In this document: positions 1 through 40,209 of the stretch, in pieces
How the letters are laid out: each line of letters begins with the position of its first letter
Numbering within the stretch: the stretch's first letter is position 1
IMG/VR virus record: IMGVR_UViG_3300048927_000810
Location: 1 to 40,209 of that record
DNA: 40,209 bases
Direction: 5' to 3' (one strand)
Origin: a virus
Notes under the pieces: model-generated
What the model saw: only the letters and a program-made list of their open reading frames with translations
Databases searched by the model: none
What the model was told of the DNA's origin: nothing
Made by a program: the position numbers and the translations under genes

Positions 1-1035
1 ATGAGCGACAGTGGTAATGCATTCAGTGACATTCTTAAGGATCTGAGAGGTGCATGGAGCAGTCGGATATCCAATCCACTGATCGGTGCATTTGCTCTAA
101 GTTGGCTTGCGGTCAACTATCGTGCTGTCATAGTCTTCATCTCTAGCGCGTCTTATGAAACGAAGTTTGCGTTCATCGATGCCCACTTATATCCCGATCC
201 GAATGCTGTCGCGCTCAAGTGCTTTTTTCTCCCGCTCGCACTGGCCTTGCTTTACATATATGTCCTCCCTAAGCCTACTGAGCGTGTGTTCACGCGCGCA
301 CTCGAGCATCAGCGCGAGTTAAATAAGATAGCGCGTCAGGTCGCCGAGGAGCGTCTGCTAAGTAGCGTAGAAGCGAAGGCGATACTGGTTGAAGCCGAAG
401 TCAAAGTTGCCGATGGCAAAAAGCGTGCCGAAGACGATGTGACCAGAGCTAGAGCAGAGGCAGAAGGCGCAATAGCTCGCGCAGAAGAGGTGCGGGCGAG
501 TGCAGAATCCGATTTGCGGAAGGTGCAGAAGATGGCTTCTGACCACGCGGATATGCTGTCGGAAAAGGATCGGCAGCACACGTCGCTGGTAAATCAGTTG
601 ATGAGGGATCACGAAAGTGCACTGACCGAATTCCGTAGCAAATCAGGCAATCTTATGGGCTCGATTGCGGAGCTGCGGTGGGCGCTTACCTACGAGAGAG
701 CGCTTTCCGCTGCGACGGCCGACAAGCGGGAGTTAAAGCCTCGACTTGAGGCCGTCTTGACGACAAAGCGCGTCACTGTGCTCGTCAATGGTAATGAACT
801 TGCGTCGGTCAAGTTCGAAATCGGTGGCCTATTTGGAGACAAGGACGGCCTCGATGTGGGAGGGTGGTTGAAATGGCAGATTTCAGATTCTGGTCGGCTT
901 CTAATCTTCGACGACGGTGACAGGCAAATAGCTTCCTTCAATTGGCATAAGGAAGATGGCATTTGGGTGGGCAACGTGAATATGGTACAGACCCACCTCT
1001 TAATCCAGAAGCCTGAGGTCAGGCCAATACAATAA
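1..1035 (+). CDS. Two-helix membrane protein with long coiled coil, function unknown
   Basis: I do not recognise a named family. The 344-residue protein starts at the first base of the window. It has a hydrophobic segment at about residues 28-48 and a second at about 72-88, then a strongly charged Ala/Glu/Arg-rich helix at about 95-215 that should form a coiled coil, and a C-terminal domain at about 235-335 rich in beta-type patterns (VTVLVNG, VKFEIGG). The likely topology is two membrane helices anchoring a long cytoplasmic stalk and a terminal domain. It lies convergent to the integrase with a 41-base gap, so it is either the first host gene beyond the prophage end or cargo between int and the attachment site. 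Its base composition is less GC-rich than the phage core. The reading frame is convincing; the role is unknown. Confidence 0.8.
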   Translation: MSDSGNAFSDILKDLRGAWSSRISNPLIGAFALSWLAVNYRAVIVFISSASYETKFAFIDAHLYPDPNAVALKCFFLPLALALLYIYVLPKPTERVFTRALEHQRELNKIARQVAEERLLSSVEAKAILVEAEVKVADGKKRAEDDVTRARAEAEGAIARAEEVRASAESDLRKVQKMASDHADMLSEKDRQHTSLVNQLMRDHESALTEFRSKSGNLMGSIAELRWALTYERALSAATADKRELKPRLEAVLTTKRVTVLVNGNELASVKFEIGGLFGDKDGLDVGGWLKWQISDSGRLLIFDDGDRQIASFNWHKEDGIWVGNVNMVQTHLLIQKPEVRPIQ

Positions 1036-1076
1036 TCGCTGACATTCAGGCTGTCAGCGGGCGTAACAATTGCGCC

Positions 1077-2126
1077 TCACCTGGTCGGCGTTGCTTTCGA
1101 GCCACGCTTCATTCGAACGTAGAGTTCGGTAGTCGTCACGGACGAATGCCCGAGCTGCGCCTGCGCTTGGCGAATGTCCTGGGCGGAATCGGCCTTGTCG
1201 GTGCCGGCCTTCGCGCGCAGATCGCGGAACTGGAAGTCCGCGCTCTTCACTCCAGCATCCCTGCGGGCCTTGTCGAATCGGTAGCGCAACGCGGCGCGGC
1301 CCAGCGCCAGGCCGCTGTCATCCACGATCAGCCGCGTGCTGTACGGTTTGCCCCGTCCGTTCGGTAGCTTGGCCTGCTTACGCGCCGCGATGCGCTCCAG
1401 CAGCGCAGCGAGCTCGCCCGTCACCTCCATCGTCACCTTGTTTTCGGTCTTCGCCTGCTGAATGACCAGGCCGCGCGCCGTGATGTGCCGAACGTCCATG
1501 GCCCAGACATCGCCGACACGCTGCCCGGTCAGGTAGGCAAGGTCCATGGCGTCGCGTAGTGCTGCGTCGGCGTGGTGGTACACCGCCTGGAATACCTCGT
1601 CCTCAACATAGACACCTCGCCCGGTCTCCTTATTGCGGCGGATGCCCTCACAGGGGTTGGGCAAGTCGGTTACGCCCTTGCCACGCGCCCAGTTCCAGAT
1701 ATGCGAGAACAGTGAGACCTCCCGATTGGCAATCACCTTGGACGGACGCCAGTCCAGGTACTGCCTGATGTTGATCGGGCGTATGGCTTCGAACGGCGCC
1801 GGCGGCACGTCGAAGAAGCTCAAAAGCGCGGTGATGCACCGGTTGTTGAGCCGCTGGGTGCTGATCGCCTTTGCCGGCACGACCTCCGCCTGGTAGCGCT
1901 GAGCGACCTGTCGGAACGTGACCGCCGCAGCTGCAGGGATAGTGTTGGCGTGCTCGAGCTCCGCCCACTTCTTGATGGCCACCCCATAGTCGCGCCCGAG
2001 CGGTGTCTCCTTGCGCTTGCCCTCAGCGTCGATGCCGCAGTCGTAGTAGTAGTGCACGACACCGGACTTTTGCCGGCGCACCCGGAACCGGGGGATTGCC
2101 CCCGGCTTCGTCGGCTTCCTTCCCAT
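1077..2126 (-). CDS. int: Tyrosine-type phage integrase
   Basis: Site-specific tyrosine recombinase that integrates and excises the prophage. The 349-residue length fits the family. The N-terminal part (about 1-60) is an arm-binding-type domain, residues about 65-165 the SAM-like core-binding domain, and about 170-345 the catalytic domain. Visible catalytic residues are Arg203 (TGQRVGDV), Lys226 (QQAKTENK), Arg304 (RDLRAKAGTD), His327 (LGHSSVTT) and Tyr336 (TELYVRMK). The usual His of the HxxR box is Arg301 here, a variant I would want compared with relatives. The ATG directly follows the TAA of the DUF4224 gene, so the two are co-translated at the end of the leftward operon. Its 3' end faces gene 1, where the attachment site would normally lie. 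Confidence 0.95.
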   Translation of the reverse strand: MGRKPTKPGAIPRFRVRRQKSGVVHYYYDCGIDAEGKRKETPLGRDYGVAIKKWAELEHANTIPAAAAVTFRQVAQRYQAEVVPAKAISTQRLNNRCITALLSFFDVPPAPFEAIRPINIRQYLDWRPSKVIANREVSLFSHIWNWARGKGVTDLPNPCEGIRRNKETGRGVYVEDEVFQAVYHHADAALRDAMDLAYLTGQRVGDVWAMDVRHITARGLVIQQAKTENKVTMEVTGELAALLERIAARKQAKLPNGRGKPYSTRLIVDDSGLALGRAALRYRFDKARRDAGVKSADFQFRDLRAKAGTDKADSAQDIRQAQAQLGHSSVTTTELYVRMKRGSKATPTR

Positions 2127-2333
2127 TTACGCCACCTTGCTCGGGGTCCATGTGAGCGGCTGCTTGCCTGCGGCCACCGTTCCTTCAACGCTGGAGCGCA
2201 GCACCACCGGCCAGTCATAGGCGTCTAGGTAGTGCTTGATGCCATTCTTGCGCAAGAACGCCGCCTGGCGCGCGCGCTGTGGCGTGCGGCACAGGCTCGC
2301 GATTTCATCGCGCGAGAGGAACATATCAGCCAC
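2127..2333 (-). CDS. DUF4224 family protein, putative excisionase or integrase cofactor
   Basis: Small protein of 68 residues beginning MADMFLSRDEIASLC (GTG start), with an N-terminal helix-turn-helix-like pattern followed by GIKHYLDAYDWPVV. This matches my memory of the DUF4224 family, found immediately upstream of phage integrases and often assumed to act as the excision or directionality factor. The sequence supports the position: its stop codon touches the integrase start. The GTG start overlaps the end of the upstream gene; an ATG at 2322-2324 is an alternative that removes only three residues. The excisionase role is inference from position and size. Confidence 0.8.
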   Translation of the reverse strand: MADMFLSRDEIASLCRTPQRARQAAFLRKNGIKHYLDAYDWPVVLRSSVEGTVAAGKQPLTWTPSKVA

Positions 2334-2622
2334 TGGCCACCCGTCCTTCGCCGGGCATCGGCAGGCGCATCTGGATGACGTTGTCCGTTGGCGCAGCGAT
2401 CGCGGGCAGCACCTTCCGGGCGATACGGGGTGGCCGGTTGACGCGGCGCCATTCGGCCAGGGCAGCGTCCGGCTCCGCGTGCTTGCTGGTAGACCGGCAG
2501 CGGCATTCGACCAGGTGGCCGCCGCCGGCGGCGAGGCCGCGCAGATCGTGGATGTGGCGCGCGCTGTGGCCGGCGGCGCACTTGGGCAGGCCCTCGGGGT
2601 GGCTGATGTGTCGCTGGGTCAT
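2326..2622 (-). CDS. Small Cys/His phage protein, possible zinc-binding
   Basis: 98 residues. The first half carries CAAGHSARHIHDLR followed by HLVECRCRSTSKHAEP, giving a Cys-x3-His and a Cys-x-Cys that could form a zinc knuckle; the second half is basic and Pro-rich. Similar proteins with a C..GH.ARHI pattern occur, as I recall, in phages of Xanthomonadaceae and Burkholderia, without known function. The ATG overlaps the methyltransferase stop (ATGA), and the stop overlaps the start of the DUF4224 gene, so it sits tightly inside the operon. Co-expression with the methyltransferase suggests a DNA-related role, which is inference only. Confidence 0.72.
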   Translation of the reverse strand: MTQRHISHPEGLPKCAAGHSARHIHDLRGLAAGGGHLVECRCRSTSKHAEPDAALAEWRRVNRPPRIARKVLPAIAAPTDNVIQMRLPMPGEGRVASG

Positions 2623-3659
2623 GCTCGTATCTCCGGATAGCAGTCCATGTAGGCGCCGATCACTTCGGCCGCGACTTGCGGGACGATGGCGTTTCCGTAG
2701 GCGCGCAGGCGTCCAGCTCGGGCGGGAACCCCATGAGCCAGCAGACGAATGCTGGGTTCAACGCGCCGGAGTTTTCCGTCGTGGCCGACGAGCCAGCTGG
2801 CTCCATCCCAATGGCCACGCTCGACAAATACAGGCCGTGACGACCGTCCAACTGGGACGGCGGAATCTTCGTGGTGCGGTTCTCGTTCGCCGACGCACGC
2901 GGGGTCGGATAGAGAGCTACCGCAGCTTGAGACACTGCCGCCAAGTCCGGCCCATGGCTGCGAGCTGCCTCCCTGATAGCACCCTCCGTCGAGCGCACCC
3001 CCTTGTCCGCGAGCGAGGCGGTCGGCGTCGGCCACAGGCCTGCAATTCGGGGATCGTCCAGCGGTGCCGAGACATTCACCACGACCGTGGTGAGGGACTC
3101 CTGAGATCCCTTCGCGTCCCCGCGCCTCCGCTGATAGCCCAAGCGCGCTTCGTGCGCCATTGGCGTGGGCCACAAACCACAGGCGGTCGCGCCGGTGGGG
3201 CGCGTTGACGGCACAAGCCGGGACAACGGTCGCCCCGCAGGCGTAGCCGATTCCTTCCAGGTCAGTGAACACTCCGTCGATCCAGTCCTTGCCAACCGCC
3301 GCCGCAACCTGCTCTCCCATAAGGACAGCGGGCCGGCGGGCACGGGCGAGGCGAAAAAGGTGGGGCCACAGGTGCCGATCGTCAGCCTGGGCTTTACCTT
3401 TGCCTGCGACGGAGAACGGCTGGCACGGCGCGCTGCCGGTCCAAAGTTCCCGGTCGTCGGGCCACCCAGCAAGTCGAGCTGCGAGGGACCACCCGCCGAT
3501 TCCGGCGAAGAAGTGGCATTGTCGATAGCCTGCAAGGTCGTCGGGCTCAACATCGGTGATGCTCCTGGTGTCGACGTCGCCGGCAGGGATCAGGCCCTTG
3601 GCGATGAGGTTGCGCAGCCACTGAGCGGCGTGGGGTTCGAACTCGTTGTAGTAGTTCAC
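2619..3659 (-). CDS. C5 cytosine-specific DNA methyltransferase
   Basis: Transfers a methyl group from S-adenosylmethionine to C5 of cytosine in a specific DNA site; in phages this usually protects against host restriction or alters regulation. The 346-residue protein shows motif I FAGIGG (51-56), the catalytic motif IV PCQPFS with Cys79, motif VI as GEQV (115-118) in place of the common ENV, motif VIII HRRDRLWF (155-162) and motif X GNAIVP (322-327). The stretch between VIII and X, normally the target-recognition region, is Gly/Ser/Asp-rich here and is the stretch most affected by a second reading frame. The GTG start is supported by the typical MNYYNEF beginning and an AAGGG about 8 bases upstream. 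No partner restriction endonuclease is visible, so it is probably solitary. Confidence 0.93.
   Translation of the reverse strand: MNYYNEFEPHAAQWLRNLIAKGLIPAGDVDTRSITDVEPDDLAGYRQCHFFAGIGGWSLAARLAGWPDDRELWTGSAPCQPFSVAGKGKAQADDRHLWPHLFRLARARRPAVLMGEQVAAAVGKDWIDGVFTDLEGIGYACGATVVPACAVNAPHRRDRLWFVAHANGARSALGLSAEARGREGISGVPHHGRGECLGTAGRSPNCRPVADADRLARGQGGALDGGCYQGGSSQPWAGLGGSVSSCGSSLSDPACVGEREPHHEDSAVPVGRSSRPVFVERGHWDGASWLVGHDGKLRRVEPSIRLLAHGVPARAGRLRAYGNAIVPQVAAEVIGAYMDCYPEIRA
2660..3553 (-). CDS. Out-of-frame gene nested in the methyltransferase, WPTP-repeat protein
   Basis: A 297-codon frame lies entirely inside the methyltransferase gene in another phase of the same strand. Its ATG (3551-3553) is preceded by AGGAG at 3562-3566 with an ideal 8-base spacer. 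The product contains ESRLRRRL followed by GSTECSLTWK (80-100), three copies of a (L/G)(W/Y)PTPxA motif at about 127, 173 and 214, and LNPAFVCWLMGFPPE at 265-279. I remember this combination from stand-alone phage and bacterial proteins that accompany C5 methyltransferases, which makes a chance open frame less likely. There is no obvious catalytic motif; function is unknown. It could instead be a widely mis-annotated shadow frame in GC-rich DNA, so I keep moderate confidence. Confidence 0.5.
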   Translation of the reverse strand: MLSPTTLQAIDNATSSPESAGGPSQLDLLGGPTTGNFGPAARRASRSPSQAKVKPRLTIGTCGPTFFASPVPAGPLSLWESRLRRRLARTGSTECSLTWKESATPAGRPLSRLVPSTRPTGATACGLWPTPMAHEARLGYQRRRGDAKGSQESLTTVVVNVSAPLDDPRIAGLWPTPTASLADKGVRSTEGAIREAARSHGPDLAAVSQAAVALYPTPRASANENRTTKIPPSQLDGRHGLYLSSVAIGMEPAGSSATTENSGALNPAFVCWLMGFPPELDACAPTETPSSRKSRPK

Positions 3660-3805
3660 CCGGCACCCTTAGGCAGCTGGGTGCGCAGGTCGCGCGGGGG
3701 CGTGACAGTGGAGAGGGTGGGGAGGGATGGCCGTCGACTACCAGGCAGAGCGTTGGCATGGAGCCGGTGATAAGCTCCGGCCCAATGCTTAAGGAGAGTG
3801 AGCAA

Positions 3806-4279
3806 ATGACGAATTACGCGGCGTTGGAAAGGGATGCGTTCGTTGTGGAGCAGGATGGAGTCGTAGCGACGATTCACATGCATCGCTCCGACGCTGGATG
3901 GAGCGTTCATGTGATGACGGCCCAAGATCCGAATGGCGACACGATTTTCTTCGGTCACGCGATGGGCGTCTTTGCGACGATTGATCAAGCCCGAGATGTC
4001 GGAACTACCGTCGCTAAACAGCGGATCGAGGCAATTCTCGGAAGAGCCGCGAGCGGAGGTGGCTTCACCCTTCGCGCCGGTGCGCTCGAAAAGCGCCATA
4101 GCCCCGGCGCTTTCGACGCTGTAATTGAAGTTTTTGATAGTGCCGAGAATCTCACTGATCGACACTTCATAAAGGTCATCAACGACCCTGGGCAGACCCA
4201 CGAACAAGCCCGAGAAACTGCGAGGCGTGGACTCGACCAAGTGAGCGGTGTCGATGACCAAGGCAAGTTGGTTATCTGA
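3806..4279 (+). CDS. Hypothetical protein, plus-strand gene inside the leftward operon
   Basis: 157 residues, no family recognised. The ATG at 3806 has AAGGAG at 3791-3796, nine bases upstream. Codons show a strong purine bias at position one (roughly 70 percent by eye) and a soluble alpha/beta-like protein (HMHRSDAGWSVHVMTAQDP, then a helix IDQARDVGTTVAKQRIEAI). It is divergent from the methyltransferase and convergent with the small gene at 4272-4445, which it overlaps by 8 bases, so it looks like a cargo gene dropped into the operon against its direction. The complementary strand is also open in the same codon register (3656-4285) and starts and stops exactly at its neighbours' ends; I judge the plus frame better but not certain. 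Confidence 0.65.
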   Translation: MTNYAALERDAFVVEQDGVVATIHMHRSDAGWSVHVMTAQDPNGDTIFFGHAMGVFATIDQARDVGTTVAKQRIEAILGRAASGGGFTLRAGALEKRHSPGAFDAVIEVFDSAENLTDRHFIKVINDPGQTHEQARETARRGLDQVSGVDDQGKLVI

Positions 4280-4445
4280 CTTCATTCTGCAGCTCCTTCG
4301 GGGAGTTTCGCTGGCGGTCGATCAATAGCTGGACCTGTCCCTGCAGGTTGGCGGCCACGTCGCACCAGTTGGTGGGAGCCTGGTGGCTCATTGCGTGCAG
4401 CTGGTCGCGGATGCTTTCCAGGTCCTGCAGGAGGGAGTCAGCCAC
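4272..4445 (-). CDS. Small hypothetical protein of the early left operon (57 aa)
   Basis: A short gene read from the GTG at 4443-4445 to TAA at 4272-4274. The product begins MADSLLQDLESIRDQL and continues through NWCDVAANLQGQVQLLIDRQ, a mostly helical, acidic-to-neutral protein. Its GTG overlaps the TGA of the preceding gene (GTGGCTGA), the same tight coupling used along the whole operon, which is the main evidence that it is real. It has a single Cys and no recognisable domain. Function unknown. Confidence 0.65.
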   Translation of the reverse strand: MADSLLQDLESIRDQLHAMSHQAPTNWCDVAANLQGQVQLLIDRQRNSPKELQNEVR

Positions 4446-5100
4446 GGGTCACCCCCTGCCAGCCGACATATCCCAAGTTGTCTACCAGCCCACGCTGGCC
4501 AGTGGCGGGATTGAAGATGGCCACGCCGTTGGTGACGTAGCCCTGCGCAGACAGTTCTTCCACCTTGCGCTTGGCGATAGGGGACAGGTCGATGCCCTGC
4601 GCGGGCGGGCCGTCGTAGAGCGGCGTGACCCTGGCATCTGGATCGATCGCCCTGAAGTCGCCTACCGCGTTGTGCAGCAGCAGCGAGCGGCGCTCGACCG
4701 CTTCGCCGGTCGCGGCGATTACGTCGCGCCAGGCGACCAACCACGCGGTGGGATTCGCGCTCGCCTGACCGCTGGCAGGAACCAGCGGGATGGAGAAGCA
4801 GCTGGGCCGGTGCTCTTCGATCAGGGCCTTCTCGCGCGCTGTGATGGCGCGCTCGCCGCCGTCCCACCACATAACTGGCGCGGGCGATCCATGTGCCAGA
4901 GCGCTGGCTACGACGGCGTGGCCCGCATCGGTCAGGGAAAACTCGTTGTTCTCGTCGCCCTCGATCAGCCAGCCGCGCTCTTGGAGGTCGAGGATCTCGG
5001 GCAGCTGGAGCGTGGTTTCGCCTGCCCAGCCGAACTGCGTATCGCAGACGATGAGGTTGCGGACAGCGTCAGCGGTCGTGGTCGTCGTTGCGGTGGTCAT
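4438..5100 (-). CDS. Hypothetical early protein, winged-helix-like N-terminus
   Basis: 220 residues from the ATG at 5100, which forms an ATGA overlap with the stop of the upstream gene; a longer frame to 5163 exists but would run into that gene. After a Thr-rich start, residues about 12-60 (NLIVCDTQFGW, LPEILDLQERGWL, EFSLTDAGHAVVAS) resemble a short winged-helix fold. The C-terminal 50 residues (DLSPIAKRKVEELSAQGY and GVAIFNPATGQRGLVDNLGYVGW) look like a separate small domain of the kind seen at the ends of several phage early proteins. DNA binding is possible but unproven. It belongs to the leftward operon. Confidence 0.75.
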   Translation of the reverse strand: MTTATTTTTADAVRNLIVCDTQFGWAGETTLQLPEILDLQERGWLIEGDENNEFSLTDAGHAVVASALAHGSPAPVMWWDGGERAITAREKALIEEHRPSCFSIPLVPASGQASANPTAWLVAWRDVIAATGEAVERRSLLLHNAVGDFRAIDPDARVTPLYDGPPAQGIDLSPIAKRKVEELSAQGYVTNGVAIFNPATGQRGLVDNLGYVGWQGVTRG

Positions 5101-5648
5101 GCCAGGGTTTCCTTGTCGTACTGGTCGAGTCGTTCGAGCAGGTAGGCGGCTTCGCTCTTCCACTTCATCCCGTCGGTCGTGTTCACGACCTTGGTGGTTG
5201 CGATGCGTTGCAGTGCCTGGAGTGGTTCACGGAACCAGGCGGGGTCGAAGGGGAGGGCGGCGCGGCTGTCGGGTGTCGGCGTGGGAGGCTCGCAGTTGGG
5301 GCCGGCGTAGAACTCGCCGTCGCCGCAGTCGCGGCAGTTCCCGTCGCGGAATCGGTGCGCCTTGGTGGGCTTCTCGGCCTTCGGATGCAGGTAGAGCGCG
5401 CGAATATCCAAGCCTCGGCGGCGGGCGCGAACCACGTCGCCGTCCTCTGCTTGCATCCACGGCTCGGCCGAATGCTTTGGCCGGCACTCGAGGCGGGCCG
5501 GCTTCTGCGGGCCGTACAGCTGGATCATGAACGTGCGCGCCCAGGTGGCCACCTCATCGGCTGGCACGGGCTGGCCGGCGGCGCCTGCGCGGCGCATAGC
5601 GCGCACGGTGGATGCTACGGTCATGGACTGGGCAGGTGCTGCCGTCAT
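5097..5648 (-). CDS. Hypothetical early protein with Cys cluster
   Basis: 183 residues from the ATG at 5646-5648, chosen because it overlaps the stop of the upstream small membrane-protein gene (ATGA); the upstream extension to 5819 is arginine-rich shadow sequence. The middle carries NCRDCGDGEFYAGPNCEP, three or more cysteines that could bind a metal, followed by a Pro/Thr linker and a helical C-terminus ending KSEAAYLLERLDQYD. No named family recognised. It is one of the chain of coupled genes between the left promoter and the methyltransferase. Confidence 0.75.
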   Translation of the reverse strand: MTAAPAQSMTVASTVRAMRRAGAAGQPVPADEVATWARTFMIQLYGPQKPARLECRPKHSAEPWMQAEDGDVVRARRRGLDIRALYLHPKAEKPTKAHRFRDGNCRDCGDGEFYAGPNCEPPTPTPDSRAALPFDPAWFREPLQALQRIATTKVVNTTDGMKWKSEAAYLLERLDQYDKETLA

Positions 5649-5788
5649 GCGCGCGGTCCCAGAGTTTTGATCTGGTTCAACAGCTGCTCGAAGTGCGCGG
5701 CTTGGTGCCGTTCCATCCAGCAGGCGGCTACCGCGACAGTGACGCCGACGCCGATCAGCACGCCCAGGAAGAAGACGAAGACGCTCAT
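5645..5788 (-). CDS. Small single-span membrane protein (47 aa)
   Basis: The protein starts MSVFVFFLGVLIGVGVTVAV, a clear transmembrane helix at residues 2-23, followed by a short amphipathic tail (WMERHQAAHFEQLLNQIK). Both ends overlap neighbours by four bases (ATGA), which fixes start and stop. Tiny membrane proteins in early left operons of lambdoid phages often act in host takeover or superinfection exclusion; that role is inference only. Confidence 0.72.
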   Translation of the reverse strand: MSVFVFFLGVLIGVGVTVAVAACWMERHQAAHFEQLLNQIKTLGPRA

Positions 5789-6021
5789 GCGGCATCGCCT
5801 CCTGTATTCCGTGCGCCATAGGACAGGTCGCGGGTCATGTCGGCCACGGCGCGCGCTGCGCTCTTGTGGCCGTCCAGCACCTCGCGGCGCGCCAATGCGG
5901 CGGCGCGGGCGACGTGGTGTGGGCGGTAGCCCATGCGCTTTGCAGCGATGGCCACGGCCAGGCCGGCGCCGTTGGCGCGCTGCGCGGTGTTCGTGGGGAA
6001 TCGGAGGATGGTGGCGCTCAT
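5785..6021 (-). CDS. Hypothetical early protein, 78 aa
   Basis: Basic, Ala/Arg-rich, mostly helical protein beginning MSATILRFP, with YRPHHVARAAALARREVLDGHKSA split across two predicted helices. It starts in an ATGA overlap with the gene at 6018 and ends in another with the small membrane-protein gene. The net positive charge would allow nucleic-acid binding, but no motif is diagnostic. Part of the leftward operon. Confidence 0.72.
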   Translation of the reverse strand: MSATILRFPTNTAQRANGAGLAVAIAAKRMGYRPHHVARAAALARREVLDGHKSAARAVADMTRDLSYGARNTGGDAA

Positions 6022-6407
6022 GCGACCACCTGCACCAGGTCGGCGTCGCCGAGGAGCAGCTGCGGGGATCGCAGGCCGACCCGGAGGCCCTTGCGGCGCA
6101 GCTCAAGCGCGGCGCTGGATCCCTGCATGCACAGCGAGGTCCACGCAGCCGGGGACAGATGCAACAGGTCGCGGCCGCCAACGCTGATGACAACGGCGTC
6201 GTTGCTGTGGTCAGCGGTTGCGATGAGCGGGCCGGAGATGCTCTCTGCGCCGTCCGCCACAAGGGCCAGAAGGTCCTCGCCGATGCGCTGGGCTTCTCCC
6301 TTGTCCAGGGAGATGGTGACGTCGCCAATTTTGATGACGACCGTGTTGTTCTGCGGGCGCGCTTCCACGGCGACGTGGGCGCGGGCGCTGACGGTGAGGT
6401 GCGGCAT
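6018..6407 (-). CDS. First gene of the leftward early operon, hypothetical
   Basis: 129 residues. The N-terminal half has alternating beta-type strands (NTVVIKIGDVTISLDKG, AVVISVGGRDLLHL) and a helix between; the C-terminus is Leu-rich. No family recognised. It is the first coding sequence after the left promoter at 6459-6487, with a leader of roughly 45 bases, and a GGAGAC Shine-Dalgarno sits just upstream of its ATG. In lambda this position holds the antiterminator N, but this protein lacks the short Arg-rich N signature, so I do not call it N. Confidence 0.75.
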   Translation of the reverse strand: MPHLTVSARAHVAVEARPQNNTVVIKIGDVTISLDKGEAQRIGEDLLALVADGAESISGPLIATADHSNDAVVISVGGRDLLHLSPAAWTSLCMQGSSAALELRRKGLRVGLRSPQLLLGDADLVQVVA

Positions 6408-6458
6408 GGAAGTCTCCGTGCCCCGGCCCGGATGGGCGGTTATTGGGGCGACGGTCCA

Positions 6459-6487
6459 AGATTAGGAGTGGCTAATGAACCTGTCAA
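6459..6487 (-). promoter_or_regulatory. Left early promoter (PL-like)
   Basis: On the minus strand, TTGACA (complement of 6482-6487) and TAATCT (complement of 6459-6464) are separated by exactly 17 bases, a near-consensus sigma-70 promoter. Transcription would start near 6452 and run through 6407 toward the integrase. The -35/-10 pair and spacer length match the rightward promoter at 8288-8316 almost exactly, and both are overlapped by the same 14-bp operator, so CI and Cro should control both. Confidence 0.85.
6462..6475. promoter_or_regulatory. CI/Cro operator OL1
   Basis: TTAGGAGTGGCTAA, an interrupted palindrome TTAG-N6-CTAA. It covers the -10 element and spacer of the left promoter, so a bound repressor would block RNA polymerase. 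It is one of five copies in the window; the next one starts exactly 25 bases away at 6487. Confidence 0.85.
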
Positions 6488-6500
6488 TAGGAGAGGCTAA
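6487..6500. promoter_or_regulatory. CI/Cro operator OL2
   Basis: ATAGGAGAGGCTAA, one mismatch from the palindromic ends of the operator consensus. It abuts the -35 element of the left promoter and lies 25 bases from OL1. I looked for a third site at the same spacing on either side and did not find one. Confidence 0.8.
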
Positions 6501-6763
6501 GTTTTCTATCGGGAAAGGGCAAATCGTCGCCTATCCTTCAATTGCAATTGATTGCAAAGCCTCTTCTAGCGGGGAGGTTGACGGCTTTCACTCTAGATTT
6601 CGACGTCAAAGCCGATGATCCTTCATGACCCAGCGTGGACGTGGGTGAACTCAAGTGAACTTCTGTGGACGTCTACGGTCACAATTTCGTGTCAACTGGT
6701 GCTAGCATTTCATTGCTCATAAGCCCCATACGGGGCCGAGCTTTTTAGTTTAGGAGAAGGGTG
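6501..6763. other. Non-coding region between left promoter and DUF2335 locus
   Basis: No gene seen. It holds an AT-richer stretch with the self-complementary CAATTGCAATTG near 6538, and a pair of repeats around 6630-6680 in which two GTGGACGT copies flank two GTGAACT copies. At 6723-6736 a short hairpin (GCCCC, loop, GGGGC) is followed five bases later by TTTTT, a weak terminator or attenuator shape just before the Shine-Dalgarno AGGAG (6752-6756). A promoter for the rightward genes must lie here, but I see no convincing -35/-10 pair. Confidence 0.45.
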
Positions 6764-7042
6764 ATGACCGCTAAGAAGAAGGCTGATGCTTTCAGTCGAG
6801 GCTATTGCTCTGTCTTGGAACTCCTACCGACCAAGTCGCGTAGTGAGCACAGAGATGCAATCGTAGAAGCTCAGTTGGTAAGTCCACACATAGTTTGGAC
6901 TCAGGTTGGCGAACTGCTTAGGGGAGCAGAGTGTGAGCTTACAGGGACGAAATCGACGCAACCGAACTGCCGGCAAGAGCGGCTCCGAAAAGAACGCGAA
7001 TCAGGTCGGGCCAGCGGCTACGAAATCCTCCACCTCTGGTGA
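6764..7042 (+). CDS. Small hypothetical protein upstream of DUF2335 gene
   Basis: 92 residues from the ATG at 6764, which has AGGAG seven bases upstream. The N-terminal 55 residues (FSRGYCSVLELLP, HRDAIVEAQLVSPHIVWTQVGELL) look like a genuine small domain; the last 35 are Arg/Glu-rich and overlap the start of the next gene by 110 bases, so that part may be a by-product of dual coding. I recall similar short phage proteins with a GRGxxxxxELxP start but no function. Probably translated together with the membrane protein that follows. Confidence 0.55.
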   Translation: MTAKKKADAFSRGYCSVLELLPTKSRSEHRDAIVEAQLVSPHIVWTQVGELLRGAECELTGTKSTQPNCRQERLRKERESGRASGYEILHLW

Positions 7043-7490
7043 TTCTGAGTCTAGTACTAGCAACCCAATTGCTAAGCTAGACGAGTCAATGCAGGCCACC
7101 ATCATTGCTGAGGTGGTCGAGCAAAGGCCTGGGCTCCTCGAGCGTCCCGAGCTGATGCGAATGGTGCAGGTGATCCAGAAGTCGCACAGTGGACCGCTCC
7201 CGCCGCCCGAGGACTTTGCACAGTACGAAAAAGCCTTAGCTGGATCCTGCGATCGTATCCTGAAGATGGCTGAGAAGCAGCAGGATTACGTTTACGAGAT
7301 CAACAAGCGCCGACTAGATGGCGACTTCAGTGAGGCTAGGTGGGGCCAGATGTGTGCGGTCGTACTCGGCTTGGTCGGCATCGCAGCGTGCGTTTTCACC
7401 GTGCACATTGGAGCAGACTGGCGAGTGAGCACCGGGCTTGGTGGCGGTGCTGTTGCTCTTCTGGTTGTTCCTTTCCTGCGAAGAAAGTAA
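6933..7490 (+). CDS. DUF2335 family membrane protein
   Basis: 185 residues from GTG 6933, chosen because AGGGGAG (6920-6926) lies six bases upstream. Residues 1-50 are polar and probably disordered; 86-117 carry the HSGPLPPPEDFAQYE and RILKMAEKQQ signature that I associate with DUF2335 phage and prophage membrane proteins; two hydrophobic helices follow at about 139-160 and 167-182. The topology suggests a cytoplasmic domain on a membrane hairpin. It lies between the left operators and cI and converges on cI across a shared terminator, which would allow expression in the lysogen. A role in superinfection exclusion or abortive infection is plausible but is inference. Confidence 0.8.
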   Translation: MSLQGRNRRNRTAGKSGSEKNANQVGPAATKSSTSGDSESSTSNPIAKLDESMQATIIAEVVEQRPGLLERPELMRMVQVIQKSHSGPLPPPEDFAQYEKALAGSCDRILKMAEKQQDYVYEINKRRLDGDFSEARWGQMCAVVLGLVGIAACVFTVHIGADWRVSTGLGGGAVALLVVPFLRRK

Positions 7491-7520
7491 AAGAACCCCG
7501 CCTCGGCGGGGTTCTTTATT
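7491..7520. terminator. Bidirectional Rho-independent terminator
   Basis: A nearly perfect inverted repeat, AAGAACCCCGCC and its complement (7491-7502 / 7505-7516) around a very short loop, flanked by A-rich sequence on the left and TTATT on the right. It can end transcription of the DUF2335 gene from one side and of cI from the other. Confidence 0.85.
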
Positions 7521-7545
7521 GCAGAGCCGCTTAAAGCTCCTTCCT

Positions 7546-8250
7546 CTAAAATCGGCGCAGGCCAGCATGCATGAGTGCTTTGCCCAAGATGGCGACTTCG
7601 CCTTCGTCCGCTCGATAGGTCGGGAAGTCCGGGTTGATGCTCACCACATACATGCCGTCACCTCGGCGCTGCAGCATCTTTATCTGTGTCTCGCCGCCGA
7701 TGTTGATTAGGTAGAAGTCATCGCCGTCGAAGAAGTCGCAGGTGACGTCGATCCAGACGATATCGCCGTCTTCGAGCTTGGGCCGCATCGAGGGGCCGCG
7801 GCCAGTGATCAGCTGGATGCGACCAGGGGCTGGTAGGTAGCCGAGTTTCTTACGGACTTCCCATTCCGCGATCTCAAGGGTGCGCACGACCTCTGGGAAG
7901 TCCTGATTCACCAACCCAACCCCCATTCCCGCACCCCCTTCGAATAGTTCGAAGCGAACATAGCCGGCAGGGGTCTCAGTCTCTAAGAATGGCGAGACTG
8001 AGTAGGTTGCAGGGCTTTCGCTAACGCGACCGGCCGTGAGCATTGCCCCCTTTCCGGTGGCGAGCCATGCCTCGTCAACGTCCAGGGCTTTTGCTGCTGC
8101 CAGCAGGTTCTCTCCCCGGAGGAACTTGGCCTTGCCGCTGAACCAGCCATTGACGCTGGGGGCGCTGATCCCTACCCGTCGTGCTAGTTCGGCTTTGGAG
8201 ATCCCTGCGCGGGCGATAGCGGTCGTCAATCGATCGGCGAGTGTATTCAT
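7546..8250 (-). CDS. cI: CI-type repressor with S24 (LexA-like) peptidase domain
   Basis: Maintains lysogeny by binding the five operators. The 234-residue protein has a Cro/CI helix-turn-helix at about 5-60 (LTTAIARAGISKAELARRVG, then SAPSVNGWFSG) and a C-terminal S24 domain with Ser154 in GPSMRPKLEDGD and Lys191 in ETQIKML, 37 residues apart as in LexA. An Ala-Gly at 107-108 is the best candidate self-cleavage site, although it lies farther from the Ser than in LexA. RecA-stimulated inactivation and SOS induction are therefore expected. No Shine-Dalgarno precedes the ATG, and operator OR3 overlaps the start codon, so translation may be leaderless and self-repression likely. Confidence 0.95.
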   Translation of the reverse strand: MNTLADRLTTAIARAGISKAELARRVGISAPSVNGWFSGKAKFLRGENLLAAAKALDVDEAWLATGKGAMLTAGRVSESPATYSVSPFLETETPAGYVRFELFEGGAGMGVGLVNQDFPEVVRTLEIAEWEVRKKLGYLPAPGRIQLITGRGPSMRPKLEDGDIVWIDVTCDFFDGDDFYLINIGGETQIKMLQRRGDGMYVVSINPDFPTYRADEGEVAILGKALMHAGLRRF

Positions 8251-8263
8251 TAGGCAAGGCTAA
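8250..8263. promoter_or_regulatory. CI/Cro operator OR3
   Basis: TTAGGCAAGGCTAA, a full TTAG-N6-CTAA palindrome that shares a base with the cI start codon. Occupancy would block cI transcription or its start, the position used by Cro at lambda OR3. Confidence 0.85.
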
Positions 8264-8274
8264 CTGTGTTTTAG

Positions 8275-8288
8275 TTAGGACTGGCTAT
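8275..8288. promoter_or_regulatory. CI/Cro operator OR2
   Basis: TTAGGACTGGCTAT, one end mismatch. It lies midway between OR3 and OR1 and touches the -35 element of the rightward promoter, where a bound CI could also contact polymerase at the cI promoter. Confidence 0.85.
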
Positions 8289-8316
8289 TGACTCCAGTAT
8301 TAGCGAGTCCTAATCT
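8288..8316 (+). promoter_or_regulatory. Right early promoter (PR-like), leaderless cro transcript
   Basis: TTGACT (8288-8293) and TAATCT (8311-8316) with a 17-base spacer. The expected start of transcription, about seven bases past the -10, falls at or next to the cro ATG at 8323, so the message should have almost no 5' leader. The element is overlapped by OR1 and abutted by OR2. Confidence 0.87.
8300..8313. promoter_or_regulatory. CI/Cro operator OR1
   Basis: TTAGCGAGTCCTAA; read on the other strand it is TTAGGACTCGCTAA, close to the consensus. It covers the spacer and half of the -10 of the rightward promoter. OR1, OR2 and OR3 start at 8300, 8275 and 8250, a strict 25-bp period. Confidence 0.87.
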
Positions 8317-8322
8317 AGCCGC

Positions 8323-8766
8323 ATGGACAAGGCAACTGACTCAGAGATCATTGACCGTTTGGGTGGCACCACTGAGGTGGCGCGCATCTGCCAGATCAAA
8401 CCGCCCTCCGTGAGCGAGTGGCGCTGGACCGGCATTCCGCAGGCCCGGCGGCAATTCTTGGAGTTGCTGCGTCCAGACGCTTTCGGCATGGAAGGGGAGC
8501 CAAACCGGCAGGCCATCGGCGCGCTTGTCGACAGCCGGATTAGCAAGCGCGCGCTGCGCGCCCGACTGGGCCTGAGCAACGACGCCCATCTGGCCAAGAT
8601 CCTGAAGCTGCCCGTTGAACAGGTCGAATCCTGGCCGGAAGAACAGGGCGTGCCGGCGCTGCCGAAGGTGTTGCAGCTTCTCGGGCACCAGTCCGAACAA
8701 CCGGCCGCCGACGTGGCCCCAAACGATCCCGACGCCGAGCGCGTCATTCAAGTACAGGTGGCCTGA
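8323..8766 (+). CDS. Cro/YdaS-type lysis regulator
   Basis: 147 residues. Residues 5-50 form a YdaS/Cro-type helix-turn-helix (DSEIIDRLGGTTEVARICQ, then PPSVSEWRWTGIPQARRQ), with the Trp-Arg and GIP features typical of that group. The remaining 95 residues form a second region with another possible helix-turn-helix (SKRALRARLGLSNDAHLAKIL) and an acidic tail, longer than lambda Cro (66 residues). It is the first gene of the rightward operon, opposite cI, and should repress cI through OR3. The transcript appears leaderless. Confidence 0.88.
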   Translation: MDKATDSEIIDRLGGTTEVARICQIKPPSVSEWRWTGIPQARRQFLELLRPDAFGMEGEPNRQAIGALVDSRISKRALRARLGLSNDAHLAKILKLPVEQVESWPEEQGVPALPKVLQLLGHQSEQPAADVAPNDPDAERVIQVQVA

Positions 8767-8767
8767 C

Positions 8768-8968
8768 ATGCGCACGCTGTCCGACAAGTGGAACCCCCGG
8801 CTTTGGCTGCGGGATTGGTTGAACAAGCCTTCCCAGGCAGAGCTGAAAGAGCGCAGGGCCGCCGAGGCGGCCGCTGCGCAGATGCTGCTGAACTTGGAGC
8901 GTGTTACCCGGCGCTCCAACGATGAGCGGGTCGCAAAGGCGATTAGCTGCCCGACGAGTGCTTCGTGA
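8768..8968 (+). CDS. Small hypothetical protein, 66 aa
   Basis: Begins MRTLSDKWNPRLWLRDWL two bases after the cro stop, followed by an Ala/Glu/Arg-rich helix (KERRAAEAAAAQMLLNLERVTRR). The Trp-rich amphipathic start could associate with membrane or protein partners. Its last 26 bases overlap the end of the opposing gene at 8943-9212. No family recognised; the position and length suggest a minor early protein. Confidence 0.65.
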   Translation: MRTLSDKWNPRLWLRDWLNKPSQAELKERRAAEAAAAQMLLNLERVTRRSNDERVAKAISCPTSAS

Positions 8969-9212
8969 GCGCGGCAAACATCGGTGCCCATTGCTCGGAG
9001 AAGGCAGTCAAGTTCTTGCTGAAGGTTTCGTTCTGCACACCTGCAGCGTGCTCTCGGCTCCGCGCCGCAAATGCGTCGGCGAAGTTCGCCGGCAGCGTTT
9101 TGGCGTCGGCCATCGTCGTAACGAGGGCCTGGAAGGCGATCTCCAGTCGAGCAATTCGCGCGTGGCTTTCTCCCAGGATCATTCGCAGGTTTGCTGATTC
9201 TTCTTCGCTCAT
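8943..9212 (-). CDS. Antisense small acidic helical protein within the right early operon
   Basis: 89 residues from the ATG at 9210-9212, preceded by AAGGAGG only four to five bases away, a very strong ribosome-binding site. The product (MSEEESANLRMILGESHARI and then a helical Ala-rich body) is predicted mainly helical. It is transcribed against the surrounding operon, between cro and the CP76-like gene, so it needs its own promoter in 9213-9367, which I cannot point to. It could be expressed in the lysogen as cargo. Function unknown. Confidence 0.7.
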   Translation of the reverse strand: MSEEESANLRMILGESHARIARLEIAFQALVTTMADAKTLPANFADAFAARSREHAAGVQNETFSKNLTAFSEQWAPMFAALTKHSSGS

Positions 9213-9367
9213 GTCGCCCTCCTTGCGGGCTGTGTTGTTGGCACACCCAGCGTATCGCAAGAAGGGCGACACCCCGCGTCCTTGAGTCGATTTCGTCCAT
9301 GGCGCCAATCGTGCGCCGCCCGGACTCGACCCGAAACCTTGAAACACCCGTACTCCCAAGGTGAACC

Positions 9368-9910
9368 ATGACCTGCCGCACCTCCAACCTCAACTGGCTC
9401 GACGTCCTCTACAACTCGGTGCGCAAGACGCCTGGCGGCGTGGCTGACGCCGCTGCCTATTTGGCCGACCGCCGTGGCAAGACCATGCACCCCGAAACCC
9501 TGCGCGCAAAGCTGCGTGGGCTGGAAGGCGAGTCGGTGTCGATCGAGATCGCCGAACTGCTGACCGAGTGGATGCAGGAGAAGGCGGGCGGCAGCGAGTA
9601 CGCCCTGGAGTGGATGCAGGCGCTGGCCGGACGTTTCGGCATGGCCGTTGACATGGTGCCCGCGGCTCCAGAGGGCGGCTGGGCCGATGAAGTCGCGGCG
9701 GTGCAGCTCAAGTTGCTGGAAATCACCACGCGGGTAGGGCGCCTGACCGGCACTGCCGTGGACGCCATGGCCGACCGACACATCGACAGCGACGAGGCTG
9801 CGCTGATGGTGAGCGAGGCCCGCGCGCTGCGAACGATGGCGCATCGCCTGGAGCGGAACGTGGCGCGCGCCGCAGCGAAGGGCAACCCGGCGACGAGGGC
9901 CACCCGATGA
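9368..9910 (+). CDS. CII-like regulatory protein (CP76 family)
   Basis: 180 residues. The N-terminal 70 residues (DVLYNSVRKTPGGVADAAAYL, then KTMHPETLRAKLRGLEG and a helix SIEIAELLTEWMQ) match my memory of the phage CII/CP76 family first named in phage 186, where it promotes lysogeny. The remainder is helical and probably mediates oligomerisation. It follows cro as in other temperate phages. A Shine-Dalgarno AAGGTG lies six bases before the ATG. Its target promoter is not evident. Confidence 0.8.
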   Translation: MTCRTSNLNWLDVLYNSVRKTPGGVADAAAYLADRRGKTMHPETLRAKLRGLEGESVSIEIAELLTEWMQEKAGGSEYALEWMQALAGRFGMAVDMVPAAPEGGWADEVAAVQLKLLEITTRVGRLTGTAVDAMADRHIDSDEAALMVSEARALRTMAHRLERNVARAAAKGNPATRATR

Positions 9911-10230
9911 ACCACCCGATGAACCACCCCGCACGCAATACCGACATTGGCACAAGCCACGCCGCTGCAGACTTCATTGCCGCCAGCGGCATCCAGAAAG
10001 ATCAGCAAGCAAAAACTGCCGCCGCAGTGAAGCTGCATCCGGGCCTGACGAGCATGAAGTTGGCCCAAGTGACCGGCCTGGACCGCTACATGCTCGCGCG
10101 CCGACTGCCTGAGCTGCTGAAGACCGAGCGGGTCTGGCGCGGTCCAGCCATGCCTTGCCCGGTCAGTGGGCGCAGCGCATGCACCTGGTGGCCGGTGGCC
10201 CAGGGCGAGAACCTGGTACTGGGGATCTGA
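9907..10230 (+). CDS. Small DNA-binding-like protein with winged helix
   Basis: 107 residues, start in an ATGA overlap with the preceding gene. Residues about 12-75 (DIGTSHAAADFIAASG, LHPGLTSMKLAQVTGLDRYMLARRLPELL) have the look of a winged helix-turn-helix domain. A second ATG four codons on is an alternative start. It is next to the replication genes and probably regulates or assists them; the function is inferred only. Confidence 0.72.
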   Translation: MNHPMNHPARNTDIGTSHAAADFIAASGIQKDQQAKTAAAVKLHPGLTSMKLAQVTGLDRYMLARRLPELLKTERVWRGPAMPCPVSGRSACTWWPVAQGENLVLGI

Positions 10231-10231
10231 C

Positions 10232-11089
10232 GTGAGCTTCGAAGCCTTCGCATGGGCCGCGCGCCAGCGCGTCACCAGTACCCAGAAGTTGGTGCTGCTG
10301 ATGCTGGCCGAGCGCCACAACAAGGACACCGGGCAGTGCCGGCCCAGCCACGACACGTTGGCGGACGACTGCGGCCTCACCCGTCGCTCGGTCATTGACC
10401 AGATCGGGAGGCTCGCCGAGGCCGGTTACATCAGCGTCCTGCCGCGCGCGAAGGACAACCGGCGTCTTCCCAATCAGTACCGCCTGAACTTCCATTTCGG
10501 CATCCAGGCTGAGCCCAAGGTTCCGGAGCACGATCCGTACTTGGTGGTGAATGACGTTCACCACCCGGTAGTGAACGACGTTCCGTTGGTGGTGAACGAC
10601 GTGCACGGGGGTAGTGAACCACGTGCACAGGAACCAGGAATAGAACCAGGAAAGGAACCTAAGAGCAGAAAGAAGCGCGCAAGCGCGCCTGCTTCCACCG
10701 CCGCGGACTTCGATTTCTCCAGCTGGCCGGCTTTGCCGTCCCCGCAGGTCCTGTCCGACTGGCTCCAACTCCGACGCCAGCGCCGCGCACCGGTCACCCC
10801 GACCGTGCTCGAGAGCTTCGGCGCCGAGCTGCACCTAGCTGGCGACATGGGTTTCACCGTGGATGACTGCCTCCGCAAGTGCTGCAACCGCAACTGGCAG
10901 GGCTTCGAAGCCGCATGGCTCGAACGCGACCAGCCGAACACCAACCGCCAACCCGGAGCGAACCATGCAATCCGTCGCGAATCTCCTGCCGAGCGTGTCC
11001 TCCGCAATGCCATCGACGGCGAGCGAGCCGACGCCGCGCGCCGCCCTGCCTTCGACCATGACGAGGACCCTGTGGGTTCGTATGGCTGA
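10232..11089 (+). CDS. Replication initiator, lambda O-like
   Basis: 285 residues from GTG 10232. Residues 1-95 form a helix-turn-helix initiator domain (TSTQKLVLLMLAERHN, RPSHDTLADDCGLTRRSVID, LAEAGYISVLPRA), like the DNA-binding part of lambda O and related phage initiators. Residues about 105-135 are a low-complexity linker with repeated VVNDV, encoded by four DNA iterons, followed by a basic stretch and a C-terminal domain (about 165-250) that should contact the loader. As in lambda, the origin sits within the initiator gene. Its 3' end overlaps the downstream P-like gene by 125 bases. Confidence 0.85.
   Translation: MSFEAFAWAARQRVTSTQKLVLLMLAERHNKDTGQCRPSHDTLADDCGLTRRSVIDQIGRLAEAGYISVLPRAKDNRRLPNQYRLNFHFGIQAEPKVPEHDPYLVVNDVHHPVVNDVPLVVNDVHGGSEPRAQEPGIEPGKEPKSRKKRASAPASTAADFDFSSWPALPSPQVLSDWLQLRRQRRAPVTPTVLESFGAELHLAGDMGFTVDDCLRKCCNRNWQGFEAAWLERDQPNTNRQPGANHAIRRESPAERVLRNAIDGERADAARRPAFDHDEDPVGSYG
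10544..10628. repeat. Four origin iterons inside the initiator gene
   Basis: Four 18-bp direct repeats begin at 10544, 10568, 10589 and 10611, consensus GTRGTGAAYSACGTKCAC, with centre spacings of 24, 21 and 22 bases. They are followed at 10629-10675 by a strand-asymmetric purine-rich stretch (GGAACCAGGAATAGAACC and similar). The number of repeats, the length, the location within the initiator gene and the adjacent asymmetric DNA all mirror lambda ori, so this is the predicted phage replication origin. Confidence 0.85.
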
Positions 11090-11633
11090 GATCTATGGCG
11101 CGCGCTGGACCAGCGGTTACGGAGACAACCCGAACGCTGGCGCGGCGCTGACCTGGGCGAAGGGCCTGGCGGGCCTCAACGGCGAGCAGCTGGCAGCCGG
11201 CATCGGCGCCTGCATCACCTGCGCGGATCCGTGGCCGCCGACGCTGCCCGAGTTCCGCCTGCGCTGCTTGGGCGTGCCGGCCTTCGCCGCGGTACGCGCC
11301 GACACCACCCGGCAGGACGGTTTCACTCGGCTGGTGTGGCAGTACCTGGACGGTCACCGCTATCGGTTGGCGAGCTCGGACATGGCCGACCGCCTGCTGC
11401 GCGAAGCCTACGACCAGGCCCGGGAGCACGTCATGCGCGGCGGGGCGCTGCCGGCGGCGCCGGCGGGCGAGATCGAGCTCGAAGTGCGGGAGCAGGTTCC
11501 GGCCAGCCGCGAGCAGGTGCAGCGCCACATGGAAGAGATCGCGCGCGAGCTGCACTTGTCCGGCCCGGAGGTCCAGGCCATGCGCGCTGCAGGGCTGATC
11601 GAGGCCAGCACGATCGCTGCGGAGGCGGCCTGA
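10965..11633 (+). CDS. Helicase loader, lambda P-like
   Basis: 222 residues from ATG 10965 (GGAG eight bases upstream). The segment LWVRMAEIYGARWTSGYG at about 36-53, a helical block (ALTWAKGLAGLNGEQLAAGI) and PWPPTLPEFRLRC at about 88-100 match the N-terminal pattern shared by lambda P-type proteins, which bring host DnaB helicase to the initiator-bound origin. The C-terminal half is a long helical region. The gene starts within the initiator's last codons, giving coupled expression. Confidence 0.82.
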   Translation: MQSVANLLPSVSSAMPSTASEPTPRAALPSTMTRTLWVRMAEIYGARWTSGYGDNPNAGAALTWAKGLAGLNGEQLAAGIGACITCADPWPPTLPEFRLRCLGVPAFAAVRADTTRQDGFTRLVWQYLDGHRYRLASSDMADRLLREAYDQAREHVMRGGALPAAPAGEIELEVREQVPASREQVQRHMEEIARELHLSGPEVQAMRAAGLIEASTIAAEAA

Positions 11634-11875
11634 TGCGAGCGCTGCGGACCCAGCTGGACATCTTCGAACACGACCCCGCGCGGCTGGCCAAGGCCAACCG
11701 GGTGGCCGCCGAGACGGCGCTGATCGACGTGCAGTTCACCGCCACCGAGCGCCAGGAGCGGCACGACTACTACCTGGGCGAGGCGCGTCGGCTTGAAGCG
11801 CTGGCCCGCCAATGCCGACCGACGGCGCGTCGCCGGCGCCGAACCACGCAATCCAAGGGAGCAACTACGCCGTGA
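11633..11875 (+). CDS. Small basic hypothetical protein, 80 aa
   Basis: Start overlaps the preceding stop (TGATG). A helical body (MRALRTQLDIFEHDPARL, DYYLGEARRLEALARQC) ends in an Arg/Thr-rich tail. No family recognised. Its stop overlaps the GTG of the next gene (GTGA). Confidence 0.72.
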   Translation: MRALRTQLDIFEHDPARLAKANRVAAETALIDVQFTATERQERHDYYLGEARRLEALARQCRPTARRRRRTTQSKGATTP

Positions 11876-12204
11876 GCAAGTTCGCACAACCACCGCCGCA
11901 GCCGTCGAGCGTGCCCCAGCACGCGTTGGCGGTGGGGCTTCCGGTACGAGGCTACTGGCTTCTGACTGGGCAGTACCGGGACTGCTGCACCGCCGCCGGT
12001 GAGCCGGTGTTGAAGCCCGTGTACCGCTGGGCGCCCAGCTGCATGTGCGCTCAGTGCCTGCCTGCGCTGAAGCGCGCCCTTTCGGGCGTGTTCGAAATGA
12101 TCCTTTGCCCGGTGTGCGGCAACAAGCGCTGCCCGCACGCAAACGATCACCGCAACGCATGCACCGGTTCAAACGAGCCTGGGCAGGCCGGGAGCCGTTA
12201 CTGA
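11872..12204 (+). CDS. Zinc-finger-like phage protein
   Basis: 110 residues from the GTG at 11872, fixed by the GTGA overlap. The protein has two Cys clusters: APSCMCAQCLPALK in the middle, and CPVCGNKRCPHANDH followed by ACTGSNE near the C-terminus, a typical zinc ribbon arrangement that I recall in many phage replication-region proteins. An ATG at 11812 would extend it but is buried in the upstream gene. Function unknown; DNA or RNA binding is plausible. Confidence 0.78.
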   Translation: MSKFAQPPPQPSSVPQHALAVGLPVRGYWLLTGQYRDCCTAAGEPVLKPVYRWAPSCMCAQCLPALKRALSGVFEMILCPVCGNKRCPHANDHRNACTGSNEPGQAGSRY

Positions 12205-12437
12205 TGGACTTCAAGGCATTCAACGACCGCAGCAAGTACGCGGCGGACATCAACGCTGGCTATTCGGCGCGGCTCGACGGCAGGCGCATGAGCGATAACC
12301 CGCACCTGGTCTGGACGGAGTCCAGCGACGAGCTGGAGCCCAGGAAGCTGCAGCCGCTGAGCGAAAAGGGCCACGCCTGGCAGCACGGCTGGCGCGGGGC
12401 CGACAAGGACGAGAAGGGCAGGGGAGGCGCGCGCTGA
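12204..12437 (+). CDS. Small hypothetical protein, 77 aa
   Basis: Begins MDFKAFNDRSKYAADINAGY, polar and charged throughout with no hydrophobic core segment, ending in a Gly/Lys/Arg-rich tail (WRGADKDEKGRGG). Start and stop both overlap neighbours (TGATG). Probably a minor early protein; no function can be assigned. Confidence 0.7.
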   Translation: MDFKAFNDRSKYAADINAGYSARLDGRRMSDNPHLVWTESSDELEPRKLQPLSEKGHAWQHGWRGADKDEKGRGGAR

Positions 12438-12805
12438 TGTGGTCGAAGGCGCCGCCGCCCAATGCCGCCGAAGAGGCCCGCATTGAGCTCTCAAAGGTCG
12501 GACCGTGCATGGCATGCCTGTCCTTGGCATCGCAGGGACTGCTGGACATGGATCAGGTCTTCGTCGGTGGCGATTACCAGCACACCAAGTCCGGAAACAT
12601 CCGACGGGGTCACTGGTTCGGGTTCTGCCTTTGCGTCTGGCACCACCGCCGACACCCCTTCGGCAATCGGTCGTTTGCGCTGATGCGCGAGATATGGGGT
12701 CCGAGCCTGATGGACGGCTCGCGGACCTTCCACGAAACGTATGGCACCGACGACGAGCTGATTGAGCAGCAGACGTTCGTCAATGAATTGAGGAAAGCGG
12801 CATGA
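12437..12805 (+). CDS. Ref-like RecA-dependent nuclease (HNH type)
   Basis: 122 residues. GPCMACLSLA near the N-terminus and QHTKSGNIRRGHWFGFCLCVWHHRR split over residues about 48-72 give the Cys/His framework and HH motif of the Ref family, named from the phage P1 recombination-enhancement function, which cuts DNA within RecA-made D-loops. The C-terminal GPSLMDGSRTFHETYGTDDE is also familiar from these proteins. Placed with a RusA-type resolvase, it fits a phage recombination or repair module. A related HNH nuclease without RecA dependence is an alternative. Confidence 0.75.
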   Translation: MWSKAPPPNAAEEARIELSKVGPCMACLSLASQGLLDMDQVFVGGDYQHTKSGNIRRGHWFGFCLCVWHHRRHPFGNRSFALMREIWGPSLMDGSRTFHETYGTDDELIEQQTFVNELRKAA

Positions 12806-13269
12806 CCAGAATCTATGGGGAGCGGGCTGATCGCCTGCGCAAGTTGTTCGAGGCGGCGCCGAACGAGAAGTTTACGAACCAGGTGCTGTTTGAACGTATG
12901 GGCGCGGCATCGGTCGGGCAGGCGGAAGAGCGGAAGAACATCCGCAACACCCTGCCGTCGCTGGTGCGCTGTGGCTTCCTGAAGAAGGTCGGGCTGGGCA
13001 CCGGTGCGACGTACCAGAGCACCGGCAAGGCCAAGAAGCGGCCCAAGGCGACCCCCGCCGAACTGGCAGAACGGAAGCGCCAGCGCAGCGCCCTGCGCAC
13101 GGCGACGCATGCTGTCAGAACGCGCGCCGCCCGGGTGGAGCTGCAGGCGGCCAACACGCCGGCACCGGCGAAGCTGAAGGCCGTTGAGCCGGGCGAGACC
13201 GTGGAGCAGTTCTTGGCGCGCGGCGGCCGGGTACAGCGGCTGGTGGCCACCTGGGAGCATGCGGCATGA
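12802..13269 (+). CDS. Hypothetical protein with winged-helix-like N-terminus
   Basis: 155 residues, ATGA overlap with the nuclease gene. Residues 5-70 ([43 protein letters not shown]) resemble a winged-helix DNA-binding domain. Residues 75-110 are Lys/Arg-rich, and the C-terminus has a short conserved-looking segment [17 protein letters not shown], which I recall at the C-terminus of other phage early proteins. Function unknown; likely nucleic-acid binding. Confidence 0.72.
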
Positions 13270-13721
13270 CACACGGCGAGCCGGCAGGGCCAAGCTGGCC
13301 AATGGCTGAGCGCGCGCTGGAGCTGGTGCTGCCTTGGCCGAGCAAGGACCTGTCGCCGAACGCGCGGGTGCATTGGCGCGACCGGTCCAAGGCCACGAAG
13401 GCAGCCCGGCAGACTGCCGTCGTGCTGGCGTTCGAGGCGGGCTGGCGCGACGCTTGGCTGCCGGCTGGCCGGCTGCACCTGTGGATCAATTTCTACCAGG
13501 CGCCGCGCAAGGTGCTACCCGACGACGACAACCTGCTGCTCCGCTTCAAGGCGTACCGGGATGGCATTGCCCAAGTGCTGGGGATCGACGACAAGCGCTT
13601 CATCAGCCACCCGTTCGTCAGCAACGAACGCCGGCCGGGCGGGCAGGTGGTGGTCCGGATCACGGGTGGCCCTGCGCCGGCCGCCCGCCAACTTCATGGG
13701 GAGCAAGGCAATGCAGGTTGA
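13266..13721 (+). CDS. rusA: RusA-type Holliday junction resolvase
   Basis: 151 residues. Metal-dependent endonuclease that resolves branched DNA during phage recombination and replication. The body has [20 protein letters not shown] near the start, the acidic cluster [19 protein letters not shown] holding the expected catalytic aspartates, and [12 protein letters not shown] after it, all characteristic of the RusA fold. The [11 protein letters not shown] end is also typical. The start overlaps the upstream stop (ATGA). The gene symbol refers to the family. Confidence 0.85.
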
Positions 13722-14139
13722 TACGTTCGGGGCCTATGTTCGCGCGGAGCTGGACCACTGGGGCAGGGAGTTCGCATTGCACCGGGACTGCGACTACTTG
13801 GGGCACCAGTCAAAAAACCTACTGGCGGTCCTGATCGAACACAAGGGCGATATGCCAGGTAGAACGCAGGGGTACAGGCCGCTGGAGACCGATCGGTCAG
13901 CGCAGAGAATTGAGGATTTGGTTGCGGAGATCGGGCGATCGAACGGGTCGATGGCTGCAGTCCTGCGGGCCTACTTCTGCGGAATGGGGCGGAGGAAAGT
14001 CGAGCGATACGGGACATGTCTCATGCTGCTGGCCACCGGCGGGCATCCGCCCATGACGGTCCGGGCCTACCTAGAAATGGCAAAGCGTGGCGAGGATAGA
14101 ATTTACGGCATGATGGCGGGTATGCAGAGGGCTGCGTGA
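13711..14139 (+). CDS. Candidate late-gene antiterminator (Q position)
   Basis: 142 residues from ATG 13711, with GGGGAG about ten bases upstream. The body includes [22 protein letters not shown], then a helix [24 protein letters not shown] and [19 protein letters not shown]. The LRAYFCGxGRRKVER element is reminiscent of DNA-binding segments in several phage Q/antitermination families, but I cannot assign it with certainty. Support for a Q role is positional: it is the last gene of the rightward operon and is followed by a promoter-terminator pair like lambda pR'/tR'. It could instead be an unrelated regulator. Confidence 0.68.
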
Positions 14140-14155
14140 CCAGCGAGGGGGAAGG

Positions 14156-14833
14156 ATGGCAGATATACATATTGGCGTATTGATAGGAGGCCCGGGGCAC
14201 ACACAGCAGGCACCGGGCTCTTGGGTAGATACCGGCGAGTGGATCAGGCCGGATATCAACCACAAGGTCTTCTACCAGCGGCGGGAGTACCTAGTCGGGG
14301 CGGACCGATACTTCGTTTGGGCGTATAGCCCTCTCACTGATGAGGCTGTCTTCGAGCTGTTGGCTTGGTTCCAGGTTACTTATCGTCGCGAGCTAGTGAC
14401 CGCACAGAAGGAGCTATTGTCCGCGTCGAACGAACAAGCGAAGAGCTACACCGCCGCAGTTACCGCCGGCGGGTTCGCCGCATTGTTCGCCCTTCTTGCG
14501 CAGCTCAAAGAACAGTTGACACCGGCCACTCTGTACGCTGCTGCAGGTCTTCTCACAGTATCGGTGGCGTTGTTTGTCGGTTGGGAGATTCTTGGGATGT
14601 TCATCCGAGGGCAGTCAGGGTTTTCGATTGCCCGTGCATTGAACGATCCAGACTCATTCCACGAGAAGATCGCGGCGCACCGTGAGCGCACCTCGCTGTC
14701 GATGGGGAGATACCAGATCGCATGGTATGTGGTCTCCGGGTCGTCGGTCCTCGCTGGGACCGCGTGCTTCATCATCTTGATATCTGCCATGGTGCACGGG
14801 TTCTTGCTCAATTCTTTCCCATGCGCCACTTGA
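14156..14833 (+). CDS. Multi-span membrane protein, cargo gene
   Basis: 225 residues, strong GGGGAAGG just before the ATG. The N-terminal 90 residues are soluble (HIGVLIGGPGH, TGEWIRPDINHKVFYQRRE), then hydrophobic segments at about 100-122, 125-150 and 185-212. The codon use is less GC-biased than the flanking replication and lysis genes. It is wedged between the Q candidate and the late promoter, whose -35 overlaps its stop codon, a classic cargo position. It may be a superinfection-exclusion or host-modifying protein, but no family is recognised. Confidence 0.75.
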   Translation: MADIHIGVLIGGPGHTQQAPGSWVDTGEWIRPDINHKVFYQRREYLVGADRYFVWAYSPLTDEAVFELLAWFQVTYRRELVTAQKELLSASNEQAKSYTAAVTAGGFAALFALLAQLKEQLTPATLYAAAGLLTVSVALFVGWEILGMFIRGQSGFSIARALNDPDSFHEKIAAHRERTSLSMGRYQIAWYVVSGSSVLAGTACFIILISAMVHGFLLNSFPCAT

Positions 14834-14858
14834 CAGGTGACACCTGCAAGGTTTAAAT
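14830..14858 (+). promoter_or_regulatory. Late promoter candidate (pR'-like)
   Basis: TTGACA (14830-14835) is followed after 17 bases by TTAAAT (14853-14858). Transcription would begin near 14865 and meet a terminator only about 12 bases later, the arrangement from which Q-type antiterminators act. The -10 matches consensus at four of six positions. Confidence 0.65.
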
Positions 14859-14876
14859 GTAGGCACGATGACATAG

Positions 14877-14910
14877 AAGCCTCCGGTTGACGCCGGGGGC
14901 TTTTTCTTTG
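14877..14910 (+). terminator. Rho-independent terminator (tR'-like)
   Basis: AAGCCTCCGG (14877-14886) pairs with CCGGGGGCTT (14893-14902) with one wobble pair, loop of six bases, and is followed by TTTCTTT. It lies between the late promoter candidate and the endolysin gene, so late expression would depend on read-through. Confidence 0.8.
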
Positions 14911-14921
14911 GCCGGACGCCC

Positions 14922-15587
14922 ATGATTCTGACCGCCTATACAATCCAGCAGGCGGTTGGCTGCAGCGCCGCCGTGGCCGCCATCTGGACGGAACCGCTGA
15001 ACACCGCCTTTCGCGTGTTTGGCATCGCCACCCCGAAGAGGGCAGCGGCGTTCCTGGCTCAGGTGGGCCACGAGTCGGGTGGCCTTTCCACGGTTGTGGA
15101 AAACCTCAACTACAGCGCGCAGGGTCTGGCCAACACCTGGCCGAGCCGGTACGCGGCGAACCCGAAAGTCAGGCCGCTGATGCCGAATCAGCTGGCGCGC
15201 GCGCTGGAACGCAGGCCCCAGGCTATCGCCAACAACGCGTATGCCGGTCGCATGGGCAACGGCCCCGAGGCCAGCGGCGATGGTTGGCGGTATCGCGGTC
15301 GCGGCCCGATCCAGAACACCGGCAAGGCAAACTACGCCGGCATGCGTGACACCTTGCGAGCCAAGGGCATTGCAGGTGTCCCCGACTTCGAGGCGCAGCC
15401 TGAGCTGCTGGAGCTGCCCAAGTGGGGCGCGCTCGCAGCTGGCGCGTACTGGGAGACGCGAAACCTCAACCGCCTCGCGGACGCCGGGCAGTTCGACACG
15501 ATCACCGAGCGCATCAACAACGGCCAGACTGGCGCGGCCGACCGCCGGGCCCGGTATTCACGTGCGCTGAAGGTGCTCGCCCCATGA
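14922..15587 (+). CDS. Endolysin, glycoside hydrolase family 19
   Basis: Degrades the peptidoglycan glycan strand at the end of infection. The 221-residue protein is a single GH19 (chitinase-like) domain: the first catalytic Glu is probably Glu51 in GHESGG and the second Glu60 in VVENLNYS; YAGRMGNG and GDGWRYRGRGPIQ (about 108-130) are the usual substrate-site motifs. The normal GxIQLTG reads GPIQNTG here. There is no signal peptide, so export must rely on the holin. It heads the lysis cassette. Confidence 0.93.
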   Translation: MILTAYTIQQAVGCSAAVAAIWTEPLNTAFRVFGIATPKRAAAFLAQVGHESGGLSTVVENLNYSAQGLANTWPSRYAANPKVRPLMPNQLARALERRPQAIANNAYAGRMGNGPEASGDGWRYRGRGPIQNTGKANYAGMRDTLRAKGIAGVPDFEAQPELLELPKWGALAAGAYWETRNLNRLADAGQFDTITERINNGQTGAADRRARYSRALKVLAP

Positions 15588-15640
15588 ATGCTGTCCGACC
15601 CGTTGGTGCGGTCGTCCGGTATATTGCCGAGGTGGCCTGA
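15584..15640 (+). CDS. Possible coupling mini-gene (18 codons)
   Basis: An ATG overlapping the endolysin stop (ATGA) opens an 18-codon frame, MNAVRPVGAVVRYIAEVA, that ends in a TGATG overlap with the next start. It bridges exactly the gap between two lysis genes, so ribosomes could pass from one gene to the next through it. It may have no function as a peptide; it may also be chance. Confidence 0.35.
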   Translation: MNAVRPVGAVVRYIAEVA

Positions 15641-15960
15641 TGGAAGAGACGACTGCACCCTGGTGGCTTGCCGGCGGTGCCGCAGCATTGTGGATCGCCC
15701 GCGAATTCATCGGCGCGGTGCTGAGCCGCAAGCAGGACAAGGCGGAATCAGATGGCAGCGTGGCCTTGATTGCCGGCCTCACCGCCCGAGTCGAAGGCCT
15801 GGAGGCAAGTCAAATCAAGATGGGCCAGCAGCTCGCGGATGAGATGAGGCTGCGTATGGCCGCGCAGGAGGAAGCGCACCGGTTGCGATTGCGCGTCCTG
15901 TCGCTGGAGGCCTCATTACGTGGACTTGGCGCCGTGATCCCCCCGGAGGTAAGCGGATGA
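15640..15960 (+). CDS. Small membrane protein of the lysis cassette, holin candidate
   Basis: 106 residues with one hydrophobic segment at about 8-29 (WWLAGGAAALWIAREFIGAVL) and then a long charged helix (residues 40-95) that should be a coiled coil. I recall similar proteins from Burkholderia and Xanthomonas phages between the endolysin and Rz genes. A single N-terminal membrane span followed by a soluble helix would suit a holin of the one-span type or an accessory lysis protein; the assignment rests on position. No other holin candidate is in the cassette. Confidence 0.7.
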   Translation: MEETTAPWWLAGGAAALWIAREFIGAVLSRKQDKAESDGSVALIAGLTARVEGLEASQIKMGQQLADEMRLRMAAQEEAHRLRLRVLSLEASLRGLGAVIPPEVSG

Positions 15961-16424
15961 GTCGTCTGCACATTGCCCTTGTCGTTAGCTTAGCGATCGC
16001 CTCGTTCTGGCTTGGCTGGGAATGGCGAGATCGCTCTGCCGATCTCAACGTCTCCCAGGGCGAAACGAGGCAGGCCGTAGCGGTCGTAGCGCAGGTGCAG
16101 AGCGCGCGAGCCATCGAACACGGCCAAGCCGACGTTATGGCCGTCATCGGAGCGAAGCATGAAGAAGACCGGGCTGCGGCCGAAACCATCCCTGATGCTG
16201 TTGTGGCTGGCCTGCGCACTGGCGACCTCCAGCTGCGCGACGACCTCGCCACCTGTACTACCAGCCTCCTGTCCCAAGCCGTCGCCGGCACCATCGAACG
16301 TGATGCGCACGCCCAACTACGAGCAGAGGTTGCGGGAGCTGTTGTTCAAGTCGGGCGTGACGCCAACGACCACGTCAACTCCTGCCAAACCGTGATTGTT
16401 GCGGATAGAGCGGTGGTTCCATGA
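15957..16424 (+). CDS. Rz-like inner-membrane spanin
   Basis: 155 residues: N-terminal signal anchor at about 5-22 (HIALVVSLAIASFWLGWEW), then a periplasmic helical body (VVAQVQSARAIEHGQADVM, AGTIERDAHAQLRAEVAGAV). This is the architecture of i-spanins, which pair with an outer-membrane lipoprotein to disrupt the outer membrane after peptidoglycan is cut. A lipoprotein gene of the right type lies wholly inside it in the +1 frame, which confirms the call. Four-base overlap with the upstream gene. Confidence 0.85.
   Translation: MSRLHIALVVSLAIASFWLGWEWRDRSADLNVSQGETRQAVAVVAQVQSARAIEHGQADVMAVIGAKHEEDRAAAETIPDAVVAGLRTGDLQLRDDLATCTTSLLSQAVAGTIERDAHAQLRAEVAGAVVQVGRDANDHVNSCQTVIVADRAVVP
16159..16395 (+). 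CDS. Rz1-like outer-membrane spanin lipoprotein, nested in Rz
   Basis: 78 residues in the +1 frame of Rz and fully contained within it. A basic N-terminus (MKKTGLRPKP), hydrophobic stretch (LMLLWLACALATSS) and Cys at about 26 form a lipoprotein signal; the mature part is proline-rich (TTSPPVLPASCPKPSPAPS), as in Rz1. It should be lipidated and inserted in the outer membrane to bind Rz across the periplasm. The lipobox (TSSC) is not optimal; a Cys at 19 is a less likely alternative. Confidence 0.85.
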   Translation: MKKTGLRPKPSLMLLWLACALATSSCATTSPPVLPASCPKPSPAPSNVMRTPNYEQRLRELLFKSGVTPTTTSTPAKP

Positions 16425-16624
16425 CCTGCTCGGAACGTCTGCTCGCCGCCATTGAGGCGCAGCAGGTCACTATCGCTGAGCAAGGTCGGCACATCGCGCA
16501 ACAGGCTGAGCAGATCGGTCTGCTTGTTCAGTCGGTAGCCCTCCTGCTCGGGGAAGAACTTGGCAACCCCGTCGCAGATGGAGATGAACCGCCGCGCTTA
16601 GACCTGGACGGAAAGCCTTACTGA
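16421..16624 (+). CDS. Small helical protein downstream of Rz
   Basis: 67 residues. Residues 1-45 form a heptad-like helix rich in Gln/Ala/Ile (LLAAIEAQQVTIAEQGRHIA), likely a coiled coil, with a short acidic tail. It overlaps Rz by four bases and the HNH gene by one. No function recognised; a minor protein at the lysis-to-packaging junction. Confidence 0.7.
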   Translation: MTCSERLLAAIEAQQVTIAEQGRHIAQQAEQIGLLVQSVALLLGEELGNPVADGDEPPRLDLDGKPY

Positions 16625-16998
16625 TGCCGGCGCGGGCGCCCAAGCACCGGCCTCATGGCAGGCCCGTCAAGCAACATGCGCCCCCGTCGAGAGACCGCCA
16701 GGCCGAGCGGGCCTTGGCAACAAATTCCACGTACTGGCTAAGGCTGCGCGCCTTGGTGCTCGCCCAGTCACCGCTCTGTGTTGTTTGCCTGGCGGAGGGG
16801 AGGACGCGGGCAGCAAGCCATGTCGATCACGTTGACGCAGATACCAGCAACAACGACCTCACAAACCTGCAGGGCCTATGCCGACCCTGCCACAGCGCGA
16901 AGACCGCGCGCGAGGACGGCGGGTTCGGCAACCGGCGCGCGCGTGCGCGAGATTGGACCGTCGGCGGGACGACCGGGGAGGGGCGGGTCAAAAGTTGA
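16624..16998 (+). CDS. HNH endonuclease, packaging-associated
   Basis: 124 residues with a Lys/Arg/Pro-rich start, then CVVCLAEGR and SHVDHVDADTSNNDLTNLQ and CRPCHSAKT, the Cys4 zinc ribbon and H-N-H motif of the family. HNH proteins encoded just before the terminase are, in HK97-like phages, required with the terminase for cos cleavage. It directly precedes the small terminase gene, from which it is separated by a 100-base gap. Confidence 0.9.
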   Translation: MPARAPKHRPHGRPVKQHAPPSRDRQAERALATNSTYWLRLRALVLAQSPLCVVCLAEGRTRAASHVDHVDADTSNNDLTNLQGLCRPCHSAKTAREDGGFGNRRARARDWTVGGTTGEGRVKS

Positions 16999-17098
16999 AG
17001 CCGAACCGCCTCCGATACGTGCGCCCCTCTGTTTATTTGCACCGTCAGTTGAGAAAAACCGTTTTTTCGCGTGCGGCCATCCCGCCCTTGGAACAGTC

Positions 17099-17527
17099 AT
17101 GGCAAACCCCCGCAAACCCACATCGCTGAAGGTGGTTGCCGGGACGGATCGCCCCGACCGGGACGCGCCAGCGGAGGTCGCCGATCTCCCATTGGTTTCA
17201 GAGGTTCCGCCCGCTCCGGATTGGCTTCCCAACGCGCACGCCATCAAGGAATGGGACCGCCTGGCGCCGATTCTTCACGCAAATAGGCTCCTGACCGAGG
17301 CCGGCCTGTCGGCACTCGGCCAGCTGTGCGCCCTGCACGGGAAGACGGTCCAGCTCTACGCTGCCGGGGAGACGCCGGTTGCCTCGATGGTGGCCCAGGT
17401 ACGCGGCCTCATGAACGACTTCGGCCTGACCCCGGTAGCCCAGGGAAAGGTGAGGCCTGCCGGTGACACCGAAAGGTCCGGCAACGCCTTTGCCAACAAC
17501 GGGGCGAAGCGGAAGACCCGTGCGTGA
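17099..17527 (+). CDS. Terminase small subunit, P27 family
   Basis: 142 residues starting MANPRKPTSLKVVAGT, the typical beginning of P27-type small terminases, with PPAPDWLPNAHAIKEWDRL and the helix LTEAGLSALGQLCALHGK. It recognises the packaging site and recruits the large subunit. The preceding 100 bases contain an A5/T6 inverted motif (17053-17067) and may include the cos site. The 3' end overlaps the large subunit by 65 bases. Confidence 0.9.
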   Translation: MANPRKPTSLKVVAGTDRPDRDAPAEVADLPLVSEVPPAPDWLPNAHAIKEWDRLAPILHANRLLTEAGLSALGQLCALHGKTVQLYAAGETPVASMVAQVRGLMNDFGLTPVAQGKVRPAGDTERSGNAFANNGAKRKTRA

Positions 17528-19220
17528 TTATGTCGGGATCGCCACGGCGTATGCCGAAGAGGCGGTAGCCGACAAGAAGGGAAAGAAGTTCGGAAAATGG
17601 ATACGGCTCGCGGGAAAGCGGTTCCTAGCCGACCTCAAGCGCGCCAGCCGAAAGCGGCCGCCGTTCCTGTTCGACGAGTGGCATGCCTGCGATCCCTGTG
17701 ACTTCATCGAGAAGCTGCCGCATGTGGAGGGCAAGTGGGCTCGGCCGGAGATCGAGCTGCACCGCTCGCACGTGTTCTTCGTGGTGCAGCTGTTCGGGTT
17801 CCGCAACCTGGACGGAAGCCGCCGGTTCACATCGGCGCTGTTCGCGGTGGCGCGAAAGAACGCCAAGTCCACCTTGGCCGCGGCGATCCTGCTGTACTGC
17901 CAGTGCTGCGAAGAGGAAGAGGGCGCCCAGATCATCTCGGCCGCCACAACCGGCAGCCAGGCGCGAATCATCTTCAACGTCGCCAAGCGGATGACGGAAA
18001 AAACCCCGGACCTGCAGGAGGCCTTCGGGCTGGCCTGCTGGGCCAATGCCATCAGCCGTGTGGAGACTGGGGCGAGCTTCAAGCCAATCAATGCGAAGGC
18101 GAGCACGCAGGATGGCCTGAACCCATCGCACGTGGGCTTGGATGAGATCCACGCACACAAGTCAGCTGACCTGCTGAACGTGCTTACCTCCGCTGCGGGC
18201 GCGCGGAGCAACCCACTGTGGCTTTACACCACAACGGAGGGCTATACGAACCCGGGACCATGGGGGGAAATCCGACAATTCGCCAAGCAGGTGCTCCAGG
18301 GCATCCTGGGTGAGTCGGCCGACCACTTCCTGGTGGTGTTCTTTGCGGTGGACGATGAGGACGACGAGTTCGACGAATCGGCGTGGCCCAAGGCCAATCC
18401 GCTGATGGACGCCAATCCGCACCTGTTGAAGGCGATCCGTAAGGAGGCTGTCGAGGCGCGGCAGATGCCGTCCAAGCTGGCCGAGTTCAAGATCAAGCGG
18501 CTCAACCGGCCGGCGTCGTCGGCGACTGGCTGGGTTGACCTGATGAAATGGCAGCGGTGCGGCGGCAAGGTCGATCTGGACTGGCTTGCTGAACACCCCT
18601 GCTGGGGCGCATTGGATCTGGCAAGTACGCTCGACCTCACTTCCTGGCGGCTGGTCTGGAAGGTCGACGGGGTCTATTACACGTGGGGCCGACGCTTTGT
18701 CCCGTCGGATGCCATTCGCGCGCGGACCGAGCGCGGGGTCGTGCCTTATGCCGGCTGGGTGGCGGCGGGACTGATCGAAGTCACAGAGGGCGAGGTCACA
18801 GACTATGCCGTGGTGGAGAGCCGCATCCGGGAGGACATCGAACGGTTCAATCCGCTGGCTATCGGGTACGACCGATGGAATGCCCAGGAGATCAGCCAGC
18901 GATTGCTTGCTGACGGCCACCCCCTGATCGAATTCAACCAGACCACCAAGAACTACCACCCGGCGATGCAGGAACTGGAACGGGCCTACATCAGCAAGAG
19001 CATCCAACACGGAAACGACCCGGTCCTCAACTGGTGCGCTTCCAACCTGATCGCCGTGAAGGACGGGAACCTGAACATGAAACCTGACAAGAAGCGCTCG
19101 CCAGACAAGATCGACGATATGGCCACGCTGCTGATGGGTATCGGCCTGTCGATGCCAAAAGGCGAAGACGAGGGTGACATGGACGGATTCCTCTCCGCGC
19201 CGATCAGGAGCCAAGCATGA
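17463..19220 (+). CDS. Terminase large subunit
   Basis: 585 residues, DNA-packaging motor and nuclease. The ATPase domain shows a Walker A-like ARKNAKST at 130-137 and Walker B GLDEIH at 225-230, followed by the TTEGYTNPG coupling segment. The nuclease half has the acidic ALDLASTLD near 385 and a final DDMATLLMGIGL helix. It belongs to the HK97/Terminase_1 group, consistent with the P27 partner. The GTG at 17463 has AAGGTGAGG about nine bases upstream; later starts would cut into the N-terminal domain. Confidence 0.93.
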   Translation: MTPKGPATPLPTTGRSGRPVRDYVGIATAYAEEAVADKKGKKFGKWIRLAGKRFLADLKRASRKRPPFLFDEWHACDPCDFIEKLPHVEGKWARPEIELHRSHVFFVVQLFGFRNLDGSRRFTSALFAVARKNAKSTLAAAILLYCQCCEEEEGAQIISAATTGSQARIIFNVAKRMTEKTPDLQEAFGLACWANAISRVETGASFKPINAKASTQDGLNPSHVGLDEIHAHKSADLLNVLTSAAGARSNPLWLYTTTEGYTNPGPWGEIRQFAKQVLQGILGESADHFLVVFFAVDDEDDEFDESAWPKANPLMDANPHLLKAIRKEAVEARQMPSKLAEFKIKRLNRPASSATGWVDLMKWQRCGGKVDLDWLAEHPCWGALDLASTLDLTSWRLVWKVDGVYYTWGRRFVPSDAIRARTERGVVPYAGWVAAGLIEVTEGEVTDYAVVESRIREDIERFNPLAIGYDRWNAQEISQRLLADGHPLIEFNQTTKNYHPAMQELERAYISKSIQHGNDPVLNWCASNLIAVKDGNLNMKPDKKRSPDKIDDMATLLMGIGLSMPKGEDEGDMDGFLSAPIRSQA

Positions 19221-20506
19221 CGGGCGTGGCGCTGAAGCAACCCGGGCGAATCGCGACCGCTGTCCGAGCGTGGCTTGGCATCCCTCTTGCGCTTACCGAT
19301 GAAGCGGGCTGGTCGGCGGTGACCGGTGCGCGCGGTCCTGCCGGGGTGTCAGTGACGCCCGAGACCGCGATGCAGGTCTCTGCCGTATGGGCTTGCGTAC
19401 GGTTGATCTCCGAGACGATCGCCACGTTGCCGCTGGGCATGTACGAGCGCTCCGCCAGCGGGAAGCGCCCGGCCCCACAGCATCCACTGCACTTCGTGAT
19501 TCGCGATCAACCCAATTCGGACTCGGCAGCGTCGGTGTATTGGGAGGCCACGGTCTCCGCGATGCTGCTGCGGGGAGCGGGGCGCGCGGAAAAACTGATG
19601 ATCGGCGGCAGGGTCGTTGGCCTACAGTTCCTCAACCCGAACCGCCTGGCGGTTTCCCGGGGTTCGGATGGTAGGAAGGAGTGGCGGTACACGGAGGAAG
19701 ACGGGCGGCAGCGAGTCATCCCGCGCGAACGGATCTGGGAAATTCCCGGCTTCACCCTTGACGGAAAGAATGGCGTTTCAGTTATCGCCTACGGCGCGCA
19801 CGTGTTCGGGGGCGCTATCGCGGCCGATCGAGCGGCCGCCAGGACGTTCAGCAACGGCATGTTGCAGACCGTTTATTACAAGATCGCCGCCTTCTTGAAG
19901 CCCAATCAGCGTGACGAGTTTCGGCAGAACGTCCTAGGCTCTGTCGAACGTGGAGAAACACCGCTACTGGAGGGCGGCACCGATGTAGGGACCATCGGCA
20001 TCAACCCTGCCGACTCGCAGCTACTGGAATCTCGCGGATTCAGCGTAGAGGAAGTCTGTCGCTGGTTCCGCGTGCCGCCGTGGATGGTAGGCCACACCGA
20101 GAAGTCGAGCAGTTGGGGCACCGGCATCGAGCAGCAGATGATCGGGTTCCTGACATTCACGCTGGCGCCCTGGCTCAAGCGGATCGAGCAGGCGATTGCG
20201 AAGGACCTGATGACGCCCCCAGACCGGGCGCGCTTCTATCCGAAGTTCTCGGTGGAGGGGCTGCTGCGCGCCGACAGCGCCGGCCGCGCAGCGTTTTACA
20301 CCGCCATGGTCAATAACGGCGTGCTGACACGCGATGAAGTGCGTGAACTCGAGGACCGGGAGCCAATGGGCGGCAACGCCGCAGTTTTGACGGTTCAGAG
20401 CGCCATGACCACGCTGGACAGCCTCGGGCAGGCGTCCGACGCAGATCAGGCCCGGGCCGCCATTCGTGCGTTCCTGGGCTTCCAAGACGAGCCACAGAAG
20501 GACTGA
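19217..20506 (+). CDS. Portal protein, HK97 family
   Basis: 429 residues. Forms the dodecameric portal through which DNA enters the capsid. Diagnostic features are TPETAMQVSAVWACVRLISE at about 48-67, PLHFVIRDQPN, a RVIPRERIWEIPGF strand, AAARTFSNGM, and the C-terminal CRWFRVPPWMVGH followed by GIEQQMIGFLTFTLAPWLKRIE. The start overlaps the terminase stop (ATGA). The length fits the family. Confidence 0.93.
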   Translation: MTGVALKQPGRIATAVRAWLGIPLALTDEAGWSAVTGARGPAGVSVTPETAMQVSAVWACVRLISETIATLPLGMYERSASGKRPAPQHPLHFVIRDQPNSDSAASVYWEATVSAMLLRGAGRAEKLMIGGRVVGLQFLNPNRLAVSRGSDGRKEWRYTEEDGRQRVIPRERIWEIPGFTLDGKNGVSVIAYGAHVFGGAIAADRAAARTFSNGMLQTVYYKIAAFLKPNQRDEFRQNVLGSVERGETPLLEGGTDVGTIGINPADSQLLESRGFSVEEVCRWFRVPPWMVGHTEKSSSWGTGIEQQMIGFLTFTLAPWLKRIEQAIAKDLMTPPDRARFYPKFSVEGLLRADSAGRAAFYTAMVNNGVLTRDEVRELEDREPMGGNAAVLTVQSAMTTLDSLGQASDADQARAAIRAFLGFQDEPQKD

Positions 20507-20510
20507 ACAG

Positions 20511-21374
20511 ATGACGATCAAGAAGCTGCCGGGAGCGCCGGAGGGCAGGGTGTGCGCGGCCGTCAGCAGCCAAATCCAGCCCCGTGCGCTGGATCGATGG
20601 AACCCGGGCGTGCGCGCCGCAGCGAACGAAGAAGCTGATCGTTCGATCAGCGTGTACGACGTCATCGGCCAGGACTACTGGACCGGTGAGGGCGTCACCG
20701 CCAAGCGGATCGCCGGCGCGCTGCGTAGCTTGGGTAAGGGTCCTGTGGTCGTCAACATCAACAGTCCCGGCGGCGACATGTTCGAGGGCCTGGCGATCTA
20801 CAACCTGCTGCGGGAGCACGACGGCGAGGTGACCGTGAAGGTGCTGGGTCTGGCGGCTTCAGCGGCCTCCGTGATCGCCATGGCCGGCGACACCGTCCAG
20901 ATCGCGCGAGCTGGCTTCCTGATGATCCACAACGCTTGGGTGGTCGCCGCCGGAAATCGCAACGACCTGCGGGAGTACGCGGAGACGCTGGAACCCTTTG
21001 ACAGGGCCATGGCCGACATCTACGCAGCCCGCACAGGGCAGGACCAGAAGGCGATGACCAAGCTCATGGATGCTGAGACGTGGATCGCCGGCAGTGACGC
21101 GATCGACGGCGGTTTTGCCGACGAGCTGCTGCCGTCCGACCAGGTCGAGCGCGGCGCGGGCAAGACGAGCGCCTCTGCCGTGCGCCGGATTGAGTCGGCG
21201 CTCCGGGCGTCCGGAATGCCGAAGGCGGAAGCCATGAGGCTCATCAGCGAACTCAAGTCCAGCGCGGGTGACCCCGCTGGCAGCGGTGAGGGCGATCCCA
21301 CCGAGCGCCGGGACGAACCGGCAACCGAGCAGTGCTACGCCGCGCTTCTGCGGCATCCCCTTTCCGCAAACTGA
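20511..21374 (+). CDS. ClpP-like prohead protease
   Basis: 287 residues, S14-type serine peptidase that matures the prohead. Signature segments are NINSPGGDMFEGLAIYN at about 83-99, GLAASAASVIAMAG with the likely nucleophile Ser117, and MIHNAW with His140; the acidic partner is likely in DAETWIAG near 187-190. A variable C-terminal tail follows. Start ATG at 20511 follows the portal stop by four bases. The start with a longer frame is rejected because it would lie within the portal gene. Confidence 0.9.
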   Translation: MTIKKLPGAPEGRVCAAVSSQIQPRALDRWNPGVRAAANEEADRSISVYDVIGQDYWTGEGVTAKRIAGALRSLGKGPVVVNINSPGGDMFEGLAIYNLLREHDGEVTVKVLGLAASAASVIAMAGDTVQIARAGFLMIHNAWVVAAGNRNDLREYAETLEPFDRAMADIYAARTGQDQKAMTKLMDAETWIAGSDAIDGGFADELLPSDQVERGAGKTSASAVRRIESALRASGMPKAEAMRLISELKSSAGDPAGSGEGDPTERRDEPATEQCYAALLRHPLSAN

Positions 21375-21385
21375 GGAACATCCGC

Positions 21386-22588
21386 ATGGCAACTCCCGAA
21401 CAGATCCAAGCCACCCTGGACAAGATCAACGACCAGGTGAAGGCGCAGGCCGAGAAGGCCGAGAAGGAGATCAAGGCTCACGCCAAGCTCTCCGAAGAAA
21501 CCCGCGCCAGCGTCGACAAGCTTCTGACCGAGCAGGGTGCGTTGCAGGCGCGTCTGCAGTCGGCCGAACAGCTGGTGGCGAAGCTGGAGCAGGGTGGCGG
21601 CGAGTTCGCTGGCCCACAGTCGATGGGCGACCAAGTCGTCGCCAACGAGGAATTCCAGGCGTGGGCGGCGCGTGCCTCCGGTGGCGGCGGCAGCAAGTTC
21701 CACATGGACGTGAAGGCGGTCGTGACCAGCGACGGCGCGTCGGCCGGCGACCTCATCGTTCCGCAGCGTCGTGATGGCATCATCGCCCCTGGCCTGCGTC
21801 GTCTGACCATCCGCGACTTGATCAACGTCGTTCGCACCTCGTCGAACTCCATCGAGTTCGTGCGCGAGACGGGCTTCACCAACGGCGCGGACGTGGTGGC
21901 GGAGAACCCGACCGGTCTGAAGCCGGAGTCGAACCTGACGTTCGAAGCCGACTCTGCGCCGGTGGCGACCATCGCCCACTGGATCCACGCATCGCGTCAA
22001 GTCCTGTCGGACATCCCGATGCTTCGCGGCTACATCGACGGCCGCCTGCGCCATGGCCTGAAGCTCAAGGAAGAGGCGCAGTTGCTGAAGGGTTCGGGTG
22101 TCGGCCTTAACATCGACGGCATCTTCACGCAGGCGCTCGCGTATACCAACCCTGGTGTGACCGTTCAGAACGAGACCCGGATCGACCGTCTGCGTCTGGC
22201 GCTCCTGCAGGTCGAGCTGGCCGAGGCCTGGGCCGACGGCATCGTCATCAGTCCGCTGGACTGGGCGGCGATCGAGCTGCAGAAGACCGACGACAATGCT
22301 TACCTGTTCGCCAACCCGCGCGGCATCACCACGCCGGCCCTGTGGGGACGCAACGTGGTGCCGACGCAGGCAATGGGTGCCGGCGAGTTCTTGGTGGGCG
22401 CTTTCGGCGGCGGCATCGCCGTTGAGATCCACGACCGTGAGGACGTAAACGTCATGGTTGCCACACAGGACGACCGCGACTTCGTGAAGAACATGGTGAA
22501 GATCCTCATGGAGGAGCGGGTCGCCCTGACCCTGTACCGCCCCGAGGCATTCCGGAAGGGCACCATGACCGACCTCGACGCGCCGTAA
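21386..22588 (+). CDS. Major capsid protein, HK97 fold, with N-terminal delta-domain
   Basis: 400 residues. Residues 1-75 are a charged coiled coil (EQIQATLDKINDQVKAQAEK) that acts as scaffold and is removed by the protease. The coat domain shows VVTSDGASAGDLIVPQRRDG, then GLRRLTIRDLINVVRT, a long IAHWIHASRQVLSD helix region and a C-terminal VALTLYRPEAF end, as in HK97 gp5. It is placed directly after the protease as expected. A hairpin follows the gene and may limit read-through. Confidence 0.93.
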   Translation: MATPEQIQATLDKINDQVKAQAEKAEKEIKAHAKLSEETRASVDKLLTEQGALQARLQSAEQLVAKLEQGGGEFAGPQSMGDQVVANEEFQAWAARASGGGGSKFHMDVKAVVTSDGASAGDLIVPQRRDGIIAPGLRRLTIRDLINVVRTSSNSIEFVRETGFTNGADVVAENPTGLKPESNLTFEADSAPVATIAHWIHASRQVLSDIPMLRGYIDGRLRHGLKLKEEAQLLKGSGVGLNIDGIFTQALAYTNPGVTVQNETRIDRLRLALLQVELAEAWADGIVISPLDWAAIELQKTDDNAYLFANPRGITTPALWGRNVVPTQAMGAGEFLVGAFGGGIAVEIHDREDVNVMVATQDDRDFVKNMVKILMEERVALTLYRPEAFRKGTMTDLDAP

Positions 22589-22610
22589 GGCGGCGTCACG
22601 GCCCATCGAG

Positions 22611-22633
22611 AGGGCGGCGTCGCCGCCCTTTCC
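22611..22633 (+). terminator. Hairpin after the capsid gene, possible attenuator
   Basis: AGGGCGGC (22611-22618) pairs with GCCGCCCT (22622-22629) around a three-base loop, followed by TTCC rather than a good T-run. Probably a partial terminator or an RNA-stabilising stem that sets capsid transcript levels above the downstream genes. Confidence 0.6.
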
Positions 22634-22650
22634 TTATCTGGAGACAGGAC

Positions 22651-23007
22651 ATGTACGAAGTAAGAGCGATTGCCAGTTTTGACCATCACGGCTGCCGCAA
22701 GGTGGGCGACCGGTTCACGGTAGGAAGCCAACGGCAGGCCGAAGAGCTGAAGAACAAGGGCCTCGTGGAATTTCTGGGCGGCATTCCCGAGGCGGAGACC
22801 ACCGGCACCGGCACCGCCGGTAGCAGCAGCGACAGCACGCCGACGCCGGGCGAGCAGTTTGTCGACGGCAACGCTCCCGACGTAATCGCTTCACTGGCCG
22901 GGCAGCAGGATAAATCCCTGCTGCAGGCCGCCCTCGACGCGGAGAGGGCCGGCAAGGACCGCAAGACCGTCGTCGAAGCGCTGGAAGCCTCGCTGAAGGC
23001 CGACTGA
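22651..23007 (+). CDS. Hypothetical head-region protein with Gly/Ser/Thr linker
   Basis: 118 residues. Residues 1-48 (MYEVRAIASFDHHGCRKVGDRF, RQAEELKNKGLVEFL) form a small beta-alpha fold found in several phage head or accessory proteins; 50-72 are a Thr/Gly/Ser linker, and 75-118 a helical domain (DVIASLAGQQDKSLLQAAL). It sits between capsid and connector genes. Possibly a capsid decoration or head-tail assembly factor; not assignable. Confidence 0.75.
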   Translation: MYEVRAIASFDHHGCRKVGDRFTVGSQRQAEELKNKGLVEFLGGIPEAETTGTGTAGSSSDSTPTPGEQFVDGNAPDVIASLAGQQDKSLLQAALDAERAGKDRKTVVEALEASLKAD

Positions 23008-23008
23008 T

Positions 23009-23347
23009 ATGCGCCTGGTCACGATCGAGCAGGCCCGTGCCCAGGTCGCTGCAATGCCGCACCATGATGCTCAGCTTGAGCTGTACGTCGGTGCGGCAGA
23101 GCAGTCGGCCGAAGACTTCCTGAACCGCAAGGTTTACGCCACAGCCGGCGAACTGGCTACGGCGGTGCTGGATGGTTCTGCTGGCGAGGAGCCCATCTTA
23201 GTGAACGATGCCATCCGTGCGGCGGTACTGCTGATTACTGGGCACCTCTTTCGCAATCGCGAGGACGTGACGGGGGAGGCTACTTACCAGCTGCCTTCTG
23301 GCGCGCACTCGCTTCTCTGGCCGCACCGACGCGGTCTGGGGGTGTGA
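23009..23347 (+). CDS. Head-tail connector protein, gp6-like
   Basis: 112 residues, all-helical start (TIEQARAQVAAMPHHDAQLELY, AEQSAEDFLNRKVYA) and IRAAVLLITGHLFRNREDV with a C-terminal PSGAHSLLWPHRR. This is the gp6/YqbG-like connector pattern in HK97-type phages, where it forms a ring below the portal. Position after the capsid fits. Confidence 0.85.
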   Translation: MRLVTIEQARAQVAAMPHHDAQLELYVGAAEQSAEDFLNRKVYATAGELATAVLDGSAGEEPILVNDAIRAAVLLITGHLFRNREDVTGEATYQLPSGAHSLLWPHRRGLGV

Positions 23348-23348
23348 C

Positions 23349-23708
23349 GTGGGTACGGACGCCGGCCGGTATCGGCACCTGGTCACGATCCAGGGCATCG
23401 TCCAAGGCGACCCTGATCCGCTGAGCGGCCTGCCGACCGAGCAGTGGAACAATGTCTATGCGAATGTGCCGGCCGAGGTTCTCACAGGGCCCGGCCGGGA
23501 AGGCGTCGCCGCAGGCGCCGAGCGTGCGGAGACGGATGCCCGCATCAACCTGCGCTGGCTTCCCGGAATCGACACCCAGATGCGGGTGATCTGGGAGAGC
23601 GAGCCAAACGGGCAGCGTCCCGAGTTCGCTATCCAGACCATGGAGTTGGATGCCACGGGCATGCGGGAGATTCGCCTTCGGTGTGTTCATGGGAGGGAAA
23701 GTGGCTGA
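23349..23708 (+). CDS. Head closure / head-tail joining protein
   Basis: 119 residues from GTG 23349, two bases after the connector stop. RYRHLVTIQGIVQGDPDP, LPTEQWNNVYANVPAEV and RINLRWLPGIDTQMRVIWE match the SPP1 gp16/Phage_H_T_join family that seals the portal channel after packaging. Neighbours on both sides are of the same module. Confidence 0.87.
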   Translation: MGTDAGRYRHLVTIQGIVQGDPDPLSGLPTEQWNNVYANVPAEVLTGPGREGVAAGAERAETDARINLRWLPGIDTQMRVIWESEPNGQRPEFAIQTMELDATGMREIRLRCVHGRESG

Positions 23709-24204
23709 TCAGATCCGCATCGATGGCCTCGACGGCCTCCTGCAGTCCCTACGGCAGTTGCCCAAGGAGCTGCAGGGCAAGCCGCTCCAGACTGGCATGC
23801 GCAAAGGTGGCAACCTGATCCGGGACGAAGCTCGGCGCCGCGCGCCGCGCGCCAGCGGCTTCCTGGCACAGCAGATCGTCGTGCGCCGAGCCGCCGCGAA
23901 GGACCGGCGAAAGGCAGGTGTGGGCGCCGGCGGCGAGTACTTAACCGTGGGCGTTCGCACGGGCAAGAAGGTCAAGTACGCCAACACCAAGCGGAACCGC
24001 CGTCAGGGCAGGGCGGGCACACTCTACGAACAGAGCGGGTGGGCGTACTACTGGCGCTTCCTCGAGTTCGGCACCAAGAACATGCGCGCGCGGCCTTTCC
24101 TCACGCCGGCGGCCGAGGCACGTGGCCCGCAAGCGGCACAGTTGATGATCGCCGAAGCCCGTAATGCGATTGACAGGATCATGAAGGTTAGGGGCTGGAA
24201 ATGA
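23701..24204 (+). CDS. HK97 gp10-like tail-joining protein
   Basis: 167 residues from GTG 23701, with GGGAGG upstream. DGLDGLLQSLRQLPKELQ, a basic AGNLIRDEARRRAPRA-like helix and WRFLEFGTKNMRARPFL are typical of the HK97 gp10 family that forms part of the head-tail interface. The basic middle (KVKYANTKRNRRQGRAG) is longer than usual. Confidence 0.88.
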   Translation: MADQIRIDGLDGLLQSLRQLPKELQGKPLQTGMRKGGNLIRDEARRRAPRASGFLAQQIVVRRAAAKDRRKAGVGAGGEYLTVGVRTGKKVKYANTKRNRRQGRAGTLYEQSGWAYYWRFLEFGTKNMRARPFLTPAAEARGPQAAQLMIAEARNAIDRIMKVRGWK

Positions 24205-24566
24205 TGGTGCCGCTGATACAGGCAGTGATGCAGGGCAGCGCCGGCGTGCGGGCCCAACTGGGCAACCCAATCCGGTTTTTCTACGGGACCGCACCGCTCG
24301 ATACCGCGATGCCATACGGCGTCTGGGAGATCGTCGGTGGCAGCCCGGAAAACCTGCTCAGCGAGGCGCCGGTGGCGGACGGCTGGCGGGTGCGCATCAA
24401 CGTGTGGGGCGGCACCCTCAGCCAAGCCAATGCAGCGGCTATTGCGATCCGCGACGAGGTCGAACGCCGCGGTAGCATCGAGTCCTACAACCCCACACCC
24501 GACGACGACGATACAGGTGCGGCGGGCATTTCGTTCGACGCAAAATTCTTAAGCCTTAGGAGCTAA
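24201..24566 (+). CDS. Tail terminator / completion protein (DUF3168-like)
   Basis: 121 residues, ATGA overlap with the gp10-like gene. VPLIQAVMQGSAGVRAQLG, YGVWEIVGGSPENLL and WRVRINVWGGTLSQANAAAIAIRDEVE are features of the small tail completion proteins placed between gp10-like and tail-tube genes. Its last 18 bases overlap the end of the opposite-strand membrane gene. Confidence 0.83.
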   Translation: MMVPLIQAVMQGSAGVRAQLGNPIRFFYGTAPLDTAMPYGVWEIVGGSPENLLSEAPVADGWRVRINVWGGTLSQANAAAIAIRDEVERRGSIESYNPTPDDDDTGAAGISFDAKFLSLRS

Positions 24567-25139
24567 TTTCGACATTTTTTTGCTCTGAATGCTCGCGATG
24601 TGAGGTCCAACAATCTCACTTGATACCGCGGCGCCGATGATCGTAGAAATAGTCAAGCCCTGGGTGTACACAATATTAGTCTGGAACATCACCGTCACTG
24701 ATATGAGCAGGAATGCGGCTATAACAATGAGAGGGAGCGTGGCTGCGGAGAAGAATAACTCAAGGTCGCTCTTTACCCCTGCGCTCAGCGTAGACGCCAC
24801 TTCCCCTCGGCGAGACCATCGATATGCAAACCATGCTCCATAGCGTCTGAGCTCGCAAGGTTGGCCGGTTACCAGCGCAATCAACTCGTGTGCCGCAGAT
24901 GCGAAGCCGTAGCCAATCACGTAACCCGCCATCCAGGAATAGATTGAGTCGGAAACAGCACACATCATCGGAATGATCGTAGTTCCAATGATTGCAAGCA
25001 CTAACAAGAGCACTCCGACAAAACTAAACGCCTTGTGTCCAACAGTAATGTCCTGGGCCTGCAAACACGAGTGAGGAGGCGCAGGCCTCTCCGGCACTTG
25101 GATCTGCGGGTCGACACCAGTTGCTGATCTCTTATCCAT
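24549..25139 (-). CDS. Antisense multi-span membrane protein (cargo) within the tail operon
   Basis: 196 residues on the opposite strand to all flanking structural genes. Hydrophobic segments lie at about 38-62 (FSFVGVLLLVLAIIGTTII), 66-90 (MAGYVIGYGFASAAHELIAL), 127-150 (ATLPLIVIAAFLLISVTVMF) and 157-180 (GLTISTIIGAAVSSEIVG), giving four likely helices. The region is visibly richer in A and T than its neighbours. It occupies the normal gap between tail completion and tail-tube genes and must have its own promoter. No family recognised; a lysogenic conversion or exclusion role is a guess from context. Confidence 0.78.
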   Translation of the reverse strand: MDKRSATGVDPQIQVPERPAPPHSCLQAQDITVGHKAFSFVGVLLLVLAIIGTTIIPMMCAVSDSIYSWMAGYVIGYGFASAAHELIALVTGQPCELRRYGAWFAYRWSRRGEVASTLSAGVKSDLELFFSAATLPLIVIAAFLLISVTVMFQTNIVYTQGLTISTIIGAAVSSEIVGPHIASIQSKKMSKLAPKA

Positions 25140-25215
25140 GAGTGTGACTCAACTCTGCTGGGGCCACCGTGCGGCCCTTGTAGACACTTATATCGGCACG
25201 AATAAAGGAATGTTT

Positions 25216-25689
25216 ATGGGAAACGTACTCAAATCCAAACACACCCAGTTGTTCATCGCCATCGGGGCGGCCGAGGTCATCAAGGTGTCCCGCGTCCGCT
25301 CGGTAGGCTTCCCCGATGGCCAGGCCTCGGAGATCGACGTCTCCGACTTCGACGACGACTGGGACCAGTTCGTTGCGGGCCGCAAGGCGACCGGCAGCAC
25401 CACCATCGAGGTGATCTACGACTCGGAAGATGCCGAGGCCCTGGAGCGACTGCATGAAACCGGCGAGGTGGTCAACTTCCTGGTCACCGCACCGGCATCC
25501 GAAACGGCCGGCGTCGCCAAGCCTGTGGCTGTGGGTGGCGTGATTACGCCTCCGGCCACCGTGCTGTGCAAGCAGTTCAATGGCTTTGTGCAGAACTTCG
25601 CAGTCCAGGTCGCCGACAACGACGTGTGGAAGGCAACTCTGACCATTCGCGGCTCTGGCGCGGTCACCACTCACCGCCCGGCGCCCTGA
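25216..25689 (+). CDS. Tail tube protein
   Basis: 157 residues from ATG 25216, which has AAAGGA six bases upstream; upstream in-frame codons overlap the antisense gene and are rejected. SRVRSVGFPDGQASEIDVSDF and STTIEVIYDSEDAEALERLH, with AVQVADNDVWKATLTIRGSGA, follow the lambda gpV/TTP beta-sandwich pattern. It polymerises into the tube of a long, non-contractile tail. Confidence 0.87.
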   Translation: MGNVLKSKHTQLFIAIGAAEVIKVSRVRSVGFPDGQASEIDVSDFDDDWDQFVAGRKATGSTTIEVIYDSEDAEALERLHETGEVVNFLVTAPASETAGVAKPVAVGGVITPPATVLCKQFNGFVQNFAVQVADNDVWKATLTIRGSGAVTTHRPAP

Positions 25690-25710
25690 TCAGCGCAACG
25701 GCGCAATTCC

Positions 25711-25736
25711 GGCCCGCTTCGGCGGGCCCTCTCTTT
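25711..25736 (+). terminator. Hairpin after tail-tube gene
   Basis: GGCCCGC (25711-25717) and GCGGGCC (25722-25728) enclose a stable TTCG tetraloop, followed by CTCTCTTT. It should terminate part of the transcripts, leaving the tail-tube message more abundant than the tail-assembly messages beyond it. Confidence 0.8.
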
Positions 25737-25811
25737 GGCAGAGCGCGCGGATTCTCCGTGTGTTAGCCGTGCGCGGCCCGCGCGCCCTGCCGCTACTTTA
25801 GGAAGCGGACA

Positions 25812-26186
25812 ATGAGTAAGACCATCGAAACCCCAGCCACCGATCCAGGCACGACCCAAAACGTGCTGCAGTCTTTCCACAACTTGGGCATGTTCGCCCC
25901 GAAGGATGTGCAGCCCGACATCATCGAGCTCCCCGACGGAAGCAAGGCCCAGTTTTACGTTCGCGCGCTGTCGGACACCGAGTTCCGCTCGCTGTGGACC
26001 AGCCAGGACCGCGCCAAACTGATCGCGGCGACGATCTGCGACGAGGACGGCAAGGCCGTAATGTCGGTAAAGCAGGCGGGCGAGCTGAAGCCGAAGGTGG
26101 CGCTGAGCCTGCAGGCGATCGCGCTGAAGCATGCAGGCTTCGGTAGCGATGGCGAAGCTGAACAGGAAGAAGCGGGAAACGACTAA
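25812..26186 (+). CDS. Tail assembly chaperone, gpG-like
   Basis: 124 residues. VQPDIIELPDGSKAQFYVRALSD and helices TEFRSLWTS and VALSLQAIALKHAG match the short tail chaperones of siphophages. A G_GGA_AAC slippery site is placed four codons before the end, so part of the ribosomes should slip into the -1 frame and make a longer chaperone, as in lambda. Both products are needed in fixed proportion to wrap the tape measure. Confidence 0.85.
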   Translation: MSKTIETPATDPGTTQNVLQSFHNLGMFAPKDVQPDIIELPDGSKAQFYVRALSDTEFRSLWTSQDRAKLIAATICDEDGKAVMSVKQAGELKPKVALSLQAIALKHAGFGSDGEAEQEEAGND

Positions 26187-26476
26187 GGCAGCGGGGCGAG
26201 GACTGGTTCTGGCACGTCCTCGCCGGACATTTGCACCGGACGGTCGTAGAGCTGCGCGCGAGCATGTCACGACGCGAGTTCCTGCGTTGGTGGGAGTTCC
26301 ACAAGCGGAACCCCATTGACCCCGTGAGCCAGCACCAGAAGCCGGCGGCCTTCATCGCCTATATCACCGCAGCGCACAGCCCAGGCGGCACCAAGCGCGG
26401 CATGCAGCACTTCCTCGATTCCCTGGTGCCACGGTCAGACGACGACGAGGCGCAGGATTGGTTCGATTCACTGTGA
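25812..26476 (+). CDS. Frameshifted tail chaperone, gpGT-like
   Basis: Predicted product of a -1 shift at 26174-26180: about 123 residues of the gpG-like part joined to about 98 residues read from 26180 to 26476. The second part (EDWFWHVLAGHLHRT, VVELRASMSRREFLRWWEF, QKPAAFIAYIT) resembles lambda T-type and DUF4035 segments. The downstream frame is open back to the slip site and has no ribosome-binding site of its own at its first ATG (26231), which favours the fusion. Confidence 0.8.
26174..26180 (+). promoter_or_regulatory. Programmed -1 ribosomal frameshift site
   Basis: GGGAAAC reads G|GGA|AAC in the chaperone frame, a canonical X|XXY|YYZ heptamer and one base different from the GGGAAAG used by lambda G-T. 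It is followed two codons later by the zero-frame stop TAA, and the -1 frame continues for 98 codons. Confidence 0.85.
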
Positions 26477-26482
26477 GGTTCC

Positions 26483-28450
26483 ATGGCTGAGACATTCGGG
26501 CGCTTTGCAGGGCTCCCTATTGGGCCACTTCTGGCTGCCCGTGATGGTGGCCTGACTCTGGCCACCACCGCTGCGGCAGACCTCAACCGCATGGCCCGCT
26601 CGGACATTGCCCAGTCGGAGGGAACAGTGGGTGTGGAATTCGCCGTGTGGGGTGACGATGAGATGGCCGCAGTGGTCGGCATCGTGGACGGCGCTGCACC
26701 GCTGGATGCCTACCCAGGGGCCACTGCCGGTGGTCTGGGCTGGAACCTCGCCGGCGGCAGACTGATCATCAACGGGAGCGCTGCGGTGGTGGGCCTCCCA
26801 TTTGTTGGCCGAGGCGACACTTCCGGACTGTTGGTTGAGATCGGCGACCCGAACCGCCTGAAGCTCTACCGGAACGGGGAACTGGTGCACGAACGCGACT
26901 TCGTCATGGCCGGGCCGCTGCATTTTGCCGCAGCCATTGCAGCATCCGAGGCGGGGGGGCTCAACATGGCTGTAAACGCTGGCCAGTGGGGCGCACGTAG
27001 CCCGGCGGCTGCAGCAGGATGGAAAGTTGCGGAGCCGGCGGGGCAGGTCGTCCGTCTGTCGGACGTGGACTGGCTGACTGCACCGGGGGACACCCCAAGC
27101 AACGTCCGCTTCGAAGGACTGCTTGCGGAGGGGATCAACCTGGTCAGCGAGATCAACTTCTGGCCATGGGGCGGTGATCCGGTGAGCCAGACCAGCGCCG
27201 CCGAATGTGTTGTTCTGGACGCGGATGGCCTGCTGGATGACCTCGCCCAGCGAGGCGTGTCCGGCCTGCCTGTGCAAATCCGCATGGGCTCGGAGGCCGG
27301 CATGCTTAATGACACCGTGCCGGTCTTCCGCTTCTCCGTTGATCGTGTCGAGATCAACGATGACGGCAGCAAGACGCTGCACTTCAAGGACGCACATGAC
27401 GACCTTGATGGCACAATCAACCGAGGGGTGTTCCTCCCCAATATCCCTGCTCTGGCGTGGAAGCCGCAGCCGGTGGTGATCGGCGCGGTGGCCAGCGTGC
27501 CGGCGATGGGTGCTAATTCAGATGCCACGGCCATGTTCGTGGCTGACGGGCCGGTCTACGCCGTCGCGGTCATGGATCGCGGCGACCTCATGGAGCCGGG
27601 CACCTTCAGTGTCTCGCCCGACGGCCAGCAGCTGATCATGAAGTCGCCTCCGGTGATCCCCGTTGTGGCCGACCTATCCAGCGTTGGTCCTGACCAGCAG
27701 CCTGCAACACTGCAGCAGGCGATGGCGGACATCATGGGGCGGCTGGGCAAATCCGCCTGGATGGCGGCCGACTGCGCAGCCATCGATGCCGCGAGCGGGT
27801 ACGCCGGCATCGGGTACTACGCCGGCAATGCGATCACCGGCCGGGACGCGATGAACGCGATCCTGCCCAGCTACAGCGCAGCCTGCTACCAAGACCCGAA
27901 CGGCGCCCTGAGATTCACGCGCGTTGTGGCACCGGAGACCTTCCACGGCGCGCCGGCATTCGACCTCGGCGAGTCCGACTTGGCCGAGGACCTGCTCTGC
28001 GTGCCGGACGATGCCCCGAATCTCACGCGTCGCATGGCGTACCGGCCAAATGCGCAGGCACTGGCCGCCTCCGACCTGGTGACCGATGTTGTTGACGTGC
28101 CCCAGTGGCGCCGCGACGAGCTGACAGGGCTGTTTCGGGCGCAGGTGTACGGGGCGGGCGCGTTGCACCCGCACTACCGGCGAGCAGACGCTGCCGACCC
28201 GGTGGTGTCCCTTTTCTGGCGAGCGGCGGATGCACAGACCGAGATTGACCGCGTGGTCGCCATATACCGCGAACAGCGGTTCTTCTACCGCGTCAGCGTG
28301 CGCGGTGACCAAGAGCTGGCGCCACAGCCTGGCCAGATTGGCCGCATCACCTATGGCCGGTACGGACTGGAGGCGGGGAAGTTGGTGCTGGTCCGCCGCG
28401 CAGAGCGCAACCCTGCCACGGGTGATGTGGTGCTGACGGTGTGGGGGTGA
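26483..28450 (+). CDS. Large tail-tip or hub-like protein with SPRY-like N-terminal domain
   Basis: 655 residues. Residues about 50-175 (GVEFAVWGDDEMAAVVGIVD, GGLGWNLAGGRLIING, LKLYRNGELVHERDF, LNMAVNAGQWG) look like a SPRY/B30.2 lectin-like beta sandwich, here probably a cell-surface contact or assembly domain. The rest (about 185-655) has repeated beta-type segments and a segment GPDQQPATLQQAMADIMGR that are reminiscent of phage tail hub or baseplate-like proteins. It lies between the chaperone and the tape measure, where lambda has only the tape measure; an unusual order. The function is inferred from position. Confidence 0.7.
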   Translation: MAETFGRFAGLPIGPLLAARDGGLTLATTAAADLNRMARSDIAQSEGTVGVEFAVWGDDEMAAVVGIVDGAAPLDAYPGATAGGLGWNLAGGRLIINGSAAVVGLPFVGRGDTSGLLVEIGDPNRLKLYRNGELVHERDFVMAGPLHFAAAIAASEAGGLNMAVNAGQWGARSPAAAAGWKVAEPAGQVVRLSDVDWLTAPGDTPSNVRFEGLLAEGINLVSEINFWPWGGDPVSQTSAAECVVLDADGLLDDLAQRGVSGLPVQIRMGSEAGMLNDTVPVFRFSVDRVEINDDGSKTLHFKDAHDDLDGTINRGVFLPNIPALAWKPQPVVIGAVASVPAMGANSDATAMFVADGPVYAVAVMDRGDLMEPGTFSVSPDGQQLIMKSPPVIPVVADLSSVGPDQQPATLQQAMADIMGRLGKSAWMAADCAAIDAASGYAGIGYYAGNAITGRDAMNAILPSYSAACYQDPNGALRFTRVVAPETFHGAPAFDLGESDLAEDLLCVPDDAPNLTRRMAYRPNAQALAASDLVTDVVDVPQWRRDELTGLFRAQVYGAGALHPHYRRADAADPVVSLFWRAADAQTEIDRVVAIYREQRFFYRVSVRGDQELAPQPGQIGRITYGRYGLEAGKLVLVRRAERNPATGDVVLTVWG

Positions 28451-28454
28451 GGCA

Positions 28455-29216
28455 GTGCTGATCGGATACGGAATGCCTGCGGTGCAGTCGGTGGCGTTGG
28501 TGGGCGGAACGTGGCTCACCGACGACGCCGGCGCAGCGCTGTTTGACGGGAAGCCGGGGCGGCGTAGCCGCATCAACCGCACCGGTGCTCTGTCGATCAA
28601 CGTCACCTTGGCTGACGCGATCGTACCTGGCATCGTGGCCGTCCTTGGGCTGAACGTGCCGCCGGGCGTCCAGGTGAGCGCCGCGGGCGCCACCGCTCTC
28701 ACTGTCCGGCTACCAGACGGCTCGGTGTGCGCTTGGCTGTTCCCGGCGCCAGGCGGGCCGGTGTCCAGCGTCTCAGTCCAGATCGACACGCTGGTGGCCA
28801 ATGTCGAAGTGGGGGAAGTGGCCATCTTCCGTGCGGTCGACGTCGGGATCAGCGACGGGTGGGCTGTGGCTCCCGTCGACACCAGCTTGCACACCCGAAC
28901 CAAGGGCGGCCAAGTGAACACCGTCTTAGGCGCCAGCTACCGACGCCTCACGGCCAGCCTGAGCGCCCGGGCTACAGAGGTGGTGCGCAAGGGCGGATTG
29001 GCCGGCACGGACTGGGAGACGGTTGCCCAGGCCATGGCCGGCCGCCAGCGTGCCTGTGTGGTTCCGCAGTACCGCGACATGCTTAGTAAGGTCTTCGACC
29101 CTGTGCTGGCGGCGCGCGCTGCGATGTACGGGTACGCCACTCAGCTGCCTTCGGCGGAAAACGTCAGTCGGCAGTACTTTGGGGGATACGTGGAGTTCGA
29201 AGAAATTCCCTGCTGA
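28455..29216 (+). CDS. Tail protein of unknown role, upstream of tape measure
   Basis: 253 residues from GTG 28455. Beta-rich throughout (SVALVGGTWLTDDAGAALF, GALSINVTLADAIVPG, PPGVQVSAAGATALTVRLP), with a C-terminal YRRLTASLSARATEVVRKGG and YVEFEEIPC. It is coupled to the preceding hub-like gene by position and is likely to be part of the same tail structure. No named family recognised. Confidence 0.72.
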   Translation: MLIGYGMPAVQSVALVGGTWLTDDAGAALFDGKPGRRSRINRTGALSINVTLADAIVPGIVAVLGLNVPPGVQVSAAGATALTVRLPDGSVCAWLFPAPGGPVSSVSVQIDTLVANVEVGEVAIFRAVDVGISDGWAVAPVDTSLHTRTKGGQVNTVLGASYRRLTASLSARATEVVRKGGLAGTDWETVAQAMAGRQRACVVPQYRDMLSKVFDPVLAARAAMYGYATQLPSAENVSRQYFGGYVEFEEIPC

Positions 29217-29254
29217 TGCTGGCATCATCGATCCTACGTGAAACGGGATGCTAT

Positions 29255-30055
29255 ATGGATATCAAGACTCAGCGAGTGTGGCTAGTTGCGGCGGCACTTC
29301 TTAGTGGCAGTGCGGCAGGTGGTGAGGCGGTCGGACCGCAACCCGTCTGGAAAGCTGACGAGCAGGCCATAGGCTCGCCAGACCCGTACACGGGAAAGTA
29401 CTGCGACTACCCGGCGTTTGATGGCCTGGAGTTCACTTTCTCAAATGATCCGCAGCTAGAACAATACGGCTTCCAAAGCTTTTCCATTTCGACAAACGGG
29501 ATAGGAAGCCTGCCCTTCTCCGAGTACGCGGGTAAGAAAGGAAAAATTGGGCGATCCACCTCGAGTCGCACCCGCGAAGTGCTAATTGAAGACTGCACTG
29601 TGGCGTACTTGCGCAAGGATGGCGAGATTCAGGCAGAGGACGCGCGAGCATTCGGGGTTGCATTCACCACCCAACCACCCACCACGTGGGTGACCAACGA
29701 GGAGGTGAATCGAATGACTGATCAAAAGTCGTGCACCGTGATTCCGCAGGGCGTCCGCATGCCTTTCCCCATGTTTTTCTATCACAGCCGGGAGGGATTC
29801 TCCGTGGGCGTAGTTGGTGGTGACTTCCCTGGCAGGTCAACCACCTTTCGGGTAGACAAGAACCGAGCGATAGCGGAGGAGGATGGCCTGAGCGGGAAGA
29901 ACGCGCTAGCGCTGGCTTCTCAGATTCGGGCGGGCGGAAAGGCGCTCTTGGTTTCGTCCTACGAGTGGCCACACGATGTTGAGCAAGTCCGAGAGTTCAA
30001 TCTAGCAGGCCTAACTGACGGGCTCGATCACTGCAAGCGATCGGTTCTCAAATAG
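29255..30055 (+). CDS. Exported protein with signal peptide, cargo gene
   Basis: 266 residues from the ATG at 29255. MDIKTQRVWLVAAALLSGS and following AAGGEA form a clear Sec signal peptide (positive start, hydrophobic core, Ala cleavage region). The mature protein has four Cys (YCDYP, EDCTVAY, KSCTVI, DHCKR), compatible with two disulfides in the periplasm. No family recognised. It lies between tail genes but does not look like a virion protein, uses less GC-biased codons and is followed by its own strong terminator, all signs of lysogenic cargo. An ATG at 29216 overlapping the previous stop is an alternative start that would bury the signal sequence 13 residues in. Confidence 0.75.
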   Translation: MDIKTQRVWLVAAALLSGSAAGGEAVGPQPVWKADEQAIGSPDPYTGKYCDYPAFDGLEFTFSNDPQLEQYGFQSFSISTNGIGSLPFSEYAGKKGKIGRSTSSRTREVLIEDCTVAYLRKDGEIQAEDARAFGVAFTTQPPTTWVTNEEVNRMTDQKSCTVIPQGVRMPFPMFFYHSREGFSVGVVGGDFPGRSTTFRVDKNRAIAEEDGLSGKNALALASQIRAGGKALLVSSYEWPHDVEQVREFNLAGLTDGLDHCKRSVLK

Positions 30056-30078
30056 CCACCGATTCTGCCGTCTATCCA

Positions 30079-30105
30079 GGCCCGCTCATAGCGGGCCTTT
30101 TTATT
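30079..30105 (+). terminator. Rho-independent terminator before the tape measure gene
   Basis: GGCCCGC (30079-30085) and GCGGGCC (30091-30097) around TCATA, followed by TTTTTATT. It is a textbook terminator, directly after the exported-protein gene and only ten bases before the tape-measure start. Late transcription must read through it, or the tape measure needs other signals. Confidence 0.88.
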
Positions 30106-30115
30106 GGAAGAGCGA

Positions 30116-33100
30116 ATGTCCCTGTACACCCTCACCATTGACCTGCTGATGAAAACCGGCTCCTTCGAGAAGGACGCTGGCAAAGCCGCTCGTCAGTTTG
30201 ATCAGCGGATGCAAAGCATACAGGCGAGCGCGAAGCGGGCTGGTACGGCCGTGGGCATTGCGATCTCTGCTGGACTCGCTGCTGGTGGCGCGGCGGTCGT
30301 GCAGTGGACGAGGCAAGTTGCTGACCTGTCCGTGCAATACGACCGCATGGCTTCTCTTTCCGGAACTAGCTCGCAGATTTTCCAGCGAATGGCGGCGGGC
30401 GCAAATACGGTCGGCGTGGGCTATGAAAAGCTGGCTGACATCTACAAGGATGTCCAGGACAAGATAGGCGACTACATCCAGACGGGTGGCGGCGCCATGG
30501 CCGATTTCTTCGACAACATCGCGAAGCGAACCGGTGTAACCGCTGAGCAAATGCGGAAGTTGTCTGGACCGGACGCACTCGGGCTGTACTTCAGCAGCTT
30601 GGAAAAAGCCAACCTTTCGCAGTCCGAAATGACTTTCTACATGGAGGCCATTGCCAGCGATGCTTCGTCGCTTATTCCCTTGCTCCGTAACAACAGCGCT
30701 GGCATGAGGCAGTGGGGCGATGCTGCAGAAGCGGCAGGGGCAATCATCGATGGGAAGACCAGCAAAGCCACCAAGCGACTCCGCGAGGTCACCAGTGAGG
30801 CGGATCTCGCATTCCAAGGTTTGAAGGTCACCGTGGCCGATCAGGCACTCCCCGCGCTGTCAGATTTCGCGGACCTTCTCAACGATCCTGGCTTCCGGCA
30901 GGGCTTCGGGACCATCGTCGAGGGATTGGTTACGGTGACCACCAAAGCGGCAGAAGCTGCCGCAATGGTCGGAGGGTTGGCGAATATCATCAATCAGGGG
31001 TTCAAGCCCCGGAATGAAAAGAGCTATGAAGGTTTGCTCCAGGAGCGGCAGCGCCTGGCGGAGAACGTCGAGAGCCAGAAGGACTTGGCGGCGCGCGCCC
31101 GGGCCGGAAAGGCGCGCTGGTGGGAGGGGCCGATGGTCGGGAACTCCAATAGCGAGGCCAACGCGCGGCGCTGGGATGCGGCGGCGCGCCGTGACGAAGC
31201 TGAACTGTTGAAGATTGACGAGGCGATGAAGCGGCGGCGCTTGGCCGACCTCGCCGACGAGGTGCAGATCATCGAGAACGGCGGGGTGCTGCCCGAATCA
31301 GCACTGAAGCCGAACAGCCGCACGTACAAGCCGACGGGGAACATTGGCAAGGGAAGTCGCGATAAGGCTGCGGCCGAAGCAAAGCAGGCGGCCGAAGAGA
31401 TGAAGCGGCAGGCCGAGTCCATCGCAAGGTTCCACCAGCAGGCTGAAGAAGCGGCGGGGACGATGAATGGCCCGCTGGCAGCGGCCATGGCCAAGCACCT
31501 TGGCAACGTGTCGGAGTACAACAGCTTGCTGGCGGAAGGGAACATTGCTCAGGCCGACTCGAACGTCCTGATGGCACAGAGCGCGACGGAGTACGCCAAG
31601 GTTGCGGCGGAGGTGGAGGCAGCCATGGACGGCCCCGAGGCATTGATAGCCACGATGGACGGCGAGCTGGCGACGCTCGGCAAGATCGGTCGGGCCCGAG
31701 AGCTCTACCGTCGGCAGGTCATGAACGAGCGTGACATGCGCCAGGAGCTGCAGAAGGCCGTGGAGGCCGCTGGCAGCAAGGAGGCGCTGGCCTTGGCCAA
31801 AGGCGCGACCAGCTATGAGGCATACGAGAGGGCCATGCTGTCGGCCGCCGACGCCTCGGCCGAGCTGTCATTGCAGGTCGAAGAGGCGGCAGCGAACATG
31901 GAGGCATGGGCGGGTGTCGTTATGCAGGGCGTCGATGGAGTCGCAGACGCGTTCGCCGACTTCGCTGCGAGCGGTCTTCGCGACTTCGACAGCCTATGGG
32001 ATGGCCTCGCCGATACCGCCAAGCAGGGCCTCCGGGATCTCGCCCGCGAACTACTGCAGCAAAAGCTGGTGATTCCAATCCAGACGAAGGTCATGGAGGG
32101 GATCAGCAACTGGGGCAGCCAGGGTGGGGGCTTCAGCATTGACAGCCTGATGGGCCTGTTCGGTGGAAATGGCACCGCCGGGGGCGGCCAGAATCTGGGG
32201 AACATTGCCGGGTTGCTGTCGAAGGGGCAGGGGCTGTTCAGTGCGGGTGCGGGCGCAGCCGGCAGCGGGGCGAGCGCCGGCACGCTGATGGGCTTCGGGA
32301 ACAACGTCGCGGCCCTGACTGGCGGCGGTGCAGCAGCGGCCGGCGGCTCGTCTGCAGCCGCCGGTGCGGGTGCAGCGGGCTCGTCTGCGGCCGCCGCGGT
32401 GCCGATCATCGGCTGGATCATCGCGGGCATGATGAAGAACGCCGAGCTGTTCGATCAGGGTTGGGACATCGCCAATGGAGAGAGCTGGGCCGGCAAGATT
32501 GCAACCGCCGGCGCGGTCGGCTTGGCCGATAAGGGCTTCCGTGGGCTTGGCTTCAACGACAAGACCGCCTCGATCCTGTCCGGCTCGAGCATCCACGCCA
32601 AGCTGTTCGGGCGCAGCGCCCCCAAGATCACCGGCCAGGGCCTGACGGGCAGCTACGGGTTCGACGGGTTTGAAGGGCAGAGCTATGCGGACATCAAGGC
32701 CAAGGGTGGCCTGTTCCGGAGCGACAAGAATTGGACCCAGTACACCGGGCTGGATCCGAACATCGATCGCACGTTCGACATGGCGGCGCGCCAGGTGCGC
32801 GGCGCCAGCACGGACTTGGCCAAGCAGCTCGGCGTGGATCTGTCGCAGCAGCTCGCCGGGGTGAAGGTCACGCTGGGCAAGTTGACGCTCTCGGCCGATT
32901 CGGCCGAAGCCAAGGAGCAGCTGGCGGCCTACCTCGGCGATATGACGGACCGGCTGTTCACGGAAGCCGTGAAGGCCGCAGGCTTCGGTGGCCAGCTGGA
33001 CGATTACTTCGAGGCGTCGGACGTGTTCGGCGCACTGAGTGCATCGATCGCGCTGGCGGTAGGTAACGCCGACGAGCTGGGCCGCGCGCTGAACGGGTTG

Positions 33101-33931
33101 GAGATCGACAAGGTCAACAAGGCTGTTGATTACTTCCAGGACCTGGCCAGCGTGGCCGGCACGGACTTGGCCACCCAGATCGAGAAGGTGACCGGGCTGC
33201 TTGGGAACTACGCCTCCCTGATGGCGGACGTTTCCACCCAGCTGCTCACCGGTGACCTTACCGGCTACCAGTCGCAAGCGTTGACCATCGAGCGAACCTA
33301 TCGGCAACAGGTGAAGGCAGCGAACGATTACGCCAAGGCGCTGGGCCTGTCCGGGGCCCGCGCTGAGGACCTGGCCAAGATCGAGGCGCTGCGGGCCACC
33401 AACATGGGCAAGCTGCAGGCCCAGATCGAAGCCGACAAGAAGGCGATGACCTACGGCCTGTCGGTGAGCGACCTGTCGCCGCTGACCGATCAGGAGAAGC
33501 TACAGACGACCATGCGCGAACTGGAGCGCGCAGTGTCCGGGGGAGACTCCAGCGCGGCGCAGGCGGCCGCCCAGGCGGCTCTGGGTTTTGGTCGGAACCT
33601 CTATGCCAGCGGCAAGGACTACAACGCCCTCTATGGCCAAGTCACCGGACTGATCGATGGGATGAAGGTTGGCAACCTCGATCTCGAGGACGGCACCAGC
33701 ATGGGGCAGTTGGCGGACACCATTGAGGCGCTGCCCGACAACTTCAGCCGGGCGGTGTTCGACCTGGTCGTGGACAACAAGGCCCAGGCCGAGACGACCG
33801 CGGCTGTGCAGCAAAGCAATGCCCTGCTCGCCGAACAGAACCAGGTGCTTCGGAGCCTGCTACAGATCACCACCCAAGGGGTCCGTACCACCTCGAGCAC
33901 CGCGATGCGCGAAGCCCTCAACGCAAGGTAA
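30116..33931 (+). CDS. Tail tape measure protein
   Basis: 1271 residues, the longest gene, from ATG 30116 with GGAAG six bases upstream. The N-terminus (MSLYTLTIDLLMKTGSFEKDA) and the internal Ala-rich hydrophobic segments near 45-65 and 700-790 flank long helical regions (residues 290-600) of the kind that span the tail lumen. It sets tail length and helps DNA cross the membrane. The length predicts a tail of roughly 190 nm at 0.15 nm per residue. The C-terminal part has repeated QQ/LL helices. Confidence 0.92.
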   Translation: MSLYTLTIDLLMKTGSFEKDAGKAARQFDQRMQSIQASAKRAGTAVGIAISAGLAAGGAAVVQWTRQVADLSVQYDRMASLSGTSSQIFQRMAAGANTVGVGYEKLADIYKDVQDKIGDYIQTGGGAMADFFDNIAKRTGVTAEQMRKLSGPDALGLYFSSLEKANLSQSEMTFYMEAIASDASSLIPLLRNNSAGMRQWGDAAEAAGAIIDGKTSKATKRLREVTSEADLAFQGLKVTVADQALPALSDFADLLNDPGFRQGFGTIVEGLVTVTTKAAEAAAMVGGLANIINQGFKPRNEKSYEGLLQERQRLAENVESQKDLAARARAGKARWWEGPMVGNSNSEANARRWDAAARRDEAELLKIDEAMKRRRLADLADEVQIIENGGVLPESALKPNSRTYKPTGNIGKGSRDKAAAEAKQAAEEMKRQAESIARFHQQAEEAAGTMNGPLAAAMAKHLGNVSEYNSLLAEGNIAQADSNVLMAQSATEYAKVAAEVEAAMDGPEALIATMDGELATLGKIGRARELYRRQVMNERDMRQELQKAVEAAGSKEALALAKGATSYEAYERAMLSAADASAELSLQVEEAAANMEAWAGVVMQGVDGVADAFADFAASGLRDFDSLWDGLADTAKQGLRDLARELLQQKLVIPIQTKVMEGISNWGSQGGGFSIDSLMGLFGGNGTAGGGQNLGNIAGLLSKGQGLFSAGAGAAGSGASAGTLMGFGNNVAALTGGGAAAAGGSSAAAGAGAAGSSAAAAVPIIGWIIAGMMKNAELFDQGWDIANGESWAGKIATAGAVGLADKGFRGLGFNDKTASILSGSSIHAKLFGRSAPKITGQGLTGSYGFDGFEGQSYADIKAKGGLFRSDKNWTQYTGLDPNIDRTFDMAARQVRGASTDLAKQLGVDLSQQLAGVKVTLGKLTLSADSAEAKEQLAAYLGDMTDRLFTEAVKAAGFGGQLDDYFEASDVFGALSASIALAVGNADELGRALNGLEIDKVNKAVDYFQDLASVAGTDLATQIEKVTGLLGNYASLMADVSTQLLTGDLTGYQSQALTIERTYRQQVKAANDYAKALGLSGARAEDLAKIEALRATNMGKLQAQIEADKKAMTYGLSVSDLSPLTDQEKLQTTMRELERAVSGGDSSAAQAAAQAALGFGRNLYASGKDYNALYGQVTGLIDGMKVGNLDLEDGTSMGQLADTIEALPDNFSRAVFDLVVDNKAQAETTAAVQQSNALLAEQNQVLRSLLQITTQGVRTTSSTAMREALNAR

Positions 33932-33936
33932 TTCAC

Positions 33937-35757
33937 ATGCAGGCAAGGAAAATCACCCTGATCGAGATCGGGGCGGGCGCACTGCCGTCCATTACCCCGG
34001 TGCCGGTGCGCCAGTCGTCCTGGTTCCCTACCGTGTACGTCTCGCCGGACGTGCCACCGGTGGAGGGCGTGGTGCCCAACCCGGTCGCGGACGGCGTCCT
34101 GATCGAATGGGACGCCGTTGACCAAGAGGGGGTCATCTACATCATCGAGCGCGGGCCCACGCCGGACGGGCCGTGGATGGAGATCGCTCGGGTGGTGGAA
34201 ACCCGCTACCTCTACAGTGACGGGAGCGGGCAGGAGTGGTGGTTCAAGATCACGGCCAGCGTGCGGGGCAAGCCGGGCGAGGGCGCGATCATCCCGGTCA
34301 AGCCGCCGCCGACGGCGCAGGAGATCATCGACCTTATCGCGGAGCAGAACCGGCTCGGCCAGGAAATGGCCGACGGCTTCAGCGAGCAGGCTGCGGAGAT
34401 CGCGAATCTTCAGGCGGCTTTGGCAGCGGCCGAGTACGACCCTGAGACCGCTTACGACCCTGGCGTGGTGGTGAAGTGGCAGGGTGGTCTGTACGTGGCA
34501 CTGGTAGAGACGTTGGGCCACGCGCCGTCGGACGGCAATTTCTGGCAGAAGATCGGCGACTACAACTCACTCGCAGAGGCCGTTGGCGGCCAGGCGCTGG
34601 TGATCAGCGCTCATGAGACACGTATCGAGCAGACGGAGGATTCACTCGCAATCGTTGCTGAGCAGGCGGCGGCGGTGGCGGCCGCGCTACCGGGCAAGGC
34701 AGAGGCGACGGCTGTAGATGCATTGGCGAGCAGGGTGGAGGAAACCGAAGACGGTTTGGCCGCCAATTCTCAGGCAATCCAGGACGCCAACACAGCGATT
34801 GCGGGCAAGGCCAGTTCCGGCGCCCTCAACGCGTTGTCCTCAACCGTGCAGCAGCAAGGCGCGAGTATCGAGGCCAATGCTACCGGCTTGAACAGCGTTC
34901 GAGCTCAACTCGGTGGCGGTGGCAATCTCGTCAAGAATGCCTCGTTCGAGACGTCAATACTGGGATGGAGCCTTGCATCAAATCAGTGGGGATCCACGGC
35001 GCAGGTCACACGAAACCTCGCAGGCGACGATTGGCGGCCGCCAGGCATATGCACTTTGGGGTTCTTTGGGGGCGGCATCCCAACGGGGAACATCGTCGCT
35101 CAGTCGGATCCGATTCCGGTTGCCGAAGGGCAGCTGTATCTCCCATCTGTGTACACCGCGGCGCATCGTTGCACTGCATTTGCCCGAATTGTATTTACGG
35201 ACGCCAATCGGACCGAGATCGGGAACGGAGCGCCGCTGCCTTCGAACCCTGGCACGTACGGTGGCGGCCGGCTAATGGCCCAGTGGCTGCGTTCGGCGGT
35301 CGCACCGGTAGCCGCGCCCGCAGGCGCGCGCTTTGCACGGCTTCAGTTCTGGGCGGTCAACGCCTCGGCTGCCGACCCGTACGCATGGTTCATGCGCCCC
35401 ATGCTCGAACAGGTGAGGACGGCGGACGCTCTGCCTTCGTTGTGGGCAGATTCGTCGGTCGGTATCGATGAGAAATACTCCCAGGTCACCCAAGCGATTG
35501 AAGCCCGCACAACCGTCAACGAGAACGGCATTGCCGAGTATCGAGCTAGCTGGACCATGTCGCTTGATGCCAACGGCCGTGTGGCCGGCATTCGCTCGGT
35601 CAACAACGGAACGACGAGCACCATCGACTTTCTGTTCGACAGGGTGAGGTTCGTCTCCCCGGGCAACGGGCGCCGGATGGAGTACAGCGACGGTCACTTC
35701 CTTGGGTACGACGAGAACAATGTCCGGCGCATTCGCCTCGGAACTTGGAGCGCCTGA
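33937..35757 (+). CDS. Tail-tip fibre, lambda J-like C-terminal region
   Basis: 606 residues. Residues 40-120 form a fibronectin III-like domain (GVLIEWDAVDQEGVIYIIER, GQEWWFKITAS); 125-165 and 210-310 are coiled-coil helices (AQEIIDLIAEQN, VEETEDGLAANSQAIQD), 175-205 a carbohydrate-binding-like segment (TAYDPGVVVKWQGGLYVAL), 330-480 a jelly-roll-like region starting NLVKNASFETSILGWSL, and about 505-575 a DUF1983-like end (NENGIAEYRASWTMSLDANG, TIDFLFDRVRFVSP). It probably contacts host surface receptors. Compared with lambda J it lacks the hub domains, which may be in the 655-residue protein. Confidence 0.8.
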   Translation: MQARKITLIEIGAGALPSITPVPVRQSSWFPTVYVSPDVPPVEGVVPNPVADGVLIEWDAVDQEGVIYIIERGPTPDGPWMEIARVVETRYLYSDGSGQEWWFKITASVRGKPGEGAIIPVKPPPTAQEIIDLIAEQNRLGQEMADGFSEQAAEIANLQAALAAAEYDPETAYDPGVVVKWQGGLYVALVETLGHAPSDGNFWQKIGDYNSLAEAVGGQALVISAHETRIEQTEDSLAIVAEQAAAVAAALPGKAEATAVDALASRVEETEDGLAANSQAIQDANTAIAGKASSGALNALSSTVQQQGASIEANATGLNSVRAQLGGGGNLVKNASFETSILGWSLASNQWGSTAQVTRNLAGDDWRPPGICTLGFFGGGIPTGNIVAQSDPIPVAEGQLYLPSVYTAAHRCTAFARIVFTDANRTEIGNGAPLPSNPGTYGGGRLMAQWLRSAVAPVAAPAGARFARLQFWAVNASAADPYAWFMRPMLEQVRTADALPSLWADSSVGIDEKYSQVTQAIEARTTVNENGIAEYRASWTMSLDANGRVAGIRSVNNGTTSTIDFLFDRVRFVSPGNGRRMEYSDGHFLGYDENNVRRIRLGTWSA

Positions 35758-36017
35758 TGCCGACCGGACTTCAATGCTGGGACGCGAACGGAAGCGTTAC
35801 GGTCGACCTTACAAGTCGCATGACCCGGCTCTTGGGCTACGTGAATCAGGGTGCTGGTTCCTTCCAGGAGCCCGCGCTCGCTCAGGGAATCCCCTTCGTG
35901 ATCCCTGTGCTCAATCAGAACGGCCTGATGTACCCCGAGAACATCAACGTGCCGGCAATCAGCGGCACCACAGTGGCGTGGACCGGTCCTGCACACTTCT
36001 ACTACGGAACGTACTGA
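35757..36017 (+). CDS. Small tail-fibre-associated protein, 86 aa
   Basis: Begins MPTGLQCWDANGSVTVDLTSR and ends AWTGPAHFYYGTY; a short, beta-rich protein following the fibre gene with TGATG overlap at both ends. I recall similar short proteins at this position in siphophages of the Xanthomonas-Burkholderia group, presumed to be fibre tips or assembly factors. Function unknown. Confidence 0.75.
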   Translation: MPTGLQCWDANGSVTVDLTSRMTRLLGYVNQGAGSFQEPALAQGIPFVIPVLNQNGLMYPENINVPAISGTTVAWTGPAHFYYGTY

Positions 36018-36718
36018 TGCCCGCTGGCTTCGAGTTCGTGAACAACAACCAGAACGTCATCATTGACGAAAAGTTCTTCAACTATGCGTTCATTTCGAAG
36101 CACATTCTCACCTTCCAGCAGGCTGCCGGTCCTGTCACCGGAGGGTTCGGACGCCAAGCCTTTCTGACGGTGGCTGGAGACCGTCCCATCGTGGCCGCGC
36201 GCTGCAGCAAGCCATTCACCGTCAGCCGGGCGCGGCCGGTGGCGGGCGGCTGGGAGTTTGGTTGGATCAGCGTCAGCGGCGGGCCGGGCGCGGTTATCGG
36301 AGACACGATTGAAGTGTTCGTCTTCGACCGCCCGCCTGCGCGGTCTGGCCCTGGCTTCGGCCTGCAGGTTTTCGGTGCCGACGGACGGGTCGTTTTCGAC
36401 TCCCAGAACAAGTACATGAAGGTGGTGGACGCGCGGACCCTGGAAGGTGCCACGCCGACGGCGAACGTCAACCTGGGTCCGGGGAATTACGCGCAGATCA
36501 TCACGGTTCCCGGCTTCCGATGGACGGGCATTCAGGCTACCCCCACCGCCGACTGGCAATGGGCCTGCTTCGCAGGCGTCGTCACCTCCAACGCGAACGG
36601 CTACACGGTGGCGCAGGGAACCACAGGGGAGGGCACATACGCCTTCTTCGGCATGCCGGCGCCGCGAGCTGAGAGCGCCCGTATGCACATCATGACCGTA
36701 GACGTAACCGGATACTGA
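36017..36718 (+). CDS. Tail-fibre-region protein, 233 aa
   Basis: Starts MPAGFEFVNNNQNVIIDEKF. Beta-strand-rich throughout, without a recognisable catalytic motif (VFVFDRPPARSGPGFGLQV, VVDARTLEGATPTANVNLG). It is co-transcribed with the fibre and the preceding small gene, so it is probably part of the receptor-binding complex at the tail tip. Being an adhesion-type gene it may vary rapidly among relatives. Confidence 0.75.
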   Translation: MPAGFEFVNNNQNVIIDEKFFNYAFISKHILTFQQAAGPVTGGFGRQAFLTVAGDRPIVAARCSKPFTVSRARPVAGGWEFGWISVSGGPGAVIGDTIEVFVFDRPPARSGPGFGLQVFGADGRVVFDSQNKYMKVVDARTLEGATPTANVNLGPGNYAQIITVPGFRWTGIQATPTADWQWACFAGVVTSNANGYTVAQGTTGEGTYAFFGMPAPRAESARMHIMTVDVTGY

Positions 36719-36731
36719 CCGGAGATACAGG

Positions 36732-37088
36732 ATGGCCCTTTTGAGCGAAAACACTTCCTTCGGGACCCGCGTCGAAGCGATCGCGCCTCGCATCGCCATC
36801 GACTGGAACCCCTACACCAACGATGGACCGGTCACGTTCCACTTCGAGCGGCTGACCACCCAGGCGGACGGCACTGTGCTGGAGAGGACGTTTCTCGGAG
36901 TCCTGCCGGCCACGATCAGCGACCTGCTGGCCAAGACGTACACCATCACCCATCCGGTGACGGGTGAGGAACGCCAGGAGCAGGGCTGGAAGCTGATGGC
37001 GATGATCAAAGCGGCAACGGATGCCGTCTACGAGGCCGCTACCCAGCCAGCCACGCCGCCGACTACGCCACCGGATCCAGAAGAGTAG
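36732..37088 (+). CDS. Hypothetical protein at the end of the structural operon
   Basis: 118 residues with GGAGATACAGG just before the ATG. Beta-type N-terminal half (IAIDWNPYTNDGPVTFHFERL, GTVLERTFLGVLP), helical middle (ISDLLAKTYTITHP, LMAMIKAATDAVYEA) and a Pro/Thr-rich tail. Its last 26 bases overlap the end of the opposite-strand SRAP gene. Probably a fibre assembly or tail protein; no family recognised. Confidence 0.72.
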   Translation: MALLSENTSFGTRVEAIAPRIAIDWNPYTNDGPVTFHFERLTTQADGTVLERTFLGVLPATISDLLAKTYTITHPVTGEERQEQGWKLMAMIKAATDAVYEAATQPATPPTTPPDPEE

Positions 37089-37728
37089 GGGCGTTGCTGC
37101 GCGGGGCGTTGACTGCACGGCTGACGCGGTACGCCTCCATCGCCGGCGTCTCGCTGGCCAGCAGCATTGCCATGGCGCCGTCGGCATCCGCCTTCATCCA
37201 CTCTTCCGCCTGGCCTGGCGCCAGCCACACCGGCATTCGGTCGTGGATGTCGGCCGATACGCCGCTGCTGTCCCCGGTGATAACGGTGAAGGTGCCCAAG
37301 TTGTCCTCGCCAAGCAGCTTGCTGGCGTCCTCCCAAAGGCCGGCGGCCCAGAGCGGCGCGGCGGCATGGATGAACCACGGGTCCTTCTTCCCGTCCTCGG
37401 CGCTCACCGACCACTCGTAGTAGCCAGCCATCGGGATCAGACACCGGCGCGCCTTGAACGCGCTGCGGAACGCCGGCTTGGTGGCCACCGTCTCGATGCG
37501 GGCATTGATGGTGGAACCCTGGAGGCCCTTGGCCTTGGCCCAAAAGGGGAGCAGGCCCCAGGCCAGCCGCTGCACCTGCATGCCGTCGCCGCGGTCGAGC
37601 ACGACGGAGGCGCGCTGAGTCGGCGCCAGGTTGTAGCTGGCCGGCAGGGACAGGAGGTCGCCCACCAGCTGGGGAAAGCCCAGGCTGGCAGCGTCTCGGA
37701 TTGGGGTCTGGACGAATCGGCCGCACAT
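37063..37728 (-). CDS. SRAP/HMCES family protein (YedK-like)
   Basis: 221 residues from ATG 37728, chosen because the family starts with the catalytic Met-Cys. It crosslinks to abasic sites in single-stranded DNA to protect replication forks. Cys2 (MCGRF), Asn33 (NLAPTQ), Glu105 (YYEW) and His162 (IHDRMP) give the active site, and the WGLLPFWAK and NARIETVATKPAF segments are conserved. Phages often carry such a gene. It is divergent from a short host- or phage-like gene and converges on the structural operon. Confidence 0.93.
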   Translation of the reverse strand: MCGRFVQTPIRDAASLGFPQLVGDLLSLPASYNLAPTQRASVVLDRGDGMQVQRLAWGLLPFWAKAKGLQGSTINARIETVATKPAFRSAFKARRCLIPMAGYYEWSVSAEDGKKDPWFIHAAAPLWAAGLWEDASKLLGEDNLGTFTVITGDSSGVSADIHDRMPVWLAPGQAEEWMKADADGAMAMLLASETPAMEAYRVSRAVNAPRSNAPTLLDPVA

Positions 37729-37848
37729 AGCGCCACCATACGCCAGCCGGCCGGACACGCCCTTGGCGTCCCCTTCACCGGCCCGGAGCAATCCTCTTCC
37801 CAACAACGGGGGAGACACCACCTATGGGTGGACTCCAGCTGGACGCGG

Positions 37849-37905
37849 CGCGGATCCGCAGGGCCGGGCGACACCGCACTCGCCCGACCACCCTGCGGAT
37901 CCGCG
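37849..37905. repeat. Large nested inverted repeat upstream of the 97-aa gene
   Basis: Arms CGCGGATCCGCAGGG (37849-37863) and its exact complement (37891-37905) enclose a second pair, CGGGCGA (37865-37871) and TCGCCCG (37880-37886), around an 8-base loop. It lies in the 239-base gap between the divergent SRAP and 97-aa genes. It has no T-run, so it is unlikely to be a simple terminator on the plus strand; it may be a structured leader, protein-binding site or a repeat element. Confidence 0.8.
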
Positions 37906-37967
37906 AGGCGGACGTTCCCTGGCCACCGTCGCAGGGTTTGAGAGCCGGACCAGTAGGATTCCGCGCC

Positions 37968-38261
37968 ATGCTTCCTCCCGACTTCCACTGGCGCTCTGTG
38001 GCCTCCCGGCCTGACGGGAAAGACGACAGCGTGTTCTGCGATGGCACCCAGGTGCTCAGGCTCTCCCAGCGAATCAACGAAGGCGGTTGGTACGCGAGCC
38101 TTAACACCCAACGGCCAGAGAGGGAGCGCTGGACAACGCGGGAATGCACCAGCTACGAGCAGGGGAAGGCCGGCGCGGTTCTCTGGGTCATCCGACACCA
38201 GGCCCGGCTACGGGCGGAGATCGACCGGCTGCGGGTTGCCCGTGCCGCCGGCAAGCGGTGA
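37968..38261 (+). CDS. Small hypothetical protein, 97 aa
   Basis: Starts MLPPDFHWRSVASRPDGKDD and includes QRINEGGWYASLNTQRPE and a helical end (RHQARLRAEIDRLRVARA). The ATG at 37968 is preferred over an upstream frame to 37824, because the extension would overlap the inverted repeat and is Arg-rich. I recall small proteins of this kind in Stenotrophomonas and Xanthomonas genomes and prophages. Function unknown. The prophage right end is likely to lie at or beyond this gene. Confidence 0.72.
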   Translation: MLPPDFHWRSVASRPDGKDDSVFCDGTQVLRLSQRINEGGWYASLNTQRPERERWTTRECTSYEQGKAGAVLWVIRHQARLRAEIDRLRVARAAGKR

Positions 38262-38621
38262 CCCCAAACTGACCCCACGCCACAGCTAACCCATTGATTG
38301 CGCAGGAGCGCACGTGATCGCGGGAGATCGGCTTAGTCGTTGTTTCTATTGATCTTCCGCGACCTTGACATGATAGGGGCCCACGCTGGCGAAGAGGTTC
38401 GCGCCTAAAGGGCGTTTGCATGTTTTCAAAGGGATTAGTAGGATTGCTAATCGCGGGTAATGCCCGTTCATAGCCAGCTGACCTGTGCTAGACAGAGGTC
38501 CGCCGAAAGGCAATAGTGGCTGGCCGCGGGTGGTGTGCTCGGCAGCCGCAATCGACCAATCGGCCGCTTGCCCACTCTCGCATTTTTGGCTCAGCCCGAA
38601 CGTGGACTCGCCGAGGCTCTT
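38262..38621. other. Non-coding region upstream of the DprA-like gene
   Basis: No convincing gene. It begins with a repeated CTGACCCCA-like element (38263-38280), holds GATTAG-N8-CTAATC (38433-38452) and a moderately AT-rich middle that could contain a promoter. The right attachment site may be here, but I found no matching repeat of useful length near the integrase end (1036-1076). Confidence 0.45.
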
Positions 38622-39560
38622 ATGTTTTCCGAATCGCCTTCCTTGATGCACATGACTGACGCTGCCGATTTTTCGATGTTCGCTGCTCCCCCGATCGAGC
38701 TTCGGAGGGAAATGGCAGCTTACGAGTCGCTGTGGCTGAATCAAGGCGCGTGGTTCAAGAACATTGCCCAGCTGTTCGCAGCCAATCCTAAGGCGGTTCC
38801 GTCTGAGCTCGTGTCGCGGCTCACAGTGCGCGACACCTGGAAAAGGTTGTTGGAAGAGGTCGGTCCAGAGCGTTTGAAGCAGGTAGGCGTCAGAGTCCAC
38901 GGTGCGGGCGAGTACCCGCATAAGCTTCGAGAAGCAGATCACCCAGTTGAGCTCTTGTACTACCGGGGTAACTGGGAGCTGGTTGATACCCCGGGTGTTG
39001 CCGTAGTCGGAACGCGAGATCCAACGGAAGAAGGTGCTGCGAACGCTAAAAGAATCGCACAGTCGCTGGTCCGCCATGGGTTTACGGTCGTGTCCGGACT
39101 TGCGAGAGGCATCGACACCGCCGCTCACACCGGCGCGTTGGAGGCTGGAGGTCGAACGATTGCGGTCATCGGCACTCCACTTTTTGATGCGTACCCCAAG
39201 GAGAATGCAGCCTTGCAGGAGAATTTGGCGTCGCATCACCTGGTGATTTCGCAAGTGCCTTTCCTCCGTTACAGGCAGCAGCACTACAAAGCAAACAGCC
39301 TCTTCTTTCCGGCGCGAAACGTGACCATGTCAGCGTTGACGGAGGCAACGGTTATCGTGGAGGCTGGAAATACCTCGGGAACACTGGTGCAAGCGAGAGC
39401 CGCCCTGGCGCAGGGTAGACAGCTTTTTATTCTAGACAGTTGCTTTAGACGGTCCGACCTAACTTGGCCCAAGAAGTACGAAGCGCAGGGAGCGATCAGG
39501 GTTCGCAACGTCACTGAAATCATGGAGGCGTTGAAGCGCAATGAGGCTGCAGAACCTTGA
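38622..39560 (+). CDS. DprA-like SLOG-domain protein
   Basis: 312 residues from ATG 38622, with GAGG a few bases upstream (a longer GTG start at 38535 is possible). Residues about 125-270 carry the DprA/SMF Rossmann signature: GVAVVGTRDPTEEG, VVSGLARGIDTAAHTGALE, RTIAVIGTPLFDAYPKEN, ISQVPF, FFPARNVTMSAL and VIVEAGNTSGTLVQARAAL. In competence DprA loads RecA on incoming single strands. Here the N-terminal 100 residues are unlike a typical SAM domain and the C-terminal winged helix is missing. It overlaps a phosphoribosyltransferase gene and so looks like a dedicated accessory pair, not the host housekeeping dprA. Confidence 0.87.
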   Translation: MFSESPSLMHMTDAADFSMFAAPPIELRREMAAYESLWLNQGAWFKNIAQLFAANPKAVPSELVSRLTVRDTWKRLLEEVGPERLKQVGVRVHGAGEYPHKLREADHPVELLYYRGNWELVDTPGVAVVGTRDPTEEGAANAKRIAQSLVRHGFTVVSGLARGIDTAAHTGALEAGGRTIAVIGTPLFDAYPKENAALQENLASHHLVISQVPFLRYRQQHYKANSLFFPARNVTMSALTEATVIVEAGNTSGTLVQARAALAQGRQLFILDSCFRRSDLTWPKKYEAQGAIRVRNVTEIMEALKRNEAAEP

Positions 39561-40209
39561 TTCAAAGGACTACCAGTGGCTCGGGCCTACTGATAAATGC
39601 TGGCACTACGGTGATTACACCAGCGAGGGCGGTTATAACGCCAGCGAGACCAATAGGCTCATCACCAACCTGAAGAAAAAGCCTTCAGCGTCAGCGAACG
39701 AGCTCTACTATAAAAGTAAGGCTGTCATGCACTGGGGGGACTTGCTCCGCCAGTTGCTCGGAGTGGAAAAGTTAGCAGGGGATCTGACCTTCGTCCCCAT
39801 GCCCGGCTCTAAGCCTCATGGACATCCGGAGTTTGACCCGCGGATGCTCCGCGTCTTGGAGCGAATGGCATTGGGGGTCGCAAACGTCGACGTCCGTCCC
39901 GTTTTAATTCAAACCGCCGAAAGACCGCCTCAGCATCATGGTCATCGCTTGAGTCCAACCGAGCTCGCTCAGTCGCTAGGTATCGATCCAGCGCAGCAGG
40001 CTGTTCCACTGCGGAGCTTGGTACTTGTTGTCGATGACGTGATAACTATGGGGGCTTCATTCGCAGCCGCCAAGCAGAAGCTGATCACATTGCCTGGCGT
40101 TAAGGAGGTCCGCGGTGTCTTCCTGGCGAAGACAGTATGGCCGCAGCCCTCCTTCCAGTTGACTCCAGAGCAGATTCGAAACCTGCTGTCATCCAAGCCA
40201 TCTGGCTGA
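39541..40209 (+). CDS. ComF-like phosphoribosyltransferase
   Basis: 222 residues, complete at the window edge. The PRPP-binding loop VLVVDDVITMGAS at about 161-173 is the type I phosphoribosyltransferase signature, closest to the ComF/GntX and orotate-type enzymes. The N-terminus (DKCWHYGDYTSEGGYNASETN) is not the zinc ribbon of classic ComF, and a substrate cannot be named. The start overlaps the DprA-like gene by 20 bases, so the two are translated as a unit. The pairing recalls competence proteins but also associations described in surveys of nucleotide-based conflict systems; a role in defence is inference. Confidence 0.85.
   Translation: MRLQNLDSKDYQWLGPTDKCWHYGDYTSEGGYNASETNRLITNLKKKPSASANELYYKSKAVMHWGDLLRQLLGVEKLAGDLTFVPMPGSKPHGHPEFDPRMLRVLERMALGVANVDVRPVLIQTAERPPQHHGHRLSPTELAQSLGIDPAQQAVPLRSLVLVVDDVITMGASFAAAKQKLITLPGVKEVRGVFLAKTVWPQPSFQLTPEQIRNLLSSKPSG

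Follow-up and report, generated by a model that had tools for sequence, protein, structure and literature searches.

A nested +1 reading frame in phage C5-cytosine methyltransferase genes and the probable recognition half of the enzyme

Two-polypeptide C5-cytosine DNA methyltransferases include M.EcoHK31I and the similar M.EaeI, and in M.EcoHK31I the small polypeptide is encoded within the large gene in another frame. The large polypeptide of M.EcoHK31I carries motifs I–VIII and X, with motif IX on the small second polypeptide (PMC3404938). M.AquI is also made of two polypeptides (PMC3404938). Its split lies in the variable region, motifs IX–X are on the small subunit and the gene is not nested. 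The multispecific methyltransferases of Bacillus phages SPR and phi3T are single chains, in which tandem recognition modules of ~40 residues stand before motif IX.

The locus described here lies in IMG/VR virus record IMGVR_UViG_3300048927_000810 (positions 1 to 40,209; this whole stretch of 40,209 nucleotides is called the window), and consists of a large polypeptide, alpha, and a nested open reading frame, beta. It is likened to M.EcoHK31I by the motif layout, with motifs I–VIII and X on the large polypeptide and motif IX on the small one; as in EcoHK31I, too, the small gene lies within the large one in a different frame. In M.EcoHK31I, however, the recognition domain has been assigned to the large polypeptide, whereas here a conserved modular region is found in the nested frame, and EcoHK31I is part of a restriction-modification system, whereas the alpha/beta loci are orphan genes of phages and prophages. 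The likeness of the beta modules to those of SPR and phi3T is one of layout rather than of demonstrated homology to their TL-type recognition domains. Single-chain mycobacteriophage enzymes (the Fancypants gp73 group, alignment A4) have the same PTP modules, motif IX and catalytic core, but there everything is in one frame, without a selected nested gene. The nested protein is the same as PHROG 1008, the “Mte8-like protein” of phages K1G/K1H, which is annotated beside the methyltransferase, and the nested CDS of Paenibacillus phage Pagassa and Xanthomonas phage PhiXhv-28; in these phages it is named “DNA methyltransferase” or has no function assigned. The two-polypeptide C5 methyltransferase is therefore known, and what is new is a probable recognition half in the alternative frame. 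Few long genes nested on the same strand and proven to be under selection in both frames are known from bacteria and phages, and a literature search found no paper discussing the alpha/beta overlap in phages. We consider it very likely that alpha and beta are one two-polypeptide C5-cytosine methyltransferase, coded twice in the same DNA.

The locus and its two frames

Alpha (2619..3659, minus strand) is the large polypeptide of a C5-cytosine DNA methyltransferase, with a GTG start and 346 residues, and was matched by Pfam PF00145 (E=1.6e-17) and phrog_363 (E=4e-81). Motifs I, IV (PCQ), VI, VIII and X follow in the order expected of this enzyme class. The catalytic motifs I–VIII (CHFFAGIGGW, PCQPFS, GEQV, APHRRDRLW; 3165..3521, minus strand) form invariant columns in alignment A3, which also contains motif X (GNAIVPQVAAEVI; 2658..2696, minus strand), within which the beta stop codon lies. 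In place of the usual ENV, motif VI has GEQV, of which E, Q and V do not vary among the 26 relatives aligned in A3. In the AlphaFold2 model, the catalytic domain is predicted with confidence and matches M.HhaI and M.HaeIII (the HhaI fold). What alpha lacks is the motif IX that usually precedes motif X in the same chain. Residues 180–284 (2808..3122, minus strand) are predicted to be disordered (pLDDT ~33).

Beta (2660..3553, minus strand) starts with ATG, encodes 297 residues with the putative recognition modules and motif IX, and lies entirely within alpha on the same strand at an offset of +1. In this phase, position 3 of a beta codon is position 1 of an alpha codon, and alpha position 3 is beta position 2. 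The initial annotation, which first pointed to a 297-codon frame inside the methyltransferase, was thus right about its presence at 3553–2660, and also about its own AGGAG (3562..3566, minus strand) 8 nt before the ATG (3551..3553, minus strand). Its observation that GNAIVP in one frame and APTETPSSRKS in the other are coded by the same DNA likewise holds in the window sequence.

The start signals themselves are under visible preference among relatives. The ATG is formed by an alpha Asp codon, GAT, and the following G; 145 of 163 relatives use GAT here, whereas its share at nearby Asp codons is ~45%. Similarly, GGAG arises from an Arg codon together with the Ser codon after it, and this Arg codon reads AGG or CGG in 107/180 relatives, compared with 37/265 among upstream Arg codons. 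The enrichment of both signals points to independent initiation of beta.

An integrase gene adjoins the alpha/beta locus on the IMG/VR virus contig, whose closest relatives include Stenotrophomonas prophages. Upstream of alpha are two long ORFs on opposite strands, 3656–4285 (minus) and 3758–4279 (plus). The terminal TGA of the former overlaps the alpha GTG; it gave no match in a Pfam search, and the latter gave none in a PHROG search.

Selection on both frames across relatives

The window sequence alone is only suggestive of a nested gene, and synonymous shuffling of its methyltransferase codons left the +1 frame free of stops in 2.2% of trials. A total of 280 related loci were considered with it (281 with the window), gathered from viral contigs and one-per-species bacterial genomes; part of the searches were queried with the methyltransferase, so that the collection was not selected for the nested frame. 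Both frames were present and overlapping in the same phase in 281 of 281 loci, and in ~270 of these alpha reaches motif X and beta reaches motif IX, according to HMM-based counts, which were used for the totals because a regex scan for the motifs covered only a subset of loci. Further methyltransferase lineages, those of Hades-like mycobacteriophages, of Paenibacillus phages and of a plasmid from Paenibacillus (~45–60% GC), have the nested frame in this same phase too. A clearly broken alpha frame was seen in only two loci (L120 and L165), and in these rare cases the beta frame is kept at least partly.

The nested overlap extends over ~600–1,170 nt across hundreds of phage and prophage genomes. 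The overlap in the window, proposed earlier to be one of the longest same-strand pairs, is long but no record, with relatives reaching ~1,170 nt. Stand-alone homologues near phage methyltransferases, which had been suggested for the motif set, did not turn up either: beta was sought on its own in viral contigs, genome contigs, phages and plasmids, and every locus examined overlapped a methyltransferase, all 281 in the same +1 phase. Existing annotation is uneven in this respect. Both ORFs are annotated in K1H, Pagassa and PhiXhv-28, only the methyltransferase in N15, epsilon15 and BcepC6B, only the nested ORF in FoX4, and neither in SAP012; in phage P and Cy-LDV1, the CDS annotated in the region misses at least one frame. 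In FoX4, SAP012 and phage P, where only beta or neither frame is annotated, the methyltransferase frame nevertheless overlaps in the same +1 phase.

Stop codons were then counted in each frame against the number expected from the codons of the other. Given the alpha codons of 85 distinct loci, synonymous shuffling predicted 197 ± 10 stops for the +1 frame, where none was observed, while the +2 frame was close to expectation (732 vs 827 expected). Conversely, given the beta codons of 190 clusters, 368 ± 16 stops were expected in the alpha frame between motif VIII and the C-terminal motifs, and again there were none; in this same middle region, the third frame had 683 stops vs 658 expected. The zero counts in both directions mean that each frame is kept open along the full overlap. 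The single-chain genes provide a built-in negative control for this openness, since the +1 frame of their catalytic part has stops at the level of chance (40 vs 39.5 expected).

Substitutions per codon were followed by alpha position (1/2/3) in thirty non-overlapping pairs. In the alpha N-terminus outside the overlap, the usual pattern was obtained (.075/.055/.269). Divergence at the third position is reduced in the catalytic overlap (.077/.043/.152), and in the middle region the values (.311/.172/.186) have the periodicity of the beta frame, position 1 exceeding position 3 in 28 of the 30 pairs; in the closest pairs this region gave.204/.059/.054. The catalytic and C-terminal parts are therefore constrained in both frames and the middle only in beta. 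This middle coincides with the disordered stretch of alpha (residues 180–284), which is unconstrained except for staying open.

The four-fold degenerate sites of alpha give the same picture at finer scale. Upstream of the beta ATG 25–36% of them differ, and over the first ~70 beta codons, which encode a weakly constrained and predicted disordered segment, 14–27%. They are almost frozen over the beta core (2–9%, beta residues ~72–120), stay low in the middle region (9%) and over motif IX (8–9%), and rise to 20–33% from motif X on, so that constraint on these sites tracks the protein domains of beta. Together with the stop counts and the divergence by codon position, they bear out the proposal of a second gene coded inside the methyltransferase, and they amount to purifying selection in both frames. 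No stand-alone homologue turned up among the loci examined, and constraint was not confined to the methyltransferase frame. Beta is a real protein-coding gene under selection, alpha is kept open to motif X, and the nested arrangement is real, widespread and selected in both frames.

Modules and motif IX of the nested protein

Beta matches phrog_1008 (E=1e-29), a family named “DNA methyltransferase”; it had no match in Pfam or NCBIfam, and a PDB sequence search found nothing. Its best-defined part is a predicted helix-strand-strand core (residues 75–118, SLWESRLRRRL...SLTWKES...RLVPS; 3200..3331, minus strand), with pLDDT 80–89, over which the alpha four-fold sites are nearly frozen. The model is confident only there, moderate over motif IX and low in the modules (pLDDT ~50–60). 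A Foldseek comparison of this low-confidence model with viral models returned four matches below 1e-3, the named ones being phage members of the same family (the eiDWF methyltransferase and FoX4) and so not independent evidence.

The core is followed by three modules. Module 1 (WPTPMAHEARLGYQ...; 3035..3172, minus strand) recurs in low- and high-GC phage relatives and is conserved only in the beta frame; module 2 (WPTPTASLADKGVRS...; 2912..3034, minus strand), which belongs to the module families, and module 3 (YPTPRASANENRTTK...; 2810..2911, minus strand) are included in alignment A1. The motifs noted initially are all present, except that the “repeated WPTP” is strictly WPTP in two modules and YPTP in the third. 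Across relatives the modules begin with W/L/Y-P-T-P, have a median length of 36 residues and number 1–5 per protein in most members. Module families are shuffled between proteins, the same family occurring at different ordinal positions, and in this they look like swappable target-recognition units, which suggests that the enzyme may be multispecific.

Motif IX is in the beta frame (LNPAFVCWLMGFPPELD; 2711..2761, minus strand), near-invariant in alignment A2 and aligned to LAAAFPEWMMGWPAGW of the single-chain enzymes. The C-terminal end of beta, LNPAFVCWLMGFP-EW, has the pattern of motif IX and its position, directly before the alpha-frame motif X (GNAIVPQ). A profile of the single-chain enzymes stopped short of motif IX of solved enzymes in its alignment, and the motif IX call is therefore based on the pattern, on its position ahead of motif X and on the relatives with a single chain. 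Among proteobacterial loci placed by the regex scan, motif IX occurs only in the +1 frame; more generally, loci with split frames have it in the beta frame, and the single-chain mycobacteriophage enzymes have it in the main frame.

In these Fancypants-group enzymes, the same modules and motif IX share a single frame with motifs I–VIII and X. The beta profile aligns exactly to their recognition region plus motif IX (hhalign, E=8e-9), and identity between individual modules of the nested and single-chain forms reaches 70%. By sequence, beta and the single-chain C5 methyltransferases thus have the same modules and motif IX, and beta appears to be part of the methyltransferase itself, a point missed in the initial annotation, and to carry the probable DNA-recognising half of the enzyme. 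Sequence searches tied neither beta nor the single-chain C-terminus to any solved recognition domain.

Some loci have mixed arrangements. The actinophage loci L291 (Fancypants), L286 (SchottB) and L304 have their first PTP modules in the +1 frame, but further modules or motif IX follow in the main frame, which looks like a change of frame through an indel or programmed frameshifting. In the Paenibacillus polymyxa plasmid pAP1 (L356, 2622–4112), the nested frame has four WPTP-type modules, followed by two tandem motif IX ends with stops between.

Proposed assembly of the enzyme, competing readings and meaning

In the arrangement that we propose, alpha would bind SAM and catalyse methylation through motifs I–VIII and X, its middle serving as a disordered spacer. 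Beta would be made in the +1 frame from its own ribosome-binding site and ATG, supply motif IX together with several WPTP modules in a row as target-recognition units, and pair with alpha to give a working enzyme. We infer that both proteins are made and come together, that the modules recognise DNA and that methylation counters host restriction.

A programmed frameshift could instead join alpha motifs I–VIII to the beta modules in one chain, much as the modules come after motif VIII in one chain in the mycobacteriophage relatives, and some actinophage loci do carry modules in both frames. This is improbable, however, because alpha is held open through the middle to motif X, which would not survive a single shift, constraint on the beta frame is seen far upstream of motif VIII, and beta has its own enriched ATG and GGAG. 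Somewhat less probable again is that beta is a real overprinted gene with an unrelated job, for instance an anti-restriction or regulatory protein. The absence of a Pfam or PDB match and an N-terminal part without known counterpart would suit such a role, but beta has the motif IX that alpha lacks, its modules match those within single-chain methyltransferases, and beta was never found without alpha in the 281 loci. That only the methyltransferase is real and the nested ORF a by-product of high G+C and conserved codons is hardly credible: the genome is GC-rich with many spurious long ORFs and the open +1 frame had P=0.022 in the window alone, but the missing stops across relatives (0 vs 197 expected) include lower-GC ones, the middle has beta-frame periodicity, alpha four-fold sites are frozen, the start and Shine-Dalgarno sequences are enriched, and single-chain enzymes have +1 stops at chance level. 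A chance ORF was accordingly rejected on stop counts and substitution patterns.

A two-polypeptide methyltransferase coded twice in the same DNA would explain why so many phage C5 methyltransferases seem to have neither motif IX nor a recognition domain that can be identified, and likewise how a large PHROG family without a methyltransferase domain came to be named “DNA methyltransferase”. It would also mean that recoding codons when cloning an annotated ORF destroys beta and gives dead enzymes. A broader proposal, to which we give slightly less than an even chance, is that phage multispecific C5 methyltransferases may carry tandem exchangeable recognition modules in the alternative frame of the catalytic gene. 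If this is true, specificity would change by module shuffling in one frame, and the other frame need only stay open; and if the modules read DNA, they would constitute a natural set of swappable C5-methylation specificities.
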